From NCBI GenBank assembly GCA_029863245.1, contig JAOTVV010000029.1:1-36327 (forward strand): a stretch of 36,327 nt of DNA, given 5' to 3'. How positions within the stretch are numbered: position 1 is the first letter of the stretch; each line of letters starts with the position of its first letter. Shown here piece by piece: positions 1 to 36,327 of this stretch. The stretch comes from Gemmatimonadota bacterium (GTDB lineage: Bacteria; Gemmatimonadota; Gemmatimonadetes; Gemmatimonadales; GWC2-71-9). Below the pieces are notes generated by a model. It worked only from the letters and a program-made list of their open reading frames with translations. It made no database searches and had not been told where the DNA came from. The position numbers and the translations under genes are program-made.

Positions 1-2427
1 GGGAACGCATCCAAAGTCGGTCAACTGCGTCGCTTCGCCCCAGGAGCCGCCAATGGCCTCACGCGACACCAGCCAAACCTCGAGCCTTCCGGCCCGGCTT
101 GAAGAGAACGCAATCTCCGTCCCGCTCGGCGACCATTTGGGTCCGCCGTACATCCAAGGGCCACTCGCAAGCTGGACCGGGGCGCCCCCATCTGCTGGAA
201 CGACCATCACGGCGCCCTCACCCGCCCCAACGCCAACATAGAACGCGATCTCGGCTCCATCAGGTGACCACCGGGGCCCAAACTCATCCAACGGGCTGTC
301 GGTGATCGGCGTCGGGCTGCCACCCTCCAGGGGTCTCTTGTAGATGTCCATATTGCCCCGGAGATTTGAGTCGTAGACGATCCACCTGCCGTCGGGCGAA
401 ACGTCGTGCTCCTCAACGACGGCGTTGTCGCTGGTCACAGGGTGACCAGCGCCGACTGACATGGGACCTGACCCGATGGGGTAGGACCAGACGTTCTGGC
501 GCGCAGTGGCCTTCGCAAACGCGAGTTTCCTCCCGGCGATGGAATACGAGATCGAGTGGGGGTCGCTCACTCCCGGCACTTTCCGTGGCTCTCGGCGAGG
601 TCCCATCGGTCCCACCTCGACGACGTAGACCTCTCGCGGACCGTCGCGGTTGGACACGAACAACAGGTGATCGTCATCGAGCCAGGCCGGGCTGACATTC
701 ATATGCTCTGCGCCGGCCACTCGCACGGGCCCGCCGCCGTCGGCATCGACGATCCAGATCGAGGAGCGGGCAACGTTGAAGCTGGTGGGCCACGACGGGT
801 TTCCGTTCACATAGGCAATCCGTCTGCCATCTGGCGACCAGACGGGCGAATGCAGTGCCCACCTGACCTCGGGGACAGCGAGCAGCGTGGTGGTGCCGTC
901 GGTGGTCGAGTGGGTGAAGATGCTGTCAGGCCACGCGATGAACGCGACGCGAGCGCCGTCAGGCGACCACGAACAGTCGGAGGTGTTCCTTGGCAGGTCA
1001 ATCGAGCGGATCGAGCCGCCGAGCTTCGCAACCTCCCTCCAGGAGCATTGATCGCCAGCACAGGTCCAGAAGCGAACGAACTCACCGTCCGGACTCCAGC
1101 GCGGGAAAAGATACTCCCAAAATTCATGCAGTCCCTGTGTCGGGGTAAGCTCGCCGCCACCGGCAATGTTGCGCGTGCTGCGAATGACAACTGACCACCT
1201 GCCGGCGCGACGATCTGCGAAGGCGACCTGCCTGCCGTCGGGGGAGAGGGCTGGGTGAACTTCCAGCCCCGTTTCACTGGTCACGGCGTGGATGTTGGAC
1301 GTGGTGAGGGTCATCGGGCCTCTCTTGAGTAGCTGCGTCCCGAACACCGCGATCACGATGAGCACTGCGGCGGCTGCCAGGACGCCTGGAGCAAGCCAGC
1401 GCCGCCTGCCCACTGCTGCGGGCAGCGGCCGCGTGCCCGTCGGCGTCATCCCGCCACTCGGCGTCGCCAACGCCTCCAACGGCGGCAGCAGTTCCTCGGC
1501 GCTCTGCCACCGGTCCGCCGGTTTCTTCTCCAGGCAGCGCATCACGAGCTGCGCGAGCGGAAGCGGCACCGTCGGACGGACCTCGTCAATCGGCTTCGGT
1601 GATTGCGTCACCTGTGCCGCGAGCACCGCTTGCGGCGTGTCACCCGTGATGGGAGGTGTCCCCGTGAGCAGCTCGTAGGCCATCACCCCAACGGCATAGA
1701 TGTCAGCCCGATGGTCGATCCTCGGATCAGCCGCCGCCTGTTCCGGGGCCATGTACGTGGGCGTTCCCAACGAGAGTCCCGCCGTGGTCGCGTCAAGACG
1801 TCCAGTCGCCTGACTCACCGCCTTCGCCACGCCGAAGTCCACCACGAGGGCGTGGCGTCCCGACAGCAGCACGTTGTCCGGCTTGATGTCGCGGTGCACG
1901 ACGCCGTGGCTATGCGCGTGGGCCAGGGCATCCACGACATCGTGCAGGATACTCACTGCTTCGCTGATCGGCAGTTCACGCTCGCGCACCAGCTTTTGCC
2001 TGAGCGACTCGCCTTCCACGAACGGCATGACGTAGTACAGGAACCCGTCCGCGTCGCCCGAATCGATGAGCGTGAGGATGTGGGTGTGCTGGAGCTGTGC
2101 GGCGATCCCGATCTCGCGGAGGAACCGATCTGCGCCGACAGCAGCGGCCAGCTCGGGGCGGAGGACCTTGATGGCGACCTTCCGCTGGTGCCGGAGGTCG
2201 TCGGCGCGGTACACCGTGGCCATACCCCCCTGGCCGAGGACGCGCTCAATCCTGTAACGGTCGGCGAGGGCCTGTCTCAGCCTTTCAAGCTGCTCTTCAC
2301 GCGGGGTTGTCGGGCTCGGGGGTGCTCCGGCCTCCGTCGGCGTCGCCGTGCCGCAGGCAAAGCAGAACTTCGCCTCCGGCGGCAGCGGCGTGTCACAGGA
2401 TGTGCAGGTCCGGCGAGCGGTGCCCAT
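1..2427 (-). CDS. Zinc-ribbon Ser/Thr protein kinase with C-terminal TolB/WD40-like propeller (3' end off the left edge)
   Basis: One reading frame stays open from the ATG at 2427 to the left edge (809 codons, no stop). Upstream is an in-frame TGA and a GGGGAGG Shine-Dalgarno. Domains: N-terminal zinc ribbon (Cys8, Cys11, Cys22, Cys25); Hanks-type kinase about 56-320 with glycine loop GQGGMATVY, ATP lysine in AIK (87), HRDIKPDN (179-186) and DFG (198-200); one membrane helix about 346-363; then repeated WSPDG-type motifs of a TolB/WD40-like beta-propeller outside the membrane. Known for the family: PknB-like kinases phosphorylate cytoplasmic targets while the exterior propeller may sense ligand. 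The kinase is complete in its catalytic residues; the end of the propeller is missing only because the window stops. Substrate is unknown. Confidence 0.93.
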   Translation of the reverse strand, partial: MGTARRTCTSCDTPLPPEAKFCFACGTATPTEAGAPPSPTTPREEQLERLRQALADRYRIERVLGQGGMATVYRADDLRHQRKVAIKVLRPELAAAVGADRFLREIGIAAQLQHTHILTLIDSGDADGFLYYVMPFVEGESLRQKLVRERELPISEAVSILHDVVDALAHAHSHGVVHRDIKPDNVLLSGRHALVVDFGVAKAVSQATGRLDATTAGLSLGTPTYMAPEQAAADPRIDHRADIYAVGVMAYELLTGTPPITGDTPQAVLAAQVTQSPKPIDEVRPTVPLPLAQLVMRCLEKKPADRWQSAEELLPPLEALATPSGGMTPTGTRPLPAAVGRRRWLAPGVLAAAAVLIVIAVFGTQLLKRGPMTLTTSNIHAVTSETGLEVHPALSPDGRQVAFADRRAGRWSVVIRSTRNIAGGGELTPTQGLHEFWEYLFPRWSPDGEFVRFWTCAGDQCSWREVAKLGGSIRSIDLPRNTSDCSWSPDGARVAFIAWPDSIFTHSTTDGTTTLLAVPEVRWALHSPVWSPDGRRIAYVNGNPSWPTSFNVARSSIWIVDADGGGPVRVAGAEHMNVSPAWLDDDHLLFVSNRDGPREVYVVEVGPMGPRREPRKVPGVSDPHSISYSIAGRKLAFAKATARQNVWSYPIGSGPMSVGAGHPVTSDNAVVEEHDVSPDGRWIVYDSNLRGNMDIYKRPLEGGSPTPITDSPLDEFGPRWSPDGAEIAFYVGVGAGEGAVMVVPADGGAPVQLASGPWMYGGPKWSPSGTEIAFSSSRAGRLEVWLVSREAIGGSWGEATQLTDFGCVP

Positions 2428-2555
2428 GCCTTGCCTCCCCACCTGCTGTCATAGTGCAGCCGAAGGAGAAGGCCGTCAATTCTATGCCCAACAACATGTT
2501 GAGCCTTCGTTGACCCCCTCGCCCAACCGTCGCGCATCCCCCACCGGAGGCCGCG

Positions 2556-2606
2556 ATGGCTCGTCTCTGCGCGTTCTGTGGCGACGCCGGCGGCTTGACG
2601 GATTAA
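2556..2606 (+). pseudogene. Truncated copy 1 of a dispersed zinc-ribbon micro-gene
   Basis: A 16-residue reading frame, MARLCAFCGDAGGLTD, preceded by GGAGG at good spacing. The 5' flank and first codons match copies at 22885 and 24576 (CACCGGAG, then CGCG, then ATG, encoding a CxFC motif). The frame ends in TAA exactly where an octamer-repeat array begins, so the array appears to have replaced the rest of the gene. No function can be assigned. Confidence 0.5.
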
Positions 2607-2709
2607 CGGTTAGGCGGTTGGGCGGTTGGGCGGTTAGGCGGTTAGGCGGTTTGACGGTTAGGCGGTTGGGCGGTTTGACGGTTAGGCGGTTGGGCGGTTG
2701 GGCGGTTAG
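2605..2709. repeat. GGCGGTTR octamer-repeat array 1
   Basis: About thirteen near-identical tandem units of GGCGGTTA/GGCGGTTG, some varied to GGCGGTTTGAC. It is the largest of six such arrays in the first 15.4 kb, all in the same orientation on the plus strand. Confidence 0.95.
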
Positions 2710-2990
2710 AAATCCGCGCTGACGGGATGCCGTCTCTCGCTGCCTCCCCCGCGGGTTCTCGGTCAGAAATGCGCGCAACAATCCGATCCCGGCGGTGGGC
2801 GATGGGCACAGGAACTGAGACCTCCACGCCGTATGGTGCACCTGCGGTTCGATCGCATGTGTCGGAGTGTCCGTCCCTGGGATTCTCGAATCCGTCATGG
2901 TTCGCCAGATCGAGAACTCGTGCGGAGCGCTGACATCACATAAATTGACGTACACCTGCGAAGCGTGGTCCTTTTTCGCCGCGCCAGAGG

Positions 2991-3019
2991 AGCCGGGAGG
3001 CCAGTGCCCCCGGCTTTCT
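2991..3019 (+). terminator. Possible intrinsic terminator
   Basis: AGCCGGG and CCCGGCT form a 7-bp stem followed by TTCTC. It lies in the 752-base gene-free stretch 2428-3179, which otherwise holds a micro-gene fragment, the octamer array and, at its right end, a promoter-like module. I see no supported gene directly upstream on the plus strand. Confidence 0.35.
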
Positions 3020-3117
3020 CGTTGTCAGCGATTCTTCCCCCGCGGTGTCGTCGTGCCGCACGACGAAGACCCTTGTCCGCGCGGTGCGGCGCGGCGGGAT
3101 CCTCGGATCGTCCGGAG

Positions 3118-3151
3118 GCCCTTTCGCTCCTCGGCCAGCCGAGCGTATACT
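3118..3151 (+). promoter_or_regulatory. Promoter-like module upstream of the small membrane protein
   Basis: CCCTTTCGC, then the interrupted palindrome TCGGCcagCCGA, then GCG-TATACT (3146-3151, a near-consensus -10). The same order (CTTTCG, TCGGC/GCCGA palindrome, GCG, TAnnAT) recurs at about 5300, 15260 and 15355. Transcription would start about 3158, roughly 20 nt before the ATG at 3180. Confidence 0.55.
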
Positions 3152-3179
3152 CGGCCAACCACTGCACCAGGGGGCTTCG

Positions 3180-3428
3180 ATGCAACTCACTGACCGGGTC
3201 ACCTCCACGTGGGTCGATTCCGATCGCGATGTCTGGACGCTCCAACGCCGGGTCTCGGATCTCGAGATGAAGCTCGATGGCTACCTCCACGCCGAGGAGA
3301 TGCGTCGGCTGCGTGAAAGGAGGCGGCGCGCCGAGGCCACCAGCAATCTCCTGCTTGGGGTGATGGTCGGCGTGAACGTCCTGTTCGGCGCGGCCGTGTG
3401 GATCGCGATCCTGCTCAAGGCCGCGTGA
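3180..3428 (+). CDS. Small membrane protein with an N-terminal coiled coil
   Basis: 82 residues starting MQLTDRVTSTW. AGGGGG lies 5-7 nt before the ATG and a good -10 is further upstream. Residues about 15-50 are charged and heptad-like (many Arg, Glu, Leu), suggesting a short coiled coil; residues about 55-78 form one hydrophobic helix (LLLGVMVGVNVLFGAAVWIA), so the protein is probably a single-pass inner-membrane protein with a cytoplasmic coiled coil. It is not a family I recognise. It stands alone, between two octamer arrays, and depends on its own promoter. Confidence 0.7.
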   Translation: MQLTDRVTSTWVDSDRDVWTLQRRVSDLEMKLDGYLHAEEMRRLRERRRRAEATSNLLLGVMVGVNVLFGAAVWIAILLKAA

Positions 3429-3511
3429 TGGGGTGAAACCACGCAAACGTCGCCTGCTGTCCCGCACGTGTACCGGCGCGCTGGAGTATGCGGCGGAGCT
3501 GCACGCCGATC

Positions 3512-3575
3512 ACGGTTAGGCGGTTTGGCGGTTTGGCGGTTAGGCGGTTAGGCGGTTAGGCGGTTGGGCGGTTGG
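3512..3575. repeat. GGCGGTTR octamer-repeat array 2
   Basis: About eight tandem octamers, variants GGCGGTTT and GGCGGTTA, followed directly by GGGATCGATAGAGCATCCCT, the same trailer seen after arrays at 11350, 15235 and 15326. It fills the gap 3429-3812; the rest of that gap has no gene I can support. Confidence 0.95.
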
Positions 3576-3812
3576 GATCGATAGAGCATCCCTTGAGCTC
3601 TTTTCCCGCTAAGCCGCGTGCAGACTCATTGAGCCTCGCGTCCCGTACCACCTGTGCTATGACAATGCGCTTCACTTGGGGCGATAGCCTTTCGCACTCC
3701 GCGCCGAGGAAACCAGGAGCCCGATCTCGTCGTAGGGGTGCAGGGTCTGCATCGCGTCCGTCACGGCACCGAGAGTACTGATCGCCAATCGTCGTGTGAC
3801 ACGGAGGTCTTC

Positions 3813-4979
3813 ATGAGCCGCTTCCGTCGCATTCTGTCTGTTCTCGCCCTCCTCAGTGTCGCCGCGTCGGCGGCGCTGGCGCAATCGGCCTCCTACTTCC
3901 CGGAGCGCCACGACTGGGAGCACCGCACGCCGGAGCAGGCGGGCATGGATCCCGCGCTCCTCGCGGTGGCGGTGGCGTTCGCGCAGGAGAGCGAGACGTC
4001 CAATCCACGGGACCTCGAGCGCCTGCACTTCCAGACCTTCGGGCGCGAGCCGCACGGCGACCCGATCGGGCCGTTTCAGGAGCGGGGGCCGCAGACGGGC
4101 ATCATTCTCCGGCACGGGTACATCGTGGCCGAGTGGGGTGACCCCGCCCGCGTGGACATGACCTTCAGCGTCACCAAGAGCTTCCTCTCCACCACGGTCG
4201 GCCTCGCCTGGGACCGCGGGCTCATCCGCGACGTGCAGGACCCGGTCCACCCGTACGTCCCCACGTGGCATTTCACGTCGGATCACAACCGGACGATCAC
4301 CTGGGACCATCTGCTGCGGCAGACGAGCGACTGGGAGGGGACGCTCTGGGACAAGCCCGACTGGGCCGACCGGCCGCCTCGAGCCGTTCCCCTGGTCGAG
4401 TACATGGACCGTGCGCGGAATCCGGCGGGCACCGTCTACAAGTACAACGACGTGCGGGTCAACGTGCTGGCGCTGGCGGCGCTGCACGTCTGGCGCCGAC
4501 CACTGCCCCAGGTGCTGCGCGAGTACGTCATGGATCCCATCGGCGCGTCACACACCTGGCGCTGGCACGGCTACGACAACTCGTGGGTGCTGCTGGACGC
4601 GCAGATGATGCAGTCGGTGAGCGGGGGCGGGCACTGGGGTGGCGGGATGTTCATCAATGCGTACGACCAGGCCCGCTTCGGTCTCTTCACCCTCCACCGC
4701 GGGCGCTGGAACGGCGAGCAGCTCCTCTCAGATGCGTGGTTCGACATGGCGCTCACGCCGGGCGAGGCGAACCCCGGCTACGGCTTCATGAACTTCTACC
4801 TCAATACCGGGCAGCGTGCCTCGCCCAGCGCGCCGGAATCCGCCTTCTCCCACCTGGGCTCCGGAGCGAACATGATCTACGTGGACCCCGAGCACGACGT
4901 GGTGATCGTGGCGCGCTGGATCGACGGGCGCGCGATGGACGGGATCGTGGGCCGGGTCCTCGCATCGATCGGGCAGTAG
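3813..4979 (+). CDS. Secreted serine hydrolase, class C beta-lactamase/esterase family
   Basis: 388 residues. The ATG at 3813 is preceded by GGAGG at 6 nt. An N-terminal signal peptide (LSVLALLSVAASAALAQS, cleavage near residue 24) sends it to the periplasm. The catalytic SxxK motif is SVTK (about residue 122) and the second motif Y-x-N is in KYNDVRV (about 212). GHWGGGMF and HLGSGANM lie where the third motif (KTG/HxG) is expected. The family includes class C beta-lactamases, EstB-type esterases and D-aminopeptidases; sequence alone does not separate these, so substrate is open. Single gene, no operon partner, flanked by repeat arrays. An unrelated subfamily member is encoded at 6785-8329. 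Confidence 0.88.
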   Translation: MSRFRRILSVLALLSVAASAALAQSASYFPERHDWEHRTPEQAGMDPALLAVAVAFAQESETSNPRDLERLHFQTFGREPHGDPIGPFQERGPQTGIILRHGYIVAEWGDPARVDMTFSVTKSFLSTTVGLAWDRGLIRDVQDPVHPYVPTWHFTSDHNRTITWDHLLRQTSDWEGTLWDKPDWADRPPRAVPLVEYMDRARNPAGTVYKYNDVRVNVLALAALHVWRRPLPQVLREYVMDPIGASHTWRWHGYDNSWVLLDAQMMQSVSGGGHWGGGMFINAYDQARFGLFTLHRGRWNGEQLLSDAWFDMALTPGEANPGYGFMNFYLNTGQRASPSAPESAFSHLGSGANMIYVDPEHDVVIVARWIDGRAMDGIVGRVLASIGQ

Positions 4980-5401
4980 GGAGAGGGTCGAGGTCGTGAA
5001 ACGTGAGACACGTGCGGCGGCCCGGTCCATGCGCGGCAGTATCCTGGAACGGCACAGCGATTCAATAGCCGAGTGATCCAGACCCAGTGACCGGCCCGTG
5101 TTGTAGCTGGGGCAGCGACCGGGTCGTATCAGCACCCGGTTCGGACTTTCCTCCAGGAACTCGGGCTCGAGGTGCGGGATCTCTGAGGCATTCGGGGATC
5201 GTTGCCACCTTTGGGACCACTCGTAGATCGGGACTCATCCTCGCGCTCCAATAGGGCGGTTTGACGGTTAGGCGGTTAGGCGGTTGGGTCCGCCCTCGGG
5301 CTCTTTCAATGCTCGGCCGAGCGTAAGATGGAAGACGGTAGAGAGGAGCGTGGGCGACGGGATGTCGGTTGGGCGGTAAGCGGCTCGAATGGACCGTGAC
5401 C
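4980..5401. other. Gene-free stretch with octamer array 3 and an isolated promoter-like module
   Basis: Contains an octamer array (5254-5287) and, immediately after it, CTCGGGCTCTTTC, then CTCGGCCGAGC and GTAAGAT (-10-like, 5324-5329) and GGAAGAC. This matches the module before the methyltransferase gene, but here no plus-strand gene follows; the next gene is nuoB on the other strand. I see no coding capacity in the rest. Confidence 0.6.
5254..5287. repeat. GGCGGTTR octamer-repeat array 3
   Basis: Four tandem units (one as GGCGGTTTGAC), same strand orientation as the other arrays; a stray unit occurs at about 5365. Confidence 0.85.
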
Positions 5402-5965
5402 CTACCCGGATCGCGTCTGATGGATCGAGTTCCCGAACGGCTCGGCGAGCTCGTCGAGTAGTTGCGGGGGGATCCGTAGCCTTCCGCGCTTGATCGGATG
5501 CTCTTCGCGCAGTGACGGATCGCCCATCGTCTCGCTGCGTACCTTCTTCTGGAGCAGCAGGATGCCGTAGATGAGGCCCTCCGGACGAGGCGGGCACCCC
5601 GGGACGTAGACGTCGACCGGAACGACGAGGTCGATTCCCTGCACCATCGCGTACGTGTCGAACACTCCGCCGGTCGAGGCACACGCCCCCATCGCGATCA
5701 CCCACTTTGGCTGAGGCATCTGGTCGTAGATGCAGCGGATGACGGGAGCCAGTTTCAACGGCAGGCGCCCGCTGCAAATGAGCACATCGGCTTGTCGAGG
5801 CGAGAACCGCAGCCATTCGATGCCGAAGCGCGCGGCATCGAACCGCGACGCCCACGTCGCCATGAACTCGATGGCGCAGCACGCCGTGTTGAACGGCATG
5901 GGCCAGAGGCTGTTGGATCGCGCCCAGTTCACGAGGAAGTCCAACCGGGTGGTCACCCAGCCCAT
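5402..5965 (-). CDS. nuoB: NADH-quinone oxidoreductase subunit B (NuoB), orphan copy
   Basis: 187 residues from the ATG at 5965, which has GGAG 5 nt upstream; an in-frame GTG at 6022 would add 19 residues. Complex I subunit B carries the N2 [4Fe-4S] cluster that passes electrons to quinone. All N2 cysteines are visible: the tandem Cys in [13 protein letters not shown], the Cys in MGACASTGG and the Cys in [12 protein letters not shown], plus the typical [11 protein letters not shown] entry. It lies at the cytoplasmic face of the peripheral arm. Unusually there is no nuoA, nuoC or nuoD beside it; the neighbours are unrelated. Either complex I genes are scattered in this organism or this is an extra copy. 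Confidence 0.92.
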
Positions 5966-6181
5966 GGCTGCTCCGCTGCCAACAACAGCGCTTCTGCTCG
6001 TATCGGGCACCTTGCCGTTCACACCCTGTGCACCTGGTGGCTGTGGTGGGGGCCTTTAACCTGCCCTACTATGCCGCCATCCACGATTTTGGCAACTAGC
6101 GGCACACACGCACACCGGGCGAGGGAAGCGTGAGCGACCCCCTCGCCTTCCAACCTGTTTCGCTACATCAACTTCCACTAG

Positions 6182-6200
6182 TCGGGACGGCGGGATTTGA
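6182..6200 (-). other. tRNA-Pro 3'-end remnant (att-like scar)
   Basis: On the minus strand these 19 bases read TCAAATCCCGCCGTCCCGA, the T-loop-to-discriminator end of a tRNA. The same 19 bases occur at 31007-31025 and 31126-31144; this copy and the one at 31007 also share the neighbouring CCATAAGCT. There is no tRNA body here, so it is best read as a relic of site-specific integration. Confidence 0.55.
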
Positions 6201-6265
6201 CCATAAGCTTCGAGCCAAAGTGGGCCGGGACCGTAGCCGCCGGCGGTCCCGTCAAGCCGCCGACA

Positions 6266-6688
6266 TCACCCCGACCGCTGCACGATGCGTCCGACCACGC
6301 GCCGGGCGTACTCCTTGTCCCACGATGCGAGGCTGCGGCGAGCGGAGACCTCGACCTGGGTCCCACCCTCTTTGGTCTGCAGTTTGACCGTGACGTCGAG
6401 GTCGTCCACTTCCCCTTTGAACTCCCGTTCGGCCCCGCTCTGCTCGCTGCTCTCGCCCGTCTGTCGGATACCCAGCTCGCGAAACGTCTCGCGCACGGCC
6501 GTCGCGGTCCGTTCGATACCCGCGCTGACCTGGGCCTCGGCGCCTTGCGAGGTGATGTGAATGCCGGCGGCCGCACCGGCTCCCGCCGCGGCGACCACGC
6601 AGGCTTGCAGCACGAGGGCGCCAACTCCACACCCAGCAGCCAACACTGCCACGCGGGCCACCCTGCTGCCTGAACGCTTCGGATCCAT
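6266..6688 (-). CDS. DUF3568-like lipoprotein/secreted protein
   Basis: 140 residues starting MDPKRSGSRVARV. The ATG at 6688 is preceded by GGAG at about 10 nt. A hydrophobic segment ends in a lipobox-like LQAC (Cys about 28), followed by a Gly/Ala-rich stretch VVAAAGAGAAAG, then a helical and beta region with alternating charge (ATAVRETFRELGI, EGGTQVEVSARR). The Cys-then-glycine-rich start followed by a repeated attempt at VRE-F-ELGI is typical of DUF3568-type proteins, whose role is unknown. Probably anchored in the outer membrane. It stands alone on the minus strand. Confidence 0.72.
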   Translation of the reverse strand: MDPKRSGSRVARVAVLAAGCGVGALVLQACVVAAAGAGAAAGIHITSQGAEAQVSAGIERTATAVRETFRELGIRQTGESSEQSGAEREFKGEVDDLDVTVKLQTKEGGTQVEVSARRSLASWDKEYARRVVGRIVQRSG

Positions 6689-6784
6689 GAGCACAGTCTC
6701 CGAGGAGAGGTGTGGCCAATGTAGTACTGGCCCGCAAATCCGCCACACGTGGCAAGGACCCGGCTCGCACAACCCTATTCGCCG

Positions 6785-8329
6785 CTAGCGCTCCTTGAGC
6801 CTTGCCTCCAGCTCTCGGATCCGCTGCTCGCCGCCGACCCTCAGGCTTTCGAGGAACTGCTTGTCGGGACGCGGGTCGTTGGGGATGGCCGCCACCGACT
6901 TCCGGTAGTACCGGATGGCTCGCTCGATGTCCCCCTCCGCGTCTCTCGTCATGAATCCTTCGGCCAGGCTGTCATAGGTATTGGCCGATCGGGGATGTTC
7001 CTTGACGTTCAGCTCGAACAGCATGATCGCATCGTCGAGTCGGTCCGCGTTGAGCAGCGCGTAGCCTAGACTATTGATCGCGTTCTCGCCGGGAACCTCA
7101 GGATCACTCGTACGCAGCTCCCCTAGCCGCTGGATCGCCGCCTCCGCACCATCCTCCAGCACAGCCGATGTGAACTGCGCGGCTGGCGTGTCATACGGCT
7201 CATACCCGAGCCAGTCCATTGCGTGGAGCACTCCACCGATGGTGTGCGAGACGATCTCCCCGGCAATGCTGAGACCGTTGAAGCTGTTCGTAAGGTAGAC
7301 CACCGCGATCTTCGGCTTCCGGTACGCGATCGCGAAGTTACGGAAGATCCCGTAGTCACCCCACTGCCAGAACGCATCGCCGTTGCCATCGCGTTGTACT
7401 CCGAAACCGAGGCTCCACGTGTTGTGCTCGTCGACCTCGATCTCCGGTGTGAGCATCGACGCAAGCGCGTCGGGCTCCAATCCCTCGCCGTTCAGCACCG
7501 CACCGACAAACCGCGCGTAGTCCGCCGCCGTCGTGTACATCGACGCCGCTGCATGGGCTCTCCTGTACTTGCGGAACGGTTCGGGCGTCCCGAGCAGACC
7601 ATGGCCGTGCGCGGCAGCGGCCTCGAAGTCGTCCCGCCAGATCATGGAACTATGCGTCATCCCCAAGGGATCGAGGACGTACTCGCGCGCGATCTGCTCC
7701 AAGGATGTGCCGGTCAGATGCTCTGCGGTCAGTTGCAGCAGGTAGTAACCGGCCGCCGAGTACTTGAACCGAGCGCCAGGCTCGAAGAACAGCGGGTAGT
7801 GAGGATCGATCGGCTCGCCGTGCGGTAATCCGGACGAATGGGAGAGGACGTGCCGCCCGGTCACACGCTCGAACCAGTCTCGGCGGAACCCAGCCATGTC
7901 GAGCGGATGGGTGAGAAACGTCTCGACCTCCTCCTGGGGCAAGTACTGCACCAGTGGCGTGTCCAGGTTCAGCACGCCCTCTTCCACGAGACGCATCACC
8001 GCATAGGCGAAGAGCGGTTTGGTGAGGGATGCCGCTTCGAACAGCGTCTCGGGCGTGACCGGCTCTCCGGTCTCGGTGCTCTTCACTCCAAACGCCCCAT
8101 CCCACACCACTCGCCCCTCGTGGACAATCGCGATGGAGAGCCCCGGGACTCTCGCCCGCTTCATGAGATCGGGGATGCGTGCGTTGAGGTCCGCCGCCAA
8201 CGCCGCCGGCTCCCGGTCGATGAGCAACCGGGACGGCGGCGCTTCCTGCGCGGCGGAATCGGTGGTGGGGAGTGCGAGCACGAGACACGCCGGAAGGACG
8301 AATCGCGAGACGGACGCGTACATACGCAT
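6785..8329 (-). CDS. Secreted serine hydrolase (class C beta-lactamase fold) with C-terminal TPR repeats
   Basis: 514 residues. The start is ATG at 8329 because GAGGAGGG sits 5 nt upstream. Signal peptide 1-27 (LPACLVLALPTTDSAAQE). The beta-lactamase domain (about 40-360) has the nucleophile motif SLTK and HxSGLPHG, the usual substrate loop. In the second motif, which is normally Y-S-N-x-G-Y, the residues here are YSAAGYY, so the Asn is Ala. Residues about 400-510 form two or three TPR units (GYALLNADRLDDAIMLFELN and a following AIRYYRKSVAAIP). Such beta-lactamase-TPR fusions are known in Gemmatimonadota and Acidobacteria and are mostly annotated only as serine hydrolases. Single gene. Confidence 0.88.
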   Translation of the reverse strand: MRMYASVSRFVLPACLVLALPTTDSAAQEAPPSRLLIDREPAALAADLNARIPDLMKRARVPGLSIAIVHEGRVVWDGAFGVKSTETGEPVTPETLFEAASLTKPLFAYAVMRLVEEGVLNLDTPLVQYLPQEEVETFLTHPLDMAGFRRDWFERVTGRHVLSHSSGLPHGEPIDPHYPLFFEPGARFKYSAAGYYLLQLTAEHLTGTSLEQIAREYVLDPLGMTHSSMIWRDDFEAAAAHGHGLLGTPEPFRKYRRAHAAASMYTTAADYARFVGAVLNGEGLEPDALASMLTPEIEVDEHNTWSLGFGVQRDGNGDAFWQWGDYGIFRNFAIAYRKPKIAVVYLTNSFNGLSIAGEIVSHTIGGVLHAMDWLGYEPYDTPAAQFTSAVLEDGAEAAIQRLGELRTSDPEVPGENAINSLGYALLNADRLDDAIMLFELNVKEHPRSANTYDSLAEGFMTRDAEGDIERAIRYYRKSVAAIPNDPRPDKQFLESLRVGGEQRIRELEARLKER

Positions 8330-8511
8330 GCGGACCCTCCTCAACAGGTGTGGCCGCCGTTGCCTACGCTACGGACGCGCGCGACGGCGGGTTTCGGCTC
8401 GACACGAACTCCGCCTGATCGTCATGTCAAGCGGTCTCTCTGTGTCCCTCGCCCCGTCCTCCCCCGTGCGTTCGTGCACCGATTCCCCCACCTCAGGCGT
8501 CTAAAGCGTAG

Positions 8512-8537
8512 GTATGGCGAATACTGGCTCGCCATAC
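8512..8537. promoter_or_regulatory. Perfect inverted repeat, candidate operator
   Basis: GTATGGCGA and TCGCCATAC are perfect 9-bp arms around the 8-base spacer ATACTGGC. Directly after comes the AT-rich TAAATATATAG, which could hold a -10 for the plus-strand gene at 8594. No T-run follows, so an operator is more likely than a terminator. Confidence 0.55.
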
Positions 8538-8593
8538 TAAATATATAGTTTCACGCCGCGCCCGCCGAACGGGAACGGGGGAGGCCGCTGCAA

Positions 8594-11305
8594 ATGCTTA
8601 CCCTACATCACGTTATGAGAATCCCTCGGACCGCTGTGGTGGTGCCTATCCTGGGTCTGTTCGTCCTGGCATCCGCTGCGGCGCAGGGTGTCGCCGAGCA
8701 ACAGTCCGGCCGCAGCGTCGAGCGTCCCTTGGCCCCGATCGCCGTTGCCGCCCGGGCCGAACAGGGATCGCCCAGCGTGGACGGCGTGCTGGATGACCCG
8801 GCGTGGCAATCGGCGCGTCCCATCACAGCGTTCACGCAGGTGGAACCCAGCGACGGAGCCGAGCCAACCGAGCGCACCGAGATCCGCGTCGTGTATAGTG
8901 ACGCCGCGCTGTATATCGGTGCGCGGATGTTCGACTCCGATCCGGCGGGCATCGAGGGACGGCTCGGCCGGCGCGACAGTTATACCTCGAGCGATGCGCT
9001 CACCGTGGCCATCGACTCGTACCACGACCACCGTACGGGCTTCGAGTTCTCGGTGAATCCCGCTGGCGTCCGCAGTGATGAGATCGCGACCAACGACGAC
9101 CCCGAGGGCGACAGTTCTTGGGACCCTGTGTGGTCAGTCGCCACCACGGTGGATTCCCTCGGCTGGACGGCCGAGATTCGGATTCCATTCTCGCAGCTGC
9201 GCTTCCCCGGCGGAACCCACCAAGAGTGGGGCATCAACTTCAGCCGCACCATCCATCGCAAGAACGAGTTCGTCCGGTGGAGCTGGGCTCCCAACACGGA
9301 AGAGGGATACGCCTCGCTGTTTGGTCACCTCCAGGGCATTCGCGACATCCGCCCGCCAAGACAGCTCGAGGTCCTGCCGTACACGGTCGTCAAAAGCGAT
9401 TTCACGGAGGGGGCCGACGCCTCGAACCCATTCGACGATGGTAGCGTGTACGATGTGACCGGTGGGTTCGATCTCAAGTATGGACTCACCAGTGACCTCA
9501 CGCTGGACGCCACGGTCAACCCGGACTTCGGGCAGGTCGAGGCCGACCCCGCGGTGGTGAACCTCAGTGCCTTCGAGACGTTCTTCAGCGAGCGGCGGCC
9601 GTTCTTTGTGGAAGGCGCCAACATCTTCCGGTTCGGTGCCGGAAGCGGCGGGTTCATCTTCGGAGCGCCGCAACTGTTCTATTCTCGTCGCATCGGCCGC
9701 AGTCCGTCGCGATCGGCGGACGCGGGCGCCGGCTACGTCGACAATCCCGTCTCCACCCAAATCCTCGGGGCAGCCAAACTGTCGGGCAAGACGGCGGGGT
9801 GGTCGATCGGTGTGCTGGACGCCCTCACCGCGCGCGAATCGGCTCGCCTCCAACTCGAAGACGGCACGCGGACCACTGAACCCGTCGAGCCAGTGGCCAA
9901 CTATGGCGTGGTGACGCTGCGCAAGGACTTCCGCAACGGCGCGACCGGGATCGGGGGGCTCGCCACGAGCGTGCACCGTGACGTGGGCGACCCGGTATTC
10001 AGCGCGCTCCGCTCCGCGGCGTACTCCGGGGGGGTCGATTTCTTCCACCGGTTCGGTCAGAACCAGTTCACGGTGAACGGCACCATCAGTGGCTCGCACA
10101 TCCGTGGGTCCGCAGAATCGATCACGCTCGCGCAACGATCGTCGACGCGCTACTACCAGCGACCGGACCAGGACTATGTGTCGCTCGACACCACCGCCAC
10201 GACGATGAGCGGGTTCGCCGGCTCGCTGCAGGCCGGGAAGGTGTCGGGCAACTGGGTGTACGGCACGGACCTATATGCGTACTCCCCCGGTTTCGAGGTC
10301 AACGACGCCGGATTCGAGATCCAGACGGACCGCATCTTTCACGGTATCCGGCTCACGCGCCGCTGGCTCGATCCGGGAAAACTGTTCCGCAGCTTCCGCG
10401 TCCAGTCTACCTGGGCTCAGAGTTGGAACTTCGGCGGCACCACCCTGTGGCGATCGGCATTCGCCGGGTTCGGCGGTCAGTTCTTGAACTACTGGAACTT
10501 CAGTTTCGGCAGCTCGTTCGATTTCGGAGGCAGGAGCGACAAGGCAACTCGTGGCGGTCCGTTGATGGAGAGCCCTCGGCAGTGGTCAGCGAACGGGTTC
10601 ATCGGCAGCGACTTCCGCAAGCCCGTGTCTGCCGAGGTGTTCGGCTACTTCGCCCGCAACAGGTACGGCGGCTGGGGAGCCGAGGTCGGGACCGAGCTCA
10701 CGATCAGGCCGACCGGCGCGTTGGACCTCAGCATCTCGCCTTCCTGGAACCGCTCACACTCGATCGGCTTCTACGTGACGCAGGCCGAGGATAGCACCGC
10801 CACCGCGACGTACGGGAGTCGGTACCTGTTCAGTGAGCTCGATCAGACCGGTCTGGATCTGACCGTGCGCATGGACCTGTCTCTGACGCCGAACCTGTCC
10901 ATCCAGCTGTGGGCCCAACCGTTCGTCGCGGCAGGGGATTACGACGCGTTCAAGGAGCTCGTCGCGCCCGGCACGTTCAGCTTTCTGCAGTACGGTGAGG
11001 ACGGCGCGTCGACGCTCACGTTCAATGAGGCAGCGAATAGCTACACCGCGGATCCGGACGGTGATGGTCCCGCGGACACGATCACGTTCGGCAATCCGGA
11101 TTTCCGCTTCCGGTCCCTGCGAAGCAACCTGGTGGTCCGCTGGGAGTACATGCCCGGCTCCACGCTGTTTCTCGTGTGGAATCACGGACAGTCGGGTTTC
11201 TCCAGCGATCCGAGCTTCCGGGTGTTCGACGAGCTGCGCAAGGTCTTGGGAGACGACCAGCAGAACACATTCCTGATCAAGTTCAACTATTGGCTGAGCC
11301 TATGA
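8594..11305 (+). CDS. CBM9-like and DUF5916 outer-membrane beta-barrel protein
   Basis: 903 residues from the ATG at 8594 (GGGGGAGG about 8 nt upstream). Signal peptide about 1-31 (VVPILGLFVLASAAAQG). Residues about 45-235 fit a CBM9-like carbohydrate-binding domain (SPSVDGVLDDPAWQSA, then WTAEIRIPFSQLRFP). From about 250 to the end the protein fits DUF5916: repeated amphipathic strands with TVNPDFGQVEADP and FFSERRPFFVEG, and a C-terminal FLIKFNYWLSL typical of the last strand of an outer-membrane barrel. The family is common in Bacteroidota and Gemmatimonadota; the transported or bound substrate is unknown. Monocistronic, with a candidate operator at 8512-8537. Confidence 0.93.
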   Translation: MLTLHHVMRIPRTAVVVPILGLFVLASAAAQGVAEQQSGRSVERPLAPIAVAARAEQGSPSVDGVLDDPAWQSARPITAFTQVEPSDGAEPTERTEIRVVYSDAALYIGARMFDSDPAGIEGRLGRRDSYTSSDALTVAIDSYHDHRTGFEFSVNPAGVRSDEIATNDDPEGDSSWDPVWSVATTVDSLGWTAEIRIPFSQLRFPGGTHQEWGINFSRTIHRKNEFVRWSWAPNTEEGYASLFGHLQGIRDIRPPRQLEVLPYTVVKSDFTEGADASNPFDDGSVYDVTGGFDLKYGLTSDLTLDATVNPDFGQVEADPAVVNLSAFETFFSERRPFFVEGANIFRFGAGSGGFIFGAPQLFYSRRIGRSPSRSADAGAGYVDNPVSTQILGAAKLSGKTAGWSIGVLDALTARESARLQLEDGTRTTEPVEPVANYGVVTLRKDFRNGATGIGGLATSVHRDVGDPVFSALRSAAYSGGVDFFHRFGQNQFTVNGTISGSHIRGSAESITLAQRSSTRYYQRPDQDYVSLDTTATTMSGFAGSLQAGKVSGNWVYGTDLYAYSPGFEVNDAGFEIQTDRIFHGIRLTRRWLDPGKLFRSFRVQSTWAQSWNFGGTTLWRSAFAGFGGQFLNYWNFSFGSSFDFGGRSDKATRGGPLMESPRQWSANGFIGSDFRKPVSAEVFGYFARNRYGGWGAEVGTELTIRPTGALDLSISPSWNRSHSIGFYVTQAEDSTATATYGSRYLFSELDQTGLDLTVRMDLSLTPNLSIQLWAQPFVAAGDYDAFKELVAPGTFSFLQYGEDGASTLTFNEAANSYTADPDGDGPADTITFGNPDFRFRSLRSNLVVRWEYMPGSTLFLVWNHGQSGFSSDPSFRVFDELRKVLGDDQQNTFLIKFNYWLSL

Positions 11306-11310
11306 GACTG

Positions 11311-11350
11311 GGCGGTTAGGCGGTTAGGCGGTTAGGCGGTTAGGCGGTTG
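11311..11350. repeat. GGCGGTTR octamer-repeat array 4
   Basis: Five tandem octamers starting 5 bases after the stop of the DUF5916 gene, followed by GGGATCGATCGAGC, the shared trailer. Confidence 0.95.
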
Positions 11351-11443
11351 GGATCGATCGAGCCTCCGTCGGTGGCCGATCCGCCGGACCTTTCGGTGCC
11401 CGTGCGGGTGCGATCCGGTATCACGAGTACGCGGGGAGCGCGC

Positions 11444-11968
11444 ATGCCGAGACGTCTCGCACGCACCGGTCGCTGGCTTGAACGGACCGCCCTCCTTGCC
11501 ATCGCCGGGTCGTCCCTCTCCGGCTGTCTGCTGTACGACGACCACTGCGGAGACGAGTCGCGGTCCATCAGTGCGACCACGCGGTTCGTCGAGCCGTGGG
11601 ATCCTCAGGCGGGCTACGCACAAGTCACGTTGGTGCAGCACCGGACCGCGGAGCCCCTGGAGTCGATGTGGTGGGTGGTGCTGAGCGACTCTCTCAAGGG
11701 ACACATTCAAGCGGCGCATCTCGTTGACACCGGCTCCGGGTTTGCGCGCCTGCTCGATGTGCCGCCGGATCCGGGTGCCGCGAATGAGGCCCTGAGCGGG
11801 GACCTGAGTCCGTACCATGGTCCGACGCCGTTCGAGGACCTGTTCCAGCTGGTGCTCGACCGCCGCGTGGCCCTAGAGCTGATCACGGATCTGCCGGGCA
11901 AGGCGTTGCTGCGCCAGACGCTGATCCCGCGTCCCTACGACGGGTGGGGTCGGCCGCATTGCAGCTAG
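11444..11968 (+). CDS. Hypothetical lipoprotein
   Basis: 174 residues. The ATG at 11444 has GGGAG 5 nt upstream, which argues against the longer frame that begins in the repeat trailer. The N-terminus is arginine-rich, then LLAIAGSSLSGC gives a lipobox with Cys about 28, so it should be lipidated and exported. The mature part is beta-rich (YAQVTLVQHR, ESMWWVVLSDSLKGHIQAAHL) and ends in a Cys. No family recognised. Alone on the plus strand, preceded by octamer array 4. Confidence 0.78.
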   Translation: MPRRLARTGRWLERTALLAIAGSSLSGCLLYDDHCGDESRSISATTRFVEPWDPQAGYAQVTLVQHRTAEPLESMWWVVLSDSLKGHIQAAHLVDTGSGFARLLDVPPDPGAANEALSGDLSPYHGPTPFEDLFQLVLDRRVALELITDLPGKALLRQTLIPRPYDGWGRPHCS

Positions 11969-12106
11969 CGCACACACGCGCGATTCTCCCCACGGGTGAT
12001 CGATAGACGGTCGAGTCTCAACACGGGCCTGTTACGATAGACACCCACTCGGCCGGATGGAAGGCACCAACAACCTCGTAGTCAGGGTTTCCATCCCCTG
12101 TGTGAC

Positions 12107-12352
12107 TCATCCCGACGTGGTCTTCTTGATGATGTACTCGAGTTCGGTGACCCCGGGCACACGTCCTTGAAGCACGAGCGTACCATTGATCCCGAGCGCC
12201 GGCGTGTGCATGACTCCCGCCTCAGCGATGGCAACGACGTCTTCCACCTTCGTCACTGCAGCTTCCAACCCGAGGTTCGCCAGCGCGTCCCTTGTCTGTT
12301 GTTCCAGCCTCTTGCAGTTCGCGCAGCCGGGTCCGTAAACATCGATGTTCAT
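12107..12352 (-). CDS. Mini-thioredoxin (redox-active disulfide protein, MTH895/TM0996 type)
   Basis: 81 residues starting MNIDVYGPGCANCKRL. The start at 12352 is chosen because AGGAGGAG ends about 9 nt upstream; the ATG at 12361 would abut it. The active site is C-x-x-C in GCANCK, and the cis-proline loop is HTPALGINGTLV; length and pattern match the small glutaredoxin-like thioredoxins that accompany ArsP-type permeases. Cytoplasmic dithiol protein. It follows the permease gene by 53 nt, so it is probably in the operon ArsR-permease-thioredoxin, and may reduce or hand over metal(loid)-thiol adducts (inference). Confidence 0.9.
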   Translation of the reverse strand: MNIDVYGPGCANCKRLEQQTRDALANLGLEAAVTKVEDVVAIAEAGVMHTPALGINGTLVLQGRVPGVTELEYIIKKTTSG

Positions 12353-12405
12353 TCGATCCATCTCCTCCTGATGTCTCATTTCTACCAGCGACCCAGTTCA
12401 CCCTC

Positions 12406-13722
12406 TCAACCGGACAGCGCTCCGTACACCAACCCCGTGATCGTCGCCATGACCACCGTGAGCCCCACGAACACCAGGGTCTTCTTGGTCCCCATGATGC
12501 TCCGGATCACGAGCATGTTCGGGAGTGACAGCGCGGGTCCGGCAAGCAGCAGCGCCAGCGCCGGGCCCTTCCCCATGCCGTTGCCGAGCAGTCCCTCGAG
12601 GATCGGCACCTCGGTGAGCGTCGCGAAGTACATGAGCGCGCCGGCCACCGACGCAAACAGATTGGCGAACACCGAGTTGCCGCCCACCGCCGCACCGATC
12701 CACGCCGATGGAATAATCCCTTCCTCACCGGGCCGTCCCAGCAGGAGCCCTGCCACGAGCACGCCGGCCAGGAGGAGCGGAAGGATCTGCTTGGCGAATG
12801 TCCACGACGACGAGAACCACTCACGCATCTCGTCGTTCCCGTTGGTGGCGAGCGCAGAAAGGCCTACCACACCGGTGGTGAACGGGACCGCGGGATGGCT
12901 CGAGAACCCGGCGCTTGTTCCCGCTACGGCGATCCCAGGGAGCGCCATGCCGCGCCATGAGACCCCGTACCACGCCATCAGCACCAGCGCGAGTACCAGC
13001 GCGGCCAGCCCGGTGAGCCACCACTTGGCGGTATAGATCGCGTGCCATAGGCCAACCGGCTCGGCTGGCGTACCCCAGTTGGCGAACACGAGAATCGCGA
13101 TCATCGCGGCGAAGAACACGCCGGTCTGCCACAGCGGTCGGGTCGCCCGGTCCTCGGGCAATCCGGCCTGTGCCGCTGCCTTGGTCAGCTCCTCCTTGCG
13201 GAAGATGAGATGCATCGCAATGCCCACGACCACGGCGAACAGCACCGCCCCGACCGCGCGCGCCGTGCCGATCTCCACACCGAGCACGCGGGCCGTGAGG
13301 ATGATCGCCAGCACGTTGATCGCCGGCCCGGAGTAGAGGAACGCGCTCGCTGGACCCAGACCGGCACCGCGCTTGTAGATGCCCGCGAACAGGGGGAGCA
13401 CCGTGCAGGAGCAGACCGCAAGGATGCTGCCCGATACCGACGCCACGCCGTACGCCAGCACCTTGTTCGCCGTGGGCCCGAGGTATTTCATGACGGCGCC
13501 CTGGCTCACGAACACCCCGATGGCACCGGCGATGAAGAACGCCGGGATCAGGCACAGCAGCACGTGTTCGCGCGCGTACCAGCGGACCAGCAGCAGGGAT
13601 TCTGAGAGGGGACCGGGCAGCAGAAGATGGGCGCCGATCCATTCCACTGGGAGGTAGTAGCTCGCGAGGAACCCACCCACCAGCAGAATCGCCGCCCTCC
13701 ACTCCATCCGCCAGAATCCCAT
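12406..13722 (-). CDS. ArsP/DUF318-family permease
   Basis: 438 residues, start ATG at 13722 with GGGAGGG 8 nt upstream. There are eight to ten membrane helices in two homologous halves. The family signature is present in helix 3 as VCSCTVLPLFAGIYKRGAGLGPA and again as PSAFLYSGPAIN-like text, with paired half-motif GNGMGKGPALALLLAGPALS near the C-terminus. The vicinal Cys in CSC is where ArsP-type proteins bind trivalent organoarsenicals. Known members export methylarsenite or roxarsone(III) from the cytoplasm. Immediately downstream of an ArsR repressor and upstream of a mini-thioredoxin, so metal(loid)-induced export is likely; which metal(loid) is open, and the divergent MerB-like gene suggests organometals. 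Confidence 0.9.
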   Translation of the reverse strand: MGFWRMEWRAAILLVGGFLASYYLPVEWIGAHLLLPGPLSESLLLVRWYAREHVLLCLIPAFFIAGAIGVFVSQGAVMKYLGPTANKVLAYGVASVSGSILAVCSCTVLPLFAGIYKRGAGLGPASAFLYSGPAINVLAIILTARVLGVEIGTARAVGAVLFAVVVGIAMHLIFRKEELTKAAAQAGLPEDRATRPLWQTGVFFAAMIAILVFANWGTPAEPVGLWHAIYTAKWWLTGLAALVLALVLMAWYGVSWRGMALPGIAVAGTSAGFSSHPAVPFTTGVVGLSALATNGNDEMREWFSSSWTFAKQILPLLLAGVLVAGLLLGRPGEEGIIPSAWIGAAVGGNSVFANLFASVAGALMYFATLTEVPILEGLLGNGMGKGPALALLLAGPALSLPNMLVIRSIMGTKKTLVFVGLTVVMATITGLVYGALSG

Positions 13723-13756
13723 TCCTGCTGCCCTCCCACTACCGCATAGACCCGGC

Positions 13757-14080
13757 CTAGCGGATGGCCGCGAGCCGCTGACGAGCACCAGCTTTCAAGA
13801 CACCCTCGACGCAGCTATACCAGTTCAGCACGCACGGTACGGTCAGCGAGTAGAACACCTGGTTGCCTCGCTTGTCGTCGACGACGATCCCGGACTCCCG
13901 CAACACAGACAAGTGGCGCGACACCGTGGAGACGTCGGCATCCACCATCTCGGTCAACTCGCAGACGCAGCGCGGACCGTTGGCCAGCTGGTCCACGATG
14001 AACAGACGGGTCGGATGGGCCAATGCCTTCATGACTTTGGCACGCGCCGCGTATCGGGCTTTCGCTTTGGCCGTCTTCAT
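13757..14080 (-). CDS. ArsR/SmtB-family metal-sensing repressor
   Basis: 107 residues. Winged helix about 20-95 with KALAHPTRLFIVDQL, and the metal-binding ELCVC-type site seen here as RCVCELTE (Cys pair), then the recognition helix VSTVSRHLSVLRESGIV. A further Cys pair late in the protein (VPCVLNWYSCVEG) may complete a thiol site for As(III), Hg(II) or Cd(II). First gene of the minus-strand operon with the permease (34 nt gap) and the thioredoxin. A near-perfect inverted repeat touches its start codon, consistent with autorepression. No Shine-Dalgarno is seen before ATG 14080, so a leaderless transcript is possible; an internal Met17 has no better site. Confidence 0.92.
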   Translation of the reverse strand: MKTAKAKARYAARAKVMKALAHPTRLFIVDQLANGPRCVCELTEMVDADVSTVSRHLSVLRESGIVVDDKRGNQVFYSLTVPCVLNWYSCVEGVLKAGARQRLAAIR

Positions 14081-14104
14081 GTATTTAGCAAAATAGCCAA
14101 ATAC
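14081..14104. promoter_or_regulatory. Probable ArsR operator
   Basis: GTATTTAGC and GCCAAATAC, arms matching at 8 of 9 positions around AAAATA, directly abutting the start codon of the ArsR gene. AT-rich dyads of this size are the usual ArsR/SmtB targets. On the minus strand it also contains TATTTT and TAAATAC, possible -10 elements. Confidence 0.7.
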
Positions 14105-14157
14105 ACAACAACTGCAAGCCGAGAGCCTTGGACGCGCCGTGTTCGGGCTCGGGGCCC

Positions 14158-14277
14158 TGTCAACTTAGGCTGATTCTTGCCTGCTTGGATGTCTCTCCCA
14201 GACAGCAAACGCCCGAATACAGGGCTTTCCTGTCCTACGGATCACACGTTTTGCCGTGAATTCCGCTTAAGTTGACA
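14158..14277. mobile_element. 120-bp MITE-like element or IS remnant between the divergent genes
   Basis: TGTCAACTTAGGC (14158-14170) and GCTTAAGTTGACA (14265-14277) are inverted terminal repeats matching at 12 of 13 bases. No transposase is inside and no clear target duplication is seen. The same 11-mer end occurs at 24525-24535. The right end also supplies TTGACA, a possible -35 for the gene at 14309. Confidence 0.45.
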
Positions 14278-14308
14278 AAGCCTTATCGTGTTCTCGGAGG
14301 ATAAGCCA

Positions 14309-15070
14309 ATGCCAGAAGTCGTCAGGATCAAGCTGGCCGGCCACATGGCGCGAGTGCCCGGGTTCGTGTGGCGCCGGGTCGTGGCCGCAAAAGCGAGGAG
14401 CATGGCGTCCACGATCACGTTCATGACTCCGGACCACCACGCGGTTCGCAACTTCGTGGTCTTGGAGATTGCCAACGGTGGGAAGTCTGTCAACCGGCGG
14501 CAGATCGCGGCCGCCTTGGAGCTTCCCACCGATCGAGTGAGCGAGATCCTCGACGAACTGGAGCGACACATGGTGTTCTTGTGGCGCGACGACGCCGGCA
14601 ACGTCCGCTGGGCGTATCCGGTCACCAGCGAAACGACTCCCCACCGGATCGAGTATGCGAACGCGAAGCCAACCTACGGCGCCTGAGGAATCGACGCGCT
14701 CGCGACGCCCTTCGTGCAGGGGCAACTGCAGGGACGTCCACTGACCGGAGCCATTCACACGAGTTGCGCCTGCTGTGGGGAGGACATGTGCATCGACTTC
14801 GACGCGGAGCTGAATTACCACAGCCAGCAGGCAACCGTCCCGCTCATCTCGACCCCTGTGGTCAACATCAAGAAGCTGAACGCGCCCAACATCATCGACG
14901 ACTTCTGACGGAACAGCCTGATCTTCTGGTCAGAAGAACACGCCCGAAACCACCGACTGCTCGTGCCTGCCGTCTACTGGAACCTCCCGGCGGCGGTCTA
15001 CCTGACGCCCATCGTCCAGGGGCCGTTGTTCGGTCTTGCCGATCAGGGTGGCCACCGCCGCAACCACTAA
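14309..15070 (+). CDS. merB: MerB-like organomercurial (alkylmercury) lyase, probable selenoprotein with two selenocysteines (TGA at 14684 and 14906)
   Basis: Read through two in-frame TGA codons the frame gives 253 residues ending at TAA 15070. Start ATG 14309 has GGAGG 8 nt upstream. Residues about 45-115 are the MerB winged helix (VNRRQIAAALELPTDRVSEI, WAYPVTSETTPHRI). MerB cleaves C-Hg bonds with two Cys and one Asp (Cys96, Cys159, Asp99 in the R831b enzyme). Here TGA at codon 126 falls in YGA-x-GIDALATPF, exactly where the family has C-A-x-D-x-L, with Asp129 kept. TGA at codon 200 falls in DDF-x-RNSLIFWSEEH, where the family has the second Cys before a FF-S-E motif. The third, structural Cys (HTSCACCGED) is ordinary TGC. 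Both TGAs are followed by SECIS-like hairpins. Alternative: a pseudogene with two stops, less likely given their positions and the intact frame. Confidence 0.82.
14704..14738 (+). promoter_or_regulatory. SECIS-like hairpin 1 (for TGA 14684-14686)
   Basis: GACG-CCC pairs with GGG-(A)-CGTC, and above an internal bulge TTCG the apical stem TGCAG/CTGCA closes the 6-base loop GGGCAA. The loop begins 33 nt after the TGA. Published bacterial SECIS models ask for a loop 16-37 nt downstream with G in its first two positions; this fits. Confidence 0.65.
14919..14940 (+). promoter_or_regulatory. SECIS-like hairpin 2 (for TGA 14906-14908)
   Basis: TCTTCT (14922-14927) and AGAAGA (14932-14937) form a perfect 6-bp stem with loop GGTC, extended by TG/CA below one A-A mismatch. 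The loop begins 19 nt after the TGA. GGUC is also the core of the apical loop in the E. coli fdhF SECIS. Confidence 0.7.
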
Positions 15071-15171
15071 ACGAGCCGCGGGTCCAGAGCGTCCTTGTCC
15101 CACTTACCTGCCCAGAGGACGCGAAGGTCGAGCTTGGACTGAACTAGCTGAACCCGCTTGGGGAGAAAGAC

Positions 15172-15235
15172 TGGCGGTTGAGCGGTTAGGCGGTTGAGCT
15201 AGGCGGTTAGGCGGTTGAGCGGTTAGGCGGTTGGG
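15172..15235. repeat. Octamer-repeat array 5
   Basis: Seven units of GGCGGTTG/GGCGGTTA with AGCGGTTA variants, ending in the GGGATCGATCGAGCATCCCT trailer. Together with array 6 and two promoter-like modules it fills the gap 15071-15409. Confidence 0.95.
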
Positions 15236-15289
15236 ATCGATCGAGCATCCCTCGCGCTCTTTCGGTACTCGGCCGGCCGAGCGTATGAT
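15236..15289 (+). promoter_or_regulatory. Promoter-like module, first of two tandem copies
   Basis: CTCTTTCGGTACTCGG, completing the palindrome TCGGCCGGCCGA, then GCG and TATGAT (15284-15289, -10-like). It is followed at once by another octamer array, so the array-plus-module unit has been duplicated here. Confidence 0.5.
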
Positions 15290-15290
15290 A

Positions 15291-15326
15291 CAGGCGGTTG
15301 AGCGGTTAGGCGGTTAGGCGGTTGGG
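15291..15326. repeat. Octamer-repeat array 6
   Basis: Four tandem octamers between the two copies of the promoter-like module. Confidence 0.9.
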
Positions 15327-15380
15327 ATCGATCGAGCATCCCTCGGGCTCTTTCGGTACTCGGCGCGCCGAGCGCATGAT
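15327..15380 (+). promoter_or_regulatory. Promoter-like module, second tandem copy, upstream of the methyltransferase
   Basis: Nearly identical to 15236-15289: CTCTTTCGGTACTCGG, palindrome TCGGCGCGCCGA, GCG, CATGAT (15375-15380). The expected transcription start is about 20 nt before ATG 15410, as for the module at 3118-3151. Confidence 0.55.
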
Positions 15381-15409
15381 GGAAGACCGTAGGGAAGTGA
15401 GGGCAGCGG

Positions 15410-16198
15410 ATGAACCTGTTCCAGTACGACTTCGGATATGGATTCCTGTGGAACTATGGCCACCTGCTGGCCATCGTGCCGTTTGGGGTCCTTGCGGGGC
15501 TCGGCTGGAAACTCCGCTGGCCTCGGTGGATCGGCGTCGTCTCGCTCGTGCTCGCGGCGTGGGGGGTCGCGGGTCTCCTGATCGTCCAATACGCCATGCG
15601 GTTGAATCTGCCGCTCGCGCTCCCCACCCAGCAGTTTCTGTCGCAGGGCACCGGACGGGTGCTCGACGGCGGCGCCGGCTCGGGTCGCGCCTCGCTCATG
15701 GTGCTGCTCGCGCGCCCGCAGGCAGAGGTGCTCGCCGTCGACTTCTACGAGGGCTACTTCGGGATCGAGGACAACACGCCGCGGCGTCTCCTCGAGAATG
15801 CCGCCAAGGCCGGAGTCGAGGACCGGGTGGACGCCCAGGTCGGAGACCTCCGTGACCTGCCGCTCGAGGACGGCTCGTTCGATGCGGTGGTCAGCGCCTA
15901 CGTGATCGATCACCTCGACCGGGAGGGAGTCGAGCGGTCGCTGGCCGAGATCGAGCGGGTGCTGCGCCCGGACGGCGAGTTTCTGCTCATGGTGATCAAT
16001 CCGGACGTGTGGATTCGCGTCGCGTATCCCTTCTTCGTGCACCACGGCTACTTCGGCGGCCGCACCGATCACGAGCGCTGGCGCTCCCGACTCGAAAACG
16101 CGGGACTCCGCGTGGTCGAGATGGATACGGCTCCCGGAACGCTCTATCTGCTGGCTCGAAAGCGTCCCTCGGCAGCGTCAATCGAGACCGGCGGCTGA
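15410..16198 (+). CDS. Membrane-anchored class I SAM-dependent methyltransferase
   Basis: 262 residues; the ATG at 15410 has GAGGG about 6 nt upstream. Two N-terminal membrane helices (about 18-32 and 42-60) precede a Rossmann methyltransferase domain: motif I VLDGGAGSGRAS (about 84-95), acidic end of strand 2 VLAVDFYEGYFG, motif for strand 3 DAQVGDLRDLPL, strand 4 FDAVVSAYVIDHL, then EIERVLRPDGEFLLMVI. This is the UbiE/COQ5-like methyltransferase 11 pattern. Substrate is unknown; the membrane anchor suggests a lipid or quinone-like acceptor (inference). Single gene with its own promoter module. Confidence 0.9.
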   Translation: MNLFQYDFGYGFLWNYGHLLAIVPFGVLAGLGWKLRWPRWIGVVSLVLAAWGVAGLLIVQYAMRLNLPLALPTQQFLSQGTGRVLDGGAGSGRASLMVLLARPQAEVLAVDFYEGYFGIEDNTPRRLLENAAKAGVEDRVDAQVGDLRDLPLEDGSFDAVVSAYVIDHLDREGVERSLAEIERVLRPDGEFLLMVINPDVWIRVAYPFFVHHGYFGGRTDHERWRSRLENAGLRVVEMDTAPGTLYLLARKRPSAASIETGG

Positions 16199-16259
16199 AG
16201 ACCCCCCGCCTTCCCTCCGCCCCCACACGCATTCGGTACTCGGCCTTGTGGAGCGAATG

Positions 16260-17357
16260 ATGCCTGCACCTTCAAACAAACGCTTAGACAACATCGCATT
16301 GACTGGCGTCACCTTCATTCTGCTCACGGTATCATCCTGTGTCAGTAGAATGGATACCGATAGCAGCGATTTGATAGTCATCAGGGAGCAAGGCAGCTTT
16401 GCCGTCGGTGGAACAGTGATCACCAATCCCGGCACGTTCGATCCGCACAACCCGACCCCGGCAGGACAAACCTTTCATGGTGATCATGCGTATGCTTTCT
16501 ATCAGATCCCGGTTGGAGCACACGAGTTTCCATTAGTCATGTGGCATGGTTTCGGACAGTTTTCGAAGACGTGGGAAACAACACCAGACGGGCGGGAAGG
16601 ATTTCAGAACATCTTTCTACGCCGGCGCTTTTCTGTCTATCTCATTGACCAGCCAAGGAGAGGTGATGCCGGTCGCAGCACGGTAGCCGCCACCATTACA
16701 CCGACACCCGACGAACAGCAGTGGTTTGGCACGTTTCGTATCGGTATATGGCCAGACTACTTTGAGGGTGTACAGTTTTCGCGTGATTCGGCTGCACTCA
16801 ATCAGTATTTCCGCTCCATGACACCCAGCACGGGACCAATCGATATACGAGTCATGGCTGATGCGGTGTCGGCACTGTTCGACAAGATTGGTCCGGCAAT
16901 TCTCGTCACGCATTCACATTCCGGTGGGATGGGCTGGCTCACCGCAGTCAATAATCGGAATGTACGAGCTATAGCGTCTTATGAGCCGGGAAGCGGCTTT
17001 CTATTTCCGGAAGGAGAAGTACCTCCACCCATACCGAGCGCAGGTGGTACACTCGAAGCTGTTGCAGTGCCTGTGTCGGAGTTCATGCGGCTCACTGAAA
17101 TCCCAATCGTTATTTACTACGGTGATAACATCCCCGATGAGCCAACCGCCAACCCGGGCCAGGATGGATGGAGGGTACGTCTGGCAATGGCAAGGTTGTG
17201 GAGGGATGCCGTCAATCGGCATGGTGGTGATGTGACATTGGTCCACCTGCCGGAAAAAGGTATCCGAGGCAATACACACTTTCCATTTTCAGACCTGAAC
17301 AATCTCCAAATCGCGGATCTTCTATCTGAGTCTTTCAAGGAGAAAGGGTTGAATTGA
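16260..17357 (+). CDS. Alpha/beta-hydrolase lipoprotein
   Basis: 365 residues from ATG 16260, which has GGAG 6 nt upstream (ATG 16257 and GTG 16248 are in frame but worse spaced). The N-terminus GVTFILLTVSSC is a lipobox signal (Cys 27). The fold is alpha/beta hydrolase: oxyanion region PLVMWHGFGQF, nucleophile elbow ILVTHSHSGGMGW (Ser about 219), acid region IPIVIYYGDNIPDEP and a late histidine in GIRGNTHFPFSDL. Members are esterase-like enzymes commonly found with NTF2-like and cupin-CMD genes, as here. Base composition is distinctly more AT-rich than neighbours, shared with the next gene, suggesting recent acquisition. One base separates its stop from the next ATG. Confidence 0.85.
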   Translation: MPAPSNKRLDNIALTGVTFILLTVSSCVSRMDTDSSDLIVIREQGSFAVGGTVITNPGTFDPHNPTPAGQTFHGDHAYAFYQIPVGAHEFPLVMWHGFGQFSKTWETTPDGREGFQNIFLRRRFSVYLIDQPRRGDAGRSTVAATITPTPDEQQWFGTFRIGIWPDYFEGVQFSRDSAALNQYFRSMTPSTGPIDIRVMADAVSALFDKIGPAILVTHSHSGGMGWLTAVNNRNVRAIASYEPGSGFLFPEGEVPPPIPSAGGTLEAVAVPVSEFMRLTEIPIVIYYGDNIPDEPTANPGQDGWRVRLAMARLWRDAVNRHGGDVTLVHLPEKGIRGNTHFPFSDLNNLQIADLLSESFKEKGLN

Positions 17358-17358
17358 C

Positions 17359-17826
17359 ATGAAAGCATCACTTCTCGGACTGTTTGTATTGATGGTGAGT
17401 GTGCAATCGTCCGGCGCACAGCAAAGAGCCGTACATCCGTCTACGATGAGTAGCACGGATGCGGAACAGGAAATCATTGATCTCTCCAGAGAGAAGTGGC
17501 GCTGGATGTCAGAGCGCAAAGTGGATTCCCTGGCCGTTCTCTTCCATGAAAAGGCAGTCTTTGTCCATATGGGGGGAACCATGTCCAGGGACCAGGAACT
17601 CAATGTCATCCGAAGCGGAGGGATCCACTACAAGGACGCGGAGATCCAGGAAGTGTCGGTGAGTATTATTGGCACAACTGCCATCCTTCTGAATAGAATT
17701 CGTCTGGTAGCCGTTGTTGGCGGCAATGAGGTCACCAATCCCTTCGTGGTTACAGAAGTCTATGTGCAGCAGAATGGTACCTGGAAGTTAGGCTCGCTCT
17801 CGTTCACCAGGTTACTCAACCAATAG
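17359..17826 (+). CDS. Secreted NTF2-like (DUF4440/SnoaL-type) protein
   Basis: 155 residues. Signal peptide LLGLFVLMVSVQSSGAQQ (cleavage about 21). The mature part is one NTF2-like domain: helix DAEQEIIDLSREKWRWMSE, then DSLAVLFHEKAVFVHMGG, and the beta-sheet (TAILLNRIRLVAVVGG, FVVTEVYVQQNGTWKLGSLSF). Members range from small enzymes to ligand-binding accessory proteins. It lies one base after the hydrolase stop and shares its low GC, so the two are an operon and were probably acquired together. Its partner role with the hydrolase is inference. Confidence 0.85.
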   Translation: MKASLLGLFVLMVSVQSSGAQQRAVHPSTMSSTDAEQEIIDLSREKWRWMSERKVDSLAVLFHEKAVFVHMGGTMSRDQELNVIRSGGIHYKDAEIQEVSVSIIGTTAILLNRIRLVAVVGGNEVTNPFVVTEVYVQQNGTWKLGSLSFTRLLNQ

Positions 17827-17987
17827 CAGTTTCAGAACTCTACTTCGAAGATCTCGAGACACTACAGAATTCAAGTCGCTGGCATCAGCAGAATCATCTA
17901 GCGAAAGAGGAGAACCTCCGCGGTGCTGGCGTCGCCTACAACCCGCCCCCGGGGAACCGACATGCTCACTTCTACCTCCGAGATGCC

Positions 17988-18806
17988 ATGACACGAATCA
18001 TCGCGACAGCCCTGGTACTCGCCGTTGCAGCCCCGGCGGTTGCCCGTGCCCAGGACAGCCTGACCGTGGTCCGGGGGACGCCTCCCACCGATCGGGCGCC
18101 GGCTGAGAACTTGACCGGCACCGTCCGGGTGGGCAACGGGTTCCGGGCGGAAGCCCCTGCCCGCATCTACGGCGCCACCGTCGCCTTCGAGCCTGGGGCC
18201 CGGACCTACTGGCACGTCCACCCCCTCGGCCAGACCCTTGTTGTCACGGCCGGCACCGGACGAGTGCAGCACTGGGGCGGCCCTGTTGAAGAGATCCGCC
18301 CGGGTGACGTGGTCCTGATCCCACCCGGCGCGAAGCACTGGCACGGCGCGTCACCGGACGCTCCCATGACCCACGTTGCCCTCGTGGAACGCCCTGAGGA
18401 CGGGCCGTCCACGGAGTGGATGGAGGAGGTCACGGACGACCAGTACGCCCTCCGGCCGGCGCCCGCTCCTGCCGACTCCGCCAGCGAAGACGATCGGCCC
18501 TCACGGGCCCAGCAGTTGATGGGCGACATCGCCCCCCGGCTGGCCGACCTCACCGACGACGTCCTCTACGGCCAGGTGTGGGCGAGCCCTGAGCTCTCCC
18601 AACGCGACCGGAGCCTGGTGACCGTGAGTGCGCTGATCGCGATGAACCGTCCCGACCAGCTGCGATCGCACCTCGCCAGAGCGCGCGCAAATGGCGTGAC
18701 ACAGGAGGAGTTGATCGAGACGATTACCCATCTGGCGTTCTATGCGGGCTGGCCGAATGCGGTGACCGCGATCTCAGTGGCCAGGGAAGTCTTCCAGGAG
18801 AACTGA
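17988..18806 (+). CDS. Cupin and carboxymuconolactone-decarboxylase (CMD) fusion, secreted
   Basis: 272 residues. Signal peptide [19 protein letters not shown]. Cupin domain about 50-145 with both metal-binding motifs: [20 protein letters not shown] and [19 protein letters not shown] domain about 180-270: [20 protein letters not shown] and [20 protein letters not shown], then [11 protein letters not shown]. The CMD part lacks the usual CxxC, having HLAFYAGWP. Such fusions are often annotated as (R)-mandelonitrile lyase-like; the true reaction is unclear. GC content is back to the local high value, unlike the two genes before it. The ATG overlaps the stop of a nine-codon frame at 17961 as ATGA, so translational coupling is possible. 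Confidence 0.87.
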
Positions 18807-18985
18807 TGCCCGAACTAAGGCACAGCAGTGAAGTCCATAACCAACGCAGGTATCACCATTGCGGTCTCCACGGCCTCTATCGGACAGAAGAACCATCGAA
18901 TGCTCTGAAACTCGTGGTGGCGCCAGTGGCGGCCTCGTCGCCCTGGATGCAACCCGCGAACACTTCCACTGAGCGATGCTCGGCG

Positions 18986-19879
18986 CTAATGGGGCTTCCG
19001 CAGAAAGGCGAACACGGCAGCGAAGAAGTCCCTGTGGTGATCGAACCAGGGTGCGTGCTGGGCTCGGGGGACCACCACGAATGAGGCTCGAGGAAGCACC
19101 TGCGCCACTTGACTGCCCCCGTCAGGGATGAGCGTGCCGCCGCCCTTGACGACAAGGGTCGGGACACGGAGGCCGCTGAGACTGTCCAGCGGGGGAACCG
19201 TACGCAGGCTACGGTTCGTATCTCGGAATACCCGATCGCATGTGGGGGGGAACGCCGCCGCCGAGGTCGAGTCGAGTCCATAGAGATGCGGGTCCGTGCG
19301 GGGTGACTTGGGCTCCACTTGGTCGGGACGGGGCAGGTCACCGACCGGTTGGCCTTGGAGGAGGGAGTCGAGGCGCGCTCGAACATGGGAGGGGAGTTCG
19401 CCCACATCCACTCCCTGGGCGCCGATCGTGCCCGGCCGGGCCACGACGGGCCACGGTGGGATGCTGCTCAGCACCAACGCACGGACCTGCGCGGGATGCT
19501 CATAGGTGTAGAGCAACGCTAGCATTGCCCCCCACGAGGTGCCGGCGAGGATCACCGGCCCGCCAGGTGCTACGGCGTCGATGACGCGGCCGATATCCTG
19601 CACGTGGTCGCGCCAGGTGTATGACGGTGCCTCGCCGCTGCGCCCACAGCCCCGTTGGTCGTAGTAGACCAGCCGATAGGCTGACGACAGGGTGTCCCAG
19701 GCTTCCCTCAAGTAGGTGTGGGGCAGGCCTGGACCCCCGTGGAGAACGATCACCGTTTCCCCACGACCAGTCTCGACAACGTGGAGTGGTGGCTCGCCCT
19801 CGAGGGTCCGTTGTGCTTGGCCCGTCTGCACACCGACAAGCGCCAGCCCAATTGCTAGCAGGCCCGTGCGCCACGTCAT
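18986..19879 (-). CDS. Secreted alpha/beta-hydrolase, proline iminopeptidase-like
   Basis: 297 residues. ATG 19879 is chosen for the GGGGGAGG 6 nt upstream. Signal peptide GLLAIGLALVGVQTGQAQ. The family marks are HGGPG in VIVLHGGPGLPHTYL, YYDQRGCGRS, nucleophile elbow GTSWGAMLALLY (Ser about 118), and catalytic His in RAQHAPWFD. These are typical of the proline iminopeptidase (MEROPS S33) group, whose members remove N-terminal proline or hydrolyse related esters and amides. Its Shine-Dalgarno lies inside the end of a decayed upstream gene whose TAA is two bases before the ATG, so the two were once one operon. Confidence 0.88.
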   Translation of the reverse strand: MTWRTGLLAIGLALVGVQTGQAQRTLEGEPPLHVVETGRGETVIVLHGGPGLPHTYLREAWDTLSSAYRLVYYDQRGCGRSGEAPSYTWRDHVQDIGRVIDAVAPGGPVILAGTSWGAMLALLYTYEHPAQVRALVLSSIPPWPVVARPGTIGAQGVDVGELPSHVRARLDSLLQGQPVGDLPRPDQVEPKSPRTDPHLYGLDSTSAAAFPPTCDRVFRDTNRSLRTVPPLDSLSGLRVPTLVVKGGGTLIPDGGSQVAQVLPRASFVVVPRAQHAPWFDHHRDFFAAVFAFLRKPH

Positions 19880-19881
19880 AC

Positions 19882-20319
19882 TTAGCCTCCCCCGCGCCGC
19901 GTACTCATGCGGTATAACGTACCTGTGAGGTGATTGTATGCCCAATCCCATGCGCTATCTCCCACGGGAACGACCCCTCCCAAATATGCCCCCCCCCGCT
20001 CCCGGCCGGGAACAAGTGTGGGTTCAAGCCGCTTCCCGTCGGTCGTGTATCGCTCCAGCCGATGGTATCCGTCGTCAGCCGTGGGACTGAAGTGGTAGAG
20101 CACCGTATCGGCACCGAAAGCCACGTCGTGCATAAACGGACGGAAGAAGAACCGCTGAGGATCCGCGCGCTGCAGCTCCTCCGCGTTACCTATGTTGCCC
20201 TCGCATCCTTGGACCTCGTGGAGCAGCTGGCCCGTAAGATCGAACATGCGCACGACGTGCGCGACGTCATACGCGGCGAAGAACCGACCATGATCGAACC
20301 CCTCCCTGGGAGACGTCAT
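19882..20319 (-). pseudogene. C-terminal fragment of a beta-propeller-like protein
   Basis: 145 residues beginning MTSPREGFDHGRFF. There is no Shine-Dalgarno and no signal peptide, and the text starts mid-domain: VVRMFDLTGQLLHEVQG, VLYHFSPTADDGYHRLERYTTDGKRL and NHLTGTLYRMS look like the last blades of a six-bladed propeller of the kind found in secreted Gemmatimonadota and Bacteroidota proteins. I therefore read it as a 5'-truncated gene; a short independent protein is possible. Ends two bases before the downstream hydrolase start. Confidence 0.55.
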
Positions 20320-20341
20320 ACGACTATTTTATGGTGGTGTG

Positions 20342-20359
20342 GTGGTGTGGACACACCAC
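20342..20359. promoter_or_regulatory. Perfect palindrome in the divergent intergenic region
   Basis: GTGGTGTG-GA-CACACCAC, 8-bp arms. It lies between the decayed minus-strand gene and the FNR-like gene at 20464 and could be an operator for either; an intrinsic terminator is unlikely without a T-run. Confidence 0.4.
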
Positions 20360-20463
20360 GTGCGCCGGATCATGGCCTGCGTGGGTTCGGCCGGGTGTAC
20401 GGCCACTGACAGGTGGCCTGATGTGATGCGGTCTCCCTGAATATGGAGTGTTTGGAGAATAGA

Positions 20464-21321
20464 ATGCGGCTGAAAGATTACGATACAACGCGTCAGATGC
20501 GTGCTTCCGTCGTGAGCTCGACGCGGATTACGCCCGATAACAGCGAAACGGAACTACGGCACATTGACCTCGCCGTGGACAGCATTGATTTCGACTATCA
20601 GGTAGGGCAAAGCATTGGGGTCTTGGTACCGGGTCCCCATGAATTCGGCCTAAAGGAATACCTGCGTCTCTATTCCATTGCCGGCGGCAGGACGGCCGAT
20701 GACTTCAAGCCGGTGATTTCGCTGTTGGTGAAGCGCTGCTACTACATTGACGATTTCAACGGCGAACGCTACGACGGCAAGGCGTCCAACTACCTATGCG
20801 ATCTGAAGCAGGGTGACACCGTCACGTTGGTGGGCCCCTACAATATCGCGTTCGCCCTGCCCAAGGAGAAGGACGCCAATCTGCTGATGATCGGGCTGGG
20901 GACGGGGATTGCCCCCTTCCGAGCCTTCATCAAGCACATCTACAGTGACCTGGGTGGTTGGGAGGGCGACGTGCGCCTGTACCACGGCGCCATGACCGGT
21001 ATTGAACTGGCCTACATGAACGACCAGAACGCCGACCTGAAATACTATTACGACGAAGAAACCTTCAAGGCTTTCCAGGCGCTCAGTCCGCGTGCCCATT
21101 TCGACGTGCCGGTCGACTTGGAAGGGGCCATGGCCGAGAACGCCGATGAAGTCTGGACCCTGTTGCAGGACCCCAAGACCCACGTCTACGTGGCCGGTCT
21201 GAAGCAGATTAGCGGACTGCTGGACGAGGCGCTGGTGAAGATCATCGGTTCACCTGAAACGTACGAGCAGCAAAAGGCAAAGATGATCGACGAAGGCCGT
21301 TGGGCTGAGTTGATCTACTAA
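20464..21321 (+). CDS. Ferredoxin-NADP(+) reductase-like flavoprotein
   Basis: 285 residues from ATG 20464, with GGAG 7 nt upstream (the ATG at 20443 has no such site). FAD domain about 10-140: EYLRLYSIAGGR is the R-x-Y-S FAD-binding motif and GKASNYLCDL the second FAD-phosphate motif. NADP domain from about 145: LMIGLGTGIAPFRAFIKHI, then YHGAMTGIELAYMND, and the C-terminus MIDEGRWAELIY ends in the aromatic residue that stacks on the flavin in plant-type FNRs. The enzyme moves electrons between ferredoxin and NADPH in the cytoplasm; close relatives include BoxA/benzoyl-CoA epoxidase reductases. Monocistronic, followed by a terminator pair. Confidence 0.88.
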   Translation: MRLKDYDTTRQMRASVVSSTRITPDNSETELRHIDLAVDSIDFDYQVGQSIGVLVPGPHEFGLKEYLRLYSIAGGRTADDFKPVISLLVKRCYYIDDFNGERYDGKASNYLCDLKQGDTVTLVGPYNIAFALPKEKDANLLMIGLGTGIAPFRAFIKHIYSDLGGWEGDVRLYHGAMTGIELAYMNDQNADLKYYYDEETFKAFQALSPRAHFDVPVDLEGAMAENADEVWTLLQDPKTHVYVAGLKQISGLLDEALVKIIGSPETYEQQKAKMIDEGRWAELIY

Positions 21322-21337
21322 GCGCTGTAGATGCGAA

Positions 21338-21365
21338 GCCCCGAACGCGGCGTGACGCTCGGGGC
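21338..21365. terminator. Palindromic hairpin, bidirectional terminator candidate
   Basis: GCCCCGA and TCGGGGC arms around ACGCGGCGTGACGC, 17 bases after the FNR-like gene. A similar hairpin lies at 21489-21517 and a related one at 23470-23524. Confidence 0.6.
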
Positions 21366-21488
21366 CGGGACAACAGCGCCCGGTGCGGGGCCGGGGCGGT
21401 GTCGGGAGAAACGGCAACGCAAACGGCAACTGTCTGATCTCCGGACACAGAGTCGAGAATCCTCTCGGCTGTCATTGGTGCAACGAAA

Positions 21489-21517
21489 GCCCCGAACGCC
21501 TAAGTGACGCTCGGGGC
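21489..21517. terminator. Second copy of the GCCCCGA hairpin
   Basis: GCCCCGA and TCGGGGC arms; lies 45 bases past the 3' end of the minus-strand DUF4105 gene, so the two copies separate convergent genes. Confidence 0.6.
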
Positions 21518-21561
21518 TGGGTTGGATCTGGTTGAGACTCCACGGCGTTGCATGACTGCGA

Positions 21562-22809
21562 TCACGCAACCGCGGTTCCGGATGCCGGTCTTGCACCGAA
21601 ACGCCGCCAAGAAACAAACCCAAGCACCACATTGGCCGGCAGAATCAGCGCGATGAGTTGTCCGTTCACCTGATCGACGCCCGGTACGATCTGGAGCACC
21701 AAGCCGAGCACCGACGACACCCCCACCGCAGCGGCGAGCAATAGGGCGGGCCTCCGCGCCCACCCGACACCAAGAACGGCCAACGGCAGGACGATCGCCA
21801 GTGGAAGCGCAATGGGAGTCAGGTAGAAGAGGTTCTCGTTCCAGTACGTCGCCGCGTGGTCCGTCGCGAGCCACAATCCAGCCAGCACAAAACCGGCAAG
21901 CCCCACGATCAGCATCCACACCCCGCCGGTCACTGCGAGTATCCACCGAATGGCAACACCGGAAGCCATCCCGAGAAAAGCCAGTACCGCCGCCAGGGCA
22001 ACACCGGTGATCAGATACCAGATGAGCCAGCGCGGCGGTGCGTCCAACGCCGGCGCCGCGGTGCTCTCGTAGACCAGCACCTCCGACTTTACCAGGGGTA
22101 TCTCGTCACCGTTCTGGTCGAGCACGGTGACATCACGAACGCGATCGCGAACCGACATGGGAATGAACATCTCCTCCCATGCGCTGATGGGCCGATCCGT
22201 GCGCCGACCCAACGCCGCCAAGAGACCCGTATAGTAGAGAACGTTGGCTGTGGTGAGGCGCTGTGTGTGAAATCGGAATGAGGTGCCTGTTTCCTTGTCC
22301 TCGGTTTGCGTTCGGATCCGACCGCCGAGGACGTCGTCGAGGGCGTCACGCAACCTGGTGGAGCAGTTGTCGAGGAAATAGTCGTACCGGTAGTCGCGGT
22401 TCTCCGGCTGCGCGTTCCACACGAGGAAATCCCGTAGCCTGGTGCGTTGTGCGTCAGTCAGGTTGAGTTCCTGGAGCCAAATTGATCGGTTTGCCGCCGA
22501 GTACGCCTGGAGCGAGCCCTCTGGATCCTGAGCCGCCAACTGGTAGAGCATTCGTCCCTGGATGAAACGGCCCAGGAAGTTCTCCTGCTGAAAATCGAAC
22601 ATCCCGTAGTTGAACATGGCATTGATGCCGCCGGCAGGATCACGAATCCAGATCGCGTTGTGACCGAACCGTTCCCAGTACACCTGGCCCGGACCGAACG
22701 TCACCAGGTATACCGTAAACTCAGGCGAGGAGGCAGAATCCGCTTCCTGAGCCCACGCAACGCCTGAGCCCACCGCCAGGCCAAGCGCGAGGCACGCGAC
22801 CGTTCGCAT
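21562..22809 (-). CDS. DUF4105 (Lnb N-terminal-like) membrane protein
   Basis: 415 residues from ATG 22809 (MRTVACLALGLAVGSGVAWAQ is a signal peptide). Residues about 30-220 are the DUF4105/Lnb N-terminal periplasmic domain: FGPGQVYWERFGHNAIWI carries the conserved FGH and YFLDNCSTRLRDAL the conserved NC-T, which together resemble a papain-like Cys/His site. Residues about 260-400 form four or five membrane helices. The family was first noted at the N-terminus of a bifidobacterial lacto-N-biosidase; its activity is unproven and it is widespread in Gram-negatives. Monocistronic, terminated by the hairpin at 21489. Confidence 0.85.
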   Translation of the reverse strand: MRTVACLALGLAVGSGVAWAQEADSASSPEFTVYLVTFGPGQVYWERFGHNAIWIRDPAGGINAMFNYGMFDFQQENFLGRFIQGRMLYQLAAQDPEGSLQAYSAANRSIWLQELNLTDAQRTRLRDFLVWNAQPENRDYRYDYFLDNCSTRLRDALDDVLGGRIRTQTEDKETGTSFRFHTQRLTTANVLYYTGLLAALGRRTDRPISAWEEMFIPMSVRDRVRDVTVLDQNGDEIPLVKSEVLVYESTAAPALDAPPRWLIWYLITGVALAAVLAFLGMASGVAIRWILAVTGGVWMLIVGLAGFVLAGLWLATDHAATYWNENLFYLTPIALPLAIVLPLAVLGVGWARRPALLLAAAVGVSSVLGLVLQIVPGVDQVNGQLIALILPANVVLGFVSWRRFGARPASGTAVA

Positions 22810-22884
22810 GCCCACAATATGATGATTTCTCGCCACGTCCACACGACTCCCTGATCTCCGGTCAGGCGACCACCGGAGGCCGCG

Positions 22885-23030
22885 ATGGACCGTATTTGCC
22901 CGTTCTGCCAGACGCAGATGACGTGGTGGGCGCGAGGCCGCTGCGCGCTCCGACTGTGCGTCGGTGCGGGTGCGCTCGATGAGTGGTGGGAAGTGTGGCG
23001 GTGTTCGGGAGCTAGAACACGACGCTTGTC
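22885..23030 (+). pseudogene. Copy 2 of the dispersed zinc-ribbon micro-gene
   Basis: ATG with GGAGG 5 nt upstream. Frame begins MDRICPFCQTQMTWWARGRC and continues with a second Cys pair and LDEWWEVWRC. It is almost base-for-base like copy 3 at 24576 over the first 105 bases, then diverges. The frame runs on into sequence antisense to a real lipoprotein gene, so its 3' end is not its own. Confidence 0.5.
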
Positions 23031-23042
23031 CCGATGCCACGC

Positions 23043-23384
23043 TTACCTGGAAGCAGCCTCGGTGCACACCACGGTGGCCCTCTGTGCTGGCCAGCGTCGT
23101 TCGCCGCTAGAAAGGCGGCACCTGTCGTTGTGGAGTGGACAAACCCAATACACTTGTGGCTTACTAGCCTGCGTGACAACGAACCTCACCACCCCCGCTG
23201 CCACGACCGCCGCGCTCTCGTCACCTGCCTCGACCTCCATCATGTATGCCCACGGGTTTGTCGCTGTCACCGACCACGCCTTGCACCCCGTCGCCGTCCT
23301 GGGGCTGGTTCCCGCCTGCCTCGACGTACAGGCGAGGACAGCGATGGGCGCGAACAGAACGGCGAGGACGGTGGCGGATCGCAT
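23043..23384 (-). CDS. Small hypothetical lipoprotein
   Basis: 113 residues. ATG 23384 with GGAGG 5 nt upstream. MRSATVLAVLFAPIAVLAC is a lipoprotein signal with lipobox AVLAC (Cys 19). The mature part has three further Cys (GCKAWSV, WVCPLHND, VVCTEAA) and no family I recognise. Anchored to a membrane on the periplasmic side. Alone on the minus strand. Confidence 0.65.
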   Translation of the reverse strand: MRSATVLAVLFAPIAVLACTSRQAGTSPRTATGCKAWSVTATNPWAYMMEVEAGDESAAVVAAGVVRFVVTQASKPQVYWVCPLHNDRCRLSSGERRWPAQRATVVCTEAASR

Positions 23385-23469
23385 ATGCGCCTCCGAGGTG
23401 TGGCTCAGGGCAAACCTACAGGCCGTGTCCCGTGAGAAATAGAGAAGGAGTGGTCGGAAATGCTCTCGA

Positions 23470-23524
23470 ACGCCGCGTGACGCTCGGGGCTGGAAACGAA
23501 ACCGCCCGGCGCGGGGCCGGGCGG
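23470..23524. terminator. Terminator-like hairpin, third related copy
   Basis: CCGCCCGG (23502-23509) and CCGGGCGG (23517-23524) form a perfect stem; the preceding GTGACGCTCGGGGC matches the hairpins at 21338 and 21489. It lies 35 bases after the 3' end of the gene at 23559-24197. Confidence 0.55.
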
Positions 23525-23558
23525 TGGGTGTTCGCTAGCTGCTGAAGCGGCCTTAAGC

Positions 23559-24197
23559 TCAGTGAACGTTGACCTTGGCGGACAGGACCCGGAAGAAGTC
23601 GTCTTCATCTCCCTCTCCGTTCGCCCTGAACTGGAAGTGAACGTGTCCGTTGTACATGACCCGGCTCCCGTCGGTCGCCTCCAGCACGCCATGTCCACGG
23701 TTCGTCCAAGTGTTCATGTTCGGGTCGGTCGAGCCAAAAATATCGTTGTCGTTGTTCGAGAGCCTTCCCCAGCCCTCGGCGACCAAGGCGTCTCCAAAGC
23801 AGTCACCTGCCGTGTTTATGTCACGAATGAGTACCCAAGTCTTCCCCTGATTGACCGCGTGGAGAAAGCTGCTGAATTCGTCGATCCAGTGCCCGACATC
23901 CTGATGGGAGACCGGGTCGCCCTCCGTCTGGATGTCACAAGTTGTCTGGGGGATGGTGGGGTGGGGGTACGTGTCATGGCAAACTCGCAGACCGTTACCC
24001 TCGGCGGTCCCATCCGCCTGCTGCTCGTCCGACCAGCAGACTCGCCAGCCAAACGCGTCCCGGTAGATATTGAAGTTCCCGTTGTCCGGGTTGTTCATCC
24101 AGTTGAAGACCGGACCATCCTCGATCGGCGCGACGGGTTGCGTGTCCGTGCACGCGACGAACAGCAGCGGGAAGAGTAGGAATCCTGGCCAGCGCAT
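23559..24197 (-). CDS. Hypothetical lipoprotein
   Basis: 212 residues. ATG 24197 is set by GGAGGTG 4-5 nt upstream, cutting a long 5' extension without coding character. MRWPGFLLFPLLFVAC ends in lipobox LFVAC (Cys 16). The mature part is rich in Asn, Asp, Trp and Cys (FNWMNNPDNGNFNIYRDAFG, RVCWSDEQ, LRVCHDTYPH) and ends in beta-strand text with VMYNGHVHFQFRANG. Paired cysteines suggest disulfides in the periplasm or on the surface. I do not recognise the family, though short relatives with an NxDNGN segment appear common in Gemmatimonadota (memory, not checked). Confidence 0.78.
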   Translation of the reverse strand: MRWPGFLLFPLLFVACTDTQPVAPIEDGPVFNWMNNPDNGNFNIYRDAFGWRVCWSDEQQADGTAEGNGLRVCHDTYPHPTIPQTTCDIQTEGDPVSHQDVGHWIDEFSSFLHAVNQGKTWVLIRDINTAGDCFGDALVAEGWGRLSNNDNDIFGSTDPNMNTWTNRGHGVLEATDGSRVMYNGHVHFQFRANGEGDEDDFFRVLSAKVNVH

Positions 24198-24524
24198 ACG
24201 ACACCTCCTGAAAGAGAAGCGATGGTGACTTCCCCCGTCGGCGGTCCAACAGTCTCGTCGTCGGTGGGCGTCCAAGGGCGTGACGTCGCTCTGGCGGCGC
24301 GGCCACGGTACGGGCCGTCGGCAGTGGTTGCCGGTAGCGTATCGGTTTCGTCGTCGGGCGGGCGTCAAGCTGTGGCGTCTGTCGGGCGGCGGAGTCAGGA
24401 AGGGCTACCGACAGTCTCTTTAATACGACACGGGACCATTGCTGACAAGAGTCGTAGCAATGCCACAATTGAAGTGAAGTAGTCGGGAACAGTGTGTAAC
24501 GACGTGCTCTAGGAGGCGTTGTGA
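24198..24524. other. Gene-free stretch
   Basis: About 330 bases upstream of the lipoprotein. I find no supported gene, array or hairpin in it. Its right end runs into the 11-base IS-end-like sequence CTAAGTTGACA at 24525-24535, which matches the termini of the element at 14158-14277. Confidence 0.5.
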
Positions 24525-24575
24525 CTAAGTTGACACCCTCGCCCTACCGTCGCGCATCTCGCACCGGAGATCGCG

Positions 24576-24824
24576 ATGGACCGTATTTGCCCGTTCTGTG
24601 GCGACGTGATGACGTGGTGGGCGCGAGGCCGCTGCGCGCTCCGACTGTGCGTCGGTGCGATCCGGCTTAAGCAGTACGGGACAGCGTCGCGAAGCCCGAT
24701 CGACGCTTGCCTCGACTGCCTTGGGCCGGCGACCTTCGACGAATACAAGAGGCGGGGTGCTCGCTACGCTGGATTCTCACCTCCCGCTGCTCGAGTGTTT
24801 CGGGTTCTTCGTGTCGTTTCGTAA
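24576..24824 (+). CDS. Copy 3 of the dispersed zinc-ribbon micro-gene (most complete)
   Basis: 82 residues; ATG 24576 has GGAG 6 nt upstream. MDRICPFCGDVMTWWARGRC supplies a CPFC knuckle, followed by Cys in RCALRLCVGA and another C-x-x-C in ACLDCLGP, which would make a complete zinc ribbon. The rest is basic (EYKRRGARYAGF). The first third is shared with copies at 2556 and 22885, and the WWARGRC block with a remnant at 26456. Tandem pairs of CxxC make a nucleic-acid or protein-binding ribbon plausible; function is unknown. Because only the 5' third is conserved between copies, this could also be a repeat that merely carries a start codon. Confidence 0.45.
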   Translation: MDRICPFCGDVMTWWARGRCALRLCVGAIRLKQYGTASRSPIDACLDCLGPATFDEYKRRGARYAGFSPPAARVFRVLRVVS

Positions 24825-24898
24825 CTGGATACAGCGCCGCTAGGTTGTTCAGGCTCGTGCCGGCCTACGATTGAGCCAAGCGGACGGTGGTAGCTAGG

Positions 24899-26320
24899 TC
24901 AGGCCGTGGACGCGGCACCCAGGTGCCGCTTCACGGCCGCCACCGTCCGATCGATATCCCGCTCATTGGTGAGCCAGCTACTCACGGAAACGCGCATGCA
25001 CCGCATGCCGCGCCACGTGACGCCGCCGAAGAACGCTTCGCCTTCAGCGGTGACGCTGGCGATGACCTGATCCGTGAATGCGTCGTGGTCCTCGTCGGTC
25101 GCGCCCGGCTTAGGGTCGAGGAACCGAACCATGCCCTGATTGATGATGGGCTCGCTGGCCACTTCGACGTTCGGGAGTTGGCCGAGTCGGGTGACCAACG
25201 CGTGCGCGTGGCCGTTGCAGCGGTCGATCAAGTCGCGAACGCCGTCCCGCCCTAGCTCACGGATGGCCGCATAGGTCGGGAACCCTCGCCCGCGGCGTGA
25301 CCATTCCGGATTCCAATCCACCTGGTCTCGGGCCTCACTGGCGTGGATCAGGTAACTGGCCCGAATCGACATCGATGCGGAGTGTGGTTCCGGATGCGCG
25401 ATGAACGCGTATCCACTGTCGAACGGCACGTTCAGCCACTTGTGTCCATCCGCTGCCCAGGAGTCGGCGTGCTTGACGCCTTTGAGCAAGTGTCGGTACA
25501 TGGGGCTGGCGGCGCACCACAATCCGAATGCCCCGTCGACGTGCACCCACGCGTCGTGTTGATGCGCGAGAGGAATCAATGCTTCGAACGCGTCGTACGC
25601 ACCGGTATTGAGGTCGCCCGCCTGCAGTTGCACGATGGTCGGCCCATCGGATTCGGCCAGCACCTTTTCCAATGCTTCCGGTACCATCGTTCCGTCAGCG
25701 TTCGACTCTACGGTTACCAAGGCGTCGGTGCCGAGCCCCGCGTAGCGCACCGCGAGTTCGAAGGTCGCGTGGTATTGATCGTTCGTAAGGATCCGAATGG
25801 GTGGTGAACCAGCCAATCCCTGTTTTTCTACGTCCCAACCATGTTTCGCAAGCAGGGCGTGCCGCGCGACGGCGAGACACGTGAAGTGGGCCATCTGACA
25901 TCCGGTAACCATCGCGAAGCTCGCAGTCTTCGGTAGCCCCAAGAGTTCCTTGAGCCATTCACCGGCCACCTCTTCCGCGACGGCGGCCGCCGGTGCGACG
26001 GCAAACATGCCGGCATTCTGATCCCACGCCGAGGTCAACCAGTCTGCCGCGAGTGCCGACGGAAGGTTCCCGCCGATGACCCACGCGAAAAACCGCCCGG
26101 ACGAGCTGATGGTGAGACCGCCGTCGACGTCTGCAGCAAGGTCATCGATAATGGTGGCCGGTTCGACGCCGGCATCGACCAACGGGCGATTCAACCGCTT
26201 AATGAGTTCCTCGTACGTGACCTGGGCTGAGACCGGGATCTCGTCCAGTCCTTCGAGGAAAACCTTCGCATGGTGTGCGGCACGTTCGAGCGCGGAAGCG
26301 AATGGTGTCCCTGTATCCAC
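24899..26320 (-). CDS. Pyridoxal-phosphate-dependent amino-acid decarboxylase (group II family)
   Basis: 473 residues. The start is taken as GTG 26320, since GGAG lies 6 nt upstream; the TTG at 26341 has none. The fold is aspartate aminotransferase-type I: the aldimine Lys is in SWAADGHKWLN (about residue 300), preceded by WVHVDGAFGLW, whose Asp contacts the pyridine nitrogen. VTGCQMAHFTCLAVARHALL is the phosphate-binding stretch and MRVSVSSWLTNERDIDRTV the C-terminal domain. The group contains glutamate, aromatic-L-amino-acid and 2,4-diaminobutyrate decarboxylases; this branch is usually annotated only as decarboxylase or aminotransferase, so the substrate is open. Cytoplasmic, monocistronic. 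Confidence 0.92.
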   Translation of the reverse strand: MDTGTPFASALERAAHHAKVFLEGLDEIPVSAQVTYEELIKRLNRPLVDAGVEPATIIDDLAADVDGGLTISSSGRFFAWVIGGNLPSALAADWLTSAWDQNAGMFAVAPAAAVAEEVAGEWLKELLGLPKTASFAMVTGCQMAHFTCLAVARHALLAKHGWDVEKQGLAGSPPIRILTNDQYHATFELAVRYAGLGTDALVTVESNADGTMVPEALEKVLAESDGPTIVQLQAGDLNTGAYDAFEALIPLAHQHDAWVHVDGAFGLWCAASPMYRHLLKGVKHADSWAADGHKWLNVPFDSGYAFIAHPEPHSASMSIRASYLIHASEARDQVDWNPEWSRRGRGFPTYAAIRELGRDGVRDLIDRCNGHAHALVTRLGQLPNVEVASEPIINQGMVRFLDPKPGATDEDHDAFTDQVIASVTAEGEAFFGGVTWRGMRCMRVSVSSWLTNERDIDRTVAAVKRHLGAASTA

Positions 26321-26439
26321 GTAAATCTCCGGGAATGACAAGCTGGACCGAAACTTAGATCACCGAGGCTGGACTAGCCACGGGGAGCTACCGCTAAGCG
26401 TCGCAAGCCGGAGCATGGGAATCGTGACTTGGTTTGTTC

Positions 26440-26545
26440 TTGGCTTCATAGCCTGTTGGGCGCGAGGCCGCTACGCGTTACAACTGTGCTACGGTGCAGG
26501 TGCGCAGGATGAACGGTCAGGGGTGTGGCGCTGCCCCACGCGAGC
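26440..26545 (+). pseudogene. Remnant copy 4 of the zinc-ribbon repeat
   Basis: The text CWARGRYALQLCYGAGAQDERSGVWRCP parallels WWARGRCALRLCVGAGALDEWWEVWRC in copy 2, with the CPFC start replaced by unrelated sequence. It sits in the gap 26321-26672, which holds nothing else I can support. Confidence 0.45.
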
Positions 26546-26672
26546 GCGCCACCCGCGCCTCGTGGGGCTCACCAGCATCTCCTCGTGGCTCTTGCGGGCA
26601 CCGATGCCGGCGAGAGCGGCGCGGCGCGATTCCGCCGATCACTCACCGGAACAGAGCCAGCTCAGTTAGTGG

Positions 26673-27743
26673 TCAGGAGCCACCCTCCCCAGGCGTACGG
26701 CGGCGGTAGTCCGGCGGCGGCTGGAACTTGGGCGCCGGGATCGGCGCCGTGGACAGCTCGGTGATCTCGTAGCGGGTCCGCATGATGACCGCCTGCTCGG
26801 GGCGCGGCGCGCGCTGACCGCCCAAGCGGCCCCCGGTGATCCGGCCGAGGCGTCGGCGGCCTGCGTCCGCAGCGTTTTGGGCCGCGCCTTCCGCCAGATC
26901 GGCAACCAGCGTCTTGTCCGCGTCCTTCATCACGGCCTCCCGGTCGAATCGTACCCCGTCAGGAACGACGACGAAGTGCGATACCGTCTTGAGTGACGTG
27001 CCGTGCAAGTCCGCCAGCGCGGAGTCGAGACTGGTCACGGCCACGCGGAGCCTGGGGTCCTCCGCGTAGACTTGCTCCATCCCTTCCTGGGCCTGCGCGA
27101 TGGTCGCCGAGTCCAGAGCGGAGACCATGCGCGCGGCCCAAGCGCTCTCGAACGCCGCCTGCGCGTCCGTGCCGGGGAAATGCTCAGTGAGCCACAGCTC
27201 GCTCAGCACCACCAACGAGCCGCGTTCCAGCGAGTCGGCGTCCTCATTGTACGTCTCACCGGTGATCGTGAGCGTCACGAACGTCTGCTCCGCCTCGAGC
27301 CCCGCGAGACGGGCGCGCCGACCGGGGCGTTCGGTGGAGAGCGTGACCTCGTACCGTGTGCGCGGGCGGCGGCGGGCCGGCGGCTCGTCCAACTCCTCTA
27401 TCGGCTCGTCTGGGATCGTCTCGAACACCAATACGGGTTCGTCGACCGACCAGAGCCAGTACGTGCGCGGCTCGTGCTGCAGCTCCATGATGGTGCCCGC
27501 CTCCGCGTCCATGACGGAGGACTTCTTCTCAATGTCGCTGCGCATACGTGGTCCACTGTACCAGACCGTTTCGGTGCTGGGACGACCCCCGCCTACCAGC
27601 CGCAGCATGCGGCCCAATCGGCCGCCCAACTCGAGTTTGGTGACCGTCGTGTACATGACTTCGGGCGTCGACTGCGCCAGGACACGACTGGGCGGCAGCA
27701 CAACTGCCCCAACGCCGAGGACGAAGAGGACTGGGTAACGCAT
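26673..27743 (-). CDS. Hypothetical secreted protein, DUF4412-like
   Basis: 356 residues. Signal peptide YPVLFVLGVGAVVLPPSRVLAQ (cleavage about 24). The early region VWYSGPRMRSDIEKKSSVMD with AGTIMELQHEPRTYWLW reads like DUF4412-type proteins, which carry a K-G-x-R-x-D strand followed by a record of a diagnostic residue. An arginine-rich low-complexity segment (PPARRRPRTRYEV) lies at about 135-150 and the C-terminus is proline-rich. It is probably periplasmic. Upstream, minus strand, come a decayed kinase and an intact one, but the gap of about 230 bases argues for an own promoter. Function is unknown. Confidence 0.78.
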   Translation of the reverse strand: MRYPVLFVLGVGAVVLPPSRVLAQSTPEVMYTTVTKLELGGRLGRMLRLVGGGRPSTETVWYSGPRMRSDIEKKSSVMDAEAGTIMELQHEPRTYWLWSVDEPVLVFETIPDEPIEELDEPPARRRPRTRYEVTLSTERPGRRARLAGLEAEQTFVTLTITGETYNEDADSLERGSLVVLSELWLTEHFPGTDAQAAFESAWAARMVSALDSATIAQAQEGMEQVYAEDPRLRVAVTSLDSALADLHGTSLKTVSHFVVVPDGVRFDREAVMKDADKTLVADLAEGAAQNAADAGRRRLGRITGGRLGGQRAPRPEQAVIMRTRYEITELSTAPIPAPKFQPPPDYRRRTPGEGGS

Positions 27744-27965
27744 GGGTTGCCTCGAGTGACGATTGGAACGACGTGGATCGGGATTCGTGAACCTACTTCA
27801 TGCGGCCGCCCAGTCAAGGCGGCGCGTGGCCCGGGGCCCGTACGTCTACTGCGTCAGCAGCAAACCCATCTTCGGCGGCGTTAGGCGGTGGTCTTTCCTT
27901 CAGCTCGCCGCCCAGAGTTGGCTGTTCGACGGGGCCTTGGAAACGGCTTTCTCTAGGCGTTGGTG

Positions 27966-28234
27966 CATGCATAGTCCAGAGCACTCGCCACAGCCTTGGT
28001 AATCTCCACTCACTGTTCAATCGAAAGCTGTTTCTCGCGATTGAGTTTCTCCCGCAGAGATTCGCCTTCGACGTAAGGCATGACGTAATAGAGGAACGAG
28101 TCGGCCTCGCCCGAGTCGTGCAGTGGCAGGATGTGCGGATGCTGCAAGTTGGCCGTGACCTTGATCTCGTTCAGGAACCGCTCGAGCGTGTAGCGGTCCC
28201 CGAGGGCCGAGGCGAGGCGATCCGGAACGGTCAC
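27966..28234 (-). pseudogene. Decayed Ser/Thr protein kinase
   Basis: From GTG 28234, whose GTGA overlaps the stop of the intact kinase, the frame reads TVPDRLASALGDRYTLER and then jumps to FLNEIKVTANLQHPHILPLH, missing about 40 residues that hold the glycine loop and the ATP lysine. The rest parallels the intact kinase (SFLYYVMPYVEGESLREKL) until an in-frame TGA at about 28010, after which VEITKAVASALDYA continues for 14 codons and homology ends. The deletion joins two Glu-Arg codon pairs, suggesting recombination between short repeats. Catalytically dead. Confidence 0.8.
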
Positions 28235-30861
28235 CGCGGCACCTTCGCCTTCAACTCCTCGAGCCAATTGACGATGATCACGAGCTCATTAGGCTCGGGG
28301 TCGCCGCGAACCATGAGAAGGCGGCCGGATCGTGGGTCGATGTCGTAGTTGGCGAAGTTGTCACGCCGGATGTACGAATCGTCGAACAGTAGCTCACGCT
28401 CGATCACGCGAAACGCCTGCCCCACCTCCACCCTAGCGACCGCCATGGCAGTTGGTGTGCGGTAGAACAGTTCTCCACCACCTGGAGCCCACGAGGGCTC
28501 CACCCCGCCGTCGGTGGACACCTGCACCCAGCCTGCACCCTCCGGAAACGGCCGAACGTAGACTTCCCGCTGACCGGTTTGATCTGATACGTACGCCAGC
28601 CATTTCCCATCCGGCGAGATCGCGAGCATGCTCTCGTCGAATTCTGTCTGTAGCAATGGCGTCGGTGGACTACTCTCGGAATCCGGTCGAAAGACGAGGA
28701 TGTCCCTCATCGTGAGGAGTTCGCCGATCGCACCCTCTCGAAATGCCACCCACTGTCCATCGGGCGACCACTCACTCTCCCAAACTCGATGGGCACCACT
28801 GTACAGCAATGACGGGTCGTCGCTGCCGTCAGCCGCCATTGTGAATAGCCTGCGGTGCCCGCCTCGCTCCGAGGAGAAGCTGAGGCTTCTTCCGTCGGGC
28901 AACCACGTAGCATACAAGTTGGAACCGCCGGATGTCCGACGTGAGAGCGTGCCCCGATCCATGTCATACAGCCATATCTGCTCGTCTATGCCAACAGACA
29001 CGCGATCGCCGCTTGGTGAAAAGCGTGGATCCTGAAACGCTCTTCCGTCTGCGTTGGCCAGTTGTTCTGCGGCACCGGATCGGTTGACGAGGACGAGCCC
29101 GTTCGAGCGGTCAAATGCCGGGCTGTAGACCACCGATCCGCTCTCGGACAATGTGAACTGGGGAAGCCCAGGGAACCCGATCTCCACCCTGCCGATCAGC
29201 TGAGTTGGCTGACCGACAGGTTCGAGTTTGCCGAGGTCAAACGGGACGGCCACGATCTGCCCATCGGACCGTGCATAGACCAGATGGCCGGTCGCCGCAT
29301 AGTGCGGGCTCAGGCCCGGCAGGGCGAGAAGTTTGACCGTTCCCGATGCGACGGAGGCGACCGCGAGTTGCGCTGTTTCCAGGGCTCCGTACCATGCCGT
29401 GACGAGAACGTCCCTACTCCCGGCAAGAACGTGGGGCCACCGGAGTTCAGTCACCCCTGCCGTCGTGTCGGGCACGGCTACGAGCTCCGGGGTTCCGCCG
29501 TCAGCCGAGACCCTCATGAGCCTGCCGCCCTCGCTGAATACGATGAAGTTGTCCGATCCCCAATCGGCACCATAGACCACGTCTTGAACGTCGGCGATCG
29601 GCAGCGGCGAGCCGCCGGGAAGGGCCACCTTCATGAGCTTGCCCCGGGTCACAAAGCCGAGCCAACCGCCGTCAGTCGAGAAGAAAGACCTTGTCGCATC
29701 ATCGCTCCCCGGGATGGGTCGAGCCTCGAGTTGGTCTAACCGGCGCAAGTACTGTCGTTCGGCGCCCCGGGTCCTACCGTTATAGGCGAACTGCGATCCG
29801 TCGGGCGAGATGGAAGGGCTGAAGCCTTGTCGACCCACCACCTGTTGCGACTGGGGCGGCCGGTCGCGGAAACGAATCGAGGGAAGGACGGTGGACGTCT
29901 CTCCACCAAACCATCGAGCGGATACCGCACCCACCACGAGAGCGGCCACGGCCAGTGCGCCCAGCCGCCAATCCGCCCAGCGAAAGGAAGCGCCATTCCT
30001 GGCGGGCCCTGCTCGTGCGGCCTCGTAGCGGGGATCTGCCAGCGCCGCCGCGAACCCCTTGCCGCTCTCGAACCGATCTGCAGGCAACTTCTCCAACGCC
30101 TGTGCCACCGCCGCCGCTACGTTCGCCGGCACGGCCTTGCGCGTTCTCGTGACCGGCGGTGGCTCTTCACTCACGATCTTCAGAATGATCGCCTGTGCCG
30201 ACGACCCCGTGTGCGGCGGATCCCCTGTCAGCATCTCATAGAGCACGGCCCCCAACGAGTAGATATCCGACCGGTGCGTGATCTGCTTCTCCGCCGTCGC
30301 CTGCTCCGGACTCATGTAATGCGGCGTGCCGAGGGAGAGGCCCGTCTCCGTCATCCGTCCGCCCGCCGCGGCACTCACGGCCAACGCAATCCCGAAGTCC
30401 GCCACCATGGGGCGGCCGTCGTGCAGCAGAATGTTCTCGGGCTTGATGTCTCGGTGGATCACGCTCTGCCGATGCGCGTAGTCCAAGGCGTCCGCGACCT
30501 CGGTCGTGATCTTGACGGCCTCCTCGATCCCGAGCTGCGTCTCCCGATTGAGTTTGTCGCGGAGCGTCTCACCCTCGATGTAGGGCATGACGTAATAGAG
30601 GAAAGAGTCGGCCTCGCCCGAGTCGAACAGCGGCAGGATGTGGGGATGCTGGAGATGGGCCGTGGTCTTGATCTCCTGCACGAACCGCTCGGCGCCGAGC
30701 ACGGCGGCCAGTTCGGGGCGGAGGACCTTGATGGCGACTTTGCGGTCGTGTTTCAGGTCGTGGGCGAGGTAGACCGTGGCCATGCCGCCAGCGCCGAGTT
30801 CGCGCTCAATGCGATAGCGATCCGCGAGGGCGGTCGAGAGCCGGGAGGGAATCTCGGACAT
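28231..30861 (-). CDS. Ser/Thr protein kinase with C-terminal TolB/WD40-like propeller
   Basis: 876 residues; ATG 30861 is preferred over the TTG at 30891, though no strong Shine-Dalgarno is visible. Kinase domain about 15-275: glycine loop GAGGMATVY, ATP lysine in VAIK (45), HRDIKPEN (136-143), DFG (155-157) and APE-equivalent MSPEQAT. A membrane helix lies at about 300-316 (GALAVAALVVGAVSARW). The rest is a TolB/WD40-like propeller with repeated SPDG strands (GFSPSISPDGSQFAYNG, WSPDGQWVAF, ISPDGKWLAYVSD). Unlike the kinase at 1-2427 it has no zinc ribbon. A coupled downstream kinase gene has decayed. Confidence 0.95.
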   Translation of the reverse strand: MSEIPSRLSTALADRYRIERELGAGGMATVYLAHDLKHDRKVAIKVLRPELAAVLGAERFVQEIKTTAHLQHPHILPLFDSGEADSFLYYVMPYIEGETLRDKLNRETQLGIEEAVKITTEVADALDYAHRQSVIHRDIKPENILLHDGRPMVADFGIALAVSAAAGGRMTETGLSLGTPHYMSPEQATAEKQITHRSDIYSLGAVLYEMLTGDPPHTGSSAQAIILKIVSEEPPPVTRTRKAVPANVAAAVAQALEKLPADRFESGKGFAAALADPRYEAARAGPARNGASFRWADWRLGALAVAALVVGAVSARWFGGETSTVLPSIRFRDRPPQSQQVVGRQGFSPSISPDGSQFAYNGRTRGAERQYLRRLDQLEARPIPGSDDATRSFFSTDGGWLGFVTRGKLMKVALPGGSPLPIADVQDVVYGADWGSDNFIVFSEGGRLMRVSADGGTPELVAVPDTTAGVTELRWPHVLAGSRDVLVTAWYGALETAQLAVASVASGTVKLLALPGLSPHYAATGHLVYARSDGQIVAVPFDLGKLEPVGQPTQLIGRVEIGFPGLPQFTLSESGSVVYSPAFDRSNGLVLVNRSGAAEQLANADGRAFQDPRFSPSGDRVSVGIDEQIWLYDMDRGTLSRRTSGGSNLYATWLPDGRSLSFSSERGGHRRLFTMAADGSDDPSLLYSGAHRVWESEWSPDGQWVAFREGAIGELLTMRDILVFRPDSESSPPTPLLQTEFDESMLAISPDGKWLAYVSDQTGQREVYVRPFPEGAGWVQVSTDGGVEPSWAPGGGELFYRTPTAMAVARVEVGQAFRVIERELLFDDSYIRRDNFANYDIDPRSGRLLMVRGDPEPNELVIIVNWLEELKAKVPR

Positions 30862-30913
30862 AGTCGGTAAAGATAGGATTCCGCGACGCAACCCGCGAGA
30901 CAGCTAGCTGAAT

Positions 30914-30933
30914 TTGGCACACTATTGGCACAC
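30914..30933. repeat. Phased direct repeat TTGGCACAC x2
   Basis: TTGGCACAC at 30914-30922 and 30925-30933, 11 bases apart. Helically phased short direct repeats beside att sites are often integrase arm sites; here they lie about 90 bases from a tRNA remnant. Confidence 0.5.
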
Positions 30934-30945
30934 AAGCACAAAAAG

Positions 30946-30970
30946 CGAGCGGCCGTTCAACGACCGCTCG
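30946..30970 (-). terminator. Intrinsic terminator facing left
   Basis: CGAGCGG and CCGCTCG stem extended over one mismatch by CGT/ACG; on the minus strand the hairpin is followed by CTTTTT. It would end transcription coming from the tRNA-like and island side. Confidence 0.7.
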
Positions 30971-31006
30971 TTTCATAACTACCTGTGCTTCAGTGATTTA
31001 CCTCAG

Positions 31007-31025
31007 TCGGGACGGCGGGATTTGA
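31007..31025 (-). other. tRNA-Pro 3'-end remnant (att-like scar)
   Basis: Same 19 bases as at 6182-6200 and 31126-31144, with the shared CCATAAGCT neighbour of the 6182 copy. No tRNA body. Confidence 0.55.
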
Positions 31026-31081
31026 CCATAAGCTCCGAGCCGCAGGCGAGGAGCGGTGGCGAAAGCCCGGCGGCCCGCTCA

Positions 31082-31121
31082 CAAACAAGAAAAGCGGGCC
31101 CAAGGCCCGCTTTCTTGCTTG
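31082..31121. terminator. Long hairpin, strong bidirectional terminator
   Basis: About 19 bp: the arm CAAGAAAAGCGGGCC pairs with GGCCCGCTTTCTTG with one bulged base, loop CAA, and flanking ACAAA/TTGT extend it. It lies just past the 3' end of the tRNA remnant, as terminators do after tRNA genes. Confidence 0.8.
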
Positions 31122-31125
31122 TGAA

Positions 31126-31166
31126 TCGGGACGGCGGGATTTGAACCCGCGACCCCCTGAACCCCA
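31126..31166 (-). other. 3' half of tRNA-Pro (GGG), attachment-site remnant
   Basis: On the minus strand the 41 bases run from TGGGGT (anticodon-loop end; GGG followed by G37, typical for Pro) through TCAGG, variable loop GGGTC, T-arm GCGGGTTCAAATCCCGC and acceptor CGTCCCG to discriminator A. The anticodon 5' stem, D-arm and 5' acceptor are missing, so this is no functional tRNA. Breakage at the anticodon loop is the usual crossover point of tyrosine integrases, so I read it as the distal att site of an island extending to the right. Confidence 0.7.
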
Positions 31167-31511
31167 TTGGACTCAGCAGGCTAGAGTGTCACGACCACCT
31201 GTAGCAATTACGCGGTGTTCTGGGCATCGGGGTCGTGACTCGGAAGGTCGAAACCAACAGAAGTAGCACGAAACTCACAACGAAAGCCGCAACGCACCGC
31301 GCCCGATGCGGCGAGACCTGCTCCCGCGGCTGTGGCCGCTTTCGGAGTATGGGACCGTGATGTAGTCTGACATCATCGGGAGTGCGACCCGACTGGCACT
31401 TTGCTGGCTCGGCTGTCCGCGGCTCGACTTGCATCCCGATCCCACGCCGAAGCGCACACATCGAAAGGGCCAAGACCGTCTACACCATGACTCTGGGAGG
31501 GAGAGCCGACG

Positions 31512-31724
31512 ATGCTGTCAAAGGACCAACTCGCGGAACTGGAGAGGCTGGTTCGGGAACTATCCGATGACGCACTCTCGAAACTCAAGAGTGGGAACAT
31601 CGAGGGTGTACGTGATCGCCTGTCAAGAGAAATCGATCCTGACCTGATCGCAGAGCACGATGAGATGAAGGAGATCATCAAGGCCGAGTTTCGTCGAAGA
31701 AACGATCGCCGACGTCGCAAGTAG
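31512..31724 (+). CDS. Small hypothetical charged protein
   Basis: 70 residues starting MLSKDQLAELERLVRELSDD. GGGAG lies 7-8 nt upstream of ATG 31512. Almost all helix: two charged amphipathic helices (about 5-24 and 45-66) and a basic tail RRRNDRRRRK, which could bind nucleic acid. It is the only plus-strand gene of the island and divergent from nothing else I can support. No family recognised. Confidence 0.6.
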   Translation: MLSKDQLAELERLVRELSDDALSKLKSGNIEGVRDRLSREIDPDLIAEHDEMKEIIKAEFRRRNDRRRRK

Positions 31725-31904
31725 ACCGGCTAAGGACGCGACACGTCCGTCGCCTTGAATGAGGAACCCGTCGGCAGCTCATAGCATTCGGACTGTGTCT
31801 AGCGCTTGGAGATCGTGCCACGGTCGACAGTGTCGTACAGGTTTGCAGAAGATCCCTTGAGAGCGCTCCTCACACCAAAACGGGAGAACTGGCTGGTATC
31901 GAAC

Positions 31905-32771
31905 TCAACTCGGGAAACCAGTCATGAAGATTCCCTCCCATTCACGAATCGCGCCCCAATGATCGCCACGTCCCTCAAACTCCAATGCCCTTGCCGCCGC
32001 GGCTCCGTCATGGCTGAGGCATCCTAGGAGTCGACTCCGCTCGTCCTGCGATAGAGGCCTGTCTATCCTCGACTCGCCGTATACAGGATCCGACATCGGC
32101 ACGGTCACATGAACCGGCAGTTGCTGAAGTGCAATCGCCACCCCGTGCTGGTAGGTGGGGATCAGCCTTCTATCGAAGATGTCCACGCAGATCAGTTCGA
32201 TGTGAAATGACCTCAAGAGATCGAGGTTATTTCGGCTCCAATGTTTTACCATTTTGATCACTGGCTTGAGCATGCCTTTCGATGCCGCATTCGCACGAGT
32301 CAAGATCTCCGCGTGCGCCTTCGGATCGGTTGCGAGCCAGTGATTGCCATCCACGTCCGGTATCCAATATCCGTTCGGCACCCGTAACCAAGCGGGGACT
32401 AGGTCAAACCCGAAGCTGATCCCCGGTGCGTGCACGTTTACAGACCGCGACTGCCGCTGTACTCTCGCCCCCCTCACAGCCTGTACTACTGCGTTCTCAA
32501 TCTCTTGAAGGGCCTGTCCGGGTAGTACACCGCTCCCATCTACCGCCAACTCGGTTGGTCTGTCATTCCGAACCAGGAAAACATCAATGTCGTTGAGAGG
32601 ATCAATCTTCGTGTAGCGCGAATAGGAACCCGTTAGGAACGAGCTCGGAACGTACAGGTAACTCGCGATCGCTGCGCGGAGCTGTTCTTGTGCTGAGGCC
32701 GCCTCCTTCTGTCGACTATCTGGCAGTTCCAAGCTGCTCTTGAACTCGCGAAACGCTTCGCCAACGGTCAT
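31905..32771 (-). CDS. CD-NTase-like nucleotidyltransferase (second cyclase-type enzyme)
   Basis: 288 residues from ATG 32771; a TTG at 32786 has the better Shine-Dalgarno (AGGGA) and would add five residues. Polymerase-beta-type active site: FLTGSYSRYT (Gly48-Ser49), DID (61, 63) and the third acid in FGFDLVPAW (123). The C-terminal helical part (GMLKPVIKMVKHWSRNN) is the OAS/CD-NTase C-domain pattern, and WLATDPKAHAEILTRANAAS the substrate-side helix. These enzymes make cyclic or linear oligonucleotide signals that switch on an effector in anti-phage defence. It lies downstream of the MfnB-like gene and next to a full CBASS set, so it may be a second signalling branch. The nucleotide product cannot be told from sequence. 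Confidence 0.85.
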   Translation of the reverse strand: MTVGEAFREFKSSLELPDSRQKEAASAQEQLRAAIASYLYVPSSFLTGSYSRYTKIDPLNDIDVFLVRNDRPTELAVDGSGVLPGQALQEIENAVVQAVRGARVQRQSRSVNVHAPGISFGFDLVPAWLRVPNGYWIPDVDGNHWLATDPKAHAEILTRANAASKGMLKPVIKMVKHWSRNNLDLLRSFHIELICVDIFDRRLIPTYQHGVAIALQQLPVHVTVPMSDPVYGESRIDRPLSQDERSRLLGCLSHDGAAAARALEFEGRGDHWGAIREWEGIFMTGFPS

Positions 32772-32919
32772 AGCAGGATCAGGCAACGCGGTATCCCTGA
32801 CATAGCCCGGTAAGAAGCGCGGACGGATGGTCGAAGCGCACGGTCTCCGAATTGGTTACTCGATACAGAGACCGCCGACCCGTCGAGCCTGCGAAGGCTT
32901 CCGCTCGCTGGGGAGACAC

Positions 32920-33669
32920 CTAACGCGCCCTTGTTGACTGCGAGGGGATGGTCGCTACAAGTTGTCGGACCAGCTTTGCCCGCACCCTACCGAACCGAGC
33001 ACTTGTCTCGCTGGATTCGCATGCGGCTTGACGAATGCAGATGACATCAATTCCAGCCTCCCAAAGCGATGGCATCTGTTCAGCGGTCAGTGACCCTGCA
33101 AGCCATGCCTCGGCACCATGCCGATGCAGCGAACGAACGACCGAACCGATGTCCTTGATACTCAGGTAGTCCAGAACGCTCTTGCCGGCGTTCTTGTCAT
33201 ACGTATCGATCAGCAAACCGTCCGCCTGGATCGCGGTAACGAGCTTGGATCCATCGCGAACCGGATCGAAGACCTTTGACATTGCATCATCCGCGAAAAC
33301 AGCCGGGTAGAGCTTCTTCCTGGGGTACCAACGGCGAACGGTACGTACGATGGACCTGCCAAGGTAGGTGGCGTCAGCGAGGTCAAGGCCTGCCAAACCG
33401 AACTTGACGAGGTCTGTGCCGGCGGTAGCAACTCCCAAGGCGGCCTGGCAAGCCGTGGCTCGTACGGGTTGATTCTCCCCAATGTTCGTTGACACCCGAA
33501 CGTTGCGATGGCCCTCTAACCTAAGCCGATCGCGCACCGCCCGAATGTTGAGCGGATACGGAGTCCCTAAGGCTGACGCAGGGAACTCGACGTCGGCTAT
33601 CGCAGCGCCGCCTGATGCGGCCTCGAGTGCCTCAGCCGGACCGCGTACACTGACGAGTAGCCTTCGCAC
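32920..33669 (-). CDS. MfnB/DUF556-family (4-hydroxymethyl-2-furancarboxaldehyde-phosphate synthase-like) protein
   Basis: 249 residues from GTG 33669 (G-rich Shine-Dalgarno before it). MfnB builds the furan ring of methanofuran from two glyceraldehyde-3-phosphates on a TIM barrel, in methanogens and methylotrophs. The whole family pattern is seen: LLVSVRGPAEALEAASGG, DLVKFGLAGLD (Lys89 = Lys85 of the archaeal enzyme), GLLIDTYDKNAGKSVLDYL (Asp155, Lys163), EAWLAGSLTAEQMPSL, VICIRQAACESSE and ARFGRVRAKLV. But the Schiff-base lysine in the DVKNP motif (Lys27) is Glu28 here (DVEFP). No other methanofuran gene is near; neighbours are a nuclease and a CBASS-type nucleotidyltransferase. It may be a repurposed sugar-phosphate binder or enzyme in the defence island. 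Confidence 0.8.
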   Translation of the reverse strand: MRRLLVSVRGPAEALEAASGGAAIADVEFPASALGTPYPLNIRAVRDRLRLEGHRNVRVSTNIGENQPVRATACQAALGVATAGTDLVKFGLAGLDLADATYLGRSIVRTVRRWYPRKKLYPAVFADDAMSKVFDPVRDGSKLVTAIQADGLLIDTYDKNAGKSVLDYLSIKDIGSVVRSLHRHGAEAWLAGSLTAEQMPSLWEAGIDVICIRQAACESSETSARFGRVRAKLVRQLVATIPSQSTRAR

Positions 33670-33761
33670 GCTGCCCCCCCCGAGAGAGATTCAAGATGCC
33701 TTCCCGACCGCTTGTCTTGCGTCGTCGGCCGTGGATGCGCTGCTTCGCTTGTGCGCAATCA

Positions 33762-34505
33762 TCAATCGCCGAACACAATTTCGTACTCGGGCCAGTCTAT
33801 TGCGGGTACGGTGCCGAGCCTCTGAAGACGGCGCACCAGTGTCAGGAGGAAGGTCACCAGTGCGACATCGGCCGTTGAGATCTGCGCGCGGTCCGCGCCC
33901 GCACCCTCGGGGACTTCGAACGCACCCGCACTCACAGCACAGCCGAGATCTAGCGAACGCATGCCTCTGTGCCTTGCCAAATGCTCTCTGAAGCTCTCAC
34001 CGAGACCGTCAACCCACACTGCACCGAGAGCCACTACTCCGGCGAGAATCGGCGTCAGTGGTCGGGCAGGGCGTTCTTCGCCGCGATCGATGATCGTCGC
34101 GGAAGTCCGGAGAAGGCGGCGGACGGACTCCGCCTTGTCCGCCGCCTCCGCAAGGTATTCCCCGTTGACTTCCTGCTTCGTTTCAAACACTGCGTAGACG
34201 CTTTCAGCCGGAACCAAGCAGACACCTTCCTGGTCAAGGAACCGCGGACAGAAGTGTGCATCATGGATAATGATGTCGATCTGCCCGCTCTGACCGCTCT
34301 TGCAGTCGACGACGACACCGGACGTTACTCGGTACCGCTGCGGCAGGTAATCACTGAGGAGATCACGCCAGTGCTGTTCGGACGCGGTCCCTTTTAGGAC
34401 CGGATGGTCTATTGCGCCACGAGCACCCTCAAGCTTGGCCATGAGCTGAGTCTGGTGTCCTAAGAACAGCCGACGCAGAACCGCTTCGTCACGACTGGTC
34501 GTCAT
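33762..34505 (-). CDS. DUF6602-type PD-(D/E)xK nuclease, probable CBASS effector
   Basis: 247 residues from ATG 34505 (AGGAGAGG upstream). The first half fits DUF6602: GTASEQHWRDLLSDYLPQRY supplies an early Glu (43), then VTSGVVVDCKSGQSGQIDII with Asp77 and AVFETKQEV with Glu108-x-Lys110, a restriction-endonuclease-like D...ExK core. The second half (about 130-247) is helical and unassigned. Proteins of this type accompany signalling nucleotidyltransferases and other defence genes, where degradation of DNA is the suspected output. Its start overlaps the end of the E2 gene by 17 bases, so it is translated in the same operon. Whether it responds to a cyclic nucleotide is inference. Confidence 0.75.
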   Translation of the reverse strand: MTTSRDEAVLRRLFLGHQTQLMAKLEGARGAIDHPVLKGTASEQHWRDLLSDYLPQRYRVTSGVVVDCKSGQSGQIDIIIHDAHFCPRFLDQEGVCLVPAESVYAVFETKQEVNGEYLAEAADKAESVRRLLRTSATIIDRGEERPARPLTPILAGVVALGAVWVDGLGESFREHLARHRGMRSLDLGCAVSAGAFEVPEGAGADRAQISTADVALVTFLLTLVRRLQRLGTVPAIDWPEYEIVFGD

Positions 34506-34929
34506 CCTGCCTCTCCTTCGCCTGACCCGCTAGGTGCGGCGACTGCGGTCCCAACCAGTCGCCAGTCACGAGCCACAGCTCGTAGAAATACAGCCAGAAC
34601 GCGGTCCACGGGACGATCGTGTCCGCAAGGCATTCTCGGGGGGTCCAACGCCAGTCCGCTGGCCAGTAGAGGCATAGAGATCCATCTGCGTACAGGTGCG
34701 GAGCGTCCTTACGCAGGCGAGGCACCTCGATCCACACGCGCGGATCACGGTTGGGCTGGTGCCGAATGTGAACCCTGTAACACACCGACTCCGGTGTGGG
34801 TTGCAGGTAGCCGTACCAGTCGACGCCACCGGCGCGGTTCACGCGTGCCTCGAATTGGGGAAAGTTGTTGCGCATGCTCCGCAATTGTCCCGCAGGATGC
34901 TCTCGTGCACGCGGAATCTTTCGCGCCAC
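34489..34929 (-). CDS. cap2: E2-like ubiquitin-conjugating-fold protein (CBASS Cap2-short)
   Basis: 146 residues from GTG 34929, six bases after the cyclase stop; an internal ATG at 34875 is less well placed. The core is WYGYLQPTPESVCYRVHIRH, PRVWIEVPRL, PHLYADGSLCLYWPADW and TAFWLYFYELWLVTGDW, closing with GPQSPH. Cys86 in GSLCLY is the predicted catalytic cysteine. In type II-short CBASS a lone E2 conjugates the CD-NTase to cell targets and boosts its activity, without E1 and JAB. It follows the cyclase gene and overlaps the nuclease gene by 17 bases, as expected for that system. Confidence 0.82.
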   Translation of the reverse strand: MARKIPRAREHPAGQLRSMRNNFPQFEARVNRAGGVDWYGYLQPTPESVCYRVHIRHQPNRDPRVWIEVPRLRKDAPHLYADGSLCLYWPADWRWTPRECLADTIVPWTAFWLYFYELWLVTGDWLGPQSPHLAGQAKERQDDDQS

Positions 34930-34934
34930 CTCAC

Positions 34935-35981
34935 CTAGCCCCCGTGGTACCTCGTAGGCAGAGTAGGGATGACTGCAGCTCCACCGATCACGCGGCCCTC
35001 CGGACTGATCTTGGTCTGTCCGGGTTGATGCTCCTGACCCTCTCTCAGCACCGCCTCCCGTACGTCGTCTTGCGACGGCCACCGGCTTCCGAAGACCTTC
35101 TCCCACTCGACCACGGCATCTTCCTCGGATTCGGCGGCAAGTGCTCTTTCTGCCGCCCTCCGAGCCTCTCGCACTCGCCGCATGAACGTCTCGAACTCCT
35201 CGCGAGACCAGCCACGCGTGATGTACTTGTCCGTGATCTGCGGGTCGCGGATTCGCGGCGCCTCTTTGCCGTTGTCCATCAGATCTGCGTACTTGTCGGC
35301 GACGTACGCAAACAGGTCGTGGACGTTCTCGGCGCGAGACCGGCGAGTCAATGTGATCGTGCCATCCTCGACACCATATAGCAGCATCACCTCAAGGACA
35401 TAGCTCTTGGGACGGCGGCGGATCATGTGTTCGTCTCGCCATACTTTGAACAACTTCACGAGGGGAACGACCTTTTCGCCGTGCTCTCCGTTCGTTGTAC
35501 TCAGCCGCTTCGCATAGCCAAGAGGATCCGAGGCAACCCACTCCTGTTGCGGCCGATCAGGAACCAACAACGGTTTGTCGACACCGTCCGGTGTGATCGA
35601 CGGCACGATATCGAGGTACAGATGGTCATCGGGCAAATGAAGCCGGACAGACCGCCTCTGGCCTTTGACATCAATCTCCCCAGCTCCCGGATACTCCTTG
35701 AGAACGCGGTGGACCTCAAGCAGGACGGCGTTCGGTGTCCGGTCCTCTTGGTCATCGGGTAGGAATAGAAGCGTGTCGACGTCAGGAATGAGCTCGATGG
35801 CGGTCTTGCGACCGTAGGAACCCGAAAGTAGGGTGTGGGGGGTTCTTGTGGCAAACTCATGGTCCTTCAGCCAATCGCGGACTTCACCCACACGTCTAGA
35901 GGCAAGTCTTACACGGTCTTCCGGCGGGTTGATCTTCGTGATCAACGCATCGAAATGGTGGCGCATGTTGGGCACAGTCAT
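34935..35981 (-). CDS. CD-NTase (CBASS cyclase)
   Basis: 348 residues from ATG 35981; the Shine-Dalgarno GAGGAG abuts that ATG, so GTG 35975 (6 nt away) may be the real start. Active site: TLLSGSYGRKT (Gly54-Ser55), IPDVDTL (Asp67, Asp69) and LYLDIVPSI (Asp124), all three metal ligands present. LVKLFKVWRDEHMIRRRPKS is the C-domain helix that contacts the acceptor nucleotide. It makes the cyclic oligonucleotide alarm signal of CBASS. The C-terminal segment ends TLPTRYHGG, a glycine-ended tail like those linked by Cap2 to targets. It begins 10 bases after the upstream regulator gene and sits directly before the E2 gene. Confidence 0.9.
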   Translation of the reverse strand: MTVPNMRHHFDALITKINPPEDRVRLASRRVGEVRDWLKDHEFATRTPHTLLSGSYGRKTAIELIPDVDTLLFLPDDQEDRTPNAVLLEVHRVLKEYPGAGEIDVKGQRRSVRLHLPDDHLYLDIVPSITPDGVDKPLLVPDRPQQEWVASDPLGYAKRLSTTNGEHGEKVVPLVKLFKVWRDEHMIRRRPKSYVLEVMLLYGVEDGTITLTRRSRAENVHDLFAYVADKYADLMDNGKEAPRIRDPQITDKYITRGWSREEFETFMRRVREARRAAERALAAESEEDAVVEWEKVFGSRWPSQDDVREAVLREGQEHQPGQTKISPEGRVIGGAAVIPTLPTRYHGG

Positions 35982-35991
35982 CTCCTCATAC

Positions 35992-36327
35992 CTACTGCAG
36001 CGCAGCGTAGACGTACTCACGCCCGCCGCCCTCCAGCGGCTGTTCTGCCACTCGCCGTGCGAGTGCGCTCTTCACTAGTGCGGCAAGGCGGTTTGTCGCG
36101 GCTTGAGTGCTATTTAGCTTGAGATCAGCCCTGACCTCACTTGCGGTCGCGATGCCGCGTGCAGCCAGAGCGGTGAACGTCTGCGCCACTGACGGCTCCA
36201 CACGCCCTACAAGGCGTGACTCCGGCGGCTCCACCGCCCGTTCAACTGTGACGAGTCCCTCGCCTTGGAGCATCACCTCGACGTTGTACCGGCTGCTACC
36301 GAGGCCCGATAGCACGATGTAGCGGTC
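35992..36327 (-). CDS. Winged-helix regulator (partial; starts beyond the right edge)
   Basis: The frame is open to the window edge, so the N-terminus is missing; 111 residues are visible. RYIVLSGLGSSRYNVEVMLQ with EGLVTVERAV resembles the end of a STAS/DUF4325-like domain. From about residue 50, AQTFTALAARGIATASEVRA, then QAATNRLAALVKSALARRV and GREYVYAAL form a winged helix. Ten bases separate it from the CD-NTase, so it is first in the visible operon and may control it. The family call is tentative. Confidence 0.6.
   Translation of the reverse strand, partial: DRYIVLSGLGSSRYNVEVMLQGEGLVTVERAVEPPESRLVGRVEPSVAQTFTALAARGIATASEVRADLKLNSTQAATNRLAALVKSALARRVAEQPLEGGGREYVYAALQ

Follow-up and report, generated by a model that had tools for sequence, protein, structure and literature searches.

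A predicted double-selenocysteine branch of the organomercurial lyase family MerB

Introduction

MerB is the textbook methylmercury-breaking enzyme, and the chemistry between mercury and selenium is a long-standing theme in mercury toxicology. In the mechanism of MerB, as outlined in PMC4525700, one of the two cysteines Cys96 and Cys159 binds mercury and the other passes a proton to Asp99, which protonates the leaving group. The MerB-like selenoprotein family that is named in the available text of two reviews is SaoL (PMC13188914; PMC9312934, where this text gives no motif). In addition, an "Organic mercuric lyase MerB2" is listed, with no detail in the part of the paper at hand, among the predicted selenoproteins of PMC7435645; this entry was not matched to the family described below and might be related to it. 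The model of the bacterial SECIS element, as presented in PMC13188914, has a stem of 4-16 bp and a loop of 3-9 nt that carries a G in its first two positions and lies 16-37 nt from the UGA, with a folding-energy threshold of -7.5 kcal/mol or lower.

Here we describe a gene in a window of 36,327 nt, which is the whole of contig C62 in an assembly of 3.68 Mb and 75 contigs (93.94% complete, 0.03% contaminated). The gene appears to encode a MerB-family protein in which both catalytic cysteines are replaced by selenocysteine (Sec).

A MerB-family frame with two in-frame TGA codons

The predicted gene runs from ATG to TAA with two in-frame TGA codons and with neither TAA nor TAG inside (Table 1). 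An earlier note, made from the letters of this DNA, had placed the two TGA codons, as the only breaks of the frame, exactly at the catalytic cysteine positions Cys96 and Cys159 of MerB, and had described Asp99 and the third cysteine as kept. The frame reading and an alignment of the family profile to the R831b MerB (1s6l) agree with this description: codon 126 corresponds to Cys96, Asp129 to Asp99, Cys153 to Cys117, and codon 200 to Cys159. The window protein retains the aspartate of the MerB triad, and both cysteine positions of the triad are TGA, predicted to be read as Sec (A-TGA-G at site 1 and F-TGA-R at site 2). Cys160 of R831b is replaced by Arg, and the additional Cys156 is invariant across a 33-row alignment of the family.

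With TGA read as a residue, the protein scores 31.7 bits against Pfam MerB (PF03243; gathering cut-off 27). The NCBIfam models for MerB remain below their curated cut-offs (34.2 vs 193 bits for NF009710, 33 vs 200 bits for NF033555), and so does the SaoL model NF040728 (44.9 vs 140 bits), which is the top NCBIfam match for the window protein, for P0001 and for all 33 members of the alignment (E up to 0.001). A single-sequence search of PDB with the window protein gave no match. Its predicted structure matches MerB crystal structures, with mercury-bound MerB2 as the top structural match, which points to a MerB fold. By this fold and by Pfam, we assign the gene to a double-Sec branch of MerB rather than to SaoL.

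Table 1. Coordinates of the predicted gene, its elements and its divergent neighbors in the window
Feature	Position	Strand	Basis or remark
Predicted double-selenocysteine MerB-family gene	14309..15070	+	253 codons and TAA; two-TGA frame, Pfam MerB, MerB fold of the model
Putative Shine-Dalgarno-like CGGAGG	14295..14300	+	Eight bases 5' of the ATG; from sequence
TGA, predicted Sec codon 1, residue 126	14684..14686	+	Aligns with Cys96 of R831b MerB
GAC, Asp129	14693..14695	+	Aligns with catalytic Asp99; invariant in the 33-row alignment
Hairpin 1, GCCCTT-CGTGC-AGGGGC, predicted SECIS for codon 126	14707..14723	+	Loop 26 nt after TGA; constraint, geometry
Codons 153-156 (C-A-C-C)	14765..14776	+	Cys153 corresponds to Cys117 of MerB; Cys156 is an extra Cys
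TGA, predicted Sec codon 2, residue 200	14906..14908	+	Aligns with Cys159
Hairpin 2, TCTTCT-GGTC-AGAAGA, predicted SECIS for codon 200	14922..14937	+	Loop 19 nt after TGA; nearly invariant, synonymous positions included; geometry
ArsR/SmtB-family metalloregulator, divergent neighbor	13757..14080	-	NF033788, 88 vs 55 bits; PF01022
ArsP_1-type permease, divergent neighbor	12406..13788	-	PF03773, 251.7 bits (12409-13710 submitted)
MTH895/ArsE-family thioredoxin-like protein, divergent neighbor	12107..12379	-	TIGR00412, 87.8 vs 62 bits; PF13192

Codon states and distribution of the relatives

Thirteen relatives could be read as DNA at both sites; 12 of them have TGA/TGA and one (L025) has TGT/TGA, and neither TAA nor TAG occurs inside the aligned frame in any of the 13. 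At site 2, all 13 loci have TGA, as do two partial loci besides, one that looks rearranged upstream (L045) and one cut by a contig end (L046). This recurrence of TGA in the same two columns, with no other stop codon, suggests that the pair is more than chance. Five loci came from a scan of genome contigs: L024, L026, L027, and L028 with TGA/TGA and L025 with TGT/TGA; selA is above its cut-off in all five genomes. A third TGA in L024 sits where the homology ends.

In the window's phylum (395 genomes) the gene was found in one genome, the window's own, and in the phylum of L024 (82 genomes) in two genomes, with TGA at both sites in each. The phylum of L027 (396 genomes) has it in nine genomes at 10 places, namely seven two-TGA copies, two partial copies with one TGA, and one Cys/Cys relative with 26% identity (L047 in genome G473). 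The two copies in genome G726 (L040 and L048) are distant, with identities of 41% and 63% to the L027 protein, and each has TGA/TGA. No relatives were found in a viral collection; a plasmid collection gave two Cys-type MerB3 matches with 29.6% identity.

Among protein databases, a single-sequence search returned 45 proteins and a profile search 1136 at E 1e-10 or better. The single-sequence hits and the best 120 of the 1136 profile matches constitute 132 distinct rows, and 127 of these fit TGA at one or both sites: 70 stop just short of site 1, and 46 carry Trp in both positions; 11 rows break off immediately ahead of site 2, 10 of them with Cys and one with Trp at site 1. In all, 81 of the 132 inspected rows are thus truncated at a predicted Sec codon. 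Most of the Trp rows originate from JGI, and since Trp sits exactly at both predicted Sec codons, it most likely represents TGA under the translation table of the source. Two rows (P0041 and P0047) look frameshifted near site 1. Three close relatives, P0062 and P0065 with Ser in the first and Cys in the second position and P0015 with Gly and Leu, are possible non-Sec or inactive versions.

Relatives of the Cys type, whose existence the earlier note had made a matter to check, are distributed over both sites. Site 1 is Cys in L025 and in the 10 truncated protein rows, site 2 is Cys in P0062 and P0065, and both sites are Cys in the plasmid MerB3 and in L047; none of the 132 rows, drawn from the 45 hits and the best 120 of the 1136, has Cys at both. 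The homologues therefore have TGA at positions that are Cys in others, which is the pattern by which a bacterial selenoprotein is recognized and which marks this family as a candidate.

Selenocysteine machinery and termination at TGA

The genome of the window encodes tRNA-Sec (75.7 bits, gathering score 47; ARAGORN tRNA-SeC with anticodon tca), selB (349.5 bits), selA (510.8 bits), and selD (366.4 bits), all above their cut-offs. The selD gene itself has one in-frame TGA (L019, 1531-1533) in the context G-A-G-TGA-A-C-K, which we take to be the SelD catalytic site, and probably encodes a selenoprotein. TGA is the terminator of 11 out of 18 chosen genes in the window, which is a strong argument against its reading as Trp.

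In the phylum of L027, selA occurs in seven of eight Sec-type carriers (G818 left out) vs 252 of the 396 genomes overall; there is thus no clear enrichment, and this comparison is compatible with Sec usage without being discriminating. The carrier G503 shows no selA, and its copy of the gene lies on a 9.7-kb contig. In genome G602 (L055), the gene lies near selA, selD, and selB in the same orientation (539.5, 351, and 284.5 bits, above the cut-offs of TIGR00474, TIGR00476, and TIGR00475, respectively); a single 98-aa ORF that belongs to no NCBIfam family separates it from selA, and a second selA is located elsewhere. Cys replaces Sec in the SelD of this selA-selD-selB cluster (L055, 1746-6947), and the same protein ends in an AhpD-like domain (TIGR00778, 39.8 vs 27.8 bits).

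Selection, synonymous constraint, and candidate SECIS hairpins

In nine pairs of sequences, dN/dS ranged from 0.10 to 0.36 upstream of site 1, where one pair could not be computed, from 0.10 to 0.53 between the two sites, and from 0.08 to 0.33 downstream of site 2; it was below 0.6 on both sides of each TGA in every computable comparison; the highest value of each segment always belongs to a pair with the window sequence, for which synonymous sites are near saturation. At site 1, at least three switches between Sec and Cys are placed on a tree built by a quick method with the two sites masked, in which 21 of 44 inner branches are open, when the Trp rows are scored as Sec and P0015 is left out.

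Synonymous constraint was measured in the 13-locus codon alignment as the number of sequence pairs with the same amino acid that share its codon, with the expectation taken from the codon usage of the family. Two stretches stand out: codons +7 to +13 after site 1 (362 of 431 pairs, expected 171.6) and codons +4 to +11 after site 2 (408 of 475, expected 231.1), vs 3118 of 7370 (expected 2859.9) elsewhere in the gene. The 14 top-ranked eight-codon sliding windows all overlap these two stretches, and all 13 loci use TCA for the Ser that follows site 2.

Each stretch can form a hairpin that is a candidate SECIS element. Hairpin 1 has the family form GCCCTT-CGTGC-AAGGGC, and its loop lies 26 nt downstream of the first TGA (27 in L041); for hairpin 2 the form is TTCTTCT-GGTC-AGAAGAA, and the loop lies 19 nt downstream of the second TGA. 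The published geometry is found in all 12 Sec-type loci at site 1 and in all 15 loci at site 2; at -4 kcal/mol, this geometry is also found after 714 of the 2808 other codons in these genes. In L025, which has Cys at site 1, hairpin 1 is lost. An Rfam search of the window gave no match at the gathering score.

The energies are less uniform. The isolated upper stem reaches -7.5 kcal/mol in five of 13 loci at site 1 and three of 15 at site 2. Folds of 54 nt from each TGA are all below this value, and the hairpin itself is not always within the fold: the lowest-energy fold contains hairpin 1 in six of 12 Sec-type loci (L024, L026, L027, L040, L041, and L042), but not in that of the window gene, and hairpin 2 is contained in 12 of 15 (missing in L028, L043, and L044). 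Compared with 1000 synonymous shuffles, the energy at site 1 is reached by at most 1.5% in nine of 12 Sec-type loci (the exceptions are L024, L048, and L050), and the energy at site 2 by at most 1.6% in only three of 13. The low energy of the window at site 2 belongs to a competing hairpin, CTGATC-TTCT-GGTCAG, which is more stable in a 24-nt fold. Covariation is confined to one compensatory C-G to U-A change at site 1, in L043, which couples a Pro-to-Ser replacement with a synonymous change and which 34 of 500 shuffles equal in number; none was seen at site 2. Since the energy results are mixed, it is synonymous constraint and position, rather than energy, that support the two predicted SECIS elements.

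Genomic context

Of the three genes divergent from the predicted MerB-family gene (Table 1), the permease scores 102.6 bits against NCBIfam SaoE (cut-off 325). Clustering of ORFs over 15 loci revealed no neighbor common to three or more of them; the clusters consist of the gene itself, of frames that overlap with it, and of a 99-aa ORF next to the gene in L055 that was joined to a cluster of such frames. MerA carries a Cys pair at its C-terminus. No MerA above the cut-off was detected in the window's genome, where the best match (384.3 vs 454.45 bits) has no such C-terminal pair. Given that no MerA passes the cut-off and that the neighborhood is not conserved, homology is the sole indication of a link to mercury.

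The composition of contig C62 deviates slightly, with a mean tetranucleotide correlation of 0.63 to twelve 20-kb stretches of the genome vs 0.68 among these stretches, and of 0.51 to the loci of other genomes. Short tandem GCGGTTGAGCGGTTAG-type repeats and a 26-base repeat lie at 15180-15345 and also at 3570 and 11346; the latter repeat, GGTTGGGATCGATCGAGCATCCCTCG, occurs at four places, all of them on C62 and not on the other contigs of the assembly, and therefore cannot tie it to these. A kinase encoded on C62 has kin in all 61 searched genomes of the same family, but it belongs to a large paralogous family. C62 is probably an accessory region of this genome. Two putative CD-NTase-like nucleotidyltransferases, judged by eye, are encoded on the reverse strand at 31905-32786 and 34935-36020.

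Discussion

We propose, with a probability of roughly 0.7, that the window contains a MerB-family gene in which both TGA codons are read as Sec and whose product is likely a carbon-mercury lyase with a Sec/Sec/Asp triad. This explanation rests on the TGA pair and its conservation, the Sec machinery, the synonymous constraint, the purifying selection, and the predicted MerB fold. On the same sequence evidence, the family appears to be a real double-selenocysteine branch of MerB. The earlier note had called the gene a probable double-selenocysteine MerB-like enzyme, and the sel genes and tRNA-Sec in the genome, the homologues with TGA at the same two sites in several genomes, the Cys-type relatives and the low dN/dS support that proposal. 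Of the signs of decay that it named, frameshifts appear possible in the two protein rows noted above, and other stops are absent from the 13 loci.

In the proposed mechanism, SelB would bring Sec-tRNA(Sec) to each UGA, aided by the hairpin just downstream, and the enzyme would follow the route of MerB with selenols that are more nucleophilic and more acidic at both positions. Selenolates hold Hg(II) more tightly than thiolates, and for this reason the release of Hg(II) would be a puzzle of more force here. For MerB in the absence of MerA, this release is already left unexplained, as a survey of mer genes notes (PMC8261052).

Two readings would deny Sec altogether. If the TGA codons were real stops, the gene would be decaying or its functional product would be the first 125 residues only, as gene callers indeed assume in the 70 rows that end there, and the partial locus with a rearranged upstream part, together with the two frameshifted rows, could be taken as signs of decay. 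However, decay or termination would hardly preserve TGA at the same two codons in 12 of 13 loci while leaving the frames free of TAA and TAG, nor maintain purifying selection after both TGA codons and synonymous constraint right after each, and a stop at codon 126 would remove catalytic residues that lie at and beyond it; we consider this reading very improbable. Still less credible is a reading of TGA as tryptophan in the window and its relatives. It would account directly for the rows with Trp at both sites, but TGA terminates most of the chosen genes of the window, the two sites are those of the metal-binding cysteines and are Cys in relatives, and the genome has the Sec machinery.

A more serious alternative accepts both Sec residues and assigns the MerB-fold protein to organic arsenic, tin or another metal(loid), or to a role in metal binding or redox reactions. 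SaoL, the best NCBIfam match of P0001 and all 33 alignment members, is named a MerB-like organometallic lyase, the divergent neighbors of the window gene encode a regulator of the ArsR/SmtB family, an ArsP_1 permease and an ArsE-like thioredoxin, and its genome lacks a MerA over the cut-off. These neighbors, however, do not recur in the other loci, the mercury-binding set Cys96/Asp99/Cys159 is kept in type, and the top fold match is mercury-bound. We therefore regard a substrate or role other than organic mercury as unlikely and retain the reading as a probable carbon-mercury lyase.

If this carbon-mercury lyase reading holds, selenium-based breakdown of organic mercury likely exists and has probably been hidden so far by gene calling, which truncates such genes. 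In most of the database copies inspected, the sequence breaks off at one of the two predicted Sec codons or shows Trp there, and surveys of merB would miss the branch for that reason; with 1136 relatives counted at E 1e-10 or better, the copies missed by annotation-based surveys would be many. A wider picture, to which we give somewhat less than even odds, is of a widespread Sec/Sec/Asp branch of MerB with one SECIS per Sec, through which environmental bacteria break down methylmercury by a selenium-based route independent of MerA. The natural Sec/Sec, Cys/Sec, Ser/Cys, and Cys/Cys relatives make the contribution of selenium to carbon-mercury cleavage directly testable.

Comparison with known systems

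The R831b MerB (1s6l, 3f0o) and MerB2 (5c17) have Cys codons at both catalytic positions, where the present gene has TGA. Structural identity between the window model and MerB crystal structures is 14-19%, and the window protein further differs from MerB by the lack of Cys160, by the extra invariant Cys156, and by scores far below the NCBIfam cut-offs for MerB. The plasmid MerB3 of Gram-positive bacteria (WP_001073002.1) shares with it a CxxC after the first site and a SEEH after the second, whereas it has Cys at both sites and 29.6% identity. Other bacterial proteins with at least two Sec residues, several of them with names that refer to metals or metalloids, include MbdU, MduS, and arsenite methyltransferase fusions; these belong to other families, and no MerB with both catalytic positions occupied by Sec is among those in the available portion of PMC13188914. 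A search of open-licence papers found no double-Sec MerB. SaoL (NF040728) is a selenoprotein of the MerB superfamily and the top NCBIfam match of the window protein; however, as described in the same portion of PMC13188914, it has one Sec in a CU motif, whereas the window gene has two predicted Sec codons, neither of which adjoins a Cys. Thus, the single-Sec MerB-like SaoL was already known, and the predicted double-Sec branch of MerB appears to be new.
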